Shown here: positions 1 to 64,000 of the stretch, piece by piece
Layout of the letters: each line of letters begins with the position of its first letter
How positions within the stretch are numbered: position 1 is the first letter of the stretch
Assembly: GCA_020628865.1 (NCBI GenBank)
Contig: JAHDEJ010000008.1
Coordinates: 1-64,000 of the forward strand
Direction of reading: 5' to 3'
Length of the DNA stretch: 64,000 nucleotides
From: Acidimicrobiales bacterium
GTDB lineage: Bacteria > Actinomycetota > Acidimicrobiia > Acidimicrobiales > SHLQ01
Notes under the pieces: model-generated
What the model saw: only the letters and a program-made list of their open reading frames with translations
Databases searched by the model: none
What the model was told of the DNA's origin: nothing
Program-made: the position numbers and the translations under genes

Positions 1-107
1 GGGGCGAAATGACGCCCGCCGACTTCGAAGCCTGGGCCGCCGGCACCCTCAGCGGGGACCAGCTCTACTTCTGGGGAACCGAGGAGCCCGAGCCAGCATC
101 GACCTGA
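1..107 (+). CDS. C-terminal end of an unidentified protein (partial)
   Basis: The frame that stops with TGA at 105-107 is open to the left edge of the window. It encodes about 34 residues ending in an acidic, proline-containing tail (GTEEPEPAST). The sequence contains the stretch MTPADFEAWAAGTLSG, which looks like ordinary folded-protein sequence, but I cannot assign a family from so short a tail. The next gene starts 34 nt downstream on the same strand, so the two may be co-transcribed. Confidence 0.45.
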   Translation, partial: GEMTPADFEAWAAGTLSGDQLYFWGTEEPEPAST

Positions 108-141
108 AGTGAGACAGGGCGCAGCTGTTACGGTCGGGCCG

Positions 142-1470
142 ATGAATGCAGCGAAGACGTGTGGCCGGCTCCTGCTGCTCACCGTCTCGCTTGCGTTAGC
201 CGGTTGTGCTTCCGACGATGCCGCGAACAGCGCACTCGATGAGCTCGTCGCCTCGATGGATCCGGACCAACGCATGGCCGATCCGGAGCCGGCAACCAGC
301 ATCGACATCACGATGCGGGAGATTGCCGGGGCCGATGACGATGCGCTCACGCAGATCGCGAACGTCGAAGCGTTCTGGATCGACGCCGGCTCCGAAATCG
401 GTCTCACCTACGAGCCGCTCGACAGCGCCCGGTTGTTCCCGCGCAGCACGCTGGCCGCCATCGGGCCCGTGTCCTGCACTGCCAGCGACCAGTCGCTCGA
501 GCTCACCGCCGAGCTGACCAGCTTCAACGCCGTCGTCGCCAACTGCCCGCAAGAGGGCATCACCGTGTTGTGGGACGACATCGACCTCAAGGCCTTCCTC
601 GACCGCAACTTCCCGGAAGCCGGCTTCGCGCAGCTGATCGCCCACGAGTGGGGCCACGTCGTGCAGAACCAGCTGGAGGCCGTCGAGCGAAGCACGCTGC
701 TCGAAGAGCAGCAGGCCGACTGTTACGCCGGCGCCTACATGCGATGGGCCGAGTCGACCGGCACGGAGCCGTTCACCAACCCCAGAGCCCGTGATCTCGC
801 TGTGCTTTCCATCCTCGAGAGCCGCGACCAGGTGGGCGCATCGCCCACCGGCCCGAACGCACACGGCAACGGGTTCGACCGCATCCGAGCCGCCCAGGAG
901 GGCTACGACGAAGGTGTTGCGTTCTGCGCCGGCTACGACGATGCCGCTCCGCCGGTCACCCAGATGGAGTTCACCACCGAGGGCGAAGCGGCCATGGGCG
1001 GCAACCTTCCCTTCGACCGGGCGCTCGCCCTGCTCGACCCCACAATCTCCGCCCACTTCCAAGGCCTCACCGACGAACCGATCGACTCGTTCGTGCAGCT
1101 GCCGGGCGAAGCCGTGCTCAGTCAGCAGCATGCGGCCATCGGCGATGGCGCGGTCGCCGCGCTGCTCGGCCTCAGCTACGCCGGTGCGGTTCAGCTCGCC
1201 TCGGACATGGACACTGCGGGCGTGCCGGCCGCACTCCAGCGGGCCTGCCTGCTCGGCACCTTCCTCAACCGGGCACTCGCCGGCGACCTCCCGGTCGCCA
1301 CAGCGGACGGCACATCGCTCCGACTGTCACCCGGCGATCTCGACGAGATCATCACGAGCCTCACCAACTCGCCCGCCGTGCTCGCCAACCCGGGGTTGGT
1401 CTTCGAGATGGTCAGCGCCGTGCGGATCGGCACCATCGACGGGCCGGATGGCTGCGGGATGACCGCCTGA
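142..1470 (+). CDS. Putative neutral zinc metallopeptidase lipoprotein
   Basis: A 442-aa protein. The ATG at 142 is chosen because it opens directly into a lipoprotein signal peptide: basic N-terminus, hydrophobic core, lipobox LALAGC with the lipidated Cys near residue 22. A GTG at 109 would add an untypical leader. Residues 168-172 are HEWGH, a gluzincin HExxH site, and about 20 residues later EEQQADCYAG resembles the third-ligand region of the YpfJ-like neutral zinc metallopeptidase family (ELQADC...AG). The protein should sit on the outer face of the membrane and may cleave peptides or envelope proteins, but its substrate is unknown. The C-terminal 200 residues match nothing I know. Confidence 0.7.
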   Translation: MNAAKTCGRLLLLTVSLALAGCASDDAANSALDELVASMDPDQRMADPEPATSIDITMREIAGADDDALTQIANVEAFWIDAGSEIGLTYEPLDSARLFPRSTLAAIGPVSCTASDQSLELTAELTSFNAVVANCPQEGITVLWDDIDLKAFLDRNFPEAGFAQLIAHEWGHVVQNQLEAVERSTLLEEQQADCYAGAYMRWAESTGTEPFTNPRARDLAVLSILESRDQVGASPTGPNAHGNGFDRIRAAQEGYDEGVAFCAGYDDAAPPVTQMEFTTEGEAAMGGNLPFDRALALLDPTISAHFQGLTDEPIDSFVQLPGEAVLSQQHAAIGDGAVAALLGLSYAGAVQLASDMDTAGVPAALQRACLLGTFLNRALAGDLPVATADGTSLRLSPGDLDEIITSLTNSPAVLANPGLVFEMVSAVRIGTIDGPDGCGMTA

Positions 1471-1559
1471 CCGCCGCCCGCTGACGGCGCGTCCCGCCGA
1501 CAGCGCACGAGCCGTGGGCTACGGTCCACGGCAACTGCTCCAAGGAGGACCCGTCACCG

Positions 1560-2408
1560 ATGGCTCGTTTCACCCGAACGGAATTGCTCGCCCGCTTCAA
1601 CGAGATGGTCGAGCAGCGCATACCGATCGTCGGTGGCGGTGCCGGCACCGGCCTGTCGGCGAAGTGGGAGGAAGCGGGCGGGATCGACCTGATCGTCATC
1701 TACAACTCGGGCCGCTACCGGATGGCCGGCCGCGGCTCGCTCGCCGGGCTGCTCGCCTACGGCAACGCCAATGAGATCGTCGTCGACATGGCGAAGGAAG
1801 TGCTGCCGGTCGTCACCTCGACTCCGGTGCTCGCCGGCGTGAACGGAACCGACCCGTTCATCGACATGGAGGTGTTCATCGCCGAGCTGAAGCGCATCGG
1901 CTTTGCCGGGGTGCAGAACTTCCCGACCGTCGGCCTGATCGACGGCGTGTTCCGGCAGAACCTCGAAGAGACCGGCATGAGCTACTCGCTCGAGGTCGAT
2001 TGCATCGCCGAAGCGCACCGGCAGGACATGTTCACCACGCCCTACGTCTTCAGCGAGGCGGACGCCATGGCGATGACCGAAGCCGGTGCCGACATCATCG
2101 TGTGCCACCTCGGCCTGACGACCGGAGGCAGTATCGGTGCCGAGACATCTCGCACGCTCGCCGATTGTGTGCCGGTGGTCGAGTCGTGGGCGGCGGCCGC
2201 CCGATCGGTGCGGGAAGACGTGATCGTGCTCGTCCACGGCGGGCCGGTCGCCATGCCCGAAGACGCAGCGTTCATCCTCCAGAACGCGGCCGGCGTGCAC
2301 GGGTTCTACGGCGCGTCGAGCATGGAACGGCTCCCGGTCGAGCAGGCCCTGAAACAGCAGACCGAGGCGTTCAAGGCCATCACGTTCGGGGCCGCCGAGG
2401 CCGGGTGA
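1560..2408 (+). CDS. Phosphoenolpyruvate hydrolase family protein (TIM barrel)
   Basis: 282 aa, start ATG at 1560 with a strong AAGGAGG at 1542-1548. The sequence fits the PEP-hydrolase-like TIM-barrel family: [17 protein letters not shown] near the N-terminus, [33 protein letters not shown] and a C-terminal [15 protein letters not shown] segment. Members of this family are often encoded next to, or fused to, Tm-1/UPF0261 proteins. Here the UPF0261 gene lies 3.8 kb downstream, separated by a molybdenum hydroxylase operon. The true reaction of most members is not established. Cytoplasmic; it may act on a PEP-like or keto-acid intermediate of the local pathway (inference). Confidence 0.75.
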
Positions 2409-2485
2409 ACCCCCGTGAACGCCCGCCCCGACGGGCGATACAGCAACGGACAACTTGTGCCCAACACCCGCATTCGCTAACTTAC

Positions 2486-2501
2486 CGATAATCGATTATC
2501 G
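2486..2501. promoter_or_regulatory. Candidate GntR operator, copy 1
   Basis: Perfect 16-bp palindrome CGATAATCGATTATCG, ending 29 nt before the GTG of the molybdenum hydroxylase FAD subunit. The same 14-bp core recurs at 9946-9959 before the ABC importer operon. A GntR/FCD regulator is encoded between the two. That it is the bound site is inferred from placement and symmetry. Confidence 0.6.
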
Positions 2502-2530
2502 TCCTATTCGAGGTCTAAGGGGGGCTCTCG

Positions 2531-3376
2531 GTGGTTCAATATCGTCGTCCAGACACGCTCAGCGAAGCGCTCTCCGTCCTTGAGCGCGCCGGCGACAACG
2601 GGCGCGTGCTCGTGGGCGGAACCGACCTCCTCATCGGCGTTCGGCGGCGGCCGCTGTCCCCGCTCGTCCTCGTCGACGTGAAGGGCGCCACCGATCTCCC
2701 ACCGGCCATCGAGGTGCACGACGACGGCGTGCGGGTCGGCCCCACCGCCACCATGTCCGCACTCGTCGCCACCGACGAAGTGCAACGGTGGTTCCCGGCA
2801 CTCGTCGCCGCCGCAAACGTCGTCGGCTCGGTCGCCATCCGGAACCGGGCCACGCTCGTCGGCAACATCTGCAACGCCTCTCCCGCCTGCGACACGGCTC
2901 CGGCCCTCCTCGTGCACGACGCCACAGTCACCATCCGCAGCACTGCGGGTGAACGGCAGGTATCGATCGACGAGTTCTTCCTCGGCCCGGGCCAAACCGC
3001 ATGTGGGCCCGCCGAACTCGTCACCGCGATCGACCTCCCCCGCCCACCGGCCGGCCACCGATCCGCGTTCCAACGGCTCACCCGCCGCCGCGGCGTCGAC
3101 CTCGCCACGGTGAGCGCCGCTGCCGGGCTCACCGCCGACGGCCTCGCCACCATCGCCCTCGGCGCCGTCGCACCGACACCCGTCAAGGCCGTCGCACCCG
3201 GCCCTATCGACGCAACCGACCCGGCCGCCGTTCGTGAGCTGGCCGAACAACTCACCGAAATCGCCACGCCCATCTCCGACGTTCGAGCATCCGAGGAGTA
3301 CCGCCGAGCCATGACCACCGTGCTCACCGAACGAGCCATCACCGCCGCGGCCGACGCCGCCACCCCGGGAGCGTGA
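2531..3376 (+). CDS. Molybdenum hydroxylase FAD-binding subunit (CoxM/XdhB-type)
   Basis: 281 aa, GTG start at 2531 preceded by a purine-rich AAGGGGGG. It has the signature of the medium FAD subunit of xanthine dehydrogenase-family enzymes: N-terminal RRPDTLSEAL, the FAD pyrophosphate loop LVGGTDLLIGVRRR, the second FAD motif VGSVAIRNRATLVGNICNASPACDTAPALL, and the C-terminal CO_deh_flav_C part ending in ASEEYRRAM. It passes electrons from the 2Fe-2S subunit to an acceptor. First gene of an M-S-L operon: its stop overlaps the next start (GTGA at 3373-3376). The palindrome at 2486-2501 just upstream is the likely operator. Confidence 0.9.
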   Translation: MVQYRRPDTLSEALSVLERAGDNGRVLVGGTDLLIGVRRRPLSPLVLVDVKGATDLPPAIEVHDDGVRVGPTATMSALVATDEVQRWFPALVAAANVVGSVAIRNRATLVGNICNASPACDTAPALLVHDATVTIRSTAGERQVSIDEFFLGPGQTACGPAELVTAIDLPRPPAGHRSAFQRLTRRRGVDLATVSAAAGLTADGLATIALGAVAPTPVKAVAPGPIDATDPAAVRELAEQLTEIATPISDVRASEEYRRAMTTVLTERAITAAADAATPGA

Positions 3377-3879
3377 CGGCGATGAACGACCACCTCTCTC
3401 AACTCGAACCGATCGACGTGACCCTCCAAGTCAACGGCACACCCGTCGACGTGTCGGTTCCCGCCCACCGCACGCTGCTCGACGCCCTGCGCGACGACGC
3501 CGGCTTCAAGGGATCCAAGAAGTGCTGCGCCGACGGCGAATGCGGCGCATGTTCGGTCTTCCTCGACGGCACCCTCGTCAACTCCTGCCTCGTCCTCGCC
3601 GTCGAAACCGAAGGCAGCGACGTCACCACCATCGAAGGCCTGTCCGTCGACGGCCTGAGCGACCTGCAACAGGAGTTCCTCAAGGCCGGCGCCGTGCAAT
3701 GCGGCGTGTGCATCCCGGGTCAGGTCGTCGCTGCCGAAGACCTGCTGCGCACCAACCCGCACGCCACCGCCACCGAAATTCGAGACGCCATGAGCGGCAA
3801 CCTCTGCCGCTGCGCCGGCTACGAACGCATCGTCGCCGCCATCCAGGCCGCCGCCGAGACCCGGGTGACGATCTCATGA
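3373..3879 (+). CDS. Molybdenum hydroxylase [2Fe-2S] subunit (CoxS/XdhC-type small subunit)
   Basis: 168 aa. A GTG at 3373 overlaps the previous stop; an ATG at 3382 is an alternative. All eight iron-sulfur cysteines are visible: the plant-ferredoxin-type cluster in CCADGECGACSVFLDG with the fourth Cys in VNSCLVL, and the second cluster in QCGVCIPGQV plus GNLCRCAGY. The length is usual for this family (about 155-170 aa). It shuttles electrons between the molybdopterin and FAD subunits. The stop overlaps the start of the large subunit as ATGA at 3876-3879, so the three subunits are probably translated in a coupled way. Confidence 0.93.
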   Translation: MTAMNDHLSQLEPIDVTLQVNGTPVDVSVPAHRTLLDALRDDAGFKGSKKCCADGECGACSVFLDGTLVNSCLVLAVETEGSDVTTIEGLSVDGLSDLQQEFLKAGAVQCGVCIPGQVVAAEDLLRTNPHATATEIRDAMSGNLCRCAGYERIVAAIQAAAETRVTIS

Positions 3880-6179
3880 GCGGCCACGGCAAGCCGGACG
3901 ACCAGATCACGTTGGGAAGCGCCGTCGGCGAATCCGTGCTCCGCTACGGCGGAGCCGACCGCGTCTCGGGCGCACAGCAGTACCTGAGCGACCTCGAGTT
4001 CCCCGACACCGCCCACGTGGCGTTCACCACCATCGAGTCCGGCTGCGCCCAGATCAACTCGATCGACACCTCAGCCGCCGAACAGCTCCCCGGCATCGTC
4101 GCCATCGTGTCGGCCGACGACCTGCCGAACGCCAAGCGCTTCGGCATCTCGCACCAGGATCGGCCGCTCCTCGCCACCGACACGGTCAACTTCCACGGCG
4201 AACCGGTCGTCGCCGTCGTCGCCGAGTCCACCGAGATCGCACGACTCGCCGCCGACCTCATCGAAGTCGACTTCACCCCGCTGCCCGGCGTGTACGACCT
4301 CGACAGCGCACTCGCCGACGACGCCCGGCTCGTGCAGGAGCCCGACGTTCGCCCCGGCGACCCACTCAACCACAGCAACGTCCTCGAAACCGCCGAATAC
4401 GCGTGGGGCGACGTGGCCGCCGACGAACCGAGCGCCCACGTCATCGTCGAAGACACCTACAACTTCCCGATGGTGAACCACTTCACCATCGAACCCGGCG
4501 GCGTGATCGCCCGGCCCTACGAAGAGACCGGGGTCGAGGTCCACTCCCCCATCCAGCATCCGTTCCTGCTGCAGCGCATCCTTGCCAGCATCCACGACCT
4601 GCCGCTCAACAAGGTTCGGGTGGTCGCGCCGGACCCCGGTGGCGGCTTCGGCGGCAAACAAACGCCGCGCTACGAGCCCCTCATGGCCCACCTCGCCATG
4701 CGCACGCAGCGGACCTGCCGCCTCGTGCTCTCGCTCGAAGAGAACTTCCAGCTCATGCGCCGCTCCGGCTGCCGCATCCACGCCCGCACCGGCTTCGCCG
4801 CCGACGGGTCGATCGTGTTCCACCAGATGGACGTGGACTTTCACATCGGCGCCTACGCCGACGTGGCCCCACGCATCATGGCCAAGGGCAGCTACGTGGG
4901 CGCCGGGCCGTACCGGATCCCATCGGTCACCGTCGACGCCCGTGCCGTGCTCACCAACACCACACCCAGCTGCGCGTTCCGCGGCTTCGGCGCTCCCCAA
5001 GTCGGCTGGGCCACCGAATCGCAGATCGACGCCGGTGCGCGTGCACTCGGCATGGACGGCCTCGAGATCCGACGCAAGAACCTCGTCGACGCCGGCGAAG
5101 CCTTCATTCGCGGCGACCACGAAGCAACCGCCGACGGCCACTGGCACGAGAGCCTCGAAAAGGCCGCCGAACTCCTCGAATGGGACACCCCGAAGCCGCC
5201 GAACCGAGGCCGCGGCATCGCCGTCGGCATCAAGCCCGGCGCCACCTCCGGCCTGTCCCAAAGCCTCGTTCGCCTCCTCTACGACGGCAGCGCCATCGTC
5301 TACGCCGGCACCTCCGACATGGGGCAGGGCGCACGAACGCTCTGGAAGCAGATCCTCTCCGACGAACTCGGTGTCGCCCTCGAACAGATCACGATCATCA
5401 GCGGCGACACCGAATCCGTCCCCTTCGACCTGCAGACCTCGGCCAGCCGCTCCACCGTGTTCATGGGCGGCGCCGTGCTCATGGCGTGCGAAGACATCCG
5501 CCGCCGGGTCCTCGAGCTCTACGCCGAAGTCACCGACGTCGACCCCGACACGCTGGACCACCGCCCCGGCACGATCATGACCCCGGCCGGGACCGTTCCA
5601 CTGGTCGAGGCCGCCCAGACGGCCCTCGGGAAGCTCCGCGGAGAATTCGTCGGTCAGGGAACCAACCGACTGCGCGGCAAGTCCGGTCACCCGCTCGGCG
5701 GCGACGCCGCCTTCTACGAGTTCAACGCCACCGCCATCGAGGTCGAGGTCGACCCCGACACCGGCGAGGTCCTCCTCGTCCGCCACGCCACCGTCGGCGA
5801 CGTCGGCAAGGAGCTCAACCCGATCCAGGTCCGATCGCAGGACGAAGGCGCCGCCATCATGGGGCTCGGCCACTCGCTCATGGAGCAGGTGATGCTCGAC
5901 GACAACGGCTGCATTCGCAACCTCGGCGCCCTCGACTACCGCATCCCGACCTACAACGACGTCGCCGTCGACATGCTGTCGGCCTCCATCGAGAACGAAG
6001 ACGGCCCCGGGCCCTACGGCTGCAAGGGCATCAGCGAAGGCGCACTCCTGTGCACGGCTGGTGCGGTCGGAGCCGCCGTCGCCGACGCCATCGGCGTCCC
6101 CATTCGAGATCTTCCGCTCACCGCGGAGCGGATCTGGAAAGCAATGCAAGCGAGAGATTCGGCAACCGCCGACAACTAA
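3876..6179 (+). CDS. Molybdenum hydroxylase large (molybdopterin) subunit
   Basis: 767 aa, start ATG at 3876 overlapping the small-subunit stop. It contains the aldehyde oxidase/xanthine dehydrogenase a/b-hammerhead and Mo-binding domains: PDPGGGFGGKQ (about residues 252-262), CAFRGFGAPQ (about 366-375) and a C-terminal CKGISEG whose Glu (about 720) is in the place of the catalytic Glu. The FRGFGAPQ motif is xanthine/N-heterocycle dehydrogenase-like. The AYxCSFR loop of form I CO dehydrogenase is absent, so this is not a CO oxidiser. The substrate is probably an N-heterocycle or aldehyde, hydroxylated with water-derived oxygen (inference). Maturation genes of the CoxD/CoxE/XdhC kind lie at 52.5-56.4 kb. 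Confidence 0.9.
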   Translation: MSGHGKPDDQITLGSAVGESVLRYGGADRVSGAQQYLSDLEFPDTAHVAFTTIESGCAQINSIDTSAAEQLPGIVAIVSADDLPNAKRFGISHQDRPLLATDTVNFHGEPVVAVVAESTEIARLAADLIEVDFTPLPGVYDLDSALADDARLVQEPDVRPGDPLNHSNVLETAEYAWGDVAADEPSAHVIVEDTYNFPMVNHFTIEPGGVIARPYEETGVEVHSPIQHPFLLQRILASIHDLPLNKVRVVAPDPGGGFGGKQTPRYEPLMAHLAMRTQRTCRLVLSLEENFQLMRRSGCRIHARTGFAADGSIVFHQMDVDFHIGAYADVAPRIMAKGSYVGAGPYRIPSVTVDARAVLTNTTPSCAFRGFGAPQVGWATESQIDAGARALGMDGLEIRRKNLVDAGEAFIRGDHEATADGHWHESLEKAAELLEWDTPKPPNRGRGIAVGIKPGATSGLSQSLVRLLYDGSAIVYAGTSDMGQGARTLWKQILSDELGVALEQITIISGDTESVPFDLQTSASRSTVFMGGAVLMACEDIRRRVLELYAEVTDVDPDTLDHRPGTIMTPAGTVPLVEAAQTALGKLRGEFVGQGTNRLRGKSGHPLGGDAAFYEFNATAIEVEVDPDTGEVLLVRHATVGDVGKELNPIQVRSQDEGAAIMGLGHSLMEQVMLDDNGCIRNLGALDYRIPTYNDVAVDMLSASIENEDGPGPYGCKGISEGALLCTAGAVGAAVADAIGVPIRDLPLTAERIWKAMQARDSATADN

Positions 6180-6193
6180 GGGAGGAAACCACC

Positions 6194-7432
6194 ATGGCTG
6201 GCACCGTCTGTCTGACCGGCACGCTCGACACCAAGGGCGAAGAGTACGCATACGTCAAGGAACAGATCGAGGCGACGGGCACCAACGTCCTCGTCGTCGA
6301 CTGCGGCGTCCTGGGCGAACCCACCTTCGCACCCGACATCACCTCCGCCGAGGTGGCCGCCAAGGCCGGCGTCGACCTCGCAAGTTTCCGTGGCGCCACC
6401 GAAGGCGACGGCCGCGTCGGCGCCAACAAGGCCATGGCCGAAGGGCTCACCGGCGTGCTCGCCGACCTCGTCGCCGACAACAAGATCCAGGCCGTCCTCG
6501 CACTCGGCGGAACCGGTGGAACCGACCTCGCCTCCGCCGCCTACCGCACCCTCCCGCTCGGCTTCCCGAAGCTCATCGTGTCCACGATGGCGTCGAACAA
6601 CACCCGCCCCTACGTCGGCCACTCGGACATGTACATGGCCAACGCCGTGACCGACATCGCCGGGCTCAACAGCGTGAGCCGCGTCATCCTCGCCAACGCC
6701 GCCCACTCCATCGCCGGCATGGCCGACCACTACGAGAAGACCAAAGAACTGGCCGCAGCCAGCGAGCCGCTCATCGGCATCTCCATGTTCGGCGTCACCA
6801 CGCCGGGCGTCATGCGGATGCGTGAGCAGCTCGAGGCAGACGGCTTCCAGGTCGCCACCTTCCACGCCGTCGGCGAAGGTGCCGGCATGGAGGCCCTGGT
6901 CGACGAAGGCATGATCGCCGGCCTCATCGACTTCACGCTCCCGGAGATCATCAACCGCTGGAACGACGGCATCTTCGACCCCGGCATCGATCGGCTCAAG
7001 GCGATGACCCGCAACGACATCCCCGTCGTCGTCGTGCCCGGCGCCGCCGAGTGCTTCAACTTCGGCGCCGTCGACACCATCCCCGAGCAGTACAACGTGC
7101 CCGAGCGCAACGTGCTCATCCACAACCCGAACATCACGTCGCTCCAGGCCACCCCCGACGAGCTCACCAAGCTCGGCGAATACATCGCCGAACACGTGAA
7201 CGCGGCACAGGGACCGAAGGCGATGGCGCTTCCGCTCGGCGGCCTGGACAACTACTTCAGCGAAGGCAGCCAGTGGCACGGCACCGACGTGTCCAACCTG
7301 TTCGAGGCCATCCGCTCCACCCTCGACGACGACATCGAACTCGTCGAGATGGACAACAACATCAACGACGAAGCCTTCGCTGACGCCGTCTACGGCCTGT
7401 TCAAGGCTCGTTGGGAACAGCATCAGGCATGA
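6194..7432 (+). CDS. Tm-1-like / UPF0261 family protein
   Basis: 412 aa. Start ATG at 6194 with GGAGG at 6181-6185, 14 nt after the large-subunit stop. It begins VCLTGTLDTKGEEYAYVKEQI, the hallmark N-terminus of the Tm-1/UPF0261 family, and contains ALGGTGGTDLASAAYR, VSTMASNNTRPYVG and a C-terminal LPLGGLDNYFSEGSQWHG. The family binds ATP in plants (Tm-1), and bacterial members often pair with the PEP-hydrolase-like TIM barrel found here at 1560-2408. The biochemical role is undefined. Because it sits inside the molybdenum hydroxylase operon, it probably handles a metabolite of the same pathway. Confidence 0.85.
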   Translation: MAGTVCLTGTLDTKGEEYAYVKEQIEATGTNVLVVDCGVLGEPTFAPDITSAEVAAKAGVDLASFRGATEGDGRVGANKAMAEGLTGVLADLVADNKIQAVLALGGTGGTDLASAAYRTLPLGFPKLIVSTMASNNTRPYVGHSDMYMANAVTDIAGLNSVSRVILANAAHSIAGMADHYEKTKELAAASEPLIGISMFGVTTPGVMRMREQLEADGFQVATFHAVGEGAGMEALVDEGMIAGLIDFTLPEIINRWNDGIFDPGIDRLKAMTRNDIPVVVVPGAAECFNFGAVDTIPEQYNVPERNVLIHNPNITSLQATPDELTKLGEYIAEHVNAAQGPKAMALPLGGLDNYFSEGSQWHGTDVSNLFEAIRSTLDDDIELVEMDNNINDEAFADAVYGLFKARWEQHQA

Positions 7433-8151
7433 GCGACGAGGACCATGTGGTCCGACTGCTGCTGTTGCGTCACGGTCGAGTGGCACATCATCGGGGCGAT
7501 GTGCCACTCACCGAACTGGGCGCAGAACAAGCGGAGGCGGCCGGCGACTGGTTTGCCCGTGCGGGCATCGACGTCGCCGCGCTGCTCAGTGGCGAGACGC
7601 TGCGCACGCGGGACACCGCCGAGCGGTTTGCGGCCAGCCACCGCGCCGCCGGTGGCACCATCCCCGACCCCATCGTCAGCTTCGGACTGCGAAACCCGGA
7701 CCTCTACCTCGGCGGCCACCGGATCAACCTCGGCGAGGGCGCCGAGTTCCTGGCGGCGCAGGCCGACGGCGTCGAACCCGCCGACGTGGAAGCGTCGGCC
7801 TTCTACGGCGAGCTGATCGCGGCCAAGGACCGGGTCGGCTGCTGGCTCGAACACGGCAACGTGCCCGGCGAGAACGCCCACGATGTGGGCCGCCGCATCG
7901 ATGTGCTCGCCCGCAGCCTGGCCGACGTGCAGGGATGGCGCGGCCGAACCGTCGTCGCCATCACCCACTCCCCCGTTTTGCGGGCCGTTCGGGTTCGACA
8001 CGAAGGCGTCTATTCGAAGGAACCACCGTTCCTGCATGGCTACTCGCTGACGCTCACACACACCGGCGCGCTGCGGTTCGCCGAATTCGCCACCGACCTG
8101 GGCGACGTTCCGACGACGTCCCGGCCGGGTGAAGGGAACGAGAAAATATGA
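7429..8151 (+). CDS. Histidine phosphatase family protein
   Basis: 240 aa. The ATG at 7429 overlaps the UPF0261 stop (ATGA); a TTG at 7411 is less likely. The phosphohistidine motif LLRHGRVAHHRG follows the start, LLSGETLRTRDTAERFA matches the next conserved block, and TVVAITHSPVLRAV supplies the second catalytic His region. The family includes phosphoglycerate mutases and small-molecule phosphatases; here the insertion between the motifs is long and I cannot choose a substrate. Its position inside the catabolic operon suggests a phosphorylated intermediate. It is followed by another ATGA overlap into the BKACE gene. Confidence 0.75.
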   Translation: MSDEDHVVRLLLLRHGRVAHHRGDVPLTELGAEQAEAAGDWFARAGIDVAALLSGETLRTRDTAERFAASHRAAGGTIPDPIVSFGLRNPDLYLGGHRINLGEGAEFLAAQADGVEPADVEASAFYGELIAAKDRVGCWLEHGNVPGENAHDVGRRIDVLARSLADVQGWRGRTVVAITHSPVLRAVRVRHEGVYSKEPPFLHGYSLTLTHTGALRFAEFATDLGDVPTTSRPGEGNEKI

Positions 8152-9053
8152 AGAGTGCAATCATCACCTGCGCACCGACCGGCGCCATCCACACCCCGTC
8201 GATGTCGCCCTACCTGCCGGTCACGCCGGCCGAGATCGCTGAAGCCGCCCTGGCGGCCGCCGAGGGAGGCGCAGCCATCGTGCACCTGCACGTGCGCGAC
8301 CCCGAAGACGGTCATCCTGTCCAGGACGTCGGGTTGTTCCAGGAACTGCTGGCCATCATCGGCGAATCGTCTGATGTCGTCGTGAACCTGACAACCGGCG
8401 GATCGCCGCACATGACCGTGGACGAACGCATCGCCCCGGCCGTCGAGCTCGCACCCGAACTGGCTTCACTCAACATGGGCACGATGAACTTCGGCCTGTT
8501 CCCCATGCTCGACCGGTTCACCGACTTCGAACACGAATGGGAACGCACCCACCTCGGCAACAAGGGCCTCATCTTCAAGAACTCGTTCGAAGACATCGAA
8601 CGCATCCTCAAAACGTGCGGCGACCAGGGCACCCGATTCGAGTTCGAGTGCTACGACGTTTCCCACCTCTACAGCCTCGCTCACTTCCTCGATCGTGGCC
8701 TCGTGAAACCGCCGCTCTTCGTGCAGTCCGTCGTCGGCCTGCTCGGCGGCATCGGCGCCGACGTCGAAGACCTGCTGCACCTCCGCCGCACGGCCGAACG
8801 CCTCTTCGGCGACGACTACGAATGGTCCGTGCTTGGGGCGGGAGCCTCACAGATTCGAACGGCCGCCATCTCGCTCGCCGTCGGCGGAAACGCCCGCGTC
8901 GGCCTCGAGGATTCGCTGTGGGACGGGCCCGGCAAGCTCGCAGAGTCGAGCCGAGTACAGGTGGATAGGGTACGGGACATCACGACGGCGTTGCATCGGG
9001 AGACCGCAACGCCAGGCGAGGCGCGGAAACGTTTGGCCCTACGGGGCGCCTGA
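8148..9053 (+). CDS. BKACE family beta-keto acid cleavage enzyme (DUF849)
   Basis: 301 aa. The ATG at 8148 overlaps the preceding stop; GAAGGGAACG upstream serves as ribosome binding site. Family signatures: IITCAPTGAIHTPSMSPYLPVTP at the start (cut here for length), AAIVHLHVRDPEDG with the zinc-binding HLH, VNLTTGG, SLNMGTMNFG and FECYDVSHLYSLAHFLDRGL. BKACE enzymes condense a beta-keto acid with acetyl-CoA to give acetoacetate and a new CoA ester; the best-known member is 3-keto-5-aminohexanoate cleavage enzyme of lysine fermentation. The substrate of this member is unknown. It probably catalyses carbon-carbon cleavage in the regulon's pathway. Confidence 0.85.
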   Translation: MKSAIITCAPTGAIHTPSMSPYLPVTPAEIAEAALAAAEGGAAIVHLHVRDPEDGHPVQDVGLFQELLAIIGESSDVVVNLTTGGSPHMTVDERIAPAVELAPELASLNMGTMNFGLFPMLDRFTDFEHEWERTHLGNKGLIFKNSFEDIERILKTCGDQGTRFEFECYDVSHLYSLAHFLDRGLVKPPLFVQSVVGLLGGIGADVEDLLHLRRTAERLFGDDYEWSVLGAGASQIRTAAISLAVGGNARVGLEDSLWDGPGKLAESSRVQVDRVRDITTALHRETATPGEARKRLALRGA

Positions 9054-9076
9054 AGCTGACCTACATTGGGAGCATT

Positions 9077-9769
9077 GTGGTAGATCACAGCGAAGAAGAC
9101 GCCATGGGCTCCGAGCCCCTGTCGTCCAAGGTGAAACGATTTCTCCTCGACCAGATCGTCAAGGGCGAGCTGGTTCCCGGTCAACGGATCGTGGAGAGCC
9201 GACTGGCGAAGGAACTGGACATCAGCCAGTCGCCGGTGCGAGAAGCGCTGCGTGATCTCGTCGGGCTGGGCCTCGTCGAGATCGAGTCCCGCCGTGGCGC
9301 CCGCGTCCGCCAGCCGACGGCCAAGGAACTGCGCGACGTCAGCGAAGTCCGCGCCGAGATCGACGCCCTCGCCGCCCGCCTGGCCGCCTCCCGCCTGGAC
9401 GAGGCCCGCATCGAAGAGCTGAAGGACTGCCACCGCACCATGTCCGAGTGCCACGACCGCCGCGACTTCATCGGCATGACCGAGGCCGACGCCCGGTTCC
9501 ATCAGATCATCGCCGACGCATCCGGCAACGGCGCCGTCCGCCGCGTGTTCGGCCAACTCGAACCGTTTGCCCGCACGTTCATCACCCTCACCTCCCCAGA
9601 CGTGGAGCTCGAGGGCATCCTGCAACAGCACGAAGGCATCCTCGAAGCCCTCGTGTCGGGCGATGGCGATCTCGCCGCCTGCCGGGCGCACGATCATCAG
9701 CTCAGCGTGCGCAAGGCGTTCTTCGAGGGTTCGGACGAGGACGCCGACGCCGTCCTCAACGCGTCGTAG
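9077..9769 (+). CDS. GntR family transcriptional regulator, FCD subfamily
   Basis: 230 aa, GTG start at 9077. The N-terminal winged helix is clear: KVKRFLLDQIVKGELVPGQR, then SRLAKELDISQSPVREALRDL. The C-terminal FCD ligand domain has its metal-site pattern: EADARFHQIIADASGN, then LQQHEGILEAL and CRAHDHQ, so a metal and a small carboxylate are likely bound. It is the last gene of the first operon and is followed, after 224 nt, by the importer operon. The shared palindrome in front of both operons (2486-2501 and 9945-9960) is its probable target, making it a local, substrate-responsive repressor (inference). Confidence 0.88.
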   Translation: MVDHSEEDAMGSEPLSSKVKRFLLDQIVKGELVPGQRIVESRLAKELDISQSPVREALRDLVGLGLVEIESRRGARVRQPTAKELRDVSEVRAEIDALAARLAASRLDEARIEELKDCHRTMSECHDRRDFIGMTEADARFHQIIADASGNGAVRRVFGQLEPFARTFITLTSPDVELEGILQQHEGILEALVSGDGDLAACRAHDHQLSVRKAFFEGSDEDADAVLNAS

Positions 9770-9923
9770 CCGCGTAGCACCCGCATCGCTGTCGTCGGGG
9801 CCCCACCGGCCCAGGGACCTGGCTTCGACGCGCCCTGATCAGCGCCCTCACCAACGCGTTCCAGCCACGCTGATCGCCGCCCTGCGACCGCTCCGACGGC
9901 CCACTCGCCAAGATCGACTTGCG

Positions 9924-9951
9924 TGGACAAATCCTATCGATTTAGGATAAT
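9924..9951 (+). promoter_or_regulatory. Candidate promoter of the importer operon
   Basis: TGGACA at 9924-9929 and GATAAT at 9946-9951 are separated by 16 nt and resemble -35 and -10 hexamers. The -10 hexamer is the left arm of the palindrome, so a bound regulator would block polymerase. This rests on pattern matching by eye. Confidence 0.4.
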
Positions 9952-9960
9952 CGATTATCG
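9946..9960. promoter_or_regulatory. Candidate GntR operator, copy 2
   Basis: GATAATCGATTATCG repeats the palindrome found at 2486-2501; only the first base of the 16-mer differs. It ends 33 nt before the GTG of the LivH-type permease. The remainder of the 9770-9993 gap shows no further gene. Confidence 0.6.
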
Positions 9961-9993
9961 AGCATCGATGAAAAGGGATTCACAGGGGGAAAT

Positions 9994-11052
9994 GTGAAGG
10001 ACACGGGACGAGGCGTTGGGGTGGTCGGCGACGACACGCCACAAGAAACGGCGCCAACACCAACGAGCGACGCTCCGGGGACTGCGTCCGCTCCGACCGC
10101 AGATCCGGCAGGTCGCCAACGGCCCGCCTGGGCAATCCCACTGCTGGCCGCTGCCGTCGTGGCCATCGGCGCCTTCGTGTCCGAATTCATCGCCGAATCA
10201 CTGGTCATCGGCGCCACCGAGAACGCACCACTGGTGCTCGCCGCTCTCGGCTTCGCCCTCCTCTACCGCCTCAACGGCCTGCTCAACGTGGCCTTCACCG
10301 AAACGGTGACACTCGGCGGCTACTTCGCCATCTGGATCACCAGCACCACCGGATGGGGATTCGCCGCCGCCGTCATCCCGGCCGGCATCCTCTCCGGGCT
10401 CCTCAGCGTGGCCACCTACCTGCTCGTCTTCCGACCGGCCAAGAAGCGCAACGTCGACGGCCTCGAGCTCATCGTGATCTCCTTCGGCCTCGCCCTGTTC
10501 CTACGCCACGCCCTGCAGTTCGTCTTCGGGTTCCGGGCCCGCTTCTTCGAGACCCCGCCGCCCAACACCATCGACGTGCTCGGCGTCGGCGTTCCCTCCT
10601 TCCGACTCCTCGCCGTCGCCAGCGTCGCCGTGCTCTCGTTCGCCATCTATCAGTTCATCCGGCGCACCAGCTACGGCCTGCAGATCCGAGCCCTCGCCAG
10701 CAACGAAGGCCTCGCCGAATCCAGCGGCGTCCGCCCGCTCAACGTGACCCTCCTCATCTGGTTCGTGGCCGGATTCGCCGGAGGGCTCGCCGGCGCCTTC
10801 TTCGGTGTCGCCTCCGCCGTCACGCCGCTGCTCGGCACCCGCCAACTGCTGCTGATCCTGCTCGTCGTCCTCGTCGGCGGCATCTGGGACCTGCTCGGCG
10901 TCGTCTGGGTCGGCGCCGCCACCGGCATCGCCCTCACCGCCATGACCCTCTGGCTCGGCAGTGACCTCTGGGCCCAGCTCATCCTCATCGTCCTCTTCCT
11001 CGGACTGCTCAAGACGCGAGGCGGCCGCCTGACCGCCGGATCGAAGGTCTGA
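9994..11052 (+). CDS. Branched-chain-type ABC transporter permease (LivH-like)
   Basis: 352 aa. The GTG at 9994 follows AGGGGGA. A roughly 45-residue Thr/Pro/Ala-rich cytoplasmic extension precedes about eight predicted membrane segments. The EAA-like region includes RRTSYGLQIRALASNEGLAESSGV, the typical cytoplasmic loop of HAAT-family permeases, shown here with its conserved A..N...A..SGV pattern. First gene of a five-gene importer operon (two permeases, two ATPases, one binding protein) under the second palindrome. The pathway enzymes on both sides suggest it imports the compound they degrade, not an amino acid used for protein synthesis. Confidence 0.87.
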   Translation: MKDTGRGVGVVGDDTPQETAPTPTSDAPGTASAPTADPAGRQRPAWAIPLLAAAVVAIGAFVSEFIAESLVIGATENAPLVLAALGFALLYRLNGLLNVAFTETVTLGGYFAIWITSTTGWGFAAAVIPAGILSGLLSVATYLLVFRPAKKRNVDGLELIVISFGLALFLRHALQFVFGFRARFFETPPPNTIDVLGVGVPSFRLLAVASVAVLSFAIYQFIRRTSYGLQIRALASNEGLAESSGVRPLNVTLLIWFVAGFAGGLAGAFFGVASAVTPLLGTRQLLLILLVVLVGGIWDLLGVVWVGAATGIALTAMTLWLGSDLWAQLILIVLFLGLLKTRGGRLTAGSKV

Positions 11053-11054
11053 CC

Positions 11055-12005
11055 ATGCTCGATTGGCTCGACGCATTTCTCATCTCCGGACTCTTCGGAG
11101 TCGTCCAGATCATCGGACTGGGCCTCCTCGTCCACCTGCAGATGGGACTCACCCGCGTGGCGAACTTCGGCGTCGCCGGCTTCTGGGGCCTCGGCCTCTA
11201 CGTGTTCGGGATCCTGTACGGCAAGGTCGACTGGCCCTTCGGCGATCCGTGGCAGTTCCTCGTCTGCGCCATCGCCGCCACGGCGGCATCGGCGCTGGCC
11301 GGCCTCTTCGTCGCCTGGCTCATCTCCGACCTCGACGTCGACGGCGCCCTCGTCGGCACGCTCGGGTTCGCCACCGTCATCTTCCTGCTCGCCACCGCCT
11401 GGTCCGACCTCACCGGCGGCGCCGCCGGCCTCGGCGGGCTCGGCTTCCCGTACGACGCCGGCCCGGCCAAGACCAACGAATTCATCTGGTTCGTGCTCAC
11501 CACCGCCATCGTCGCCGGCATCCTCGCCTACGTCCTGTGGGTGCATCGGAGCCCCTACGGACGCCTGCTCATCGCCGTCGGCACGAACGAACCGCTCGCC
11601 CGCAGCCTCGGCAAGTCCTCCACCCGGGCCAAGCTCACGCTCTTCACCATCACCAGCGGCATGATGGGCCTGCTCGGCGTGATGCAAGCCGTGATGTTCC
11701 GGTTCATCATCCCGGCCAACGTCACCATCAACATCACGCTCGCTGCGCTCGCCGGCCTGATCCTCGGCGGCATCACCCGAGCGTGGGGCGCCGTCGTCGG
11801 CGTGCTCTTCACGGTGGCGCTGTTCGACATCGTCATCCAGTTCTACGTACCCCTCCCCCAGGAGTGGTACACGCAAGCCATCCCGGTCGCCCGCGAGGCG
11901 ATCTTCGGGTTGGCCCTCGTGCTGGTCCTGCTCTTCCGCCCCAAGGGAATGTTGGGCGAGATGAAGCGGCCGCAACTGATGCGGAGGATTCATGACTTCA
12001 AGTGA
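11055..12005 (+). CDS. Branched-chain-type ABC transporter permease (LivM-like)
   Basis: 316 aa, ATG at 11055, two nt after the previous stop. Hydrophobic throughout with about eight to ten membrane helices. The cytoplasmic loop HRSPYGRLLIAVGTNEPLA followed by SLGKSSTRAKL, and the helix LAALAGLILGGITRAWGAVVG, are characteristic of LivM-type permeases. Its C-terminus overlaps the start of the ATPase gene by 14 nt. It pairs with the LivH-like subunit to form the membrane channel. Confidence 0.87.
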   Translation: MLDWLDAFLISGLFGVVQIIGLGLLVHLQMGLTRVANFGVAGFWGLGLYVFGILYGKVDWPFGDPWQFLVCAIAATAASALAGLFVAWLISDLDVDGALVGTLGFATVIFLLATAWSDLTGGAAGLGGLGFPYDAGPAKTNEFIWFVLTTAIVAGILAYVLWVHRSPYGRLLIAVGTNEPLARSLGKSSTRAKLTLFTITSGMMGLLGVMQAVMFRFIIPANVTINITLAALAGLILGGITRAWGAVVGVLFTVALFDIVIQFYVPLPQEWYTQAIPVAREAIFGLALVLVLLFRPKGMLGEMKRPQLMRRIHDFK

Positions 12006-12771
12006 GCGCACCCGAGCGGAGATCCACGTTCGAGGAGCGAAGAAGAGCTTCTCCGGACGGACCGTCGTCGACGTCGACGAGCTCGTCCTCGGCGACAGCG
12101 CGGTCGAGGGTCTCCTTGGCCCGAACGGCGCCGGCAAAACCACCCTCATGCGAATGATCATGCATTCGATCCCGCTGGACGAAGGCACGGTCACGCTGCA
12201 CAAGCGCGACGGGTCCACGATCACGCTCTCCGAACTGCCGCCACACCAGATGGTGTCCAACGGGGTGGTCAAGAGCACGCAGGTCGTCAGCGACTTCGAC
12301 CAGCTCACGATTCTCGACTCGCTCCTGCTCGCCCTGGCCACGCCGGGCGACGAATCGCCGATCCGGTGGAAGGCCGAACGCGAGCTTGCGAAGAAGCACG
12401 AAGAAGAGATCCGCCATCAGCTCGACCGCTTCGGCTTCGGCAACCCAAACGAAGTCGCCGGCTCGGCCGGCGAGAAGAAGTTGCTCGACATCGTCCGCTG
12501 CCTCCTGCTCAAGCCGGACGTTCTCCTCCTGGACGAACCGACGGCCGGCCTGCCCGACGACATCACTCAACTCGTGATGAGCGCCGTCCGCGAGCTCGCA
12601 CTCGGTGGCACCTCGGTCGTCATCGTCGAACACGACCTCGAGGTGATCTGGGAGCTCTGCGACGAGGTCACGTTCATGGCCGAAGGCCGGGTCCTCATGA
12701 AGAGCGACCCGGAGACCATCCGCAACAACTCGCTCGTTGTCGAAAAGTACCTGGGAGCAGATCATGCCTGA
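11992..12771 (+). CDS. ABC transporter ATP-binding protein (LivG-like)
   Basis: 259 aa, ATG at 11992 inside the end of the permease gene. Walker A is GPNGAGKTT, Walker B is DVLLLDEPTAG, and the switch His is in VIVEHDLEVIW. The ABC signature is degenerate (GSAGEKKLLDIVRC instead of LSGGQ), and a short insertion (HKRDGSTITLSELPPHQM) replaces part of the usual LivG loop. It energises import together with the LivF-like ATPase, whose start lies within the last codons of this gene (8-nt overlap). Confidence 0.85.
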   Translation: MTSSERTRAEIHVRGAKKSFSGRTVVDVDELVLGDSAVEGLLGPNGAGKTTLMRMIMHSIPLDEGTVTLHKRDGSTITLSELPPHQMVSNGVVKSTQVVSDFDQLTILDSLLLALATPGDESPIRWKAERELAKKHEEEIRHQLDRFGFGNPNEVAGSAGEKKLLDIVRCLLLKPDVLLLDEPTAGLPDDITQLVMSAVRELALGGTSVVIVEHDLEVIWELCDEVTFMAEGRVLMKSDPETIRNNSLVVEKYLGADHA

Positions 12772-13504
12772 GACGGCTGCTGAAACGCCGACGCCAACCA
12801 CCGCCGAGGCCGTGCTCACCATCTCGAACCTGTGCAGCGGCTACGGCAGCGTGCAGGTGCTCCACGATCTCAGCTTCGAGGTCCGGAACGAGATCTTCAC
12901 CATCCTCGGCGCCAACGGCGCCGGAAAGACCACACTGCTGCGCACGCTCGCTCACCTCCTTCCGGTCACCTCCGGGTCGATCGGGTTCCGCGGCACCGAC
13001 GTCACCCACGCCGCGGCCCACGAGACCGCCCGCCTCGGTGTCGGCTACGTGCCCCAGGAAGCCGCCGTCTTCCCCGACCTCACCATCCTCGAGAACCTGC
13101 AGGTCGGAGCGATGATCGGCGACCGCGCCTTCGACGAATGCCTCGAGGAGGTCTTCCAGACCTTCCCCGACCTGCGTTCGAAGACCCACCTGCGTGCCGG
13201 CAACCTCAGCGGCGGCGAGTCGCGGATGGTCGCCTGCGGTCGGGCGCTCATGCAGGACCCCAAGGTGCTGCTCCTCGACGAACCGACGGCCGGGCTCTCG
13301 CCCCTCTACGTCGAACAGTTCTTCGAGACCATCGAGTCGATCCATCGCACCCGCAACGTCGCGGTGCTGCTGACCGAACAGAACGCGACCAAGGCCCTCG
13401 GCATCGCCGACCGGGTCATGGTCCTCAGTCTCGGCGAAGGGTCCACCCCTGTGGACGCCGCCGAGATGACCAAGGAACGGCTGAAAGAGGCCTACAAGCT
13501 CTAG
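12764..13504 (+). CDS. ABC transporter ATP-binding protein (LivF-like)
   Basis: 246 aa, ATG at 12764 preceded by GGGAGCAG. Walker A GANGAGKTT, LSGGESRMVACGRAL signature and Walker B KVLLLDEPTAGLSP are intact, with VGYVPQEAAVFPDLTILENL as the Q-loop region. The N-terminal 17 residues are Thr/Pro/Ala-rich and precede the nucleotide-binding domain. It is the partner of the LivG-like ATPase. The stop is followed by a short GCCCCA/TGGGGC hairpin, then by the binding-protein gene, which has its own strong ribosome binding site. Confidence 0.87.
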   Translation: MPETAAETPTPTTAEAVLTISNLCSGYGSVQVLHDLSFEVRNEIFTILGANGAGKTTLLRTLAHLLPVTSGSIGFRGTDVTHAAAHETARLGVGYVPQEAAVFPDLTILENLQVGAMIGDRAFDECLEEVFQTFPDLRSKTHLRAGNLSGGESRMVACGRALMQDPKVLLLDEPTAGLSPLYVEQFFETIESIHRTRNVAVLLTEQNATKALGIADRVMVLSLGEGSTPVDAAEMTKERLKEAYKL

Positions 13505-13570
13505 CCCCACCTGGGGCCGGAACCAGCTCACACCCAAGGGGGGTGGGGGTGAACCAGGAGGTAGAAACAC

Positions 13571-14995
13571 ATGTTGCACAAGAGAAGGTGGGCCCGTCTG
13601 TTGACGGCCCTGGCCGCGCTTGCACTTGTTGCCAGCGCATGCGGATCCGATGAAGGAACCGTCAGCGCAGACGGAGGATCGGAGACATCCGAGTCGACGT
13701 CCACCGACGAAAGCACGGACGGCGAGGAAGCGAGCGAGCCCGTCTCAACCGAACCGGTCACCGTCTGCGAGCTCGCCTACTACACCGGCGATTTCGCCGA
13801 CTTCGGCGACCAGCTCACCGGCAACCTGAAGTTCCCGATCGAAGAGGTCATCAACGCCGACCCGCCGCTCGGACGCGAATGGCAGCTCGTCTCCGAAGAC
13901 CTCGGAACGGTCGGCGAAGGCCAGGCCGCACGCGCCTGTCTCGAACGCCACGAAGCGGAGATCGTCGTTTCGATCGCCCACGGCTACCGCGAGTATCGCG
14001 ACTTCATGCTCGAGTACTGGGAAGAGAACGATTCGCCGATCGTGCCGTCCGTCCATGGCGGCGCCATCCCCGGCAACCTCGGCGGCACCGCCGAAGAGCC
14101 GATCTTCCGGGCGCAGGGCGTCGAAGCAGCGCTGGGAACCTCCGGCATGATGTACGCCGAGACCATCGGTGCACAGACCGCAGTGATCTTCCAGACCGAG
14201 GTCGAGGGCTTCACGCTCGCCTCCGACGCAGCCGAGGGCGCCGCCGACGCGGTCGGCATCGAGATCCTCGCCCGTATCCGGACGCAGGCCAGTCAGCCGT
14301 CGTACCGGGCGCAGGTCGAGGAAATCGCCGACCTGAACCCGGACGTCGTCATCGTGCAGGCGGGAACCATCGATTCGGGCACGCTGATCAAGCAGGCCGC
14401 AGAAGCGGGCCTGTCGCTGCAGTGGATCGGTGAGACCGGTTGGACCTCGCCGGAGTTCATGAGCACGCTCGGCGCCGACCTCGTCAGCACCCAGCAGAGC
14501 ATCGGCTACGCCGCCTTCGCTCCCGACACGACGACGGATGCCTGGAGCTTCTACGAGCCGGCGGTCATCAACGCCTACGGCGAGGACGTCGAAGACACCG
14601 ACACGCCATGGGCAACGCCGGGCGACCTCTACATGTTCTCGACCTACGACGTGATGGTCCACACCGCACTCGCAGTCGAGTACGCAGGTTCGTTCAAGGC
14701 ATCCGAGTGGGCACCCGCCATGCGGGCCGTCGGTTCCGCCCCAGGCACCGCCTGCTACACGTACGAAGGCTGCCTGGAACTGATCCGGGCCGGTGAGGAC
14801 GTCGACTACTCGGGCGTGACCGGGTCGGGTGACTACACCGCCGGTGGCGTGAACAACGTCGCCGCCGCCTACACGCCGTTCAACGACGACGGCACGCAGG
14901 GCGAAGCCGTGTTCCTCGACGCCGCTCGTTCCAACGAGATCGTCGACGCCGTCGCTCCGGTGGCGGAGTGCGAGGACAACGTCTGCGACTGGTGA
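13571..14995 (+). CDS. ABC transporter substrate-binding lipoprotein (LivK/Peripla_BP_6-like)
   Basis: 474 aa, ATG at 13571 with CCAGGAGG ten nt upstream. The signal peptide ends in the lipobox LVASAC (Cys near residue 24), followed by a Ser/Thr/Glu-rich linker that holds the receptor off the membrane. The mature domain begins VTVCELAYYTGDFADFGDQL and has the type I periplasmic-binding fold pattern seen in branched-chain amino acid receptors. It is longer than LivK (about 370 aa), and the C-terminal extension has Cys pairs (CYTYEGC, CEDNVC) that could form disulfides. It determines what the importer takes up, which cannot be read from sequence. Confidence 0.85.
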   Translation: MLHKRRWARLLTALAALALVASACGSDEGTVSADGGSETSESTSTDESTDGEEASEPVSTEPVTVCELAYYTGDFADFGDQLTGNLKFPIEEVINADPPLGREWQLVSEDLGTVGEGQAARACLERHEAEIVVSIAHGYREYRDFMLEYWEENDSPIVPSVHGGAIPGNLGGTAEEPIFRAQGVEAALGTSGMMYAETIGAQTAVIFQTEVEGFTLASDAAEGAADAVGIEILARIRTQASQPSYRAQVEEIADLNPDVVIVQAGTIDSGTLIKQAAEAGLSLQWIGETGWTSPEFMSTLGADLVSTQQSIGYAAFAPDTTTDAWSFYEPAVINAYGEDVEDTDTPWATPGDLYMFSTYDVMVHTALAVEYAGSFKASEWAPAMRAVGSAPGTACYTYEGCLELIRAGEDVDYSGVTGSGDYTAGGVNNVAAAYTPFNDDGTQGEAVFLDAARSNEIVDAVAPVAECEDNVCDW

Positions 14996-15025
14996 TCACA
15001 CCGATCACCTCAACCTGACCATGCA

Positions 15026-15066
15026 GGGAGTGGGGCGCCATATCCCCTCCGGAGTGCCCCACTCCC
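15026..15066 (+). terminator. Stem-loop after the binding-protein gene
   Basis: GGGAGTGGGGC (15026-15036) and GCCCCACTCCC (15056-15066) form a perfect 11-bp stem with a 19-nt loop, 31 nt after the binding-protein stop. No T-tract follows, so it may act as a weak terminator or as a 3'-stabilising hairpin before the enzyme genes. Confidence 0.55.
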
Positions 15067-15115
15067 CCGCATGGCCATCCGTCCACGCAGTTCGACCCGG
15101 TGAGGAAGGCCGACC

Positions 15116-15154
15116 ATGAACACCACCGCAACACCAGAATCCGACCTCCCATGA
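15116..15154 (+). CDS. Possible 12-codon leader ORF before the lactonase gene
   Basis: ATG at 15116 follows GAGGAAGG at good spacing and opens a 12-residue frame (MNTTATPESDLP) whose TGA overlaps the lactonase ATG as ATGA. The lactonase ATG has no visible Shine-Dalgarno sequence, so coupling through this short frame is plausible. No evidence that the peptide itself has a function. Confidence 0.3.
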   Translation: MNTTATPESDLP

Positions 15155-16071
15155 CGGTGAAGATCGAGTGCATCCTCGAATGCAACAACCATCTGGGTGA
15201 GGGCCCGGTCTGGGACGTCGACGAAGGACGCCTGTACTGGCTCGACTGCACCGGCCCCCGGTTCGGACTCGACGCCGTCTGGCGCCTGGACCCGAAGTCC
15301 GGGAAGGTCGAGAGCTGGGCGCTGCCGAAGGACATCGGCGCCATGGCGCTGCGGGAGCAGGGCGGCCTGGTCGCCGCCATGTGCGACGGCTTCTACTTCA
15401 TGGACATCGTCGGGGATGCGATCGAGCTCGACCTCATCCAGGAGGTGGACGCCGACATCGAACGCACCCGTCTCAACGACGGAAAGGTCGATCGACGCGG
15501 CCGCTTCTTCGCCGGAGGAATGGACGACCTCGAAGAGCTCCGAAACTGCGGGCTCTGGCGGCTCGACCCCGACCTGTCGGTCACGCAGGTCGAAGAAGGA
15601 CTGATGTGCACGAACGGGCCCTGCTGGAGCCCCGACGACACGACCTTCTACATCGCCGACACGTTCATCGAGGAGTTCTGGGCGTACGACTACGACATCG
15701 AGACCGGCACCCTCGCCAACAAGCGAGTGCACGCCACCACCAAGGACGACCTGGGCGTCGCCGACGGCTCGACCGTCGACGAAGAGGGCTACATGTGGAA
15801 CGCCCAACTGATCTCGGGCGATCTCGTTCGCTATGCCCCCGACGGAACCGTCGAGCGACGCATCGGCATGCCGGTGAAGAACATCACCAGCGTGATGTGG
15901 GGCGGCGACAACCTCGACGAGCTCTACGTGACCTCCATGGCGCGGGTCAAACATCCCGCCGTGCACGACATGTTCGCCGTGCAGGAAAAGCCCCAGTTTC
16001 TGGCCGGAAGCCTCTTCAAGGTCACGGGTCTCGGCATCCGAGGCGTCCCCGAACCGCGTTTCGGCGGGTGA
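15151..16071 (+). CDS. SMP-30/gluconolactonase family protein
   Basis: 306 aa. The ATG at 15151 is chosen because the family motif NHLGEGPVWDVDEGRLYWLD follows closely; its Glu is the conserved metal ligand. Other blocks are TRLNDGKVDRRGRFFAGGM, GLMCTNGPCWSPDDTTFYIADT and GVADGSTVDEEGYMWNAQL. This six-bladed propeller family hydrolyses sugar lactones with a divalent metal. In this locus it may open a lactone made by the molybdenum hydroxylase or the alcohol dehydrogenase (inference). It lies 155 nt after the transporter operon, past the stem-loop at 15026-15066. Confidence 0.85.
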   Translation: MTVKIECILECNNHLGEGPVWDVDEGRLYWLDCTGPRFGLDAVWRLDPKSGKVESWALPKDIGAMALREQGGLVAAMCDGFYFMDIVGDAIELDLIQEVDADIERTRLNDGKVDRRGRFFAGGMDDLEELRNCGLWRLDPDLSVTQVEEGLMCTNGPCWSPDDTTFYIADTFIEEFWAYDYDIETGTLANKRVHATTKDDLGVADGSTVDEEGYMWNAQLISGDLVRYAPDGTVERRIGMPVKNITSVMWGGDNLDELYVTSMARVKHPAVHDMFAVQEKPQFLAGSLFKVTGLGIRGVPEPRFGG

Positions 16072-16076
16072 GCGCC

Positions 16077-16112
16077 ATGAACACACAATCATTCAGGAAG
16101 GAATCACCATGA
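16077..16112 (+). CDS. Possible 11-codon ORF before the alcohol dehydrogenase gene
   Basis: ATG at 16077 opens MNTQSFRKESP, ending in a TGA that overlaps the dehydrogenase ATG (ATGA at 16109-16112). It mirrors the short frame at 15116-15154, but its own ribosome binding site is weak and it may only be the spacer that carries the AGGAAGG of the next gene. Confidence 0.2.
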   Translation: MNTQSFRKESP

Positions 16113-17155
16113 AAGCGCTGGTTCTCCGTGCGCCGAACGAGTTCGCGGTCGAGGAAGTGGACGACCCCACGCCAGGACCGTTGGAGGTGCTCTGTCGGGT
16201 GGAACGGGTGGGCATCTGCGGCACCGACGTGCACATGGTGCAGGGCCACTACGACTTCTGGCCCGCCTACTACCCCTTCATCCCCGGCCATGAATGGTCG
16301 GGGCAGATCGTCGCCCTCGGCGAGGGCTGCGAACGCTTCGGTTGGGAGATCGGCGATCGGGTCGCCGGCTCCTCCCATGCCGGTTGCATGCATTGCCCCA
16401 CCTGCATAGGCGGGCGATACAACCTCTGCCTCAACTATGGCGAGTCTCCGATGCACAGCCACTACGGCCACACCGCTCAGGGCGCGTACGCCGACCTGGT
16501 CGTGCACTCCATCCGCAGCGTCTTCAAGCTCCCCGACGACATGAGCTATGACCTCGGCGCCGTCACCGACCCAGCCTCGATCGCCCTGCACTGTGCGAAC
16601 CGGGCGGGTATCGAATCCGGAATGAACGTGGCGGTCATCGGGCCCGGCCCCGTCGGCATCCTCGCCGCGGAAGCTGCCCGGGCGCTCGGTGCGTCACGCG
16701 TGATCGTCGCCGCCCGTGGGGCCCGCATCGCCGTCGTCGAGAAGTTCGGCTACGAGATCTTCGACACCAACGACCCCAATGGCCTCGATGCCTTCCGGGA
16801 GATGCTGCCACGCGGTGCCGACGTCGTCCTCGACGCCGCCGGGACTCCGGCAACCGTCCCGATGTCGATCAAGATGCTGGCCCGGGGCGGACGGTGTTCC
16901 ACCGTTGGCATCCCGACCGACGACGTCGAGATTCCCATGGCGCCACTCGTGCTCGACGAACTCGAACTCGTCGGCTCACGGGCCGTCGCCGGCGAGATGC
17001 AGGCCACGCTCGACTTCATCAGCGATGGGCGTATTCGGGCCGGCGACATCATCACTCACCGGTTCCCGCTGCGCGAGTTCGCAACCGCTCTCGACGTGAC
17101 CGACAAGCGAACCGATGGGGCGATGAAGGTCCTCATCGACATGTCGCTCGACTGA
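16109..17155 (+). CDS. Zinc-dependent alcohol dehydrogenase (MDR family)
   Basis: 348 aa, ATG at 16109 with AGGAAGG upstream. Catalytic zinc ligands are visible in GICGTDVH (Cys37) and PGHEW (His61, Glu62); the structural-zinc cysteines 93, 96, 99 and 107 are present in AGCMHCPTC and YNLC. The nucleotide motif is VIGPGPVGILAAEAA. It resembles threonine/sorbitol dehydrogenase-like enzymes that oxidise a secondary alcohol with NAD(P). In this cluster it could oxidise a hydroxy acid or polyol intermediate before glycerate kinase. Six nt separate it from the kinase gene. Confidence 0.85.
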   Translation: MKALVLRAPNEFAVEEVDDPTPGPLEVLCRVERVGICGTDVHMVQGHYDFWPAYYPFIPGHEWSGQIVALGEGCERFGWEIGDRVAGSSHAGCMHCPTCIGGRYNLCLNYGESPMHSHYGHTAQGAYADLVVHSIRSVFKLPDDMSYDLGAVTDPASIALHCANRAGIESGMNVAVIGPGPVGILAAEAARALGASRVIVAARGARIAVVEKFGYEIFDTNDPNGLDAFREMLPRGADVVLDAAGTPATVPMSIKMLARGGRCSTVGIPTDDVEIPMAPLVLDELELVGSRAVAGEMQATLDFISDGRIRAGDIITHRFPLREFATALDVTDKRTDGAMKVLIDMSLD

Positions 17156-17161
17156 CCAGCC

Positions 17162-18328
17162 ATGATCGTCGTCGCTCCCGACAAGTTCAAAGGAACGCTC
17201 TCGGGTGCGGAGGTGGCCGCGATCGTCGCCAGCTCGTTACGCGCGGCGCGGCCCGACGAGAAGGTGGTGGAACTCCCGCTCGCTGATGGGGGTCAGGGTT
17301 CGGTCGACCTGGCGGTTCGGGCCGGGTTCGAGGAGATGCACGTGTGGGTGACCGGGCCGCTCGGCACACCGGTCCATGCCCGATACGCCCGACTGGCCGA
17401 GACCGCCGTGGTGGAGATGGCGTTGGCGGCCGGGCTCGACCTGCTCCCGCTCGCCCCCGACAAACTGACGGCGATGACCGCGTCGACCCACGGCGTCGGC
17501 GTACTCCTCGAACATGCGCTGGCCTTCAACCCGGCGCGCATCGTGTTGGGGGTGGGCGGCAGCGCAACAACGGACGGCGGCGCCGGCCTGGCCGCAGCGC
17601 TCGGCGCCCGGATCCGCACCGCGAGCGGCGCCGACATCTCGCCCGGGGCTGCGGGCCTCGTCGAAGTGGCGACCGTGGACTTCGGCCCGATGATCGATCG
17701 TCTCGCCGGAGTCGAGGTCATCATCGCGAGCGACGTCGACAATCCCCTGCTCGGCCCCCACGGCGCCGCACCCGTCTTCGGTCCGCAGAAGGGGGCAGAC
17801 CCCGCAACCGTCGAGGTGATGCAGCGCAACCTTGCGCATTGGGCTCGCAAGGTGGCGACCGCCACCGGCAACGGTCTCGCCACGATGCCGGGAAGCGGCG
17901 CGGCGGGAGGTATCGGCCTTCCTCTTCTGGCCACCGGGACCGCCCGAATCACCTCAGGCGCGGACCTGATGATGGAACTCGCCGGCTTCGATCGGCTGTC
18001 TCCGAATGCATCGATGGTCGTGGTTGGCGAAGGATCGCTCGACTCGCAGAGCCTTCGGGGCAAAGGACCGATCCGTGTGGCCGAACAAGCGAAGAAGGAC
18101 GGGGCGACCGTGATCGCCGTCGTCGGGCGCAACGAACTGTCTGCCGAGGAACTCCGGTCGAGCCCGATCGATCGCGTCTATGCGATGACCGACCTCGAAC
18201 CCGACATCGAGGTCTGCCTCGATCAACCCCATGCCGTCCTCACGAAGCTCGCGTCCCGTGTCGCCGCAAACGAATCCGGCGCCACCCGTCAACGATCGAC
18301 CTCCTCGAACGAAAGCGCCCGCCGATGA
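17162..18328 (+). CDS. Glycerate kinase
   Basis: 388 aa, ATG at 17162. It begins VVAPDKFKGTLSGAEVAAIV and has the family motifs PLADGGQGSVD, GVGGSATTDGGAG, ASDVDNPLLGPHGAAPVFGPQKGA, GSGAAGGIG and EGSLDSQSLRGKGP. Glycerate kinases of this type phosphorylate D-glycerate, usually to 2-phosphoglycerate, feeding lower glycolysis. This is the clearest clue to the end product of the region-1 pathway. The C-terminus overlaps the VOC gene (ATGA at 18325-18328). Confidence 0.9.
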   Translation: MIVVAPDKFKGTLSGAEVAAIVASSLRAARPDEKVVELPLADGGQGSVDLAVRAGFEEMHVWVTGPLGTPVHARYARLAETAVVEMALAAGLDLLPLAPDKLTAMTASTHGVGVLLEHALAFNPARIVLGVGGSATTDGGAGLAAALGARIRTASGADISPGAAGLVEVATVDFGPMIDRLAGVEVIIASDVDNPLLGPHGAAPVFGPQKGADPATVEVMQRNLAHWARKVATATGNGLATMPGSGAAGGIGLPLLATGTARITSGADLMMELAGFDRLSPNASMVVVGEGSLDSQSLRGKGPIRVAEQAKKDGATVIAVVGRNELSAEELRSSPIDRVYAMTDLEPDIEVCLDQPHAVLTKLASRVAANESGATRQRSTSSNESARR

Positions 18329-19188
18329 ACACGAAACCGACCACCTTCGATCGATCCGTCGAGGACATCGGCAACATCAGTCTGTTGGAGCACGTCAACA
18401 TCCGTGTTCCCGACCTGGGTGTTGCCACGACATTCTTCGTGCACGCGCTCGGTCTCACCCGAGATCCGTACATCGACCACGGACCGGATCTCGTCTGGTT
18501 CAACGTGGGGCGCCAGCAGTTCCACATACCTCGATCCGCCGAACGAGCCGACGTCCTTCGGGGAACGATCGTGTTGGCCCTACCCGACCACGACGCCGTG
18601 GAGGCACGGCTGCAGCGAACGGCCGCCCACCTGACCGGCACACACTTCTCCTTCGAGCGCCATGGCAACACCATCGAGGTGACCGGGCCGTGGGGCAACC
18701 GGTTCCGGTGCGTCGAACCGACAACGCCGCGCATGCCACTCGGCATGGCCTCCGTGGAACTGACGGTTCCGACCGGCACCGCGCCCGGCATCGCCGAGTT
18801 CTACCGGCTGGTCATCGGCGCCCCGGCAACGGAAACTCGAGGGCGGTGCGCGGTCGTCGCGGGCGTTGGTCAGACCCTCACCTTCGTCGAGTCCGATGAG
18901 GTTCCCGACTACGACGGTCACCACATCGCCATCTACGTCGCCGACTTCTCCGGCCCGCACGCCTGGCTGTCCGACCACGAGCTCATCGTCGAAGAGTCCG
19001 ATCAGCACCAGTACCGCTTCAATTGGATCGTCGACCCGTCGACGATGGAACCGCTGTTCGAACTGGAACACGAAGTTCGCAGCCACCATCACCCGCTGCG
19101 GAGTCGTCCGCTCATCAACAAGAACCCGGACCAACGTGTCCCCACCTACGTCGTGGGCGGCGACGCGTTCTGGCCCACACCGGTGTGA
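18325..19188 (+). CDS. VOC (glyoxalase/dioxygenase-like) superfamily protein
   Basis: 287 aa, ATG at 18325 overlapping the kinase stop. The N-terminal half begins ISLLEHVNIRVPDLGVATTFFVHALGL, the standard opening of a VOC module, and a second module starts near MPLGMASVELTVPTGTAPGIAEFYR. Two tandem modules of this length are usual for lyases, isomerases or ring-cleavage-like enzymes. Clear His and Glu candidates exist (LEHVN, HHIAIYV, LFELEHEV), so a metal site is plausible, but no specific reaction can be named. Last gene of the + strand locus. Confidence 0.7.
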   Translation: MNTKPTTFDRSVEDIGNISLLEHVNIRVPDLGVATTFFVHALGLTRDPYIDHGPDLVWFNVGRQQFHIPRSAERADVLRGTIVLALPDHDAVEARLQRTAAHLTGTHFSFERHGNTIEVTGPWGNRFRCVEPTTPRMPLGMASVELTVPTGTAPGIAEFYRLVIGAPATETRGRCAVVAGVGQTLTFVESDEVPDYDGHHIAIYVADFSGPHAWLSDHELIVEESDQHQYRFNWIVDPSTMEPLFELEHEVRSHHHPLRSRPLINKNPDQRVPTYVVGGDAFWPTPV

Positions 19189-19200
19189 GAAGGGCCGAGC

Positions 19201-19920
19201 TCAGCTCTCCGATACGCCGTCCCAATAGACCCGATCGTTGAACTCGGTGCGGAGCAGGTCGATCCAGTCGGCCGCCTCCGCCTCGGTGATGACGCCGTTG
19301 ACCACACCCTCGTCGACGTAGGGGGCATAGCTGGCGGTGAGCGTTTCGACGAGGTCGTCGGGGTCGCGGCCCAGCTCGACAGCAAGGTCGCCGAGGTTGA
19401 ACCCGTCGTCCATGTAGTCGTGCATCTCGTCGTGGTTGATGCCGAGGAACGCCTCGAGCACGTTCTCCACCTGAGCATGTCCACGGTGCAACCCGAGGCC
19501 ACCGTCACCCCAGGCATCCACGACGAGCGCTTCGAGGTCCTCCAATTCGTCGACGGTTCCGTCGAAGGTCGAGCGGCCGCCCGAGGCATCGGCGACGATG
19601 CCGGTGATCACGCCATCCCCGGCAACCGTCTCCTCCTCGGTGTCGTCGGCTGCATCGGATTGTGTCGTTTCGGCCTCCGGCTCGACCGGTGCCGCGTCAT
19701 CGGCCGCCTCGACCGCGGCGTCCTCCGTCTGGGTGCCGGTGTCCGACTCGAGCGCGTCGTCGCTGGCCTCGACCGTCGTCGTCGCGACATCCACTGCGTC
19801 GGCGATCTCCGGAGTAGCGCTGTCGACTGCGCCGCTGCTGCAACCAGCGAGCGCCACAAGCACCGCTCCCGCAGCCAGGACGGTACGTGTTCGGTCGGCA
19901 GTCAGCGTTGGGAGAGGCAT
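19201..19920 (-). CDS. Acidic lipoprotein of unknown function
   Basis: 239 aa, start ATG at 19920. A signal peptide ends in the lipobox LVALAGC. About 90 residues of low-complexity Asp/Glu/Ala/Thr sequence follow, then a more ordered C-terminal domain from about GVITGIVADASGGRSTFDGTVDELEDL to DRVYWDGVSES. I do not recognise the domain; NHDEMHDYMDDGFNLGDLAVELG has regularly spaced acidic residues but no established metal motif. Convergent with the VOC gene (12-nt gap). The promoter region carries two direct repeats, suggesting control by a response regulator. Confidence 0.6.
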   Translation of the reverse strand: MPLPTLTADRTRTVLAAGAVLVALAGCSSGAVDSATPEIADAVDVATTTVEASDDALESDTGTQTEDAAVEAADDAAPVEPEAETTQSDAADDTEEETVAGDGVITGIVADASGGRSTFDGTVDELEDLEALVVDAWGDGGLGLHRGHAQVENVLEAFLGINHDEMHDYMDDGFNLGDLAVELGRDPDDLVETLTASYAPYVDEGVVNGVITEAEAADWIDLLRTEFNDRVYWDGVSES

Positions 19921-19963
19921 GCGGTGCTCGCTTTCGGGTGGAGATCGTTGCCGCCAGCATCGA

Positions 19964-19998
19964 TGCCGATTCCTAAGCGAACCTGCCGAATCCCTAAG
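19964..19998 (-). promoter_or_regulatory. Direct repeats upstream of the lipoprotein gene
   Basis: TGCCGATTCCTAAG at 19964-19977 and TGCCGAATCCCTAAG at 19984-19998 are direct repeats whose CCTAAG cores are 21 bp apart, 44-78 nt before the lipoprotein start. Tandem direct half-sites about two helical turns apart are typical of OmpR/PhoP-type response regulators. No such regulator is encoded nearby. Confidence 0.45.
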
Positions 19999-20009
19999 AA
20001 ACCCAATAA

Positions 20010-20747
20010 TCAGTCGGCGAACTCGACGATGTGCCCGACCAGCTCAGGCCATGAGGCTTCCAGCATCAGGTCGTGGCCGGCATCGATCTCGATGAGGTCG
20101 GTGCCGTACGCGGCAGCGAGACCGTGCTGCTCGTCAATCGTGAAGATCCCATCCCGGGTCGCGCCAATGACGCAGACGTTCTCCGCCCGAGCCAGTTTGG
20201 GTCGCGGGTGTCGGGCCAGCATCGACAGAAAAGCCAGGAACGACTCGTTCTGCAACTTCGCACCAGCCGCTTCCACCGTGTCGGCTTCGGTCTGGTCGGT
20301 GAAGAAGTGTTCCCGAGCACGCTCGTCGTTCTCGACCATCGGCCACAAACTGACCGAGACGATCGACTGGGCCACCTGCTTCGGATCTCTCCGGGCGAGG
20401 CGAGCCAGCGCGGCGATCACGCCCCGTCGCGGCACCGAAGCAACCAACACGGCCCCGTGCACCCGGCGCGTCTCGATCACTCGCTGCACGATGAGCCCGC
20501 CCATCGAATGCCCGACGAGCACCACACGTCCTTCGATCGATCGAATCACCGTGTCCACATGGCGGACGTAGTCGCTAACCCGATCCCAGATGCGCTTTGA
20601 ATGCCCTGGCGTTTCGTGTCCAGGCAGATCCACGACGACAACATCGAACTCGCGCTGACGGAGCGCATCGGCAACCTGCGCCCAGCACCATCCGCCATGC
20701 CACGCGCCGTGCACGAGAACAATGGTGGTCCGCTCAGCGTCACGCAT
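20010..20747 (-). CDS. Alpha/beta hydrolase
   Basis: 245 aa, start ATG at 20747. The oxyanion region IVLVHGAWHGGWCW and the nucleophile elbow VVLVGHSMGGLIVQRV (Ser in GHSMG) are clear; the catalytic His is in IEIDAGHDLMLEASWP near the C-terminus, and the acid is probably in the ATRDGIF segment. The size fits a small esterase, lactonase or methylesterase of the plant-hydroxynitrile-lyase/MES-like branch. Substrate unknown. It starts 32 nt from the zinc permease stop on the same strand but has no evident link to zinc uptake. Confidence 0.8.
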   Translation of the reverse strand: MRDAERTTIVLVHGAWHGGWCWAQVADALRQREFDVVVVDLPGHETPGHSKRIWDRVSDYVRHVDTVIRSIEGRVVLVGHSMGGLIVQRVIETRRVHGAVLVASVPRRGVIAALARLARRDPKQVAQSIVSVSLWPMVENDERAREHFFTDQTEADTVEAAGAKLQNESFLAFLSMLARHPRPKLARAENVCVIGATRDGIFTIDEQHGLAAAYGTDLIEIDAGHDLMLEASWPELVGHIVEFAD

Positions 20748-20779
20748 GTGGCGACCCTACTCCGACGTCGGGCTCCGCT

Positions 20780-21628
20780 TCAGCCGACAGCGACCGACGC
20801 AGTCGGCTGACGCATCGCGTCGACCACTTCGCTGATCGCGAGCACGACGAAGAACTGGGCGACGCTGAACCCGGCGATGGTTGCGCCACCCGCAGTGCCG
20901 TAGTGAAAGCTGATCAGCAGCCCAGAGACGACGGCGAGCGAACCCCACAACATGGATACGACCATGATCACCGGGACGCGACGGGCCATGAGCGACGCCG
21001 TCGCCGGAGGACCCACGAGCAGGCCGAAGACCAACAGTGTGCCGATCGCCTGAAAGCTCGCGACGATGCTCAGCGCCAGCATGGCGAGCAAGGCCGTCTG
21101 CGCCAGCTGCGGCCGCATCCCCAGCGTGTGTGCCTTGTCTCTGTTGAACGTGAGGGCCAGGAACGGCCGGTACAACACGATCGTCGTCACGACCACCACG
21201 ACCGCAGCGATCGCCTGCGACTGAATGTCTGCGGCGCTCACGCCGAGCACGTCGCCGAAAAGCAGCGCCGTCACCTCGGTCGAGAATGACCGAGCCTGCG
21301 ACACGATCACGATGCCGAGCGACAGCATTCCCACGAACAACAGACCGATGGCCGTGTCTTCTCGCACCGAGGTGCGATTGGAAACCACACTCACCAGCCC
21401 ACCCATCACCGCCGCGGCGACGAACGCACCGATGATCGGGCTGAACCCCCACAACACGGCCAGCGCGATGCCGGGGATCACCCCATGCGCCAACGCATCA
21501 CCGAGGAAGGCCAGGCCACGCAGCACAACCCACGTCCCCACGAGGGACGTGGCGACCACGGCAACCAGGCTCCCGATGAGTGCCCGCTGCATGAATGCGG
21601 GCTCGAAGGCGTCGATCAACCACTCCAC
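20780..21628 (-). CDS. znuB: Zinc/manganese ABC transporter permease
   Basis: 282 aa, GTG start at 21628. Hydrophobic with about eight membrane helices; LAHGVIPGIALAVLWG, DTAIGLLFVGMLSLGIVIVSQ and GVSAADIQSQA are typical of ABC-3 family permeases for zinc and manganese. It follows the binding-protein gene on the same strand (12-nt gap), with the ATPase gene divergent from the same intergenic region. Together they form a ZnuABC-like importer. The zinc assignment comes from the His-rich loop of the binding protein and the Fur-family regulator nearby. Confidence 0.88.
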   Translation of the reverse strand: MEWLIDAFEPAFMQRALIGSLVAVVATSLVGTWVVLRGLAFLGDALAHGVIPGIALAVLWGFSPIIGAFVAAAVMGGLVSVVSNRTSVREDTAIGLLFVGMLSLGIVIVSQARSFSTEVTALLFGDVLGVSAADIQSQAIAAVVVVVTTIVLYRPFLALTFNRDKAHTLGMRPQLAQTALLAMLALSIVASFQAIGTLLVFGLLVGPPATASLMARRVPVIMVVSMLWGSLAVVSGLLISFHYGTAGGATIAGFSVAQFFVVLAISEVVDAMRQPTASVAVG

Positions 21629-21640
21629 AACTCGTGAAGG

Positions 21641-22708
21641 CTAGGCGCCCAGCGCCGCCGCGATGCGATTGGCGTTCGCCCGAACCATGTCGAGGTACGT
21701 CGAGCCGTCCGAGTCGGCGTCGCCGAGCGACTCCGAGAAGAGTTCGACCACGTCGATGTCGCCCACTTCGTCGGCCAGCGTCTGAGCAAGCTCGTCCGAC
21801 GATGACGTGTCGGAGAAGATTGCTGCCACGCCTTCCGCCTGCACGATCTCAGCCAACTCTGCGAGCGCCTGGGCACTGGCGCCATCGGCGGTCGAACCGC
21901 CCGGGATGACCGCGCCGACGACCTCGAAGTCGTAGCGATCGGCGAAGTAGCCGAACACCTCGTGGTTTGTGACGAGCACTCGCTGCTCGTCGGAAAGGCT
22001 GGCGAGAATCTCCTCGACCTCGCTGTCCAGCGAGTTCAGTTCGGCGATGTAGGCGTCGGCCGATGTCCGGAGCGCATCGCCATCGATTCCCTCCACGTTC
22101 GCAATCAGGAAGTCGGCGATGCCATCGGCCGCGACGGCCATGCGGGCCGGATCGGTGAAGAAGTGAGGGTCGGCGCCGGAGTGATCGTGGTCGTCGTGCT
22201 CTTCGTCCTCGTCGTCCTCGTCCTCGTGGTCGTCGTGCTCTTCGTCCTCGTGGTCGTCGTGCTCTTCGTCCTCGTGGTCGTCGTGCTCTTCGTCCCCGTG
22301 ATCGTCATGATCATCGTGGCCGCCTTCGCCGAACTCGATGGTGCTGACCGTCGACATCGCCTCGTAGACCGGGATGCCATCGGCCTCGGCCTGTTCGATC
22401 ACATCGAGCAGGCCTTCTTCGAACGCTTCGCCGTTGACGATCATCGCCTGCGACTCACCGATGGCGGCCACCTGCTGGGCGGAGGCCTGGAAGTCATGCG
22501 GGTCGGCGCCGACCGGCATGATCGTCACGACGTTCATCTCGCTACCCACGAGGTTCTGCACCACATCGCCGAGAATATTCGTGGTGACGACCACGGTCGG
22601 GGCGTCTGCGGGAGCGTCGCTCGCCACCTCGGCGTCGCTTCCGCACGCAGCGGCGATGAGCGCCATGACGGCAAAGAGAACAAGAAGAGGGCTGAAGTGA
22701 CGACGCAT
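21641..22708 (-). CDS. znuA: Zinc-binding periplasmic lipoprotein with His/Asp-rich loop
   Basis: 355 aa, ATG at 22708. The lipobox is LIAAAC. The ZinT/ZnuA-like fold begins VVVTTNILGDVVQNLVG with the first ligand in VGADPHDF; further ligands are in SGADPHFFTDP, VTNHEVFGYFADRY and IFSDTSSS. Between the first and second ligands lies a long His/Asp/Glu-rich segment (roughly residues 135-190) with repeats of EEHDDHED. Such a loop is typical of zinc receptors and absent from most manganese receptors. Part of the loop is coded by three perfect 24-bp tandem repeats at 22220-22291. Confidence 0.9.
   Translation of the reverse strand: MRRHFSPLLVLFAVMALIAAACGSDAEVASDAPADAPTVVVTTNILGDVVQNLVGSEMNVVTIMPVGADPHDFQASAQQVAAIGESQAMIVNGEAFEEGLLDVIEQAEADGIPVYEAMSTVSTIEFGEGGHDDHDDHGDEEHDDHEDEEHDDHEDEEHDDHEDEDDEDEEHDDHDHSGADPHFFTDPARMAVAADGIADFLIANVEGIDGDALRTSADAYIAELNSLDSEVEEILASLSDEQRVLVTNHEVFGYFADRYDFEVVGAVIPGGSTADGASAQALAELAEIVQAEGVAAIFSDTSSSDELAQTLADEVGDIDVVELFSESLGDADSDGSTYLDMVRANANRIAAALGA
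22220..22291. repeat. 24-bp tandem repeat coding the His/Asp-rich loop
   Basis: Three identical 24-nt units (22220-22243, 22244-22267, 22268-22291) encode repeated EEHDDHED on the minus strand. The flanks contain degenerate copies. Perfect identity suggests recent slippage, so the loop length may vary between strains. Confidence 0.85.
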
Positions 22709-22780
22709 CAAGAGACTCCGAAAGTGAGAACCAGTATCAGAACAACCTAGGACACCTCGCACCACACCACAACGCGTAAC

Positions 22781-22801
22781 GAGAATCGTTTTCATTCTCG
22801 G
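22781..22801. promoter_or_regulatory. Candidate Zur box between znuA and znuC
   Basis: GAGAAT (22781-22786) and ATTCTC (22794-22799) form an inverted repeat with a 7-nt spacer, in the 114-nt gap between the divergent zinc genes and 21 nt before znuC. CGTTTTCATTCTCGG (22787-22801) matches CGTTCTCATTCCCGG before the Fur-family gene at 13 of 15 positions. Confidence 0.6.
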
Positions 22802-22822
22802 ATCCATCGCTATCCTGACCCC

Positions 22823-23563
22823 GTGCCACTGTCGATCTCCACCGTGAATCTGCGCATTGCGTATGGCGAGTCGGTCGCGCTCGACAACGTCACCATCGAG
22901 ATCCCGGCCGGGTCCTCACTCGCCGTCATCGGCCCGAACGGCAGCGGCAAATCCACACTCCTCGGCGCGCTCGCCGGCACCCTCGCGCCAACGGCCGGCT
23001 CGGCAACGGTCTCGGGGCCGACCCCGGCATTCGTCCTCCAGGCGACCGATGTCGACCGCAGCTTGCCCATCACCGTGCGAGACACCGTCTCTCTCGCCCG
23101 CTACCCGACGCTCGGCCTCTTCCGGCGATTCGGGCAGAAAGACAAGGACGCCGTGGACACGGCGCTGCGCCGCCTCGACATCGAGGACCTCATGGGCAGC
23201 CAACTGCACGGCCTTTCGGGCGGCCAGCGACAGCGAGTCCTGGTTGCGCAGGGACTCGCGCAGGAAAGCGACGTCCTGCTACTCGACGAACCGGTGACCG
23301 GCCTCGACGTCACATCCCGCCAACTCATTCTCAATCTCATCGACGAAGAGGTGGAGGCGGGCCGCACCGTCGTCGTCACCACCCACAGCCTCGACGAAGC
23401 CCGCCAATGCGACCGGGTTCTCCTGCTCGACACCACGCCGGTGGCATTCGGCACCCCCGACGAGGTCCTCGTGGAGGAACACCTTCGCACGGCCTTCGGC
23501 GGCGGCTTCATCAAAGTCGGCGACGAGTTCATCCTCGACGACCCGCACCATCATCATCACTAG
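22823..23563 (+). CDS. znuC: Zinc ABC transporter ATP-binding protein
   Basis: 246 aa, GTG start at 22823. Walker A GPNGSGKST, signature LSGGQRQRVLVAQGL, Walker B DVLLLDEPVTGLD and the switch His in VVTTHSLDEA are all intact. The protein ends DDPHHHHH, a natural penta-histidine tail that could bind zinc. Divergent from the receptor and permease genes, with a Zur-like box between. It is followed 46 nt later by the Fur-family regulator. Confidence 0.9.
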   Translation: MPLSISTVNLRIAYGESVALDNVTIEIPAGSSLAVIGPNGSGKSTLLGALAGTLAPTAGSATVSGPTPAFVLQATDVDRSLPITVRDTVSLARYPTLGLFRRFGQKDKDAVDTALRRLDIEDLMGSQLHGLSGGQRQRVLVAQGLAQESDVLLLDEPVTGLDVTSRQLILNLIDEEVEAGRTVVVTTHSLDEARQCDRVLLLDTTPVAFGTPDEVLVEEHLRTAFGGGFIKVGDEFILDDPHHHHH

Positions 23564-23582
23564 CCCGTATCGCATTCCCACC

Positions 23583-23597
23583 CGTTCTCATTCCCGG
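23583..23597. promoter_or_regulatory. Candidate Zur box before the Fur-family gene
   Basis: CGTTCTCATTCCCGG at 23583-23597 differs from the znu box at only two of 15 positions and ends 12 nt before the regulator ATG. It suggests autoregulation. The upstream ATTCCC at 23574-23579 repeats ATTCCC at 23590-23595. Confidence 0.5.
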
Positions 23598-23609
23598 TAG
23601 CATCGCCGG

Positions 23610-24047
23610 ATGGCCGAAGCCGATGTGAACGAAGAGGTCGCCGCGCTGCTACGTCGCGCCGACCAGCGGTACACCACCGGCCGGCGCCGCGTGGTCGACG
23701 TGCTGGAGCACAGCGGCGGGCCCATCACGATCACGCAGATCCTGGCCGCCGACGAGTCCCTGTCGCAGTCGAGCGTGTACCGCAATCTCACGATCCTCGA
23801 AGAAGTCGGGGCGGTCACTCGAATCGTCACCGGCGACGACTTCACGCGCTACGAACTCGCCGAACACCTCACGGAACACCACCACCACCTGATCTGCTCC
23901 GACTGCGGAGAGGTCACCGATTTCTCGCTCGACGACTCGACCGAATCGATGCTCGATTCAGCGTTTCACCAGGCCGCCAAAGCCAACGGCTTCACGGCGA
24001 CGGCGCATCGCCTCGACCTGTTCGGAACCTGCGGCAACTGCGCCTGA
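23610..24047 (+). CDS. Fur family transcriptional regulator (Zur-like)
   Basis: 145 aa, ATG at 23610. The winged-helix part reads YTTGRRRVVDVLEHSGGPITITQIL and SQSSVYRNLTILEEVGAV. The dimerisation part has HHHHLICSDCGEV (His cluster plus CxxC) and a C-terminal CGNC, giving the two CxxC pairs of the structural zinc site. No good ribosome binding site is visible, so the mRNA may be leaderless. Its position beside znuC and the shared box support a Zur role controlling zinc uptake; iron or peroxide sensing by other Fur members cannot be excluded. Confidence 0.85.
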   Translation: MAEADVNEEVAALLRRADQRYTTGRRRVVDVLEHSGGPITITQILAADESLSQSSVYRNLTILEEVGAVTRIVTGDDFTRYELAEHLTEHHHHLICSDCGEVTDFSLDDSTESMLDSAFHQAAKANGFTATAHRLDLFGTCGNCA

Positions 24048-24125
24048 GCGGGCAATGCGGCGCGGGAATTCTCGACGTCGACTCGATCAGCTGGCCAAGG
24101 ACGGGACGACGCTCTGAGCGTCAAC

Positions 24126-25802
24126 TCACGAGGCAGCGTCGACGCCGTACACCTCAAACGCGCGCTCCGCCGAGAGCAGGCCGTCCCGGACGTCCTGGCG
24201 CACCAGCTCGGGATCTCGCTCGCTCGGGTCCCCCACCCCGCCGCCGTTTCCGGTGACGATCCGAATCACGTCGCCGGGCTGCGTGTCGATCCCGGCGACG
24301 AAGGAATGTCGCTCGCGTTCGCCGTCCCCCGCCCGGATGATCTCGCAGTAGTTCGGTGAGCCATCGAGCGCACCGTCGGCCGCCCACGGAGCGAACTTCG
24401 ATCGGGTGAAGGCAAGCGTTGCGTTTCCGTCGGCCGAGCGGATCTCATACTCCATGACGATGCCCCGCCCACCGGCGTGGCGACCTTCGCCGCCCGGCTC
24501 GGTGTTGAGCTCCATGCGGTTGACGAACAACCCGTTCTTGGCCTCGTTGACCTCCGCCGGGCAGTTGTACGTCTCCCCGTGCACCCCGCTGAACATCGCG
24601 GAATTGCCGTCGCGGCCGCTCGTTGCGCCCCAGCCACCGAGCTGAGGCTCGATGATCGAATACTGCTGGCCGGTGTCGGGATGCGTGCCGCTCAGGAGCG
24701 TCGCACAGACCGACGCGAAGTGGCCCGCACCGAGCCTCTCCGGCATCTCCTGGGCGAGACACCGCCACATCAGGTCATACAGCGGCAGCAGCAGGTCGTA
24801 GTAGAAACCCATCGGCGCCGGTTCTTTGGGATCGAACACCGAGCCCGGCCGGGTGAGCAGCGTGATCGGACGGAAGGTGCCACCGTTGGCGATGAGCCCC
24901 GGGTCGGTGACCGACTTGAAGAGCATCTGCACGGGAATCATGGCTGCATCCCGGGTGATGTTGGTCGGGAACTCGGTCTGGTCGGGGTTGTCCCGCAGAT
25001 CGACGAGGAACTCGTCGTCACTGATGGTGATCTTGACGTCGAGCACACGGCCGTCGTCGATCTCTTCCGTGAGCGCAAACGTCCCCTTGGGCAGGTCGGC
25101 GAGTGCAGCCCTCGACAGCTGCTCGCCGTAGTCCTGATACTGCGCACAGGCTGCCTCGAACACATCGGCGCCGTACTTGTCGCATACCCCTTCGAGGCGG
25201 CGCGCACCCGTGCGCACTGCCGCGATCTGGGCCCAGAGGTCGCCACGCAGGGTGTCCGGCATGCGCGAGTTCAGCTCGAGCAGATCGAAGACCGCTCGTA
25301 CCGGTTCGCCGGCGGCGATCGCCTTGATCGGCGGAATTCGCAGACCCTCTTGGAAGATCTCCGTCGCGTCGCCACTCGCCGACCCGGGCGCCATGCCACC
25401 CACGTCGGAGTTGTGAGCGATGTTGGCCGTCCACGCGACGACCCGACCGTCACTGAAGACCGGCATGACCACCACGATGTCGTTCAGATGGGTGACGCCG
25501 CCCCGATACGGGTCGCTGGTGAAGTACACGTCGCCGGGTTGCGGCGGATCGTCCGCCGCGAGGGTTTCGATGATCACCTTGCCGGCCTTGTCCAGCACAC
25601 CGACGAACGCCGGGATGCCGGCACCGGACGACGCCAACTCGCCCGATGCGTCGAGCACACCAGTGCCCATGTCGAGCACCTCGTAGATGATCGAGCTCAT
25701 GGCGGTCCGACGCATGGCGAGGAACATCTCGTCGGCGGCGCTCTGCAACGAACTCTGGATAATCTCGAGCGTGATCGGATCGGCGATGGTGGAGCTGGAC
25801 AT
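24126..25802 (-). CDS. Hydantoinase/oxoprolinase B subunit (HyuB)
   Basis: 558 aa. The ATG at 25802 is preferred because AGGAGG lies just upstream; an ATG at 25826, overlapping the HyuA stop, is possible. Family features are DPITLEIIQSSLQSAADEM, SSIIYEVLDMGTGVLD, GDVYFTSDPYRGGVTHLNDI, HNSDVGGMAPGSA and a C-terminal TGNGGGVGDP. HyuB works with HyuA in ATP-dependent opening of hydantoins, 5-oxoproline or related cyclic amides, or in acetone/acetophenone carboxylase-like reactions. It is the last gene of the 12-gene minus-strand block. Confidence 0.9.
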   Translation of the reverse strand: MSSSTIADPITLEIIQSSLQSAADEMFLAMRRTAMSSIIYEVLDMGTGVLDASGELASSGAGIPAFVGVLDKAGKVIIETLAADDPPQPGDVYFTSDPYRGGVTHLNDIVVVMPVFSDGRVVAWTANIAHNSDVGGMAPGSASGDATEIFQEGLRIPPIKAIAAGEPVRAVFDLLELNSRMPDTLRGDLWAQIAAVRTGARRLEGVCDKYGADVFEAACAQYQDYGEQLSRAALADLPKGTFALTEEIDDGRVLDVKITISDDEFLVDLRDNPDQTEFPTNITRDAAMIPVQMLFKSVTDPGLIANGGTFRPITLLTRPGSVFDPKEPAPMGFYYDLLLPLYDLMWRCLAQEMPERLGAGHFASVCATLLSGTHPDTGQQYSIIEPQLGGWGATSGRDGNSAMFSGVHGETYNCPAEVNEAKNGLFVNRMELNTEPGGEGRHAGGRGIVMEYEIRSADGNATLAFTRSKFAPWAADGALDGSPNYCEIIRAGDGERERHSFVAGIDTQPGDVIRIVTGNGGGVGDPSERDPELVRQDVRDGLLSAERAFEVYGVDAAS

Positions 25803-25822
25803 GATGGGGTCCTCCTGCAGGG

Positions 25823-27904
25823 TCATGATTGTCCGTCGAGGTCGATGATCAGGTTTCGGTAGCCGTCGACGGAGACGGCGGCACCTGGGTGGACGACCAC
25901 GGAGGTCCCGGCGCCCTCGACGACCGCGGGTCCGGCGAATGCCATCCCGGGTTCGAGCGAACGGTGGTCATACAGGTCTGCCTCATGCGTGCCTTCCTCG
26001 GCGAAGTCGACCATGCGACGCCCGGTGTGGGCACCGGTCGACTCGGCCGGGCCGAGTGCGGCAGGCTCCGGGGGCGCGGCGCCCGAGGCGAGGGTGGCCA
26101 CGAGATGGAGGCCGACGGCCTCCACCGACGCATCCAACCGGTAGGTGTACTCCGTCTCGAACCGCTCGATGAACCGATCTGCCAGTCCGGCCACGCCGTC
26201 GATGACCAGGTCGTCGGGCAGGACCTCGATCTCGAGTGCGTGCGCCTGTCCTCGATACCGAAGCGTCGCGTAGCGCCGAAACGTCGGTTCGGATGAAGAT
26301 CCCGTGCTCATCTCCTCGGTGGCGGAGGCCTCCATCTCTTCGAACTGCCGCCCGAGCGCTGCTGCACCTTCCATGTCCAGCTCGTAGAGCACGGTGGCGA
26401 ACAGGTCGCGTCGAAGATCCGACACGCTCATCCCCCAGGCAGAGAACACCGCGGCGGTCTCCGGGACGACGACACGTCGCACGCCGAGCTCCTGGGCCAG
26501 GGCGACGGCGTGCATTGCGCCGCCCCCACCGAAGGCGATCATCGTGAAGTCGCGAGGATCGCGGCCACGGTTGACCGAGACCAGCTTCAGCGCATTGATC
26601 ATATTGTTGTTGGCGATCCGGACGATGCCTCTGGCGCCGACCGACGCCGAGTCCTCCTCGGCTCCGAGATCACGACCGATCGTGGCGAGTGCGGCCTCTG
26701 CCGCAGCCAGATCGGGATCGATCTCGCCGCCGCAGAAATCGGAGGTGCCGATCCGGCCGAGCCAGAGGTTTGCATCCGTTGTCGTCGGCGCCATACCGCC
26801 CATGCCGTACGCCACCGGCCCGGGGCGAGCGCCAGCGGACTCGGGCCCCACATGGAGCTTGCCAAAGTCGTCCACACGGGCGATCGAACCGCCACCGTTC
26901 CCGATCTCGACGAGATCGACCACGGGAACGAGCGCCGGGTAGCCGGGGGTCGTCGGGCTCTCCCCGATCGAATAGTCGGTCATCACACGGACCTGCCCGT
27001 TCTCGATCAGCGAGCACTTTGCGGTGGTCCCGCCGATGTCCAACGCGAGAACATCGATCTCACCGATGAGGCGACCGAGTTCTGCGGCACCGTGCATCCC
27101 GGATGCCGGACCGGACTCGACGATGGAGACCGGACTTCGGGTCGCCGACTCGATCGTTGCGACGCCACCGTTCGACTGCATGACGAGCGTCGGATCCGTC
27201 AAGCCGGACTCCCCAAGGCGATGTTCGAGCTGTTCGAGGTAGTGTCGCACGACCGGCTGCACGAACGCCGAGAGCACGGCGGTGCTCGTTCGCTCGTACT
27301 CTCGCCATTCCCGGGTGATCTCGCTCGACGCGATCACACCGACCTCCGGCCACAAGCGGCCGAGCTCCTCCTTCACGGCAACCTCGTGGTCCGGGTTGAC
27401 CCACGAATGGAGGAGGCAGACAGCGACGGCCTCGACTCCCGCCGCCTGGAAGTCCTCGACGATGCTCGGCAGCCCGCTCATCTCCAGCGGCTCCCGCTCG
27501 TCCCCGGTGTACGTGAGCCGGCCGGGAACCTCCCGCCGGAGGTAGCGCGGCACGAAGGCCGACGGTTTCTCGAATTCCAGATTGAAGAAGTCAGGCCGGT
27601 TGCCGCGGGCGATGGCGAGGGAATCCCGGAAGCCCTCGGTGGTGATCAGCCCGACCCGGGCACCCTTTCGCTGCAGCAGCGCATTGATGACGACCGTGGT
27701 GCCGTGCACGTGCGACGCAACGTCGGTGAGCGACAGCCCGGCCCGATCGATCACATCGACCACACCCTGATCGAACGACGGCGGAGTGGTCGACGCCTTC
27801 GCAGTCCGAACTCTGGAGCCGTGGCCACCGCTCTCGTCGAAGACCACCAGATCGGTGAACGTGCCGCCGACATCGGTGGCGATTCGAAGTTGTGGTTGCG
27901 CCAT
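25823..27904 (-). CDS. Hydantoinase/oxoprolinase A subunit (HyuA), full length
   Basis: 693 aa, ATG at 27904 with GGAGGAACC upstream. It has the N-terminal ATPase-like motif ATDVGGTFTDLVVFDE, the phosphate loop HGTTVVINALLQRKGARVGL, the second domain ALDIGGTTAKCSL, and FGGGGAMHAVALAQELGV, and includes the C-terminal domain missing from the two shorter paralogues in this block. HyuA binds and hydrolyses ATP to activate the cyclic amide substrate. Its stop is 20 nt before the HyuB start, and the importer permease stops 29 nt upstream. Confidence 0.9.
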   Translation of the reverse strand: MAQPQLRIATDVGGTFTDLVVFDESGGHGSRVRTAKASTTPPSFDQGVVDVIDRAGLSLTDVASHVHGTTVVINALLQRKGARVGLITTEGFRDSLAIARGNRPDFFNLEFEKPSAFVPRYLRREVPGRLTYTGDEREPLEMSGLPSIVEDFQAAGVEAVAVCLLHSWVNPDHEVAVKEELGRLWPEVGVIASSEITREWREYERTSTAVLSAFVQPVVRHYLEQLEHRLGESGLTDPTLVMQSNGGVATIESATRSPVSIVESGPASGMHGAAELGRLIGEIDVLALDIGGTTAKCSLIENGQVRVMTDYSIGESPTTPGYPALVPVVDLVEIGNGGGSIARVDDFGKLHVGPESAGARPGPVAYGMGGMAPTTTDANLWLGRIGTSDFCGGEIDPDLAAAEAALATIGRDLGAEEDSASVGARGIVRIANNNMINALKLVSVNRGRDPRDFTMIAFGGGGAMHAVALAQELGVRRVVVPETAAVFSAWGMSVSDLRRDLFATVLYELDMEGAAALGRQFEEMEASATEEMSTGSSSEPTFRRYATLRYRGQAHALEIEVLPDDLVIDGVAGLADRFIERFETEYTYRLDASVEAVGLHLVATLASGAAPPEPAALGPAESTGAHTGRRMVDFAEEGTHEADLYDHRSLEPGMAFAGPAVVEGAGTSVVVHPGAAVSVDGYRNLIIDLDGQS

Positions 27905-27933
27905 GGTGGTTCCTCCGTCGGTCCCGCGTGGGG

Positions 27934-28929
27934 TCACTGCCTGCTGCGGGTCCAGTTGTCTGCCGCGACCGCGAGCAGGATCACGGCGCCCTGCACGAGT
28001 CGCTGGATGATGGGATCGATCTGATGGATGTTGAATCCGTTGGTGAGCAGGGCGATGAAGAACGCTCCCGCAACGGTCCGCCAGACCGCGCCCTCACCGC
28101 CCGCGATCGAGGTGCCGCCGATGATCACCGCGGTCAGCACGGCGAAGACATAGGAGAAGTCGTCGCTCGGTTGGGCAGAGAGCGTTTTGGACGCAAGAAG
28201 CGCTCCGGCGAGACCCGCGGCCACTCCGGTCAACACGAACGTTGCGATGAGCGTGCGTGGCACACGCACGCCGGCCAGGGTCGCCGCCTCGGCATTCCCG
28301 CCGACCGCGAAGAGATGTCGGCCGAAGGTCGTTCGCTCGAGCACGAACCAGAAGATCAGCACCACCGCCACAGCGATCCACGACGCATTCGTGAGGATGA
28401 AGTCTCTCCCTCGAGCGATCTGGGAGAAGTCCCGGTCGGTGACGCGGATGATGCTTCGGTCACTCACGAGAAACGCGATCCCGAAGAACACGAACGACGT
28501 GGCGAGCGTGGCGATGAAGGAGTTGATCCCGAGCTTGGCCACGATCCACCCGTTGACGAAGCCGAACACCGCGCCGAGCGCCACGCCCGCCAGAATCGAC
28601 ACGAACGCCGACTCCGTTGCGTTGTAGAGCAGCGCCGTGAGGATCGTCGCATTGATGTAGATCGAGGAGATCGAGATGTCAAAGTTGCCGCTGATCAACG
28701 TGAGCGTCATCGCGGCGCCGCCGATGACGATCAGGCTCTGCTGATCGACGATGTTCCGAAGATTGGCGCCGGTCAGGAACGAACGGGACGAGATCGAGAG
28801 GAACACGAAAAGACCCAGTGTGATCCAGATGATCCCGTACTCGGTGAAACGCCTCATCCAGACGGATGACCCCGAGTCCGGGCTGCCCCCCTCTGTCCCG
28901 ACGGACACCGGCGCAGCATCTGCGGTCAT
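27934..28929 (-). CDS. Ribose-type ABC transporter permease (RbsC-like)
   Basis: 331 aa. The ATG at 28929 overlaps the ATPase stop (ATGA). About nine to ten membrane helices; the BPD_transp_2 family motif appears as GNFDISISSIYINATILTALL and the cytoplasmic loop TTFGRHLFAVGGNAEAATLAGVRV. The most usual substrates are sugars, but relatives import autoinducer-2, purines and cyclic amides. Its operon places it with hydantoinase-type enzymes, so it probably imports their substrate. Confidence 0.88.
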   Translation of the reverse strand: MTADAAPVSVGTEGGSPDSGSSVWMRRFTEYGIIWITLGLFVFLSISSRSFLTGANLRNIVDQQSLIVIGGAAMTLTLISGNFDISISSIYINATILTALLYNATESAFVSILAGVALGAVFGFVNGWIVAKLGINSFIATLATSFVFFGIAFLVSDRSIIRVTDRDFSQIARGRDFILTNASWIAVAVVLIFWFVLERTTFGRHLFAVGGNAEAATLAGVRVPRTLIATFVLTGVAAGLAGALLASKTLSAQPSDDFSYVFAVLTAVIIGGTSIAGGEGAVWRTVAGAFFIALLTNGFNIHQIDPIIQRLVQGAVILLAVAADNWTRSRQ

Positions 28930-30455
28930 GCAAGTTCTCTTTCGGTCAGGCCGAAGGCCAATGCCATCAGCTCACGGTCGGTTGCGCCGGCCGCATCGAG
29001 TTCGCCGGCGATCCGGCCCTCGCGCATCACGAGGATTCGGTGCGAGAGACCCAACACCTCGTCGATCTCCGACGAGACGGCGAGGATCGCCGTGCCGTTC
29101 GCGGCCAGGTCAACCATCAGGTCGTAGATGGCACGCTTTGCGCCGACATCGACGCCACGCGTCGGCTCGTCGGCGATCAGCAGCTGCGGAGTGCCCAGGA
29201 TCGACCGGGCGAACAGCGTCTTCTGCTGGTTTCCGCCGGACAGCGCGAACATCGGAGAGTCGACCGACGCCCCGGTGAGCCCGACCTGATCGACGCCCAC
29301 GCTCACGTCGCTGAGCTCGGCATTCCGCCGAAGGACGCCGCGCCGGGCGAAGCGCCGAAGGTGCGGCAGGCTGACGTTCTCGCTGACCGGCCGCGACATC
29401 AGGAGTCCATGGGTCCGGCGAGACTCCGGGATCATCGCCACCGCGGAACCGAGGGCGTCGTGGGGCGAGGCCGGCTCGTGGCGATCGCCGTTGAGCCACA
29501 TCTCGCCGCTGTCCGGTCGCGTGCTTCCGAACACCGATTGCACGACCTCGGTCCGGCCGGCGCCGACGAGCCCGGCAAGCGTGACGATCTCGCCCGCCCG
29601 AACCTCGAACGACACATCTTCGTACTCGCCGGCTCGGGTCAGGTTCCGGACCGAGAGAACCACTGGGCTCTCGGCGGCCGCAGCGCGCCTGGCCGGATAG
29701 GCGGCATCGAGGCGGCGGCCTGCAATGCCCTCCACCAGTGTTTCGCGTGTCTCATCGGCGGCGGCACTGGTACGGATGACTCTGCCATTCCGCAGGACCG
29801 TGATTCGGTCTGCAACCGCCAACACCTCCTCGAGGAAGTGGGAGACGAAGATCACGGTCACGCCTCGACGAGCGAGGTCGCGAAGGCTGTCCATCAGTTG
29901 CGACGACTCGTCGTGCGAGAGGCGAGCGGTCGGTTCGTCCATGATCACGACTCGAGCGTCTCGGGCGAGACCGCGCATGATCTCGACCCGCTGCTGCTGA
30001 GCAACCGACAGGTTGCCGACCGTCTCGGTCGGATCGAGGTCGACGCCGTACCGGGAGGAGACCTCATCGAACAGGGCCCGCGCTGCGGCCATGTCGACCA
30101 CGCCCGCTCGCGACGGCTCCATGCCGAGCAGCACGTTGTCGAGGACCGATCGGGTGCCGATGAGGCTCAGCTCCTGCGCAACCATCGCCACGCCGAGGTC
30201 GATGGCGTCCTTCGGCGAACGGAGGTCGACCGCCGCATCGGCAATCCGGAGCTCACCTCCGTCGGGCCGATGCACTCCGGCGATCAGTTTGCCGAGGGTC
30301 GACTTGCCGGCACCGTTCTCGCCGACGAGTGCGTGGATCGTGCCCTGTTCGATCGCAACGGATACGCGGTCGAGCGCCACGGTCCCACCAAATGTCTTGG
30401 TGAGACCATGGCACTCGACGATGACCCCTGGAGGGGGAGCCGACTCAGCGTGCAT
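28926..30455 (-). CDS. Ribose-type ABC transporter ATPase with two nucleotide-binding domains (RbsA-like)
   Basis: 509 aa from the ATG at 30455; a TTG at 30464 is an alternative. The first domain has Walker A GENGAGKST, signature LSVAQQQRVEIMRGL and Walker B VVIMDEPTARLS. The second has the degenerate loop GLVGAGRTEV, intact signature LSGGNQQKTLFARS and DEPTRGVD. This double-domain layout with a degenerate second Walker A is standard for the RbsA/MglA family. It drives the RbsC-like permease and overlaps its start. Confidence 0.9.
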   Translation of the reverse strand: MHAESAPPPGVIVECHGLTKTFGGTVALDRVSVAIEQGTIHALVGENGAGKSTLGKLIAGVHRPDGGELRIADAAVDLRSPKDAIDLGVAMVAQELSLIGTRSVLDNVLLGMEPSRAGVVDMAAARALFDEVSSRYGVDLDPTETVGNLSVAQQQRVEIMRGLARDARVVIMDEPTARLSHDESSQLMDSLRDLARRGVTVIFVSHFLEEVLAVADRITVLRNGRVIRTSAAADETRETLVEGIAGRRLDAAYPARRAAAAESPVVLSVRNLTRAGEYEDVSFEVRAGEIVTLAGLVGAGRTEVVQSVFGSTRPDSGEMWLNGDRHEPASPHDALGSAVAMIPESRRTHGLLMSRPVSENVSLPHLRRFARRGVLRRNAELSDVSVGVDQVGLTGASVDSPMFALSGGNQQKTLFARSILGTPQLLIADEPTRGVDVGAKRAIYDLMVDLAANGTAILAVSSEIDEVLGLSHRILVMREGRIAGELDAAGATDRELMALAFGLTERELA

Positions 30456-30482
30456 GGGGGTCAAACGTAGGTGGGACGGCGC

Positions 30483-31466
30483 TCAGCCGTCCCACTCCGG
30501 CGTGAAGTCGCCGATGTTGTCCTGGGTCATGAGGCCGTCGTTCGGCACGGAGAGCGCCGGGTCGACGCCACCGGTGTCGGTCCCGTTCAGCGCTTCGACC
30601 ATCGCCTCCATGGCAAGCCGACCCTCGGTACCCGGAGCTCCGTACAGACCGCCCCACCACTCACCTGCCGTGATTGCGTTGATCGCTGCCGAGCTGCCGC
30701 CGAAACCGATGATCTTCACGTCGCCGACACCGCCGGCATCGTCGTAGGCCAGCGAGACACCCTGCATCGACTGGTCGGCACCGACGACGACGTCGATGTC
30801 AGGGGTCGACACGAGAATGTCCTGCATGGCAGCGAGGCCGACGTCCGGACCGGCGTACTGTCCCTCGGCTTCGGCGACCACGTTGATCGAGGAGTCGACG
30901 ACCGAGTCCCAACCCTGACGGACGGCCTCGTCGAGGGGAACGCCCCGGATGCCGTAGAAGTACACGACGTTGCATGGGTCGATACCGGCACATGCCTGAT
31001 TGGTCAATTCACCGATGCGCTCGCCGCGGATCAGCGGTGGCTCGAACACGGCCGCGGCCATCCCATCCACCTGCGGCTCTGCGGTGGTGAAGTCCTCACC
31101 GACCACCTGGTTGAGTACGACGACCTCAATGCCTTCGGCCAGCGCGGCCTCGACGTCGGGGATCGAACCGGCGCCCGAGAGCGACACCAGCACGATGCCG
31201 TCGTACTGGCCGGAGGCGACCGCATCCTGGAATTGCTGGGTCTGGGCAGCGGCATCGAACGCAGCGTCGAATTCGGTGATGCTGATGCCCTCGTCGGCAG
31301 CAACCTTCTCCATTTCGGCCAGCGATGCGGCAAGCCAGGTGTTGGCCGAGCTCGCCGACAGGTACGCGACCTGCGAGCCTTCGGCATCGCTACCGCCACA
31401 GGCCGACGCCAGGGTGGCGAGTGCGAGCAGCGCGGCGAGCCATCGAGCCGTCCTTCTGTTCTTCAT
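30483..31466 (-). CDS. Sugar-type ABC transporter substrate-binding lipoprotein (RbsB-like)
   Basis: 327 aa, ATG at 31466 with a purine-rich GGAAGGGGAACC upstream. The lipobox is LASAC (Cys near residue 21), followed by a short linker and the type I fold: VAYLSASSANTWLAASLAEMEKVA, DGIVLVSLSGAGSI, DVVVGADQSMQGVSLAYDDAG, KIIGFGGSSAAINAI. Peripla_BP_4 relatives bind sugars and other small polar molecules. It lies between the short HyuA-like gene and the transporter ATPase, so receptor, ATPase and permease are one unit. Confidence 0.87.
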   Translation of the reverse strand: MKNRRTARWLAALLALATLASACGGSDAEGSQVAYLSASSANTWLAASLAEMEKVAADEGISITEFDAAFDAAAQTQQFQDAVASGQYDGIVLVSLSGAGSIPDVEAALAEGIEVVVLNQVVGEDFTTAEPQVDGMAAAVFEPPLIRGERIGELTNQACAGIDPCNVVYFYGIRGVPLDEAVRQGWDSVVDSSINVVAEAEGQYAGPDVGLAAMQDILVSTPDIDVVVGADQSMQGVSLAYDDAGGVGDVKIIGFGGSSAAINAITAGEWWGGLYGAPGTEGRLAMEAMVEALNGTDTGGVDPALSVPNDGLMTQDNIGDFTPEWDG

Positions 31467-31516
31467 GGTTGGTTCCCCTTCCTTGGGTGGTTCGTGGTTG
31501 ACACGATTCATTGGTC

Positions 31517-33070
31517 TCATCGCAGCGGGCCGGCGGCCTTGATCCGGAGCCGCAACACGTTGTCCGTCATGTAGGCCATGGTGAGCTCTTCGAGGGAGAC
31601 GATCTCGGTTTCGGCCGGCTCGGCGCCGACGGCGACGGCTGCATCGATGGCCTTCTGCTTGGCGCCCTCGATCACGGCCTCTCGGCCCTCTTCCTCGATG
31701 CTGAACAGCTGATCGATCTCCGCACTCACGGCGGCGATCGCTGCCCCGATTGCGTTGGCGACATCGAAGTTCTCCGGCAGGTGGATCTCCGACGCGCCTT
31801 CCAGCGACGAGGGCACGATGACCGACCCGCCGCCCACAGCGATGACCGGCTGGTCGGAACGGGCGAGCTTCATCCGGTCGAGTCCCTCTTCGAGCATCGA
31901 GTCGATGCGATCGAGCGCCGCATCTACCGTGCCGGCCGCGACCTCGATCGGGTAGCTGCCGAACGATGCCCGACCTGCGGCATTCACGATGTCGGACACC
32001 GTGAGCGTCGAGCCGCCGAAGAGTCGACCCTCGGTGGTGAGCCGGTGCCCGACGCTCTCGGGACCGACGGTGACCGTGGCCTGGTCACCGACGATCGTTC
32101 CACCACCCAAGGCGATGGCGAGAAGGTCCGGCATGCGGAAGTTCGTTCGTACCCCACCGATCTCGACCGGAATGGTGGACTCACGTGGGAAGCCGGCGGC
32201 GAGCACGCCGATGTCGGTCGACGTGCCGCCGACGTCGATGACGATCGCCTCGCTCAACCCGGTCAGATGAGCGGCCCCGCGCATCGAGTTCGCAGGCCCG
32301 GACCCAATGGTGAGCACGGGGAACTGTTGGACCCGGTCAATCGCCATCAGCGTGCCGTCGTTCTGGGCGAAGTACGGGGTGGCCGAAAGCCCATGATGGC
32401 TGAGCGCCTGCTCCAAGCCCGCCACGATGCTGGCCGCAACGTTCATGAGCGCACCATTCAGCACACAGGCGTTTTCGCGTTCGAGCAGGCCGAGCGAGCC
32501 GATCGCACCGCTGAGCGAGATCCGAGCATCGGGATGGTGCGCACGGATGATCTCGGCAGCTCGCTGTTCGTGTGCGTCGGAGACCGGTGCGAAGACACTC
32601 GAAACGGCAAAGGCATCGGGCACCACATCGAGGCCGGACACAAACGCTTCGAGCGCAGCCTCGTCGAACGGCACCTGCTCCTGCCCGTCGAACTCGAAGC
32701 CTCCGTCGACGATGACCTCTCCGACCGAGACGACCGATCGCAATTCGTCGGGCCACGTGCTGAGCGGCGGAACCGACTTGGTCGCCGGACCACCGATGCG
32801 GATGGTGGCCACTGTGGCCAGCTCGCGGCGCTCGAGGACGGCGTTTGTGGCGTGTGTCGTACCGAGCATCACGCGGCCGATGTCGCCGGGGGCGAGACCG
32901 GAGGCGTCGAGGACCGCGCCCATCGCCTCGACGATCCCACCGACCACGTCGGCCGTCGTCGACGCCTTGTGCTTGGCCACCACGGCCTGATCGGCGTCGA
33001 GGATGACTGCGTCGGTGTTCGTTCCGCCGACGTCGATGCCGAGACGGTGGCCCCCTGCGTTCTCAGCCAT
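31517..33070 (-). CDS. Short HyuA-like hydantoinase/oxoprolinase protein, paralogue 2
   Basis: 517 aa, ATG at 33070, 8 nt inside the upstream DUF917 gene. It begins HRLGIDVGGTNTDAVILD and carries LGTTHATNAVLERREL, IGSLGLLERENACVLN, IVIDVGGTSTDIGVLA, GGVRTNFRMPDLLAIALGGG and a C-terminal glycine loop AVGGGSVIVPSSL. About 180 residues shorter than the full HyuA at 25823-27904, it lacks the C-terminal domain of classical HyuA. Long stretches match the paralogue at 37234-38808, which is also preceded by a DUF917 gene. The DUF917 protein therefore probably replaces HyuB as its partner (inference). Confidence 0.85.
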   Translation of the reverse strand: MAENAGGHRLGIDVGGTNTDAVILDADQAVVAKHKASTTADVVGGIVEAMGAVLDASGLAPGDIGRVMLGTTHATNAVLERRELATVATIRIGGPATKSVPPLSTWPDELRSVVSVGEVIVDGGFEFDGQEQVPFDEAALEAFVSGLDVVPDAFAVSSVFAPVSDAHEQRAAEIIRAHHPDARISLSGAIGSLGLLERENACVLNGALMNVAASIVAGLEQALSHHGLSATPYFAQNDGTLMAIDRVQQFPVLTIGSGPANSMRGAAHLTGLSEAIVIDVGGTSTDIGVLAAGFPRESTIPVEIGGVRTNFRMPDLLAIALGGGTIVGDQATVTVGPESVGHRLTTEGRLFGGSTLTVSDIVNAAGRASFGSYPIEVAAGTVDAALDRIDSMLEEGLDRMKLARSDQPVIAVGGGSVIVPSSLEGASEIHLPENFDVANAIGAAIAAVSAEIDQLFSIEEEGREAVIEGAKQKAIDAAVAVGAEPAETEIVSLEELTMAYMTDNVLRLRIKAAGPLR

Positions 33071-34133
33071 TCAGTTCCTCCACCGGGATGTAGTCGATGT
33101 CGTAGTTGAAGGTCCGTGGGCCGACGACGGCCAGTGCTTCGTCGGTTCGCCAGATCGGATCGCACGGCAGCGCAAGGATCGAGACCCGGTGCCCATACCG
33201 GAGTTGTTCGGTCACGATGGGCCGGGCGGTGTGCACGTCGACGGCGGTGATGATGTCGGGCACGCTCGCCACCACCGAGTCGCCCTCGAAGAGCACGGCG
33301 TTCTCGTTCTGGAACTCCATTCGGAGCGTCCGGCCGGCGTCCGCCCCGGTTCCTTCGATCGTCGCCGAGCCTTTGGCGAACCCCTCGGTGGTCTGGCGAT
33401 TCACATCGGTGACCTTGCCGACCACCAGCGGGAACCCCTCGACGGCCGCACACAACGCCCCGACCGGATCGTCCTCAGCTTCGTGCAAGAGCCGCCCCAC
33501 CTCGAGCGCACGGCTCATCGAGTTCAGGATCGCAGCCTGCTTCGCCTGGGCGACCGTCATCGGATAGAGGCACATCGACGCCTCGCCGCCCATCGCCCCG
33601 ACCACGGTCCGGACGAGGGTTTCGGCCCACTTCGGCGTGGCCGTGGTGAACGAGACGAGGTTGCCACGCTCGTCGGTGATGACGACCGGGTTGATGTCCA
33701 CACCGGCGACCGCAGCGGTCGTCATCTGCAGCTCGGGGAATGCTCGGCCCATGAGGTCGCAGTCCACGATCGGCAAGCCGCTCGTGGCGGCCCAGGCAAA
33801 CGGAATCACGCCGTTGACTCCACCGAGCTCTGCGCTCGAGAGGGCGGCCACCTTCCGGCCGATCTCGTTCTCGATGCGCTCGCGGATCCGGTCGCCCTCG
33901 TCGCCGGACATGAACTTCTCGACCATGACCGTGGGCGCCCCGACCATCGCGACCGGAAGGATCAGATCGTCGTCGTCGAGGGTGTCCAGGCCGACCATTG
34001 TCGCGGGTCCATGGGTCCGGATCGCCTGTTGAGCCATCAACGTGCCCATCAGCGGATCGCCGCCGCCGCCGGCGCCGAAGACGGCGGCACCAAGTGACAA
34101 CCACTCCAGTTCTTGTTCCCCAATCGTGATCAC
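33063..34133 (-). CDS. DUF917 family protein, paralogue 2
   Basis: 356 aa. The GTG at 34133 opens VITIGEQELEWLSLGAAVFG just before the family's glycine-rich motif GAGGGGDP. Further hallmarks are MVGAPTVMVEK, GVNGVIPFAWAATSGLPIVDCD, GRAFPELQMTT and a C-terminal ALPCDPIW. Known structures of the family resemble a carboxylase or hydrolase accessory fold, but its role is not settled. The gene overlaps the short HyuA-like gene by 8 nt, so the two products are probably made together. It starts after an inverted repeat at 34198-34218. Confidence 0.85.
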   Translation of the reverse strand: MITIGEQELEWLSLGAAVFGAGGGGDPLMGTLMAQQAIRTHGPATMVGLDTLDDDDLILPVAMVGAPTVMVEKFMSGDEGDRIRERIENEIGRKVAALSSAELGGVNGVIPFAWAATSGLPIVDCDLMGRAFPELQMTTAAVAGVDINPVVITDERGNLVSFTTATPKWAETLVRTVVGAMGGEASMCLYPMTVAQAKQAAILNSMSRALEVGRLLHEAEDDPVGALCAAVEGFPLVVGKVTDVNRQTTEGFAKGSATIEGTGADAGRTLRMEFQNENAVLFEGDSVVASVPDIITAVDVHTARPIVTEQLRYGHRVSILALPCDPIWRTDEALAVVGPRTFNYDIDYIPVEELNG

Positions 34134-34197
34134 GCGAGCGAACTTAGGCACCCCTCGGGGAGGCTGTCGTTGGCAAATGTGACCAAAATCGGGCACT

Positions 34198-34218
34198 GGT
34201 TGTGCAGGTCGCACAACC
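34198..34218. promoter_or_regulatory. Inverted repeat before the second DUF917 gene
   Basis: GGTTGTGC (34198-34205) and GCACAACC (34211-34218) are perfect 8-bp arms with a 5-nt gap, in the 94-nt space between the PucR stop and the DUF917 start. It lacks a T-tract, so an operator (possibly for the adjacent PucR regulator) is at least as likely as a terminator. Confidence 0.5.
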
Positions 34219-34227
34219 GCCCCTCGT

Positions 34228-35793
34228 TCAGCGGTTCATTCGTAGGACGCGACAGGCAAGTTGGAGCGAGAGTCGGGTTTCCGGGTCGTCGAGTCGTGCA
34301 TCGAGCACACCACCGATCTTCCGAATGCGGTTGGCGACGGTGTTGCGGTGAATCTCGAGCTGGCGAGCGGCGTCGCTGGTCGAGCACGAGCAGTCCAGGT
34401 ACACCTCGAGCGTGCGAAGCAACTGATCGTCGTGGTCGATCTCGATGACGGGATCCAGGACGGATCGGGCGTAGCGGGCGAAGTCATCCGAACTGAACCA
34501 GCCCATGAGCACCCGCTGGACGCCGAGCTGATCGATGTGGGCCGCGCCCGACCGTTCCCCGGTCCGGGCGTTGGCGATCATCGCCGCCTCGTGCGCCTCG
34601 GCGAGCGTGCGCCGCAAGCCTTCGAGGTCGGCGTGCGGCCGGCCGATGCCGGCGTGCGCAACCAGCCCGGAGTGGGCGCCCACGAACGACTCGAGCACTT
34701 CACCCACCCGCCGGACCATCGACCCGTAGCTCTCGACCGCGGGCTCGGTCGACTCGGTGACCCAACCGCTCCACCCATCGTTCCGTTCGACCAGCGGTCC
34801 GTCGAGATCGAGCTCCCGCAAGCGGCTGCGCATCTCCGCATGCAGTTCGACGATCCGGGCGGCGTCGGCACCGCGAAGCTTGATGTGGATCCCGGTGTTC
34901 CAACCGACGGCACCCCAACCGAGCTCGTGCAGCTGATGGTGGATGTCACGCTCGACCATCTCGCTCGAATCCAAAATGGTGTTCAGCACAGCGATCCGGC
35001 GGCGGGCATCGCTCTCGGCCCGAACTCGGCCGGTCGCCAACAGGGCGGTCAAGTACCAACCACCGATCTGGAGCATCGTCCGCAGGAGGCGTTGGGCACC
35101 GTCCGAACCGTTCGACTCAGCGAGGAGCCAATACGACGGTTCCTCTCCCGGAGCGAGAACGAGCGTCGTACTGTGCAGCGCGTCCGGGAGCGAATGGTCG
35201 ATGCTGTAGGCACCGGCCTCTGCCAGCCGCCGACCTCTCAGGTCGATCGACGTGCCGGCTATGTGGTCGTGGCTGCGTCCCACCAGCTCGACCGCGGTTG
35301 CGCTCAGCCCGGCGATGAGCTCGACCACCTCGTCGACCCCCGACATCCGCATGGCATCGATGCGGATCATCAGGTCGTTGATGATCGATGCCTGCTCGAC
35401 GTCGGCGGCCCACAACGACGCCCGCAAGCGATGGACGAGTTCCATCGTGTCGGCCTCGTCGATCGCGAGCAGCGGGAGGCCGAACCGGCTCGCCAGCCGG
35501 CGCGGGCCGAGGCCGATCTCGAACGAGTGGTTGGCGAGGATGAGGGCGGCCGCCTCGGCGTCGGCGCAGACCCGAAGCGCGATGTCGAGCTGGTAGAGAT
35601 GCTCGCCGATGGTCGACGCGTCCAGCACCACGATCTCCCCGGCGTTCGGCGCGCTCGACTTGTCGACGACCGTTCGGAGCACGATCTCGGTGATCTTGGT
35701 GCCGAGCCCTTCCTCCCCACCGATCAGCTCAGCCGACGAGAGCGATGGAGAGGTGAGGAGTTGCCCCACGGTGGCGGGACGATCGGCGGCCAT
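34228..35793 (-). CDS. PucR family transcriptional regulator
   Basis: 521 aa, ATG at 35793. The N-terminal PucR domain begins ATVGQLLTSPSLSSAELIGG and contains ILRTVVDKSSAPNAGEIVVL-like sequence (residues about 30-60). The C-terminus carries the PucR-type helix-turn-helix: LLRTLEVYLDCSCSTSDAARQLEIHRNTVANRIRKI, of which the last 20 residues are the recognition part. PucR regulators control purine, hydantoin and other nitrogen-compound catabolism. It sits in the middle of the block it probably regulates, with 22 nt to the SnoaL-like gene upstream. Confidence 0.85.
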   Translation of the reverse strand: MAADRPATVGQLLTSPSLSSAELIGGEEGLGTKITEIVLRTVVDKSSAPNAGEIVVLDASTIGEHLYQLDIALRVCADAEAAALILANHSFEIGLGPRRLASRFGLPLLAIDEADTMELVHRLRASLWAADVEQASIINDLMIRIDAMRMSGVDEVVELIAGLSATAVELVGRSHDHIAGTSIDLRGRRLAEAGAYSIDHSLPDALHSTTLVLAPGEEPSYWLLAESNGSDGAQRLLRTMLQIGGWYLTALLATGRVRAESDARRRIAVLNTILDSSEMVERDIHHQLHELGWGAVGWNTGIHIKLRGADAARIVELHAEMRSRLRELDLDGPLVERNDGWSGWVTESTEPAVESYGSMVRRVGEVLESFVGAHSGLVAHAGIGRPHADLEGLRRTLAEAHEAAMIANARTGERSGAAHIDQLGVQRVLMGWFSSDDFARYARSVLDPVIEIDHDDQLLRTLEVYLDCSCSTSDAARQLEIHRNTVANRIRKIGGVLDARLDDPETRLSLQLACRVLRMNR

Positions 35794-35815
35794 CGCTCGA
35801 CGGTAGCTGTCCGGC

Positions 35816-36214
35816 TCAGGCCTCGTCAGATGGAGCTGCGTCGAGGAGCCTCTGGATCGCCTGCGGGTCGGTGTAGAGCCGGGCCGTGGCCATCGCACCG
35901 TCCTGGACCTCGACGATCGAGCAACCGATGACGGACAACGGCGCCAATCCGTTCGTTGGGTCGCCGGGCGCTGCCATCTCCCACTCGGCGACGACGGTCG
36001 AGCCCTCGTGGAACACGTTGTGCAGCAGCCGGCGGTAGTCGGGATACCGCTCGAGCAGCCGTCGGGTGGCCTCGGCATCTTCGTCCCGGTCAGCGAGCTG
36101 AGCGGCACCGTTGACGGTCACCGTGAGTCCGGGCGCGAGGCATGCCGCCATCGCATCGACATCTCTGGCGTTTTCGGCCTCGATGTAGGAACGGTAGAGC
36201 TCGGTGGGAGTCAT
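35816..36214 (-). CDS. SnoaL-like / NTF2-like protein
   Basis: 132 aa. The ATG at 36214 overlaps the dipeptidase stop (ATGA). The pattern LYRSYIEAENARDVDAMAAC with a later LLERYPDYRRLLHNVFHEG and VVAEWEMAA is typical of the small cone-shaped NTF2-like fold that includes SnoaL cyclases, limonene-1,2-epoxide hydrolase and many ligand-binding proteins. No catalytic set is certain. It could be an isomerase, hydratase or accessory protein for the pathway. Confidence 0.65.
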   Translation of the reverse strand: MTPTELYRSYIEAENARDVDAMAACLAPGLTVTVNGAAQLADRDEDAEATRRLLERYPDYRRLLHNVFHEGSTVVAEWEMAAPGDPTNGLAPLSVIGCSIVEVQDGAMATARLYTDPQAIQRLLDAAPSDEA

Positions 36215-37221
36215 CACGGGTCCTCGGGAAGGTTGTCTCGAAAGAACTGGATCATGTTCCCACCTGTGATCGCTTCGGCCTGCACGTCGCCGAGACGCGC
36301 GACCAGCTCATCGGCCAGTTCCGGGTAGTGGGGCGGTGCCTTGAAGTTCTCGATCATGGAGAGATCTTCACGGCGAACGAGGAGCTGCCGGCCGAGGATC
36401 GGGTCGACCTGGGCAACCAGGTCGTCGATGAAGTCCGCGCCGATGGCCACACGATCGCCGCCGGCAACCGAGATCGCATGCTCCACGTGATCGACGAACC
36501 GATCGATCGACGGGTCGACGCTGGAGATGAACGGACCGAATGCGTTCATGCCCACGAATCCGCCCGAGTCCGCCACGGCAGCGATCTGCTCGTCGGTGAG
36601 ATTGCGAGGATGCTCACAGATGGCCCGGCAGGACGAATGGCTGGCGATGTAGGGCGCGGATGCGATCTCGGACAGGTGTGCGACCCCCGGCGCAGACAGG
36701 TGACTGATGTCCACGAGCATGCCCACACGATTCATTTCTGCGACGGCTTCGACACCGAGCGACGTGAGCCTCCCGTGGGTCGCTGTCTCAGCGATGCCGT
36801 CGGCCATGAGTGTCCGCCGGTTCCACGTCAGCGAGGCCAGTCGCACTCCGAGCCGCCAAAAGGTCTCGAACATGGAGATCGAGGAGCCGATCGGCTCCGC
36901 ACCCTCTATCGCCAGGATGAGGGCGATCCTCCCGCTGTTGATCACGTCGTCGAGCTCCCCCGCCTCCTCGACGATGGCCACGTCGGCAGCGTGCACGGTT
37001 GCGATCTCGCGAGCAAGCGAGATGATCTCGAGCGTGCGGCGGAGCGCTCCCTCGCCGACGAACTGCTCCTCGGTGAAGATCGGCAGGACCTGCAACACGA
37101 CACCGCCGGCTCGGAGTGCCGGCAGCCAGTTGTCGCCGAACGGATCGACTCGTCCCCGTTCGTGCTGGTGTTTGCACGCCAGCAGGAGGTCATTGTGCGA
37201 GTCAGCGATCCGCAGCGGCAC
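36214..37221 (-). CDS. M19 (renal/membrane) dipeptidase family protein with complete metal site
   Basis: 335 aa, GTG at 37221, 12 nt after the upstream HyuA-like stop. The binuclear zinc ligands of the family are all in place: DSHND (His9, Asp11), IEG (Glu106), DISH (His174), IASHS (His195), with the substrate Arg in HPRN (Arg206) and Asp263 in GADF. M19 enzymes cleave dipeptides and some beta-lactam-like or cyclic amide bonds, often with D-residues. Beside hydantoinase-type genes it may cut the linear product of ring opening (inference). Cytoplasmic: no signal peptide is visible. Confidence 0.87.
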   Translation of the reverse strand: MPLRIADSHNDLLLACKHQHERGRVDPFGDNWLPALRAGGVVLQVLPIFTEEQFVGEGALRRTLEIISLAREIATVHAADVAIVEEAGELDDVINSGRIALILAIEGAEPIGSSISMFETFWRLGVRLASLTWNRRTLMADGIAETATHGRLTSLGVEAVAEMNRVGMLVDISHLSAPGVAHLSEIASAPYIASHSSCRAICEHPRNLTDEQIAAVADSGGFVGMNAFGPFISSVDPSIDRFVDHVEHAISVAGGDRVAIGADFIDDLVAQVDPILGRQLLVRREDLSMIENFKAPPHYPELADELVARLGDVQAEAITGGNMIQFFRDNLPEDP

Positions 37222-37233
37222 CGGCGAACTGCC

Positions 37234-38808
37234 TCAGGCGAGCGGGCCGGCGGCCTTGACCATGACGCGGCACCCGCCACCCGGAACATACGTCATCGGT
37301 ATCTCGGTCACCGCGGTGATCCGGATCTCTTCCGGGTCGGCCCCGGCGCGGACCGCTGCGTTCACGGCGAGGTCTCGTGCGTCTGCGATGCAGTCATCTC
37401 GCCCGTCCGTGTCATAGCTGTAGACCCGGTCGACCGTGCCGGAGGCCTCCGCGATGCACGCACCGTACGCATTGGCGATGGCGAAATTCTCAGGCCGCAG
37501 GACCGCGGATACGCCGGCGATGTCGTCGGAGACAAGATGGGCGCCGCCGCCCACAGCGAGGAGCGGCACCTCGTCCCGGCTGGACTTCATGCGTTCCGTC
37601 ATGATCATCACCTGCTCGTCGACCCAGGCCAGCGAATCGATGACGAGGGACTCGTCGAGGTCCTCGACCAGTCGGGCATCGCCGAATGTGCGGAGCCGGC
37701 CGGCCGCCAGCGAAATATCGGACAGCGTGAGCGTCGAGCCGCCCATGCAGCGGGCCTCGGTTGCGACTGCATAGCCGACCGAGTCGGGCCCGACGACAAG
37801 GCTGTCACCGTTGCCCGCTCGGGCGTCCCGGACGACGGTTCCTCCGCCAAGCCCGATCGAGATCAGGTCGGGCATCCGGAAATTGGTCCGTACGCCGCCG
37901 ACCTCGACCGCCGCCGATGACTCACGGGGAAACCCGTCGACGAGGATGCCGGCGTCGGCGGACGTACCTCCGATGTCGATCACGACCGCATCGTTCACCC
38001 CAGCCAACGCACACGCACCCCGCATGGAATTGGTGGGCCCCGACCCGAGCGTCAGGACAGGAAACCGTCCGGCATGGGCTGCCGTCATCAACGTGCCGTC
38101 GTTCTGGGTCAGAAACGCGTCGACCTCGAGATCGTGGGCCGAGAGCGCGGCCTCGAAACCTTCGACGACACTCGTGGCAACGCTGAGAAGTGCGGCATTG
38201 AGAATCGTCGCGTTCTCGCGTTCGAGCAGGCCGAGCGATCCCACCTGATGACTCAACGACACGGCGATCTCAGGCCCGAGCTCCGCCCGGAGCAATTCGA
38301 ACGCTCGCAGTTCGTGGTCGTTCGACGCGGGGCTGAACGCCGCCGAAACCGCAATGGCGTTGCAGCCGGCCTCGATCGCGTCGCCGGCAAATCGTTTCAC
38401 CGCCTCGTCATCGAGTGGGGCAATCTCCTGACCGGTGTATTCGTTTCCGCCTTCGATGATCGCTGCGGCGCCGAGCACGAGGTTGCGAATGTCGTCGGGC
38501 CAGGCGGCGCCCGACCGGACGCCGAACGAGGACGGTGCAGCCAGGCGCAGGACGCCGACTTTGTCGAGCTCACGTCGCTGGATGATGGCGTTCGCAGGGT
38601 GGGTGGTTCCGAGCATCGCCTTCGTGATTCGGGACGTGTCGACGTCCGGCAGCACGGCATCGAGAGCAGCCCGGATGCCGTCGATCGGTGCGGGCGTCGT
38701 GGCGACCTTCACCTTCGAAAGGACGGCGCCGGCGTCGTCGATCACTACGGCATCTGTGTTGGTCCCGCCGACATCGACGCCGATCCGCAGCGCATTCTCC
38801 GTCTTCAT
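37234..38808 (-). CDS. Short HyuA-like hydantoinase/oxoprolinase protein, paralogue 1
   Basis: 524 aa. The ATG at 38808 overlaps the DUF917 stop (ATGA at 38805-38808). Motifs: LRIGVDVGGTNTDAVVID, LGTTHPANAIIQRREL, VGSLGLLERENATILN, GTLMTAAHAGRFPVLTLGSG, DIGGTSADAGIL, GGVRTNFRMPDLISIGLGGG. These align closely with the paralogue at 31517-33070, by eye near half identical. Like that protein it is short of the usual HyuA C-terminal domain and is paired with a DUF917 protein. It ends 12 nt before the dipeptidase gene. Confidence 0.85.
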   Translation of the reverse strand: MKTENALRIGVDVGGTNTDAVVIDDAGAVLSKVKVATTPAPIDGIRAALDAVLPDVDTSRITKAMLGTTHPANAIIQRRELDKVGVLRLAAPSSFGVRSGAAWPDDIRNLVLGAAAIIEGGNEYTGQEIAPLDDEAVKRFAGDAIEAGCNAIAVSAAFSPASNDHELRAFELLRAELGPEIAVSLSHQVGSLGLLERENATILNAALLSVATSVVEGFEAALSAHDLEVDAFLTQNDGTLMTAAHAGRFPVLTLGSGPTNSMRGACALAGVNDAVVIDIGGTSADAGILVDGFPRESSAAVEVGGVRTNFRMPDLISIGLGGGTVVRDARAGNGDSLVVGPDSVGYAVATEARCMGGSTLTLSDISLAAGRLRTFGDARLVEDLDESLVIDSLAWVDEQVMIMTERMKSSRDEVPLLAVGGGAHLVSDDIAGVSAVLRPENFAIANAYGACIAEASGTVDRVYSYDTDGRDDCIADARDLAVNAAVRAGADPEEIRITAVTEIPMTYVPGGGCRVMVKAAGPLA

Positions 38809-39872
38809 GCGTCCAGCTCCACGTAGTCGATCTCGTATCCGAATGCCGCCGGCCCGACGAGCTCGAGCATGCCGTCGCGATGCCACTCAGGGGCGCAGGG
38901 CATGCCGATCACCACGGCCCGGTTCCCGTAAGCGACGCTTTCCGTGGTCAATGGCTCGAGCGTTTCGTGGTCCAGCAGACAGATCAGGTTCGGCGTCGTG
39001 ATCACTGCCTCTCCGTCGAGGAAGGCGATCAGATTCTCGTTCTGCACTTCCACTCGCATGGTGCTGTCCGAGCCATGCAGGTCCTCGAGGATCACGGTCG
39101 ACTTGGCGAAGCCGTCGGTCGTACGCCGATCGAGATCGACGACCTTGCCGGTGAAGAACTCTCTCGACCCGGTTTCGGAGAGGAAGTGATCCCACGCGCC
39201 GTCCTCACCTGTCTGCGCCGCCTGAAGGAGCTTTCCGATGTTGGCACAATACGTGAGCGAGCCGTGGATGGCGTTGTCGACGAGTGTGCCTGCCGTCATC
39301 GGGTAGCAGCTGATCGAGTTGGCGAGGCCGAGCTGGATCACAGCTGAGCGAGCGAGCGACTCGGCGATCTGGTTGGTCGTCGTCTCGAAGACGCACTGGT
39401 TGCCCTTCTCGTCGGCGATCGACAACGGACCAGCCGAGATTCCGGCGAGCGTGAAGACCGTCATCTCGATCTGGGGGAATGCTCGACGCATGCCGTCGCA
39501 GTTGACGATCGGGAGGCCCATCTCTGCGGCAGTGGCGATCGGGAGCAGGGTGTTGAGCCCGCCGATCTCGATCGCCATGATCGCTGCCGGTTCTCGCCCG
39601 AGATACGACGAGAGCGCCTTCACTGATCCGACGAACTCCGTGCCCGCAGGGATCTTCTCGAGGATCACCGTTGGTGCTCCGATGATGGCGGTGGTCAACA
39701 CGAGGTCGTCGGGATCCAGGTCCGCGGCGTTGATGACCGGAACCGGGCCGTACTCCTCGAGTGCCTGGTGTGCGACGAGCTTCGCGATGTAGGGATCGCC
39801 TCCGCCGCCGGTGCCGAGCAACGTGGCCCCGAGGGTGATCGCCTCGATGTCGTCCACGGTCAGTTCGTTCAT
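38805..39872 (-). CDS. DUF917 family protein, paralogue 1
   Basis: 355 aa, ATG at 39872. It has the family's LGATLLGTGGGGDPYIAKLV, IIGAPTVILEKIP, GLNTLLPIATAAEMGLPIVNCDG, RRAFPQIEMTVFTLAG and a C-terminal GMPCAPEWHRDG. The same landmarks occur in paralogue 2 at 33063-34133. First gene of the 12-gene block: upstream lie 266 nt without a gene, which must hold the block's promoter. The stop overlaps the short HyuA-like start by 4 nt. Confidence 0.85.
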   Translation of the reverse strand: MNELTVDDIEAITLGATLLGTGGGGDPYIAKLVAHQALEEYGPVPVINAADLDPDDLVLTTAIIGAPTVILEKIPAGTEFVGSVKALSSYLGREPAAIMAIEIGGLNTLLPIATAAEMGLPIVNCDGMRRAFPQIEMTVFTLAGISAGPLSIADEKGNQCVFETTTNQIAESLARSAVIQLGLANSISCYPMTAGTLVDNAIHGSLTYCANIGKLLQAAQTGEDGAWDHFLSETGSREFFTGKVVDLDRRTTDGFAKSTVILEDLHGSDSTMRVEVQNENLIAFLDGEAVITTPNLICLLDHETLEPLTTESVAYGNRAVVIGMPCAPEWHRDGMLELVGPAAFGYEIDYVELDA

Positions 39873-40138
39873 GTCAGCCTCGCTTCTGAGCAGCGCCGTC
39901 GTCTGGGCATGCGCAGGCCGCACGCGGGAGTCGAGCGTGGCACGGGGGACGGTCATCACCCGGATGCTGGTGTCTGCGGCGACCCTACGCACCATCCGGC
40001 GCCCGATCGATAGGCACCTCGCACAGGTCACCACACCAACGTGTGCCATGTGCTGCGAGTTCGGCCGCTCGGCGAGCGGTGGGCCCCTACGTCCACAGGT
40101 AGGTGCAGGTTCGAGCGGAACACGGCCACACTCGTCGC

Positions 40139-40549
40139 ATGGATTCACCGGATTCCTGCACCGTCCGGCGCACGGCGTACGAACGCCACATGTGGTTGTT
40201 CGCCGTCGCCTTCGCCCTGTTGGCCAGTCACGAGCTCGACGCCATGATCCGCCAGGAATGGCGACTGCTGCCCGGTTTCGGCGGCCTGACCGACGCGATC
40301 GCAGCCGACGCATTCAACCTCCTCCACGTGCCGTTGTTCACGTTGATCCTCATGGGCGTCATGTCGACGTCCCGCTCCGTTCGAGTGCGCACTTCGGTGG
40401 GCGTCGAACTCTTCCTGCTCTGCCATGCGATTGCGCACACCGTGCTGCGCGGCGCCGAGAACTATCGCTTCGAAGCTCCCGTCGAGACCATCACCATCTA
40501 CGGGTCAGCCGCGGTCGCAGCGCTCCATTTCTCGCTCTGGCGCCGATAG
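40139..40549 (+). CDS. DUF6713-like small membrane protein
   Basis: 136 aa, ATG at 40139. Four hydrophobic segments are visible (MWLFAVAFALL, FNLLHVPLFTLILMGV, VELFLLCHAIAHTVL, IYGSAAVAALHFSLW). The motif SHELDAMIRQEWRLLPGF, an HELD...EWR..P pattern, is characteristic of a small family of bacterial membrane proteins of unknown function (DUF6713). Conserved His residues in the later helices (LLHVP, CHAIAH, LHF) are also typical of HXXEE-like proteins. Divergent from the DUF917 block. I would not assign a function. Confidence 0.6.
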   Translation: MDSPDSCTVRRTAYERHMWLFAVAFALLASHELDAMIRQEWRLLPGFGGLTDAIAADAFNLLHVPLFTLILMGVMSTSRSVRVRTSVGVELFLLCHAIAHTVLRGAENYRFEAPVETITIYGSAAVAALHFSLWRR

Positions 40550-40758
40550 CCACCGCTGCTCCTATCGACCGGCGACCAATCGGCTCTGCCAGCGTGTTGC
40601 GCGATGCGTGGTGGTACGGCCTCGGGGTTCGGATCATTCCCGGCGCGACGAGGTTCGACGTCTCCGGACTCGCAGCTGCGATCGAACGCCAGACAACAAC
40701 CAGAGAGGCACGGCGCTTGGCGATGGCACTGACAATCCGGCGTGATTAGCCTCTCGTG

Positions 40759-41895
40759 ATGGTCCAACACATGCGGGAAGTCGTCATCAGCGGATCCGGA
40801 GTGTTCACGCCTTCGGACGTCGTCACGAACGAAGAGCTCGTCGAGGTCTTCAACGCCTACGCCGACAAGCAGAACGCCCTGAACGCGGAGGCCATCGATG
40901 CCGGCGAGATGGAACCGATCCCCCACTCCAACGTCGAGTTCATCTTCAAGGCGTCCGGCATCGAGCGCCGCCATGTGATGGACAAGTCCGGCGTGTTGGA
41001 TCCCGACGTGATGCACCCGCTCCTGCGCGAACGCGGGGACGACGAGCCCGGAATCATGACCGAGATGGCCATCGACGCCGCCCGGCAGGCGATGGCCCAG
41101 GCGGGAGTCGAACCCAGCCAGGTCGACGCCGTCATCTGCGCCGCATCCAACCACGAGCGCGCCTACCCGGCCATCGCCATCGAGGTGCAGGAGGCGCTCG
41201 GCATCGGCGGGTTCGGTTTCGACATGAACGTCGCCTGCTCGTCCGCCACCTTCGCGATGCAGAACGCAACGGACATGATTCGATCTGGCTCCGTCGACTG
41301 CGTCCTCATGGTCAACCCCGAAATCTGCTCCGGGCACCTCGAGTGGCGGGATCGAGACTGCCACTTCATTTTCGGCGACGTCTGCACGGCGGTCATCCTG
41401 CAAGCCAAGGAGCTGGCCACCTCAAACGATCAGTTCGAAATTCTCTCCACCAAGCTGCTGACCCAGTTCTCGAACAACATCCGCAACAACAACGGCTTCC
41501 TCCGCCGCTCTCGCCCCGACGGGCTCGACGACCGACGCGACATGCAGTTCATGCAGAACGGCCGGCAGGTCTTCAAGCAGGTCGTGCCGATGGTGTCGGA
41601 CATGGTGGTCGAGCACTGCCAGGACGAAGGCGTCGACCCCACGGCACTGAAGCGCATGTGGCTCCACCAGGCGAACAAGTCCATGAACGACTTCATCGGC
41701 AAGCGCGTGCTGGGCCGCGTTCCCGAACCCGCCGAGCAGCCGAACATCCTCCAGGAGTACGCAAACACGTCCTCGGCCGGGTCGATCATCGCCTTCTCCC
41801 AGCACCACGACGACATGGAGCCCGGCGACCTCGGCATCATCTGCTCGTTCGGCGCCGGCTATTCGGTCGGCAACGTCATCGTGAAGCGCCTGTAG
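40759..41895 (+). CDS. Beta-ketoacyl-ACP synthase III family protein (FabH-like)
   Basis: 378 aa, ATG at 40759 (a GTG at 40756 is also in frame). The thiolase-fold catalytic triad is visible: Cys160 in DMNVACSSATF, His303 in WLHQANKSMND and Asn336 in NTSSAGS. DVICAASNHERAYPAIAIEVQ-type sequence (residues about 123-143) fits FabH-like condensing enzymes. An insertion near residues 30-70 makes it longer than FabH (about 320 aa), so a role in a specialised acyl or olefin pathway is possible. It starts fatty-acid-like chains by condensing an acyl-CoA with malonyl-ACP. The 209-nt gap before it shows no other gene. Confidence 0.85.
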   Translation: MVQHMREVVISGSGVFTPSDVVTNEELVEVFNAYADKQNALNAEAIDAGEMEPIPHSNVEFIFKASGIERRHVMDKSGVLDPDVMHPLLRERGDDEPGIMTEMAIDAARQAMAQAGVEPSQVDAVICAASNHERAYPAIAIEVQEALGIGGFGFDMNVACSSATFAMQNATDMIRSGSVDCVLMVNPEICSGHLEWRDRDCHFIFGDVCTAVILQAKELATSNDQFEILSTKLLTQFSNNIRNNNGFLRRSRPDGLDDRRDMQFMQNGRQVFKQVVPMVSDMVVEHCQDEGVDPTALKRMWLHQANKSMNDFIGKRVLGRVPEPAEQPNILQEYANTSSAGSIIAFSQHHDDMEPGDLGIICSFGAGYSVGNVIVKRL

Positions 41896-41905
41896 CGACC
41901 CACGC

Positions 41906-42508
41906 ATGGCCCTCGACCTCCTGACGCAGCGTCTCCGAGACGAGATGAAGGGCCGAGCGAAGCCGCTGTTCGTCGGCATCGACGGCAGGAGCGGCGCGGG
42001 AAAGTCGACCCTCGCATCAGCGGTGGCCGACGAGCTCGGCCGCGCCGTCGTTGCCGTGATCGAGGGCGACGCCTTCTACTCCGGCGGCACGGGCGAGGCG
42101 TGGGACAGCCGGTCGGCGGAGGAGAAGGCGGCGAACGTGATCAACTGGCGGCGACAGGTCGATGTGCTCGCCGAGCTGCGGGCCAACGGTCGGGCCGAGT
42201 GGTTACCATTCGATTGGGAAGCGAGCAACTGGGACAGCGAACCCGCTCCCCTGTCGGACGAGGTGGTGTCCACGGAGTCTCGGCCGATCGTCATCCTCGA
42301 GGGCGCGTACTCGTGCCGCCCGGAGCTCCAACCGTCACTCGACCTGACGGTCCTCCTCGACCCGGCGAGCGAGGTGCGGCGAGCCCAGCTGCTCGCCCGA
42401 GAAGGTGACCAGTACCGATCTGCATGGGAACACCGATGGTCCGAAGCCGAGGATCACTACTTCTCGATCATCATGCCGAGAGACCGATTCGACCTCGTCC
42501 TTCCCTGA
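41906..42508 (+). CDS. Uridine kinase-like P-loop kinase
   Basis: 200 aa, ATG at 41906, ten nt after the condensing enzyme. The P-loop is GIDGRSGAGKST; VIEGDAFYSGG holds the acidic substrate-binding site; IVILEGAYSCRPEL is the Walker-B-like strand; ASEVRRAQLLAREGDQY is the lid. The pattern fits the uridine kinase/phosphoribulokinase-like group. Probably cytoplasmic phosphorylation of a nucleoside or similar small alcohol; the exact substrate is not evident. Its last 50 nt overlap the MFS remnant on the opposite strand. Confidence 0.75.
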   Translation: MALDLLTQRLRDEMKGRAKPLFVGIDGRSGAGKSTLASAVADELGRAVVAVIEGDAFYSGGTGEAWDSRSAEEKAANVINWRRQVDVLAELRANGRAEWLPFDWEASNWDSEPAPLSDEVVSTESRPIVILEGAYSCRPELQPSLDLTVLLDPASEVRRAQLLAREGDQYRSAWEHRWSEAEDHYFSIIMPRDRFDLVLP

Positions 42509-42717
42509 CGAACCTCAGCCCCGGACGACACCTCGGTCGGCTCGCTCGCCACGGCGGCCTCCGCTCCACGACTCGGGTCGCCGACCACGGTGACCAGTAC
42601 GACCAGGAGCACGATCGAGAAGACCGCGCTCAGAGCGTGCGGTGCACCCGTTGCCCATTCGGCGAACAGGTAACCGCCGAGCAGCGGGCCGATGACCGTC
42701 ACGGCCCCCGCCTTCGA
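42457..42717 (-). pseudogene. Remnant of an MFS transporter C-terminus
   Basis: The minus-strand frame bounded by TAG at 42718-42720 encodes VTVIGPLLGGYLFAEWATG followed by HALSAVFSIVLLVVLVTVVG, which resembles a terminal helix pair of a major facilitator transporter, then a hydrophilic tail. Nothing upstream continues the protein: the next 40 nt are in other frames and then the HELAH-protein gene ends at 42761. It also overlaps the end of the kinase gene. The simplest reading is a deletion remnant; a genuine 80-aa membrane peptide is the alternative. Confidence 0.4.
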
Positions 42718-42760
42718 CTACGCACTGGAACGGACGTTGGGTCCCGTACCGATCTCGGTC

Positions 42761-43390
42761 TCAGCGAAGGAGCGCCGACCGAGGCTCACTCCCGGCCAGG
42801 CAGCCAGGCGCCTGATACTCGAACGGGAGCTTCGGATTGACGTGCTCCTGGTGCCAGGCTGCCGCGGCCAAGCCGTCCTCACGGCTCCCGCCGAGCGCAA
42901 CCGCCAGGTCGGGCGCCACCCACATGGCCACACACTCGGTTTCCGATTCATCGAAGTGCCCAACCAGGTGCGCGAGCTCGTGGGCCACGATCAGCAACCC
43001 CTCCTGGTGGTTCACATTCGTCGGGTCGCTCTGCCAGCGCCAGGCGTTGTGGCACACATCGATCTGCACCTGGGCTTCCGTCGCACCCCAGTAGACGAAT
43101 CCGGGCTTGCCCCGAAAGTCGAGCGCTTCGGTCCAGACTCGGCGACAGTTCACCGTCAGTTCCGAACGCCAGGACACGTCTTGAATCGCCTCGTTCAGCC
43201 GGCGCTCGTAGATCCGTGCCTGGAACTCGTGGGCAACAGCGGCGACAACGATCGCCCCGACGATGAACTTCAGCGCCATGCTCCACGGCGAGCCTCGGTG
43301 ACGCTTCCGCGCCAGTCGCTGCATCGCCCGCGACGGTCCTTCCCACTCGGGAACGACCTCCTCTTCCAACACGTTCGTTGTCCCGCTCAC
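42761..43390 (-). CDS. Membrane-anchored protein with HELAH zinc-metallopeptidase-like motif
   Basis: About 209 aa from a GTG at 43390; an ATG at 43324 is an alternative. A basic stretch (RLARKRHRGSPW) precedes one hydrophobic segment (FIVGAIVVAAVAHEF), giving a type II membrane protein. The outer domain carries LLIVAHELAHLVGHFDESETECVAMW, whose HELAH plus downstream Glu/His candidates look like a minimal HExxH metalloprotease. Four cysteines (VNCRR, VCHN, ECVA, PGCL) could form disulfides. I cannot place it in a named peptidase family. Confidence 0.6.
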   Translation of the reverse strand: MSGTTNVLEEEVVPEWEGPSRAMQRLARKRHRGSPWSMALKFIVGAIVVAAVAHEFQARIYERRLNEAIQDVSWRSELTVNCRRVWTEALDFRGKPGFVYWGATEAQVQIDVCHNAWRWQSDPTNVNHQEGLLIVAHELAHLVGHFDESETECVAMWVAPDLAVALGGSREDGLAAAAWHQEHVNPKLPFEYQAPGCLAGSEPRSALLR

Positions 43391-43515
43391 CCTCGAAGAT
43401 TCGGCACGTCCCCGAGGTGGGTTGAGCGGCGACCCGGTCAATGGCCAGACGATGACGGTTCGAAAGGTCGCGTCTAGTGTTGTCGGCGAACGCGAGCACA
43501 CGTGGCGAGGAACCG

Positions 43516-44520
43516 ATGAGCACCCAAGAAACGACCGAAGGCGCCGAACTGAAGGCGAGTCTCAACCTGCAGCGCAAAGCAGCAATCACGGCTGGTGGGG
43601 CCATCGATCATGCCGGTCGGGTGCAGGTGGAGCGCATGGTGAACTTCGACATGAAGCGCACGATCTTCGGTGCGCTGAGTGGCCTCCCGGCCAAGTTCAT
43701 GGAGGAGAAACTCGCCAAGGAGCCGGTGTGGTCCTCTGCGGAAGCCGCTGCGGTCGAGGCCGCCTACGCCGAAGCCGAAGCCGCCAACCCGGCCCCGAAG
43801 ATCGATCAACGGCTCATCAACTTCATGGTCGAAGAGTGCGACTTCAGCATGGAACATGCCGACGGCACGTTCCTCGAACACCTCGTGTTCTGCCACGACT
43901 ATGCCGCCCGCCACTACCCCGCCCACTCCCCCAACGTTGCCCTCTTGCATTCGATTCTCGGCACCGCCACCAACACGTTCGCGATGGACGCGTCGAAGAT
44001 TCCGGCGCTGAAGGAGCACCTCACCGACTTCGAAGCGCTCCACGTCGAGGTCTTTCCGTCCACGCTTCGCCTCTTCTACATGGGTGAGTTCCTGGACGAG
44101 CTCGAAGCGAACATGCATCGGATCGACAAGCTCGAAGCGTTACATCTCAACCGCGTGTTGGACAACGAGCCACTGACGATCGACGGCGACAACCTGTGGA
44201 TCAACCTGAACTACCACCTGATGCATTTCGTCGACTTCATGCCGCCGGCCAACTGGAGCACCCACAACGCCGACCCGCTCCTGCAGATGTTCGAACGACT
44301 GTCGAACCTGCTCGACCGCGCCGGCAAGCGTGAGGCGCAGGTGGACGTGACCTTCCCCACCGACAAGGGCGCCCCCGTGAAGGAGGAGCGCACGCTCTTC
44401 GGCCGCATCACCGGCCTGCTGCCCGCGTCCGTCACGCTGAAGCTGGCGAAGAAGTCCATCCAGGAATACTCCGACAAGGCCGGCCACGACCTGTCCTACC
44501 GGATCGACTGGGCCAGCTGA
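43516..44520 (+). CDS. Conserved-looking protein of unknown function, 334 aa
   Basis: ATG at 43516 with GGCGAGGAACC upstream. A mostly soluble, mixed-charge protein with no signal peptide or membrane helix. Repeated hydrophobic-aromatic stretches (LLHSILGTATNTFAMD, LWINLNYHLMHFVDFMPPANW) and His residues (FCHDYAARHYPAH) suggest an alpha-helical fold; PVWSSAEAAAVEAAYAEAEAANP is Ala/Glu-rich. Base use is like its neighbours. I do not recognise the family. It ends in a hairpin shared with the convergent small gene. Confidence 0.6.
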   Translation: MSTQETTEGAELKASLNLQRKAAITAGGAIDHAGRVQVERMVNFDMKRTIFGALSGLPAKFMEEKLAKEPVWSSAEAAAVEAAYAEAEAANPAPKIDQRLINFMVEECDFSMEHADGTFLEHLVFCHDYAARHYPAHSPNVALLHSILGTATNTFAMDASKIPALKEHLTDFEALHVEVFPSTLRLFYMGEFLDELEANMHRIDKLEALHLNRVLDNEPLTIDGDNLWINLNYHLMHFVDFMPPANWSTHNADPLLQMFERLSNLLDRAGKREAQVDVTFPTDKGAPVKEERTLFGRITGLLPASVTLKLAKKSIQEYSDKAGHDLSYRIDWAS

Positions 44521-44561
44521 ACGAGGTGGGCCCGGCCGGAACGACCGGCCCATCGTCTCGT
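44521..44561. terminator. Possible bidirectional hairpin terminator
   Basis: Between two convergent genes, ACGAG (44521-44525) pairs with CTCGT (44557-44561), enclosing a GC-rich inner stem GGCCGG/CCGGCC (44534-44539 and 44545-44550) with an AACGA loop. No T-run follows. Confidence 0.4.
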
Positions 44562-44574
44562 TCCACCGCGCCAG

Positions 44575-44712
44575 TCAGCGCTCGCTGCGCTCGAAAGCCC
44601 GTTGACGACGGCGAAGTGCAGCGAACACGGCAACGCTCGCAGCGAGCGGCGCGAGCGTGAGGAGAACCTCGTCCCAACCCGTGCCACCGGCGTGAGCGAC
44701 GACGAGGCTCAT
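44575..44712 (-). CDS. Small membrane protein, 45 aa
   Basis: The ATG at 44712 overlaps the DUF4383 stop as ATGA (44709-44712), the coupling seen throughout this genome, which supports this as a real gene. The protein has one central hydrophobic helix (VLLTLAPLAASVAVFAALRRR) followed by a basic-acidic tail (RQRAFERSER), predicting an N-out, C-in single-pass membrane peptide. No family is recognised. It is probably part of the same unit as the DUF4383 gene. Confidence 0.55.
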   Translation of the reverse strand: MSLVVAHAGGTGWDEVLLTLAPLAASVAVFAALRRRQRAFERSER

Positions 44713-45125
44713 GCTGCCCCCATGGCCGGGGCCGGGGTCACGTCGTCGGCAATCCTCGCTCCGACGAACACGCTGAGCAAGCCGTAGACGAGGTGCAGGT
44801 AGTTGTCCGGTTCGGCCGCATTGTCGATGTTGAGGAACGTGGCTCCACCTGCGACACCGAGCACGAACGCAACAAGCAGTCCGACACCGAGTGCGATATT
44901 GACAAGCTTGGCGCTCGCTGCGCTCCGGGCACCCACCAGCCATGCGGCACCCAGCACGAAGTGCACCACGTTGTGGAGCGGATTGAGACCGAGAATGAGG
45001 AGCTTCTCGTCGGTGTCCGATGCAAAGTCGTCGAAGCCGGTCACAACGAATCCGGCGGCACCGGCGACGAAGTAGATGACAGCGGACGCAAGTGCGAACT
45101 GCTGATTGCGGGTGAGAGATTCCAT
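44709..45125 (-). CDS. DUF4383 domain-containing membrane protein
   Basis: 138 aa, ATG at 45125. Four hydrophobic helices; GLNPLHNVVHFVLGAAWLVGAR is the characteristic NPLHNxVH motif of DUF4383, and NYLHLVYGLLSVFVG ends the domain. Function unknown; members are common in actinobacterial membranes. It is coupled to the small membrane protein downstream and lies 93 nt after the anti-sigma gene, so it may belong to the sigma factor's output. Confidence 0.8.
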   Translation of the reverse strand: MESLTRNQQFALASAVIYFVAGAAGFVVTGFDDFASDTDEKLLILGLNPLHNVVHFVLGAAWLVGARSAASAKLVNIALGVGLLVAFVLGVAGGATFLNIDNAAEPDNYLHLVYGLLSVFVGARIADDVTPAPAMGAA

Positions 45126-45218
45126 AGTTGATTCCTTGGTGTGCGCTCCCGAGCCGGATGCTCCACGAAGCCTTGGAATCACTCAGACCGACGAGCCGGC
45201 CGATCGTTACACCAGATC

Positions 45219-45500
45219 TCAGATTTCTTCCGCTGCGCCCTTTTCTTGCAGTGCCGACAGCAACTCGTCGAAGTTCGCTGGCATCACATCGACGGTCGTG
45301 TCTGCGGTGTCCGAGACGAGCCGCACCGTCTTGCGAACCTGGTCGAGGAAGACCTGGCAGCCTTCGCAGAGCCCGAGGTGGGTTTGGAAGTCGTCGAGAT
45401 CTGCGTCGTTGAGCGCGTCATCGAGATAGTCGGTGACGAGCTCGATGGCATCCGAACAGCGGATGCGCAGGTCGTTCTGGATGAAGCCGTCGTCAGTCAT
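45219..45500 (-). CDS. Anti-sigma factor-like zinc-finger protein
   Basis: 93 aa. The ATG at 45500 lies inside the last codons of the ECF sigma gene (8-nt overlap). It contains CSDAIELVTDYLDDALNDADLDDFQTHLGLCEGC, the zf-HC2 pattern His-x3-Cys-x2-Cys of ZAS anti-sigma factors, with the upstream Cys at the start of the motif. There is no membrane helix, so it would be a soluble, zinc-binding, possibly redox-sensitive anti-sigma factor. It should hold the co-encoded sigma factor inactive until a signal arrives. Confidence 0.82.
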   Translation of the reverse strand: MTDDGFIQNDLRIRCSDAIELVTDYLDDALNDADLDDFQTHLGLCEGCQVFLDQVRKTVRLVSDTADTTVDVMPANFDELLSALQEKGAAEEI

Positions 45501-46134
45501 GAAGGTACTCCTCGAGCATGCCACGCAGTGCGGCCCGACCGCGGTGCAGCAGGACCCGCTGGTTGACCGACGAGATGCCGAGCGCCTCGCAGACCTCTTC
45601 GGAGGACCAACCCTCCACGTCGCGTAGCGACACCACTTCTCGTTGCGAGTCCGGTAGTGCTTGCAGCCCGGCGTCGATCCGCAACCGGACTTCCGTTCCC
45701 TCGAGCTGATTTGCGGGGAGCTCATCCCATCGGAACGGCGCCTCTGGCCAGTAGCCGCGCCCCAGGTCGACGTGGTTGAGGCAGTCCGGGTCCACGGACG
45801 GCGTGTCGTCCCCGGTGGCCCGACCGACCGAACTGAACGGGACGATGCGCTGCTCTCGGGCCGCCAGCGTGCGGACCTTGTTGAGCATGATTCGGAAGAT
45901 CCACGTCTTCAGCCGCGCCCGGCCCTCGAATCCATCGATCGAGCGGACCACCGCCAGCCACGTCTCCTGCACGACCTCTTCGGCCTGGGCGTTCGGCACG
46001 TAGAGCCGAGCCATACGAACGAGACTCGGATTGAGCTCCGCGACCAACGCACGGAACACGTCGGCGTCGCCGCGACGGAGACCGGCGACAACGGCAGCAT
46101 CGCCATCGTCGGTGTGCGCTCGCTCCTCCGTCAT
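45493..46134 (-). CDS. ECF RNA polymerase sigma factor
   Basis: 213 aa; the ATG at 46134 gives MTEERAHTDDGDAAVV, and an upstream frame start adds only non-family residues. Sigma region 2 reads LVRMARLYVPNAQAEEVVQETWLAVVRSIDGFEGRARLKTWIFRIMLN; region 4 reads LPDSQREVVSLRDVEGWSSEEVCEALGISSVNQRVLLHRGRAALR. Both are intact and separated by a roughly 50-residue linker. The overlapping zf-HC2 gene is its cognate anti-sigma factor. Divergent from the sdhC-like gene, with a 73-nt shared upstream region. Confidence 0.88.
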   Translation of the reverse strand: MTEERAHTDDGDAAVVAGLRRGDADVFRALVAELNPSLVRMARLYVPNAQAEEVVQETWLAVVRSIDGFEGRARLKTWIFRIMLNKVRTLAAREQRIVPFSSVGRATGDDTPSVDPDCLNHVDLGRGYWPEAPFRWDELPANQLEGTEVRLRIDAGLQALPDSQREVVSLRDVEGWSSEEVCEALGISSVNQRVLLHRGRAALRGMLEEYLHD

Positions 46135-46207
46135 CGCCGACCACTGTAGAGGTGAGCGGCGTCCTCGAAACGTGTAACGAATCGGCATCGAGATGGTCTA
46201 AACCTTC

Positions 46208-46963
46208 ATGACCACCTCGCTCACCCGTCCCGACCCGCACAACGCCGAGCACGAACCCGGAGGTTCCGGCCCCATCACTCGAGTGTTCGAGCTCTACCGA
46301 AGCAGCGTCGGCCGCAAGTTCGTGATGGCGCTCTCAGGCCTCGCCATCGTCGGCTTTGTGATCGCCCACCTGATCGGCACGCTCAAGATCTTCCTCGGGC
46401 CGGAAGAGACCGACAAGTACGGCATCGCGCTTCGCCAGCTCGGTGGCGACATCATTCCGCCCGGGCACCTGCTCTGGATTCTGAGAGTTGGGCTTGCGGG
46501 AGCCTTCGCCGTGCACATCCACGCGGCATTCAGTTTGGAACGCCGAAACCGGGCTGCACGCGGCGCCGTCCGGATGTCCCACTCCGACCACGTCGCCGCC
46601 AACTTCGCGAGCCGCACGATGCTCTGGTCCGGCGTGATCGTCGCCCTGTTCATTGCCTTCCACGTGGCCGATCTCACCTGGGGCGCCACTACGCCGAAAT
46701 TCGCCCACGGCGAGGTCTACGACAACCAGATTCGAAGCTTTTCGAACCCGCTGATCAGCAGCGTCTACCTCGCGGGCGTGTCGGCGCTCTCCGTCCACCT
46801 CTATCACGGCTTGTGGTCGGTGTCGCAGACGATGGGCGTGACCAGCCCATGGTTCTCCCAACCGATTCGACGACGTATCGCCGCGGCAACCGCCATCACC
46901 ATCGGCCTTGGCTACGCCAGTATTCCTGTTGCGGTCCTGGTCGGGCTGCTGCCACCCACCTAG
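46208..46963 (+). CDS. sdhC: Succinate dehydrogenase cytochrome b558-type membrane subunit
   Basis: 251 aa, ATG at 46208. Five hydrophobic helices, with the heme-ligand histidines in VIAHLIGTLKIF, FAVHIHAAFSLE, FIAFHVADLTWG and SVHLYHGLWSVSQTMG, match the b558 (Bacillus/Bacteroides-like) SdhC family rather than the short SdhC/SdhD pair. It would anchor a flavoprotein/iron-sulfur pair and reduce quinone. No sdhA or sdhB is in this window: the next gene is convergent (4-nt overlap of the stops) and the upstream gene is divergent, so this subunit is an orphan here. Confidence 0.82.
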   Translation: MTTSLTRPDPHNAEHEPGGSGPITRVFELYRSSVGRKFVMALSGLAIVGFVIAHLIGTLKIFLGPEETDKYGIALRQLGGDIIPPGHLLWILRVGLAGAFAVHIHAAFSLERRNRAARGAVRMSHSDHVAANFASRTMLWSGVIVALFIAFHVADLTWGATTPKFAHGEVYDNQIRSFSNPLISSVYLAGVSALSVHLYHGLWSVSQTMGVTSPWFSQPIRRRIAAATAITIGLGYASIPVAVLVGLLPPT

Positions 46964-48612
46964 GTCGCCTCCGCCGTCGGGGGCTCCGGCAGCCGTCCAT
47001 GCACGGCGGTGACCGCCGCCTCGATTGCGCTGGCACGGTCGACGAACGAGAAGTGCTCCGGAACGTCGACGCGGGTCAGTGCCTCCTGCACCTCGTCGTT
47101 CATGCGACAGACGAAGACGGACGTTCGCGACTTCGACGCTTCGGACAGGATGGTCTCGATCGCCAGAATCGCCGACATGTCGACAAAGGCAAGGCGACCG
47201 AAGTCCAACACCATGGCGCCGGTGTCTCCCTGCATCCGCTCCCGCGCTTCGTGACTGAGGTCGGCGGCCGCACCGAAGCTCAGCGGACCGTCGAACCGGA
47301 AGACGGCGATCCGACCATCGGCCTCCTGGAGCATGCGGCGCTCCGCATCGCTGAAGATCCCCTCGTCGGGGTCGAAGCTCTCGAGCTGCTGATCCGCCAG
47401 GCGCTTGACGAACCCCAAGGCCGCCAGCACCACGCCGACGGCCACCGCAGTGATGAGGTCCACCAACACCGTCATGGCCAGGACGACAACCATGAGAATG
47501 AGGTCAAGGCGTGGCCCCCGATGGGCCCGCCGAAGGTACGCCACATCGAGGATGTCGACACCCACCTTGATGAGAATGCCGGCGAGCACCGAATGCGGAA
47601 TGGACTCGGCCAACGGCCCGGCGATGAGCACGATGGCGGCCAGCACGATCGCATGTGTGGCCCCGGCCAGGCGGCCCCGGCCGCCGGAGCGCATGCTCAC
47701 CACCGTGGTCGACGTGGCCCCTGCGCCAGGCATCGCACCGAACAGTCCGGCAAACGTGTTGCCGATTCCCTGACCGACGAGTTCCCGATCCGATGCGTGA
47801 CGGGTCTGGGTCAAGTTGTCGGCGATCAACGAGGTGAGCAGCGTGTCGATCGAGCCGAGGATCGCAAGGATGATCGCGCCTTCCAGGACCACGGTGATCG
47901 TGTCCGAGCTGAAGCCCGGCAGGGTGAAGTCCGGGAAGCCCAGCGGAATATCGCCGATCACGGGCACCGTGGCGAACGAACCGATGATCGTTCCGACGAC
48001 CAGAGCGATGAGTGCGCCAGGCAGGTACTGCGCCCACCGACTCGGCCACAGAAAGACGATGAAGAGCGTGAGCACGCCGAGCGCAGTGGCCGCCATGTCC
48101 GGGGAACGCACGGCGTCGGGGATCGACTCGATCGCGGCGATCGTGCCGCTTCCCGATGGGGAGCTTCCGACCAGCCGTGAGATCTGCAGCACGATGATGA
48201 TCACGCCGATGCCGCTCATGAAGCCGGAGATCACCGGGTACGGCACGAGCTTGATGTACTTGCCGATGCCGAGAAAGCCGAACAGGATCTGCATCAGACC
48301 GGCGAGGACCACGGCGGGAAAGACCAGCGACACGTCGCCGTCGACCGACGTGAACACGCCGGCGAACACCACGATCATCGGGCCGGTTGGGCCAGAGACC
48401 ATCGACGGGGTCCCGCCGAGCACCGCCGCGAAGAAGCCCACAATGATGGCTCCCCAAACACCGGCGATCGGACCCGCACCCGAAGCTTCGCCAAACGCCA
48501 GCATCAGCGGCAGGGCAACGATGCCCGCAACCGTCCCGCCGAGAATGTCGCCTCGCACCGTCCGATCGGCCGGCGCTTCGGGTCCAGTCTTCATAACGTC
48601 AGCAAGACCCAT
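46960..48612 (-). CDS. SulP family anion transporter with STAS domain
   Basis: 550 aa, ATG at 48612. About 10-12 membrane helices of the SLC26/SulP fold: VRGDILGGTVAGIVALPLML, GPTGPMIVVFAGV, YPVISGFMSGIGVIIIVLQ, and GAMPGAGATSTTVVSMRSGGR. A cytoplasmic STAS domain follows from about IAVFRFDGPLSFGAAADL to the C-terminus, with LDFGRLAFVDMSAILAI. The family carries sulfate, bicarbonate, molybdate or other anions; the substrate is not determined by these motifs. Molybdate would fit the enzymes in this window but is speculative. Confidence 0.87.
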   Translation of the reverse strand: MGLADVMKTGPEAPADRTVRGDILGGTVAGIVALPLMLAFGEASGAGPIAGVWGAIIVGFFAAVLGGTPSMVSGPTGPMIVVFAGVFTSVDGDVSLVFPAVVLAGLMQILFGFLGIGKYIKLVPYPVISGFMSGIGVIIIVLQISRLVGSSPSGSGTIAAIESIPDAVRSPDMAATALGVLTLFIVFLWPSRWAQYLPGALIALVVGTIIGSFATVPVIGDIPLGFPDFTLPGFSSDTITVVLEGAIILAILGSIDTLLTSLIADNLTQTRHASDRELVGQGIGNTFAGLFGAMPGAGATSTTVVSMRSGGRGRLAGATHAIVLAAIVLIAGPLAESIPHSVLAGILIKVGVDILDVAYLRRAHRGPRLDLILMVVVLAMTVLVDLITAVAVGVVLAALGFVKRLADQQLESFDPDEGIFSDAERRMLQEADGRIAVFRFDGPLSFGAAADLSHEARERMQGDTGAMVLDFGRLAFVDMSAILAIETILSEASKSRTSVFVCRMNDEVQEALTRVDVPEHFSFVDRASAIEAAVTAVHGRLPEPPTAEAT

Positions 48613-48690
48613 CCATCGTGTCTAGGCGAGTCATCGTCTGAGCGGCAAGCACAACGGGGAGAATCCTGTCGGGCGGCACGTAGAGTCGCG

Positions 48691-49860
48691 GTGGTGACCG
48701 CTCGACCCGCCTCAGCTGCTCCAGGTTGGACCGGGGTGGGGGCGCTCGGCGTGTTGACCATCACGTCTTACGGCGCCTGGTTCTACGCCTTCGGCGTGCT
48801 CATCGACCCCATCACCCAGGACATGGGTTGGAGCACGTCGGCCCTCGGTATCACCTACGGGATCGCGCAGGTGCTCGCCGGCTTCGGCGCCTTCATCGGC
48901 GGCCGACTCCTCGACCGCTTCGACGCTCCCGGCCCGTTTCTTCTCAACGCGATCATCGGCGGCGGTCTACTTCTCGTCGCTTCGGCGATGACGAACGTGT
49001 GGCTCTTCGCCCTGTCCTACGCCGTCGGTTCGGGCGTGATCGGCGGCACCGGCTTCTACAACGTGACCACCGCGGCCGCGGCGCGGCTTCGACCGGACCG
49101 ACCCGAGCAGGCCATAGCCCGGCTCACGATCATCGGCGCCTTCTGCTCACCCATCTACCTGCCGTTCACCGCCTGGTTGGTCACCGAAACCGATTGGCGA
49201 ATCACGATCCGGGTGATGGCCGCGCTGACCATCGGCGGCGGTGCCGTCGCCGGCATTGCGGCGCGGGGATCGGCGTCGACGGGCGATGGACCATCGGCCG
49301 ACCCGATCGCAGCGATGCGAGCGGCGATCGCCCGACCACCTGTCCGCCGCATGCTCGCCGTCTACCTCCTGGCCGGCATCGCTTTCTCCTCGGTGCTCGT
49401 CTACCAGGTTCCGGTGATGACGGCGGCCGGGCTCACCCTCGGTACGGCCGGCGCCATCGGCGGGTTTCGCGGGTTCTGTCAGGTGTTCGGGCGAGTGGGG
49501 CTCATGGGATTCGTCGAGCGCTTCGGTGTTCGCCCGCTGCTGCGCAGCGCGTACATCGTGACCGCCATCGGCATCGTGCTCCTCCCCTTCGGCACGACGA
49601 CGACCGGCGTGCTGTACGCCGTCCTCGCCGGTGCCGGACTCGGCGCCACATCGCCACTCCAGGCCATGTACGCCCGCGAGCAATTCGACGAGGCCGACCT
49701 CGGCCTGCTCATGGGGCTGCAAGGCGCGGCGCTCGGCATCGCCGGCGGAACCGGCCCGCTCGTCGGCGGCCTCATCTTCGATGCCACCGGCTCCTGGCTA
49801 CCGATCGTCACCATCGCCATCGTGGCCGTCAGCGGCGCCGCTGCGCTGCTGCGCACCTGA
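48691..49860 (+). CDS. MFS transporter
   Basis: 389 aa, GTG at 48691 (a second GTG at 48694 is equally possible). About 12 hydrophobic helices in two halves. The first half opens WFYAFGVLIDPITQDMGWSTSALGITYGIAQVLAGFGAFIGGRLLDRFD with the loop motif GRLLDRF; the central loop is short and Ala/Asp-rich; the second half has VFGRVGLMGFVERFGVRPLL. It resembles monocarboxylate/oxalate-formate antiporter-type MFS members, though a specific substrate cannot be read. Convergent with the flavoprotein gene. Confidence 0.82.
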   Translation: MVTARPASAAPGWTGVGALGVLTITSYGAWFYAFGVLIDPITQDMGWSTSALGITYGIAQVLAGFGAFIGGRLLDRFDAPGPFLLNAIIGGGLLLVASAMTNVWLFALSYAVGSGVIGGTGFYNVTTAAAARLRPDRPEQAIARLTIIGAFCSPIYLPFTAWLVTETDWRITIRVMAALTIGGGAVAGIAARGSASTGDGPSADPIAAMRAAIARPPVRRMLAVYLLAGIAFSSVLVYQVPVMTAAGLTLGTAGAIGGFRGFCQVFGRVGLMGFVERFGVRPLLRSAYIVTAIGIVLLPFGTTTTGVLYAVLAGAGLGATSPLQAMYAREQFDEADLGLLMGLQGAALGIAGGTGPLVGGLIFDATGSWLPIVTIAIVAVSGAAALLRT

Positions 49861-49862
49861 GG

Positions 49863-51275
49863 TCAGAGACGGCCGTCCGCCGTCGCCTGGTCGATGAACT
49901 CCTGGAGCTTGGCTGCCGCTGGGAACGAAGCTTCGCCGATCCGGTTCAGGATGGCGACTTTCTCCTCGTCGTCCTTCCCGACCTGGCTCACGGCCTCGCT
50001 GAATCCGTCCAGTCGGTTCCCGCGCAACCATCGCCGCAACTCGCCGTCCTGACTCCAGGTGAACTGGTTGACCATCGACGCCAACGTCAACCTCAGATAG
50101 TCGACGTCGGCGTTCGGTAGCGGCACCACCGGGCAGAGCGCATTTTTCTCATCGAGCGTCTCGCGGGTGGCCTCCACATGGGCGATGAACGATGCACTGA
50201 ACACCGGCTGGTAGCTGCGAACGGTCTGCGGCGTGATGACGCCGGGTTCGAACACCGGCTTGATGTTCTCCTCCATGATCGCCGACGCCGAACAGTCGAT
50301 GAACAGGTGGTCCGGCGAAGACGGCACCGTGGCACCACCGACGAACACGACCTCGTCGGCTGTCAGTCGTTCGACGCGACCCATCCGCACGACATCCTTG
50401 ACGGCCCGCAGTGCGTCCAGCTCCAACTCGCTGATCGTGGCGCCATGGAACATCGTCGGGCGCACGTCCGGGTCCAGCCGAACGAAGTAGCCGGACGCCT
50501 CGAGCCGATCGAACATGTCCTCGATCGAATCGGCCTCGGCGATGGACTCGAACTGCGCCGCCTGCGCCCCAATCGTGTGCTCGAAGAAGTCGAGACCCGG
50601 CTGCGTGTTCTTTCGATTGAGCATCCAGCCATCGCGAGACACGATCCACGTGATTCGATCCGGGTCCACCCGCATCTCGAGCAACCACAGGATCGCATCG
50701 ATGCCGGTCTTGCCACCGCCGACCACCACGAACTGGGCGGGCGGTTCGGTCAGCTTCGGGAGTTCGTTGAGCGCCATGAAGCGCACCCCGTCCTCGATCT
50801 CGAAACTCGGCGTGTGGGTGGACGGCACGCTCGTGTTGAGATGTGTGCAGTCCACGAGCGTCTGCGCTTCCACATGGAAGTCCTCGCCGGTGAGCTTGTG
50901 GCGGAAATTCCCGCTTCCGGCGTAGTCGCACATCGGGAAGTAGCGGACCCGACCGGACGGCAGCAGCGTGTGACGCATCACGTGATCGAAGTAGGCGAGA
51001 ACCTCCTGGCCGCTCGCCAAGTCGTTCAGACCCGTGTTGAGACCGACCTGGTCGCGCACTCCCTGCGAAAGCTCGCGGGACGCCACCCCATAGAACTGCG
51101 ACGGTTGGTGCAGCGTCACGAACGGGTAGGCCGAGTTCCAATGACCGCCGGGCTTCGCGAACCGGTCCACGATGACGACGTCGGCATCCGTCTCATCCAC
51201 CAGCGTGTCGGCGAAGGCCATGCCCACCGCTCCGCTGCCAACGATGAGATAGTCGGTCTGAAGTTCGATCGTCAT
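49863..51275 (-). CDS. FAD/NAD(P)-binding flavoprotein (monooxygenase-like)
   Basis: 470 aa, ATG at 51275. The N-terminal Rossmann motif is TDYLIVGSGAVGMAFADTLV, followed by FAKPGGHWNSAYPFVTLHQPSQFYGV, as in flavin-dependent N- or Baeyer-Villiger-type monooxygenases. A second dinucleotide motif, FVVVGGGKTGIDAILWLL, would bind NAD(P)H. The Baeyer-Villiger fingerprint (FxGxxxHxxxW) is not evident, so the precise class is open. Soluble; no clear operon partner. Confidence 0.78.
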   Translation of the reverse strand: MTIELQTDYLIVGSGAVGMAFADTLVDETDADVVIVDRFAKPGGHWNSAYPFVTLHQPSQFYGVASRELSQGVRDQVGLNTGLNDLASGQEVLAYFDHVMRHTLLPSGRVRYFPMCDYAGSGNFRHKLTGEDFHVEAQTLVDCTHLNTSVPSTHTPSFEIEDGVRFMALNELPKLTEPPAQFVVVGGGKTGIDAILWLLEMRVDPDRITWIVSRDGWMLNRKNTQPGLDFFEHTIGAQAAQFESIAEADSIEDMFDRLEASGYFVRLDPDVRPTMFHGATISELELDALRAVKDVVRMGRVERLTADEVVFVGGATVPSSPDHLFIDCSASAIMEENIKPVFEPGVITPQTVRSYQPVFSASFIAHVEATRETLDEKNALCPVVPLPNADVDYLRLTLASMVNQFTWSQDGELRRWLRGNRLDGFSEAVSQVGKDDEEKVAILNRIGEASFPAAAKLQEFIDQATADGRL

Positions 51276-51346
51276 CGGGCCACCGTAGCGACCGCAACGC
51301 ACGCACGATGCGCCGTGTGCTTGACTTCCCTTGACGAGGAGGCGAC

Positions 51347-51748
51347 ATGACGCAATCGATCTGGCCCCAGTTCATGCTCGCGTGCAGCGACGTGGAACGG
51401 ACGAGCCGTTTCTACTGCGAGGTCGTGGGCCTCGAATCGCGGCATGGCGGCCCGGAGTACGACCAGCTCTTCGCCGGCGACGAACTCGTGATGCAACTGC
51501 ACGACGATGAGGTCGAGGATCACCACGATGCGCTTCGGGACAACGACGCGCCCATCGGCAACGGCGTACTGGTCTGGTTCGAGGTCTCGGATTTCGACAG
51601 CGCCGTCGAACGCGTCCGGGCCAGCGGGGCCGCGATCGACCTCGACGTGCACATCAACCCGAACGCCAAGCAGCCGGAGATCTGGTTTCGGGACCCCGAG
51701 GGCTACCGGGTCGTGCTTGCGGGCCAGTCCGAATACCGGCCGCGCTGA
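51347..51748 (+). CDS. VOC (glyoxalase/bleomycin-resistance-like) protein
   Basis: 133 aa, ATG at 51347 after GAGGAGGCG. One VOC module: PQFMLACSDVERTSRFYCEVVGLE at the start, GNGVLVWFEVSDFDSAVERVRASGA in the middle and IWFRDPEGYRVVLAGQ at the end. Lengths and pattern are typical of small antibiotic-resistance or lyase-like proteins. The usual metal His/Glu positions are only partly present. Function not assignable; transcribed alone. Confidence 0.78.
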   Translation: MTQSIWPQFMLACSDVERTSRFYCEVVGLESRHGGPEYDQLFAGDELVMQLHDDEVEDHHDALRDNDAPIGNGVLVWFEVSDFDSAVERVRASGAAIDLDVHINPNAKQPEIWFRDPEGYRVVLAGQSEYRPR

Positions 51749-51749
51749 C

Positions 51750-52190
51750 TCAGGTCACGTTCGGATCTCGATTGGTGGTGAGCGGAGCCGTCGTGTTCGG
51801 CGTGTGATAGCTGCCGATCCACTCGTCCTCCCACGCCTGGTCGTACTTGTCCGGTGCGCAGCCCGGCTTGTAGACGGCCAGCAGTTCCTTCACGATCTGC
51901 TCGCGGTGCGCCGCCGTCCCACCCGGCACCTCATAGGTGGCGATGTGCACACCCCACTTCGTGCCGGCCCGGCGCTCCCAGCACTTCGCCCGCGGATGGT
52001 TGAAGGGAAGACCGGACGTCTGCAGATCGTCGGCGTGATCGACATCGATCACGGCGAAGTCGTGCGGCTTGCCGTCCGCATCGGGCAGGTAGAGGATCAC
52101 GTACACGGCACCGACGCTGGGCGGCTGCCAACCGCCCAGCACGCGCGGCCCTTCGAACGGGTAGCCGGCGAGCGAACCGAGACGGATCAC
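51750..52190 (-). CDS. Uncharacterised protein, possible GIY-YIG-like fold
   Basis: 146 aa. The GTG at 52190 overlaps the upstream stop (GTGA). It reads SVGAVYVILYLPDADGKPHDF, then FAVIDVDHADDLQTSG, HPRAKCWERRAG, and HREQIVKELLAVYKPGCAP. This order (VYVI strand, DL helix, then a late R/E with KELL...YKP) loosely resembles a GIY-YIG nuclease domain, but the GIY and YIG triplets themselves are changed. I would treat it as hypothetical. It is coupled to the 101-aa gene upstream. Confidence 0.5.
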   Translation of the reverse strand: MIRLGSLAGYPFEGPRVLGGWQPPSVGAVYVILYLPDADGKPHDFAVIDVDHADDLQTSGLPFNHPRAKCWERRAGTKWGVHIATYEVPGGTAAHREQIVKELLAVYKPGCAPDKYDQAWEDEWIGSYHTPNTTAPLTTNRDPNVT

Positions 52191-52492
52191 CCGACCATGC
52201 CGCCGTCGACATCGTCGTAGTAGCCCTCGTCGTCACCGATGACCTCGGCCTTCGTGACCGGCCACTCGGGAATCTCCGCCGTGGCCACCGCCTGGGCGAA
52301 CAGCGGGATCGCCAGGTCCACGGCTTCGTCCGAACTGCCTGCTTCGACGACGATCTGGGCGCCGTAGCTCATCGCCCCGACTCCCGACGCAATCCCTTCG
52401 AAGGGGGCCACGGCATCGGCCAACGCAACGATCTCATCCAGCTCCATTGGTCGATCGCCCTCGGCCTTGATCGACACGCTCCACTTGTTCAT
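52187..52492 (-). CDS. Uncharacterised small acidic protein, 101 aa
   Basis: ATG at 52492. The sequence opens MNKWSVSIKAEGDRPMELDEIVALADAV and ends in a very acidic tail (DDEGYYDDVDGG). A central SYGAQIVVEAGSSDEAVDLAI segment suggests a small alpha/beta (ferredoxin-like) fold. No family is recognised. It follows the CoxE-like gene by 22 nt on the same strand and couples to the next gene, so it may ride on the maturation operon. Confidence 0.6.
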   Translation of the reverse strand: MNKWSVSIKAEGDRPMELDEIVALADAVAPFEGIASGVGAMSYGAQIVVEAGSSDEAVDLAIPLFAQAVATAEIPEWPVTKAEVIGDDEGYYDDVDGGMVG

Positions 52493-52514
52493 CGTTCCTC
52501 ACCCATGAGTCTCA

Positions 52515-53642
52515 TCATCCGATCTGCGGCAGGCGGGCGGCAAATGCTTCGAGGCTCTCGAGATTGTTGCCCGAGGCAATCTCGTCGATGTGCGGGCCGA
52601 CCACGGCCATGGCGAGGGTTGGCGGAACGCCACCATTGGCGTCGTGCAGCGGGTTCATCCACACGATGCGATGCGAGAGCCGTTCGAGCTTCTCGATCGA
52701 TTCGGCGAGCGTTGCCGGGCTGCCCCGATCCAACCCGTCCGAGCAGATGATCACCGTGGCGCCACGGCTCAGGCCGCGGCGACCCCAGTCTTTGACAAAG
52801 GCGTCGATCGAGTCGCCGATCCGGGTTCCGCCGTCCCAGTCCATGACCTTGTCGGCGGCCAGACGCATCGCCGCATCCGGGCTGCGCCGATCCAGCAGCG
52901 GCGTGATGCGTGTGAGTCGGGTTCCGAAACAGAAGACCTCGACCTTCTGCGCCGCCCGTCGCATCGAGTACGCGAACTGGAGGAGGTTCCGGGAATGGTC
53001 CGCCATCGAGCCCGACACGTCGAGCAGCAGCACGAGTGGTCGGGGCTTTCGTTTGCGGTCCATGCGCAGCAGCGTCGGCGCGGCGTCGTTGATGGTCATT
53101 GCGCTTCGCGCCATCCGGCGCACGTCCACCAGCGAACCCGACGGGTCGGCGCAGTAGCGGCGGGTGCGCCGCTTCGGTGGTTCCACCCGGATCCGGGCGA
53201 TCATTCGACGGACTGCGGCGAGCTCCTCATCGGAACAGGCGGAGAAGCGCTTGTTCCGTTCGATCTCCAGCGACGATGCCTGGAGCCCCAGCACGAGCGG
53301 CGGTTCCTCCGACTCCCGATCTCCGGGCTCGGCATCCGGAAGGTTCACGGTGCCCGTCGACCCCTGCGGCGCGTGTCGCTCCTTCGTGTGCTTCCGCTCT
53401 GCCCCCACGGGTACGTGGAGGAAGAACCGGCGGAACACCTCGTCGTACACCGGTATGTGGTCGCGTCGGTTGACGAGCGTCGTCCGCCCGCACCAGTAGA
53501 CGTCCTCGGAATCTGACGGACGCAGCTCGGCGACCGCCGCGCAGAACGCAAGCACGTCGTCCGTGCCGATCGGGAGCCCGGCTTCGCGCAGCGCCGTGCC
53601 GAACCCAACCAGCCGGTCGACGATCTCTGGCGCAGCGCTCAC
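52515..53642 (-). CDS. VWA-domain protein of the CoxE type
   Basis: 375 aa. The GTG at 53642 lies one base after the MoxR ATPase stop; a long open frame runs further upstream but is coding in the ATPase frame. The C-terminal half is a von Willebrand A domain with an intact MIDAS: LLLDVSGSMADHSRNLL, the Thr-containing WDGGTRIGD and CSDGLDRG. The N-terminal half is the DUF58/CoxE-like helical part (RFFLHVPVGAE). CoxE acts with the CoxD AAA+ ATPase in maturing molybdenum hydroxylases, including insertion of the copper or sulfur of the Mo centre. Confidence 0.85.
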   Translation of the reverse strand: MSAAPEIVDRLVGFGTALREAGLPIGTDDVLAFCAAVAELRPSDSEDVYWCGRTTLVNRRDHIPVYDEVFRRFFLHVPVGAERKHTKERHAPQGSTGTVNLPDAEPGDRESEEPPLVLGLQASSLEIERNKRFSACSDEELAAVRRMIARIRVEPPKRRTRRYCADPSGSLVDVRRMARSAMTINDAAPTLLRMDRKRKPRPLVLLLDVSGSMADHSRNLLQFAYSMRRAAQKVEVFCFGTRLTRITPLLDRRSPDAAMRLAADKVMDWDGGTRIGDSIDAFVKDWGRRGLSRGATVIICSDGLDRGSPATLAESIEKLERLSHRIVWMNPLHDANGGVPPTLAMAVVGPHIDEIASGNNLESLEAFAARLPQIG

Positions 53643-53643
53643 G

Positions 53644-54534
53644 TCACCCGTTGGGGACGACGCGGGCGATGTCGCCGGAGACGAACTCCAGGTCGTCACG
53701 GTCCTTGATGACCGAGCCGAGCGTGTCGACGGCCGTCTCGCCATCGAGGTCGGCGGCGCCGATGGCGCCCAGCGACTCGACCCAGTCGAGCGTCTCGGCC
53801 ACGCCCGGCGGCTTGGCCAGATCCATGTCTCGCAGACGATGGACCGCATCGACCACCTTCTTGGCGAGCGCTTCGCTCACCTCCGGCGCCCGGACCCGGA
53901 CGATGTCGATCTCTTCGCCCACCGTCGGGTAGCCGATCCAGTGGTAGAGGCAGCGCCGCTTCAGCGCATCGTGGAGCTCTCGGGTTCGGTTCGAGGTGAG
54001 GATGACGATCGGCCGCTCCTCGGCCACGACGGTGCCGACCTCGGGAATCGTGATCTGAAAGTCGGACAGCAGCTCGAGCAGAAACGCTTCGAACTCGTCG
54101 TCCGCCCGGTCGACCTCGTCGATCAGCAACACGGCCCTACCCCCGGCCCGCACCGCCTGCAGCAGCGGCCGTTCAAGCAGGAAGTCCTCGGAGTAGAGGC
54201 CACCAATCGTGTCTGCATCGGCCAGCTCATGTTCCGACAGTGCTCGGACATGCAGCATCTGCCGGGCGTAATCCCATTCGTACAGGGCCTGATGCGTGTC
54301 GATGCCCTCGTAGCACTGCAGCCGGATGAGCTCGCGGCCCGTCAGCGCAGCCAGGCATTTGGCGAGCTCCGTCTTGCCGACGCCCACCTCGCCTTCGAGC
54401 AGCAGCGGCCGTCCCAGACGGAGGGCGATCAGGGCGGCAGTGCCGAGCCCGCGGTCAGCGAGGTAGCCCACCCCGCGAAGTTCGTCCTGCAGCTCTGCGA
54501 CGCTCGCCGGCGCCTGCTCCCCCGTGCCGGTCAC
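53644..54534 (-). CDS. MoxR-type AAA+ ATPase (CoxD-like)
   Basis: 296 aa from the GTG at 54534; upstream residues in the frame belong to the small gene before it. Walker A LLLEGEVGVGKTELAKCLA, a Walker B VLLIDEVDRADDEFEAFLLELLSDFQITIPE, sensor SNRTRELHDALKRRCLYHW and arginine-finger region are all present. This is the MoxR group, which pairs with VWA proteins; here the partner is directly downstream. In molybdenum hydroxylase systems the pair remodels the apo-enzyme to install its cofactor ligands. It overlaps the end of the 88-aa gene by 8 nt. Confidence 0.87.
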   Translation of the reverse strand: MTGTGEQAPASVAELQDELRGVGYLADRGLGTAALIALRLGRPLLLEGEVGVGKTELAKCLAALTGRELIRLQCYEGIDTHQALYEWDYARQMLHVRALSEHELADADTIGGLYSEDFLLERPLLQAVRAGGRAVLLIDEVDRADDEFEAFLLELLSDFQITIPEVGTVVAEERPIVILTSNRTRELHDALKRRCLYHWIGYPTVGEEIDIVRVRAPEVSEALAKKVVDAVHRLRDMDLAKPPGVAETLDWVESLGAIGAADLDGETAVDTLGSVIKDRDDLEFVSGDIARVVPNG

Positions 54535-54539
54535 GAACG

Positions 54540-54806
54540 TCAGTCGTTCGAATCGCCGAGCATGAGCTCTCGGATGGAGGGTGTCGACTCGGAGGAGAGC
54601 TTGCCCTCTCGCTTGAGCAGATCCTTCCACGCCGACCCGAGGTCTCCGCCGTCCTCGGCGATGCCCTCGAACGTGAACTCGCGAGCGTTCCGGCAGACCT
54701 TGGTCGGGCTGCAGTCCGCATCGGCGGCCGCTTCCTCGTCGCCGGCCCACACGTCTCGCAGGACGGTGCCGTAGTTCACGTTCGGTTCGTTCTCGTCTGC
54801 GGCCAT
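54540..54806 (-). CDS. Small protein of unknown function upstream of the MoxR ATPase
   Basis: 88 aa from the ATG at 54806. Acidic and soluble; the start AADENEPNVNYGTVLRDVWAG and middle ADCSPTKVCRNAREFTFEGIAED contain a CSPTKVC pair of cysteines four residues apart that might bind a metal. The C-terminus KREGKLSSESTPSIRELMLGDSND is charged. The close spacing to the MoxR gene (stop overlaps its start region) suggests a role in the maturation module. No family is recognised. Confidence 0.5.
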   Translation of the reverse strand: MAADENEPNVNYGTVLRDVWAGDEEAAADADCSPTKVCRNAREFTFEGIAEDGGDLGSAWKDLLKREGKLSSESTPSIRELMLGDSND

Positions 54807-54857
54807 GGGTCTGACTGTAGCGCGCGTCACATCAGACCGGCCGGGTCGAACCGACCG

Positions 54858-55727
54858 TCAGCCAGCGTCTGTGTTGCGGACGGCGATCATCTCGCAGACA
54901 ACCGAGAGGGCGACCTCTTCGGGAGAGCTTGCACCGATGGGGAACCCGGCGGGTCCGTGGATGCGGCTCGTGTCCGTGACACCTCGATACGCGAGCCAAT
55001 CGCCCCGATCCTCCTGGAGCGCCGCCGGACCGATCGATCCGATGTAGCCCACGCGGGAGCCGAGCGCAGCCTGCAAGACACGACCGACCGGCTCGGTGTC
55101 GTGCCCCATGACGACGATGCCGTCGATCGGCGACAGGGTCGGAGCGACCCCGATGGCATGCTCTGCGCCTCCTGTGCGTTGCACGTTCCAGCCGACGAAC
55201 TCGGCCGCTCGCCCGAGCGCGTCGGCCATCGGGCCACCGCCGAAGAGCACCAGGGTCGGGGTCGGGCTCCAGTCGCACCGAAGCCGTTCGCCGTCCAGGG
55301 TGAACGCCGCCGAAGTCGGCTCATCGCCGACCGCCAGCTCGGTGAGCCGCCCGTCCGCCACGGTTGCGTCCAGACGGACCGGCAACCGCTCGAGCAGTGG
55401 TTCCCAGATCGCTTCAGGCATCACGCTCGCCGGGCTGAAGACGATGCGGATCTGTGTGCCGGGTTCGGCACCGACCGCTGCGGCCTCGATGGCGTCGAGC
55501 TCGATCGGCACGATGCGCGCCTCGGTGGGTTCGGCGAGCGCAAGCTCGACCAGTCGGCTGTCCAGGGCTCCTCCGAGCAGCGAGCCGAGACGTCCGCCAC
55601 CGGGCGTGATCGCGACGGCGTCGGTGGCATCGAACGACGGTGTCTGCTCCGGATCGAGCGTCCACGCCACATCGACCCGGGTTCCCCCTCGGAGGCAGGC
55701 GGCCACACTCAACGCAATCCCGTACAC
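54858..55727 (-). CDS. xdhC: XdhC/CoxI family molybdenum-cofactor maturation protein
   Basis: 289 aa, ATG at 55727. The C-terminal Rossmann domain is clear: LVLFGGGPMADALGRAAEFVGWNVQ, GIVVMGHDTEPVGRVLQAALGSRVGYIGSIGP, and SRIHGPAGFPIGASSPEEVALSVVCEMIA. The N-terminal XdhC part is shortened and divergent (GGGRLGSLLGGALDSRLVELA). XdhC binds the molybdenum cofactor, mediates its sulfuration, and delivers it to the hydroxylase. Divergent from the nucleotidyltransferase gene, which shares the same short promoter region. Confidence 0.85.
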   Translation of the reverse strand: MYGIALSVAACLRGGTRVDVAWTLDPEQTPSFDATDAVAITPGGGRLGSLLGGALDSRLVELALAEPTEARIVPIELDAIEAAAVGAEPGTQIRIVFSPASVMPEAIWEPLLERLPVRLDATVADGRLTELAVGDEPTSAAFTLDGERLRCDWSPTPTLVLFGGGPMADALGRAAEFVGWNVQRTGGAEHAIGVAPTLSPIDGIVVMGHDTEPVGRVLQAALGSRVGYIGSIGPAALQEDRGDWLAYRGVTDTSRIHGPAGFPIGASSPEEVALSVVCEMIAVRNTDAG

Positions 55728-55760
55728 GCCCCCACCGTAGTGTTCGCTAACGTCGGCGGC

Positions 55761-56360
55761 ATGGTCGATCCCACGTCACCGAATGTCGCTGCGCTCGTGT
55801 TGGCTGCCGGATCATCCCGACGGCTCGGCCAGCCGAAGCAGCTCCTCCCCTTCCGAGGTGCCACGCTGCTCGACGCCACCATCGCCACGGTTCGGGGCTT
55901 CGGCCTTGCACAAACGCTGGTCACCATCGGCGGCGCCGCTCCCGAGGTGCAGGACACCGTCGACCTCTCTGCGGTGCAGGTCGTCGACAGCCTCCACCAC
56001 ACCGACGGATGCTCATCGTCGATCGTCTCCGCACTCGATGCCATCGACTCGAGCGTCGACGGCTTCATGCTCTTCCTCGGCGATCAGCCCGACGTGCCTC
56101 GGGCCGCGGTCGATGCGCTGCTCGGTGTTGCGGAAACGGGAGCCGAGATTGCCGTCGTCGACTACGACGACGGCACGGGCCATCCGTTCTGGTTCTCGCG
56201 TTCCGTCTTTGGGCCGCTCGGCGGACTCCATGGCGACAAGGCCGTTTGGAAGCTCCTCGAATCCGGCCGCTTCGAGACGGCACACGTCCGAGTCGAGCAA
56301 CCGGTCCCCCTCGATGTCGACACCTGGGACGACTACCAAGCACTCCTCGCCCACGGGTGA
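55761..56360 (+). CDS. MobA-like NTP transferase (molybdenum cofactor cytidylyl/guanylyltransferase type)
   Basis: 199 aa, ATG at 55761. The nucleotide motif is ALVLAAGSSRRLGQPKQLLPFRG, followed by MLFLGDQPDVPRAAVDALLG and GTGHPFWFSRSVFGPLGGLHGDKA, the pattern of MocA/CoxB-type transferases that make the cytidylylated cofactor used by xanthine dehydrogenase-family enzymes. With XdhC, CoxD and CoxE it completes a maturation set. It ends 5 nt before a 50-nt hairpin that probably terminates it. Confidence 0.82.
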   Translation: MVDPTSPNVAALVLAAGSSRRLGQPKQLLPFRGATLLDATIATVRGFGLAQTLVTIGGAAPEVQDTVDLSAVQVVDSLHHTDGCSSSIVSALDAIDSSVDGFMLFLGDQPDVPRAAVDALLGVAETGAEIAVVDYDDGTGHPFWFSRSVFGPLGGLHGDKAVWKLLESGRFETAHVRVEQPVPLDVDTWDDYQALLAHG

Positions 56361-56365
56361 ACCGG

Positions 56366-56415
56366 GGGGTCGCGTCTCACCTTCACCCGTTTGGGTGAAA
56401 GTGAGACGCGACCCC
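56366..56415. repeat. Hairpin repeat, family A, single unit
   Basis: A near-perfect 23-bp stem (GGGGTCGCGTCTCAC at 56366-56380 with GTGAGACGCGACCCC at 56401-56415, inner arms TTCACCC/GGGTGAA) with a GTTT loop. It lies between two convergent genes, so it may end both transcripts. The same sequence recurs at 56833-56957. Confidence 0.85.
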
Positions 56416-56425
56416 TTCACCCGCT

Positions 56426-56749
56426 CTACATACCCATGTCGATGGTCTGCGAGATCTGGACGGAGTGGCCGTTGGCCAGTACGGGACTGCCTTCGGCAAT
56501 CGCCGTCGCCGCGGCGAAATCGTCGCATTCGATGATGGTGTAGCCGCTGAGCTTGGCCGGAGCATCGGTGGCGCCGTCGGTGCTGATGGCGGTCGACATG
56601 GCAATCGGTGCGCCGCCATCCACCAGGGCGGCACCCATGCTCTCGTACCACGCCCCCCATTGCGCCATGACCGCCTGCACCGCTTCCGGGTCGGATGGCA
56701 TGTCTTCCATGTTCATCTCGCCGTGATAGGTCAACAAGTACTTCGGCAT
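56426..56749 (-). CDS. YCII-related domain protein
   Basis: 107 aa, ATG at 56749 with GGGGAAG upstream. It begins PKYLLTYHGEMNMEDMPSD, has VMAQWGAWYESMGAALVDGG and the GYTIIECDDFAAATAIAEG segment with a late LANGHSVQI. This is the YCII/DGPF-like fold of small dimeric proteins, some linked to sigma-factor or kinase operons. Function unknown. Unusually, hairpin repeats of one family flank the gene on both sides. Confidence 0.75.
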   Translation of the reverse strand: MPKYLLTYHGEMNMEDMPSDPEAVQAVMAQWGAWYESMGAALVDGGAPIAMSTAISTDGATDAPAKLSGYTIIECDDFAAATAIAEGSPVLANGHSVQISQTIDMGM

Positions 56750-56832
56750 CGCTACTTCCCCCTCTGTGGTCCTGTCGCCGGACGCTAGTTCCCGAGGCCG
56801 CAAGCGCGCCACCAGGTGAAACAGGATCCTTG

Positions 56833-56957
56833 GGGGTCGCGTCTCACCTTCACCGGTTTGGGTGAAAGTGAGACACGACCCCTTCACCCGATTGGGTGGA
56901 AGTGAGACGCGACCCCTTCACCCGATTGGGTGAAAGTGAGACGCGACCCCTTCACCC
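56833..56957. repeat. Hairpin repeat, family A, tandem array
   Basis: One left arm (56833-56854) is followed by three right arms of a 34-bp unit: 56861-56882, then full units at 56883-56916 and 56917-56950, and a final TTCACCC. Each full unit has an inner TTCACCC-GATT-GGGTGAA hairpin followed by GTGAGACGCGACCCC. The units differ at only one or two bases. The array lies upstream of the YCII gene. Confidence 0.85.
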
Positions 56958-56959
56958 GG

Positions 56960-57427
56960 TCAGTCGTTGTCGGTGAGGCCTGCTCCGGCGCCGGCGATTC
57001 GGCTGGCTTCGGTGTCGGGGGCGTAGGTGTTGTGGGCCCAACCCTCGAGCGTGTCCAGGGTGGCGGGGTCCAGGTCGACCCGATCGTGACGGTCCTCTGG
57101 GCGTGGGGCTTCCGGTAACAGCAGCGTGGGCTCGAACACCGGGCCCAGCTCGACATCCGGTAGGCCCAGATCACGAAGGCAGGCACCGACACAAATCGGG
57201 CACGCCGTGCCCCCCGGGGCAACCCAGTTGTCATCCGGCATCAGCTCTGCAAGCTCACGCCCCTCGACGGCATCCAAGAGACGAGCAACCGCCGCGCCGG
57301 CGTCCTCACCGCACTCCGCAAGCGTCCGAGCCGCGGCTGCACCATCCTCGGCCAGACCCCACGGATATCCGGCACCGCGGAACGCCTTGCGGACCAACGC
57401 CTGGAACTCGCTGAGCGAGAGGTTCAT
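56960..57427 (-). CDS. DUF3726-like protein
   Basis: 155 aa. The ATG at 57427 overlaps the stop of the 560-aa gene (ATGA). The N-terminus LSLSEFQALVRKAFRGAGYPWGLAEDGA matches the DUF3726 opening (aromatic-positive helix, then GxPWGLAE). A CPICVG pair and a downstream ELGPVFEPTLLLPE complete the visible pattern. It is shorter than typical family members (about 220 aa). Role unknown. The conserved-looking gene order with the next two genes argues for a shared process. Confidence 0.55.
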   Translation of the reverse strand: MNLSLSEFQALVRKAFRGAGYPWGLAEDGAAAARTLAECGEDAGAAVARLLDAVEGRELAELMPDDNWVAPGGTACPICVGACLRDLGLPDVELGPVFEPTLLLPEAPRPEDRHDRVDLDPATLDTLEGWAHNTYAPDTEASRIAGAGAGLTDND

Positions 57428-59106
57428 GCAGCCGAACCGTCGACGAGGTCCGGGTAGGTCCACGTGTCGGGATCGAGTTCGCCCAGCTCATGCGGGAACG
57501 GCGCGCCCCGGAACATCGTGATTCGCACCCACCGGTCCGAGCGGGGATCGAAGTCGGTCGCACCGAAGAAGCTCAACTTCGAACGAAGCAGATCGATCGG
57601 CAGCATCTCGGCGTCGATCGTGTTGTCCCGAATCTCGCCGTACGGCGAGTCGGCAACCAACAACAGGCGCCGGACCGTGTGCCGGTGTTCGGGATGGGCC
57701 CGCAGCACCTCTGCCACCGTGGCTCCGTCGTCCCAGGCCACCAGGTCCGCGTGCAGGCGGGCGGCGTCGCGGCCCGGTTGGAGCGGCTGCTCGTAGTCGG
57801 CGATCGGCTCCTCGTGGCGTTCACCCAACCGCGGCTCCAGCTTCTCCTCCGACACGTACCAGGCGCGGGCGTCGGCCCGGGGTTCGGTCCAGTCGATGCC
57901 GAGGGCCCAGTCGTACTGGCGCTCGATCGCCGGACGAAGCTCCGCAACGGTCATGGCCCCGTCGATCGACCCGAGGGACGACTCGTCCGCATGCATGTGG
58001 TCGGTCAGATCGTCGACCAGGTGGCCGTACGGCTCGAGCACGAGCGACACGACGAGCTCCTGCCCCTCGAGCGAGAGCGCCTCGTGCGCCCAACGCACCA
58101 AGGCATCCCAGGGTCGATCTGCCGTGAGGTCCTGCTCGTCGAGTCGAGCGAGCAGGGCGTCGACATCGGCGGTGAGGTCGACGAGCTTGGCCTGCTGAAT
58201 CTCGTGCTCCGAATGCCAGCGGGCAACGCCGCGCTCGGCTCGGGCGACGAAACTGCGGAACATGGCGATCTCGGCGTCGGTCGCACGGTCCACCGCACGC
58301 ACTCGGGCCAGTGCTTCTTCACGCGCCGCGATCCAGTTGTTGATGAGGCGCGGATGCGTGATGAGGAACGGCGCCATGCCAAGGCCCGTGCTGTTCCCGA
58401 TGCCAAACCGCCGGCGAAGGGCGGGCTCCAGTACCACGGCATCACGTGAGGCCTGGTGCGCCATGTACTCCACGAGATCCATCACGAAGGTCCGAATGAG
58501 AAAGACCGTGAGCATCTCGGCCTGGAACGGGGCGAGGAACTCGGGCCGATCCTCGATCGACTGACGGTCCGCCGCACCGAACTTGCCGCTGCCATAGACG
58601 GCGGTTGTGCGCATGAGGTAGCCCACTGATTCGATCAGCTCGGCGTCAGGTTGGCGGCCGGCAGCGAGTGCGTCGACCACCTTGGACCACAGACGGACCG
58701 AACGATTGGCGCGGGAGAGCGTGAGCTCGGAACCCGACACCCGGCCCGCTTCCTGAAGCGGGACGTTGGCCCGCAGCCGCTCGACGTCTTCATCCTTGGG
58801 GATGCCGTCGTGCAGGGCAAAGGTGGTGTCCCACGCGGTGGCGATGACGCGGTCGGAACGCATGTCGTCCGGCAGGTCGTGGGCGAACGCCACGAGCGTG
58901 TAGGTGCGCTCCGGCGTGGTGGCCGTGTAGAGCGCCGTGCCGACGCCATCGGCGTCGATGTCGAAACGTGGCCGCTCAAACACCCACGCCTCCCGTTTCA
59001 TTCGTCGCAGCAGCGTGCGCATGAACGAAAGGCGGCACTGATGGAACGAGCCCATCCGATCGAGCTTCATGACGAGCTCGGGCGGACGCAGTTCAACCGT
59101 GCTCAC
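57424..59106 (-). CDS. Large uncharacterised protein, 560 aa
   Basis: A GTG at 59106 overlaps the dipeptidase-like stop (GTGA). Soluble with no signal peptide. It opens LRPPELVMKLDRMGSFHQCRLSFMRTLLRRMKRE, continues with a DUF-like beta region (DIDADGVGTALYTATTPERTYTLVAF), and is helix-rich later, with several Arg/Asp-rich stretches. It contains no P-loop, HExxH or other clear catalytic signature. The C-terminus is translationally coupled to the DUF3726-like gene. It may be a scaffold or a divergent enzyme of an M19-like/560-aa/DUF3726 operon. Confidence 0.55.
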   Translation of the reverse strand: MSTVELRPPELVMKLDRMGSFHQCRLSFMRTLLRRMKREAWVFERPRFDIDADGVGTALYTATTPERTYTLVAFAHDLPDDMRSDRVIATAWDTTFALHDGIPKDEDVERLRANVPLQEAGRVSGSELTLSRANRSVRLWSKVVDALAAGRQPDAELIESVGYLMRTTAVYGSGKFGAADRQSIEDRPEFLAPFQAEMLTVFLIRTFVMDLVEYMAHQASRDAVVLEPALRRRFGIGNSTGLGMAPFLITHPRLINNWIAAREEALARVRAVDRATDAEIAMFRSFVARAERGVARWHSEHEIQQAKLVDLTADVDALLARLDEQDLTADRPWDALVRWAHEALSLEGQELVVSLVLEPYGHLVDDLTDHMHADESSLGSIDGAMTVAELRPAIERQYDWALGIDWTEPRADARAWYVSEEKLEPRLGERHEEPIADYEQPLQPGRDAARLHADLVAWDDGATVAEVLRAHPEHRHTVRRLLLVADSPYGEIRDNTIDAEMLPIDLLRSKLSFFGATDFDPRSDRWVRITMFRGAPFPHELGELDPDTWTYPDLVDGSAA

Positions 59107-60089
59107 GCGGCACCACCGACGGGACCGAAGTTCTCCGCGAAGAAGCGATACCAGTTGTCACCCATCAGGCCGGCCGTCTCGGCCTCGTCGAACCCGACCG
59201 CCCGAAGCCCGTCCTCGATGTTGCCGAAATGGAGGTTGCTCTCGAACCACGTGGGCTGGGGCGGGAAGCCCGGCGCCGAAGCATTGCCCTCGCCGTAGTC
59301 GATGCCCTTGGTCCACCGGCCGACCCGCATCCACTCGACGACGGAGTCCGGCTGGTCCTGGCAGAGGTCGCTGCCGAGGCCGAAGTGTTCGACGCCGTAC
59401 GTCTCGGCCGCGTCAGCCACCATCTGGCAGAAGCTCTCGAGCGTGCACTCGGTCTTGTCCTTGAGGTGATGCGGATACAGCGAAAAGCCCATCATCCCGC
59501 CGTTCTCGGTGACCGCCCGGATGACCTCGTCCCGCTTGTTGCGCAGGGCCGGATGCCACGCATGCGGGTTCGCGTGCGTGATGGCGATCGGGCGGTCCGA
59601 GATTTCGGCGGCCTCGATGGTCGACCGGTCCGCCGAGTGGCTCATGTCGACGACGAGGCCAACGCGGTTCATCTCTTTGATGACCTCCCGGCCCATGCGG
59701 GTGACGCCGGTGTCGTCTTCCTCGTAGCAGCCGGTCGCCAACAACGACTGGTTGTTGTAGGTCAGCTGCATGAACCGGGCGCCGAGCGTGTGGAGGATCT
59801 CGACGAGGTCGATGTCGGCCTCCATGGGCGACGGGTTCTGGAAGCCGAAGATGATGGCGGTGCGGCCGGTCTCCCGGGCGAGGTCGACGTCGGCGGCGGT
59901 GCGGCCCGGGATGATCAGGTCGGAGTGCTTCTCGAACCAGCGGTTCCAGCGGGCCATCTGCTCGACGGTCTCGCGGAACGTCTCGTGGTAGGCGATCGTC
60001 ACATGCACGGCGTGGACGCCGCCCTCGTTCATCTCGCGGAAGATCGTCTCGGACCAGTTGGCGAACTGCAAACAGTCGATTCGATACAT
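59103..60089 (-). CDS. M19 dipeptidase-like protein with an altered metal site
   Basis: 328 aa, ATG at 60089 with CAGGAG upstream. The overall M19 pattern is present: MSHS (His151), ITHAN (His172), HPALRNK (Arg183) and GLGSDL (Asp241). However, the N-terminal His-x-Asp of the active site is replaced by DCLQFANW, and the bridging Glu is replaced by Gln84 in IIFGFQNPSP. Ligands for only one metal remain, so classical dipeptidase activity is doubtful. It may be a lyase or hydrolase with a single metal, or a binding protein. First gene of a three-gene operon. Confidence 0.75.
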   Translation of the reverse strand: MYRIDCLQFANWSETIFREMNEGGVHAVHVTIAYHETFRETVEQMARWNRWFEKHSDLIIPGRTAADVDLARETGRTAIIFGFQNPSPMEADIDLVEILHTLGARFMQLTYNNQSLLATGCYEEDDTGVTRMGREVIKEMNRVGLVVDMSHSADRSTIEAAEISDRPIAITHANPHAWHPALRNKRDEVIRAVTENGGMMGFSLYPHHLKDKTECTLESFCQMVADAAETYGVEHFGLGSDLCQDQPDSVVEWMRVGRWTKGIDYGEGNASAPGFPPQPTWFESNLHFGNIEDGLRAVGFDEAETAGLMGDNWYRFFAENFGPVGGAA

Positions 60090-60298
60090 CAGGGCTCCTG
60101 CGGGCGAGGGCAATCCGCTCCAGCCAAGGGTACGACTGCGGAAACACCCCATCCAATATCGATTCAACCCGATCCAGAGGCTGGTGCGATGACTGAGCAC
60201 CGGTCGGCCCAACGAAGGGCGTCTCACGATTCACACCAGAAACCCGGTCCGTAGAATGTGAGCGAGCGAACGACGACGCAACCGTGGAGGAAACCGGC

Positions 60299-60718
60299 AT
60301 GGAGGGCACGGAAGAGCCAATGACGTGGATCGCCGCATCGGCCCTCATGTTTGGTGTGGGCGCGCTGGTCGCCGCGAGCGGCTGGATTGCGATCGAAGTC
60401 GCCCGCCGTGCCGCCGACGGACGCCTCGGCCCCAACGGTTGGGCCGGGACCCGGACACGGGCGACCCGCTCCTCCCCCGAAGCCTGGAAGGCCGCGCACC
60501 TTGCGGCGCTCCCGCCCTCCGTGCTGTCCGGACGCGTCTTCATTGCGTCCGCTGTGCTCGGCCTGTTTGGCATCGTGAGCGGCGACCCCGAGACCGCCGT
60601 AGCGATCTGGGGAATCGTCATCGGCGTCGGCGTGCTGGTCGCAACGGCTGTGCTGCTTTATGGAGCCTGGCTGGCCCAGAAAACCGCGAAACGGTACGTC
60701 GAAGAGCATCCCTCCTGA
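60299..60718 (+). CDS. SdpI-family membrane protein
   Basis: 139 aa. The ATG at 60299 is preferred for the GGAGG at 60285-60289; a GTG at 60284 and an ATG at 60320 are alternatives. Three to four hydrophobic helices: WIAASALMFGVGALVAAS, VFIASAVLGLFGIV and AIWGIVIGVGVLVATAVLLYG. NGWAGTRTRATRSSPEAWKAAH between the first helices is the SdpI-type GxRT...S...W loop. Members confer immunity or act as membrane regulators. The 209-nt region upstream shows no other gene. Confidence 0.75.
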   Translation: MEGTEEPMTWIAASALMFGVGALVAASGWIAIEVARRAADGRLGPNGWAGTRTRATRSSPEAWKAAHLAALPPSVLSGRVFIASAVLGLFGIVSGDPETAVAIWGIVIGVGVLVATAVLLYGAWLAQKTAKRYVEEHPS

Positions 60719-60782
60719 CGGCTGCTTCGCCATTCGCCCGGACCCGGAGCGCGAAGTACATTGAGCGCCGAGGGGGATCTCG

Positions 60783-61535
60783 ATGACAGCGAACACTTCG
60801 GTGGCCTTTGTGACCGGCGGGGCTGGCGCCATCGGCGCCGCAGTGTGTCGTGCGCTCGCCGACACCGGTGCCCAAATCGCCGTCGTCGACCTCGATCAGC
60901 AGGCCGCCGACACCGTCACAGCTGAGCTCGGCAGCGGGCATCTCGGCATCGCGCTCGACGTTGCCGACACCGACGCCGTTCGGGCAGCCGTCGAGCGGGT
61001 GGAAGCGGAACTCGGGCCAATCGACACGCTCATCAACGTCGCCGGCTGGGATCGATTCGTCCCGTTCGTCGACACCACGCCGGACTTCTGGGATCGAGTG
61101 ATCGATGTCAACTATCGGGGCACGCTCAACACCGTGCACGCGATTCTGCCGGGGATGATCGAACGCGAGCGGGGACGCATCGTTTCGGTCGCATCGGACG
61201 CCGCCCGGGTCGGTTCGTCGCTCGAGTCGATCTATGCCGGGGCGAAGGGCGCCGTCATCTCGTTCTCGAAGAGCGTGGCCCGGGAAGTCGCCAAGCACGG
61301 CATCAGCGTGAACGTGGTCTGCCCGGGGCCGACCGACACGCCCCTGATCCGCGGCATGGCCGACGAGCTCGGCTCCGGCGATCGGTTCGTCGACGCGCTC
61401 ACCCGAGCCATTCCCATGCGCCGCCTCGCCGAACCGGAGGACATCGCACCGGCGATCGTCTTCTTCGCCTCCGACGGCGCCGCCTTCATCACCGGCCAGA
61501 CCCTGTCCGTCAGCGGCGGCCTCACCATGACCTGA
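60783..61535 (+). CDS. Short-chain dehydrogenase/reductase
   Basis: 250 aa, ATG at 60783. The cofactor motif is VTGGAGAIGAAVCRAL, the acidic VVDLDQ after the second strand favours NAD over NADP, NVAG (residues about 85-88) is the structural motif, and the catalytic Tyr-Lys pair sits in SIYAGAKGAVI with Ser upstream. The C-terminal VSGGLTMT is typical of FabG-like and 2-hydroxy-acyl-CoA dehydrogenases. The stop lies inside a run of CCTGA repeats. It precedes the LLM/ureohydrolase genes by 163 nt, with two hairpin repeats in between. Confidence 0.87.
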   Translation: MTANTSVAFVTGGAGAIGAAVCRALADTGAQIAVVDLDQQAADTVTAELGSGHLGIALDVADTDAVRAAVERVEAELGPIDTLINVAGWDRFVPFVDTTPDFWDRVIDVNYRGTLNTVHAILPGMIERERGRIVSVASDAARVGSSLESIYAGAKGAVISFSKSVAREVAKHGISVNVVCPGPTDTPLIRGMADELGSGDRFVDALTRAIPMRRLAEPEDIAPAIVFFASDGAAFITGQTLSVSGGLTMT

Positions 61536-61550
61536 CCTGACCTGACCTGA
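61530..61550 (+). repeat. CCTGA pentanucleotide repeat over the SDR stop codon
   Basis: Four tandem CCTGA copies (61531-61550) follow ATGA. The SDR stop codon (61533-61535) lies within the first copy. Each repeat supplies another TGA in a rotating frame, so a slipped or read-through ribosome would still stop nearby. Confidence 0.6.
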
Positions 61551-61570
61551 CCCGACCCCACCACCCACCC

Positions 61571-61678
61571 GATCTGTGCAGGGCTGGATGCCACACCGAC
61601 ACCTCCAGCTGCACAGATCCTGAGCTCGAAAATCTGTGCAGGGCTGGATGTCATACCGACACTTGACGCTGCACAGAT
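61571..61678. repeat. Two 60-bp-spaced hairpin repeats, family B
   Basis: Two direct repeats of about 50 bp (61571-61619 and 61632-61678) start exactly 60 bp apart. Each is itself a hairpin with perfect arms ATCTGTGCAG and CTGCACAGAT (61572-61581/61609-61618 and 61632-61641/61669-61678). Only a few loop bases differ. They fill the gap between the SDR and LLM genes and may be a REP- or MITE-like element. Confidence 0.8.
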
Positions 61679-61698
61679 CTGGAAGGAAGTGAGTTGCC

Positions 61699-62730
61699 GT
61701 GCATTTTGACCTGATGGTCGGACCGAGCCGATGGGACGATGCGGCCGAACTTGCCCGCACGACCGAGGCGGCTGGATTCTCCGGGATGCTCTTCACCGAA
61801 ACGGGGCAGACACCGTGGATGAGCATGGCTGCCGCGGCGATGGCCGCCCCGTCGCTCACCTACTCCACCGGGATCGCGGTGGCGTTTCCCGTGAGCCCGA
61901 TGGTGATGGCGAGCATCGCCTGGGAGCTGGCCGACAACACCGGCGGACGGTTCCGCCTTGGCCTCGGCAGCCAGGTGAAGGCGCACATCGAGCGCCGCTA
62001 CGGGATGGACTTCGACCCACCCGGCCCCCGCATGCGGGAGTACCTCCAGGCGGTGCAGCGCTGCCTCGCAGCGTTCCGCGGCGACGAGAAGCTCAACCAC
62101 GAGGGCGACTACTGGTCCATGTCCCTCCTCCCGGGGCAGTGGAAACCGTTGGCGCACGAGCACGGCGACATCAAGGTCGATGTGTCGGCCGTGGGGCCGT
62201 TCATGACGAAGATGGCCGGGGCTGTGGCCGACGGCGTGCACGTGCACCCGCTCCACTCCCGGAGCTATATCGACAACCGGCTGTTGCCGGCTGTGCAGGC
62301 CGGCGCCGAATCTGCCGGCCGCACGGTGCAGGACGTCGATCTCCTCATTCCGGCGTTCATCGTTCCCGGAGACACACCCGAGGAGCGGGAGTTCCTGGCC
62401 GAGCGGGCCCGAACGCAGATCGGCTTCTACGGCTCCACCCGCAACTACGCCTTCCAGTTCGACGACCTCGGATTCGAGGGCACCTCCGCCCGCCTGAACG
62501 AGCGGTTGAAGGCGGGCGACGTGCAGGGCATGACGAGCCTGATCACGGACGAGATGCTCGATGCGTTTGCAATCGTCGGCAGATGGGACGAGATTCCCGA
62601 CCGGCTGATCGAGCGATACGGACCCGTCGCCGAGCGGGTCATCAGCTACCTCACCACCGACGACATCGCTCGGAGCCCCGACAACGTGGCCAAGTGGGCC
62701 GACATCGCTGGCGCAGTGCGAAAGGCCTGA
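61699..62730 (+). CDS. F420-type LLM class oxidoreductase
   Basis: 343 aa, GTG at 61699 with GGAAGGAAGTGAG upstream. The bacterial luciferase-like fold is clear: DDAAELARTTEAAGFSGMLF, GIAVAFPVSPMVMASIAWELADNTGGRFRLGLGSQVKAHIERRYG, and MAGAVADGVHVHPLHS. It resembles the TIGR03617 F420-dependent group common in actinobacteria; the F420 rather than FMN assignment is inference. Two nt separate it from the ureohydrolase gene, which suggests a joint pathway. Confidence 0.82.
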   Translation: MHFDLMVGPSRWDDAAELARTTEAAGFSGMLFTETGQTPWMSMAAAAMAAPSLTYSTGIAVAFPVSPMVMASIAWELADNTGGRFRLGLGSQVKAHIERRYGMDFDPPGPRMREYLQAVQRCLAAFRGDEKLNHEGDYWSMSLLPGQWKPLAHEHGDIKVDVSAVGPFMTKMAGAVADGVHVHPLHSRSYIDNRLLPAVQAGAESAGRTVQDVDLLIPAFIVPGDTPEEREFLAERARTQIGFYGSTRNYAFQFDDLGFEGTSARLNERLKAGDVQGMTSLITDEMLDAFAIVGRWDEIPDRLIERYGPVAERVISYLTTDDIARSPDNVAKWADIAGAVRKA

Positions 62731-62732
62731 CC

Positions 62733-63674
62733 GTGGACGAGGACCTTCGCATCGGCAATCTCTTCGGTGGCGACGCTGCCGGCGGCTTGTTCGACGTTCC
62801 CCGCGGCGAACCGGGGGTCGTCGGCGACGCCGACATCGTCGTGATGGGCGCAGCAACGGCGACGCCGTACGCCTCCGTCGGGGCGTATTGCGCCAACGGG
62901 CCTACGGCGATCCGCGGCGCCGTCGGCTGGCCGGGCATGGGAGAACACCACGACTTCGATCTCGGTGGCACGCTCCTCGACGGAGCGACCGCCGTGGACT
63001 GGGGAGACCTGCCCATTTCGGACACCGAATTCCCAGCAAACCGAGAGCTCATCGAGTCGCACATTCGCACCGTTCTCGATGGCGGGGCGGTACCGATCCT
63101 CCTTGGCGGCGACGACTCCATTCCCATCCCAACGCTCGCGGCCTACGACAACCACGGCCCGGTGACCGTGCTCCAGCTCGACGCGCACATCGATTGGCGC
63201 GATGAGGTCCAGGGCGAACGGTTCGGGCTGAGCAGCAACATGCGGCGCGCCTCGGAGATGCCGTGGGTGAAGCACATCGTGCAGGTCGGCGCCCGCGGAT
63301 CGGGCAGCGCTCGGCCGGCGGACGTCGCCGACGCCATCGGCTGGGGTGTCGACCTCTTCCCGATGCGTTCGATTCGCCAGGGCGGGATGCAACAGGTGCT
63401 CGACGCGATCCCCGACGACGCGAACGTGTACCTGGCGTTGGACATCGATGCCCTCGACCCGTCGGTCGTTCCGGGCGTCATCGGTCCTGCCCCGGGCGGC
63501 TTTGACTACGGCACCGTGAGCGATCTGTTCGAAGCCGTTGCATCGAAGGCACGGCTCGTCGGCTTCAACCTCGCCGAATTCGCTCCGTCCGCTGACGTCG
63601 GGAACCGAGGTGCGCTGGTCGCCGCCCGTCTGGCCGCAACCGTCATGGGGCTGATCGCCCGGCAACGGACATGA
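62733..63674 (+). CDS. Ureohydrolase (agmatinase/arginase family)
   Basis: 313 aa, GTG at 62733 two bases after the LLM stop. The binuclear manganese site is recognisable: GGDDS (residues 125-129), DAHIDWRD (150-157) and LDIDALDPSVVPG (Asp237, Asp239). The first motif normally reads GGDHS, so the His ligand is replaced by Asp128. The family hydrolyses guanidino compounds such as arginine, agmatine, guanidinobutyrate or guanidine to urea; which one cannot be read. Its last codons overlap the PhyH-like start (ATGA). Confidence 0.85.
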   Translation: MDEDLRIGNLFGGDAAGGLFDVPRGEPGVVGDADIVVMGAATATPYASVGAYCANGPTAIRGAVGWPGMGEHHDFDLGGTLLDGATAVDWGDLPISDTEFPANRELIESHIRTVLDGGAVPILLGGDDSIPIPTLAAYDNHGPVTVLQLDAHIDWRDEVQGERFGLSSNMRRASEMPWVKHIVQVGARGSGSARPADVADAIGWGVDLFPMRSIRQGGMQQVLDAIPDDANVYLALDIDALDPSVVPGVIGPAPGGFDYGTVSDLFEAVASKARLVGFNLAEFAPSADVGNRGALVAARLAATVMGLIARQRT

Positions 63675-64000
63675 CCGGCTCGGTCCGTCCCGTTCCGTCG
63701 TTCGACCCGGGTGAAGACACGGATCGCATTCGACAGACGCTGCAAACGGACGGGGTCGTCCTGTTGTCCGGCGCGTTCGACCGCACTTGGCTCGACGTGA
63801 TCGAAACCGGAATCGCAGACGCCCTCGGCGGTTCGAGCGCCGACGTCGACGTCGTCAAACGAGACGGCGATGCCGGCGCCTTCTCCTTCAGCTCTGGAGC
63901 ATGGCGATCGGTGGAGCCGTTCCGCCGGTTCATCTTCGACAGCCCGCTCGCCGACCTGGTCTGGCCGCTGCTCCACTCCTCCAGCCTCACGCTCTTCTAC
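63671..64000 (+). CDS. Phytanoyl-CoA dioxygenase family protein (partial, runs off window)
   Basis: 110 residues are visible from the ATG at 63671, overlapping the ureohydrolase stop. The sequence VVLLSGAFDRTWLDVIETGI near the start, AFSFSSGAWRSVEPFRRFIFDSPLADL and the closing LHSSSLTLFY fit the N-terminal third of PhyH-type iron/2-oxoglutarate dioxygenases, which in this family is followed by the HxD iron motif. That motif would lie past the window edge, so the assignment is provisional. The iron/2-oxoglutarate chemistry is inference. Confidence 0.65.
   Translation, partial: MTGSVRPVPSFDPGEDTDRIRQTLQTDGVVLLSGAFDRTWLDVIETGIADALGGSSADVDVVKRDGDAGAFSFSSGAWRSVEPFRRFIFDSPLADLVWPLLHSSSLTLFY

Follow-up and report, generated by a model that had tools for sequence, protein, structure and literature searches.

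A dispersed repeat on both sides of a YCII-domain gene in an uncultured Acidimicrobiales genome is probably derived from a resident RAYT-type transposase gene

Introduction

Why would one short repeat stand on both sides of a small YCII-domain gene? The question is raised by the window, the whole stretch of 64,000 nucleotides of Acidimicrobiales DNA that was analysed, in which a hairpin and a tandem array built from one common unit enclose a 107-aa YCII gene. A preliminary description of this locus had proposed an inserted or amplified REP-like element, which might mark a mobile unit or serve as terminators and mRNA stabilisers.

Results

Two repeat sites are built from one unit

The hairpin consists of two inverted repeat units that form a near-perfect structure with arms of 23 nt (96% complementarity) and a loop of 4 nt (Table 1). 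RNA folding of positions 56355-56425 gave z-scores of -8.7 (+ strand) and -10.5 (- strand), with none of 200 shuffles as good, and the 50-mer folded as single-stranded DNA had a z-score of -10.5. Tandem Repeats Finder reported 3.3 copies of a 34-nt period at 56847-56958 which, together with the repeat search, upholds the array start first given (56833) and moves its end by one base, from 56957 to 56958. The presence of the same sequence on both sides of the 107-aa gene, and its 34-nt period, were thus confirmed by repeat search, folding and shuffled sequences. Across the whole window, the arm pattern TTCACCCNNNTGGGTGAA with up to 3 mismatches has 12 matches against 1.1 expected, a number reached in 0 of 100 shuffles, and all 8 matches with up to 2 mismatches fall in the hairpin and array. 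Searched by itself with 3 mismatches allowed, the 15-nt core shows no excess over the whole window (11 matches against 8.75 expected); all six of its matches with 0-1 mismatches are in the two sites.

The hairpin occupies the convergent gap between the MocA-like gene and YCII, and the array the gap between YCII and the DUF3726 gene. The YCII assignment is barely above the Pfam threshold (24.4 bits, cut-off 24). Positions 52515-56360 carry CoxE, an AAA ATPase (CoxD-like), XdhC and the MocA-like gene, a molybdenum-hydroxylase accessory block that is kept in several relatives. An Rfam search of 55000-58000 gave three matches up to an E-value of 1, all far under their gathering scores, and no Rfam family was accepted. 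An unrelated 24-nt tandem array of 5.5 copies is found elsewhere in the window, at 22185-22317.

Table 1. Repeat sites and adjoining genes, in window coordinates.
Feature	Position	Strand	Details
MocA-like NTP transferase gene	55761-56360	+	TGA stop (56358-56360) within a GGGTGAA heptamer, repeat-arm-like
Inverted pair (50-nt hairpin)	56366-56415		cores 56366-56380 (-) and 56401-56415 (+), gap 20 nt
YCII-domain gene	56426-56749	-	107 aa; between the repeat sites, outside the repeat family
Array	56833-56958		inverted core 56833-56847 (-), then three direct + cores with 34-nt spacing: 56868-56882 (one mismatch), 56902-56916, 56936-56950
DUF3726 gene	56960-57463	-	stop directly adjoins the array

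The unit can be written as GGGTGAA-A-GTGAGACGCGACCCC-TTCACCC followed by a 4-nt spacer, 34 nt in total. In the fetched sites of the window's own genome and in the window itself, the distance between same-orientation neighbours is exactly 34 nt in 30 of 41 cases, and all 13 inverted pairs share one orientation, with their CCCC ends outward and, in 12 cases, a 20-nt gap. The layouts of the family are such inverted pairs, 34-nt direct arrays and singles. Single array units fold weakly as DNA (z-scores of -0.8 and -1.0 for one copy, -1.3 and -2.6 for another), which makes a single unit a poorer candidate for a folded substrate than the inverted pair. The tetranucleotide GT[AG]G is absent from the palindrome foot of the consensus CCGTTTGGGTGAAA-GTGAGACGCGACCCC-TTCACCC.

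The repeat is dispersed through the genome

A genome-wide search revealed that the repeats are not confined to the YCII locus. In the 5.36 Mb genome to which the window belongs (G000; G014 and similar labels denote other members of a 19-genome family set), the 17-nt core with up to 2 mismatches has 98 matches, against 1 for the reversed control. The family comprises about 100 short repeats at about 40 sites, mostly intergenic, two of which lie in the window. The fetched loci and the window together hold 46 core clusters (a set that leaves out one match at the end of contig C42), 41 with arms and 5 without. Four of the armless clusters look like chance matches; the fifth (L040 2465) is probably genuine but decayed, because its counterpart in G014 carries arms. 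The armed clusters lie between two called genes in 36 of 41 cases, with 4 at edges and 1 within a called gene. The 36 intergenic sites are in 21 tandem, 9 convergent and 6 divergent gaps, after one correction by hand (the hairpin gap of the window was changed from tandem to convergent because the gene caller had missed the MocA-like gene; distances were kept as called), and 76 gaps that lack the repeat and measure 60 nt or more divide into 42 tandem, 11 convergent and 23 divergent. This dispersal, the intergenic location and the transposase gene described below support "REP-like" as a description of the element.

Six copies of the core GTGAGACCTGACCCC, the G017 type, occur inside arrays of the window's own genome (L040, L048, L051 and L057). 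Contig C433 of G014 (L182) stops exactly where the G000 sequence enters a repeat, an indication that the repeats interrupt assembly. The repeat family explains hairpins and some contig ends in assemblies of uncultured Acidimicrobiales.

A RAYT-type transposase gene is flanked by the repeat

Another contig of the same genome, C108, carries a 337-aa ORF for a Y1/HuH, IS200-like transposase of RAYT type with repeats of the window type. Repeat cores stand on both sides of this ORF with their CCCC ends outward, and its stop codon falls within a repeat arm. The Pfam profile Y1_Tnp matches the protein with 36.2 bits (cut-off 23), and H82-x-H84, Y141 and N145-P146 (the HUH and Y---NP motifs) are invariant in 11 aligned proteins. 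The NCBIfam model NF047646 (REP_Tyr_transpos) scores 62.1 bits, under its cut-off of 80, which relates the protein to that family below the naming threshold; the RAYT-type name therefore rests on Pfam, the motifs and the context. The C-terminal block is conserved in the alignment and is HTH-like by eye; no Pfam match to a C-terminal HTH (Bac_DnaA_C, HTH_23 or HTH_28) was obtained at E-values up to 5, and a sequence search of solved structures gave none at E-values up to 0.1. Plasmid homologues (20 records) were set aside, as all have less than 60% identity and none covers 80% of the query.

Y1_Tnp was located at four places in the genome by Pfam and at five by protein search. The other four RAYT-type genes each have their own, different flanking repeat, namely a GGGGTCAGACCCC-type repeat at C81 (L060), a AGGTGCCAGGCACCT-type repeat at C101 (L059), a 43-nt inverted repeat at C96 (L189) and a 32-nt direct repeat at C112 (L188). 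The transposase gene has a further motif at its 5' end, GGGGTCTGACAC in G000 and G014 and GGTCTGACACGAC in G012 (L089 at about 2500-2511, L090 and L092), which is possibly regulatory.

Repeat and transposase occur together in relatives

In a genome collection of 84,980 species, an exact 22-nt pattern was found in two Acidimicrobiales MAGs only, with 25 stretches and 1 stretch, by a search that may omit records closely similar to that of the window. Contig numbers and positions lead us to infer that the MAG with 25 stretches is G014. Among the 19 family genomes, core matches with up to 1 mismatch number 89 in G000, 61 in G014 and 14 each in G013 and G015; three genomes have 2, 1 and 1, and 12 have 0. 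A close copy of the transposase is present in G014 only (91% identity over residues 16-337, repeat-flanked), and all further homologues in the family genomes have at most 48% identity. G014, whose loci were fetched for carrying the repeat, is the only other repeat-rich genome of the 19 and the sole bearer of a close transposase copy. Neither G013 nor G015 has a close C108 orthologue, and the listed G013 matches are mostly an A-first variant of the core.

The transposases of relatives are accompanied by variant cores. A G015 transposase (44% identity) is flanked by the A-first variant and a G017 transposase by GTGAGACCTGACCCC, which occurs 26 times in G017, six times in G000, three times in G018, twice each in G014 and G007, once in G010 and not at all in the 13 others. 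Across 26 transposases from the 30 loci L089-L118, a core-like 18-mer is found on both sides in 17 and on neither side in 3 (L104, L112 and L118), and the outward 18-mers of the two sides are within one mismatch of each other at 10 of the 26 loci. Core distance correlates with protein distance in permutation tests that ignore host relatedness. For all 23 of the 26 transposases with a core, r was 0.470 or 0.276 depending on the side (0 and 4/20,000 permutations); for 20 without near-duplicates it was 0.354 or 0.303 (2 and 20/20,000), and for 13 long transposases 0.477 or 0.552 (5 and 0/20,000). A set of 19 with hand-picked cores (the 26 minus the three without a core and, by choice, L105, L107, L114 and L115) gave 0.441 (0/20,000), and nine hand-picked long transposases gave 0.553 (46/20,000).

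We consider it probable that a RAYT-type (Y1/HuH) transposase gene resident in this genome gave rise to the repeats, which would be non-autonomous copies of its terminal repeat; the C108 ORF is the likely source of the family. The transposase, which we infer to move the repeats, would recognise the core on single-stranded DNA, most likely in the strongly folding inverted pair, and would cut and rejoin it, thereby seeding the sites. Arrays might then grow by transposase action, replication slippage or recombination. Any influence on YCII and the genes beside it is probably incidental. A bolder proposal, to which we give somewhat less than even odds, is that in Acidimicrobiales a 34-nt repeat is spread and lengthened by a long RAYT similar to subclass 2.1, and that transposase and core centre (GCG, CCT, CTT, CCC or TCT) co-diverge by lineage, so that the recognition code of a Y1 nuclease could be read from them. 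The natural pairs of transposase and repeat found in a single bacterial family, which differ by a few bases in the core, provide a direct test set for the specificity of RAYT-like Y1 enzymes.

The YCII gene and the repeats as one unit

The repeats could instead mark a mobile unit, in which YCII and the two repeat sites were relocated together, the gene having moved between the repeats or via recombination at them. Both YCII borders in the window bear repeats, and in G012 and G015 YCII lies at the opposite end of the CoxE-CoxD-XdhC-MocA block, a position consistent with the gene having moved in one of the lineages. However, the stretch past MocA also varies in relatives without the window repeat, so a breakpoint here needs no repeat: this stretch differs among most of the nine relatives compared, with shared neighbours only between G013 and G015 and between G003 and G016, plus a weaker match between G003 and G005. 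In the sole repeat-rich sibling, G014 (67% complete), YCII, MocA and DUF3726 are all without a match, and the two window sites are built differently, one as a pair and the other as a four-core array. We therefore regard a relocated unit as unlikely.

A YCII match is present in 10 of the 18 other family genomes. The fetched YCII loci of other genomes contain no repeat core with up to 2 mismatches, and none of them keeps the order of genes found around YCII in the window. The comparison with relatives suggested by the preliminary description thus yielded YCII without the core; as no fetched relative keeps the window order, it did not yield the gene without repeats in an unchanged context.

Host gene-end elements and slippage

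The repeats might also be kept by the host as gene-end elements that terminate transcription or stabilise mRNA 3' ends, in which case a transposase would not be needed. Inverted pairs give strong hairpins, facing gene 3' ends lie at a median of 30 nt (38 values) and facing 5' ends at a median of 78.5 nt (34 values; medians taken by hand from called-gene lists), and 9 of the 36 intergenic sites (one corrected by hand) are in convergent gaps, against 11 of the 76 repeat-free gaps. Yet a terminator scan of 55700-57500 made a single call, at 57212-57198 on the - strand and away from the repeats, and found no T/U-tract at the repeats themselves. This tells against the terminator function first suggested, with room left for Rho-dependent or hairpin-only effects. 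Moreover, 6 of the 36 sites are in divergent gaps, and the core changes by lineage together with its transposase. These observations make host gene-end elements a highly improbable explanation of the family, and the host may make secondary use of its members.

Copy number was compared at sites shared with siblings. Two-sided matches in repeat-bearing sibling loci were obtained for 19 of 43 clusters, of which 9 have equal and 10 different core numbers, with 3 of the 10 differences doubtful: L044 and L032_2 (in both, the alignment cuts the segment) and L057_0 (third core with 3 mismatches). The sequence of L052 includes Ns. The differences at L031 (68 nt, two units) and L039_3 (33 nt) are the only ones close to whole units; one-core differences at L034, L038, L042 and L056 measure 42, 67, 26 and 198 nt. 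No empty site or fresh insertion was seen among the compared repeat-bearing loci, a sample that favours shared sites and was unlikely to reveal an empty one, because the loci were fetched for carrying the repeat. Searches for empty sites found L036 split over two G014 contigs, one of which stops at the repeat, and, for L050, nothing beyond repeat-sized matches in G014. The earlier notion of an amplified array holds to the extent that siblings can differ in core number where they share a site. A further reading is that slippage duplicated the unit locally in tandem and that the resemblance of the two window sites is due to chance or to local duplication. It would fit the exact 34-nt period and the 68-nt difference between L031 and its sibling. 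Slippage cannot, however, carry the core to about 40 places or to the flanks of a transposase gene; as an explanation of the family it is extremely improbable, though it may be a cause of array length.

Discussion

Comparison with known repeat systems

A literature search by name, rather than by repeat sequence, returned no report on "REP-associated tyrosine transposase" in Actinobacteria; for repetitive extragenic palindromic sequences, the available portion of PMC12306157 names Acidimicrobium ferrooxidans in a table and never mentions RAYT. The accessible text of Nunvar et al. (2010, PMC2817692) describes REPs headed by GT(A/G)G, and every RAYT that satisfied its criteria is gammaproteobacterial. 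With the RAYT/REP and REPtron arrangement of that text, our system shares a transposase between inverted repeat copies, repeat abundance tied to the transposase, co-divergence, and several families per genome. Like canonical REPs, the repeats are short, multicopy and mostly extragenic, but the window repeats have no GT[AG]G head or tag. A REPIN consists of two inverted units that give one long hairpin. The inverted pair in the window resembles this arrangement (PMC3116915, in the part available); unlike REPINs, the family includes singles and direct arrays, which equal or exceed inverted pairs in frequency.

The C108 protein resembles TnpA_REP subclass 2.1 (RAYT group 1), as presented in the available part of PMC6006769, in being a long Y1 protein with HUH and Y---NP motifs and a C-terminal block. 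Since no HTH profile matches, we place it in subclass 2.1 tentatively, on sequence features. According to the same part of that article, no REP-like sequences were found next to genes of subclass 2.1, whereas the C108 gene is linked to a repeat of about 100 copies. It would seem that long RAYTs, a type reported to lack REP-like repeats, can be associated with a family of that size.

Judged by sequence, the best fit for the family appears to be the TIR repeats of TIRYT transposases. In the available text of Di Nocera et al. (2013, PMC3733652), TIRtrons (TIRYT) have a RAYT-like Y1 gene with inverted repeats that lack GTAG, and TIR repeats form families, dimers or clusters, some of which, not all, share an outer GGGGWSAS. 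The C108 Y1 gene similarly stands between inverted, outward-facing cores without GTAG. The window core GGGGTCGC agrees with GGGGWSAS at 7 of 8 positions, one base off, and GGGGTCAG in the relatives G012, G017 and G018 fits the motif. Unlike the TIRs in that portion of the article, the repeats described here form regular 34-nt direct arrays, and their host is actinobacterial, a group whose name ("actinobacteria") does not appear in the same text. Overall, this looks like a lineage-specific, transposase-linked repeat family of uncultured Acidimicrobiales, ordinary in kind and a version of a known type of bacterial repeat.
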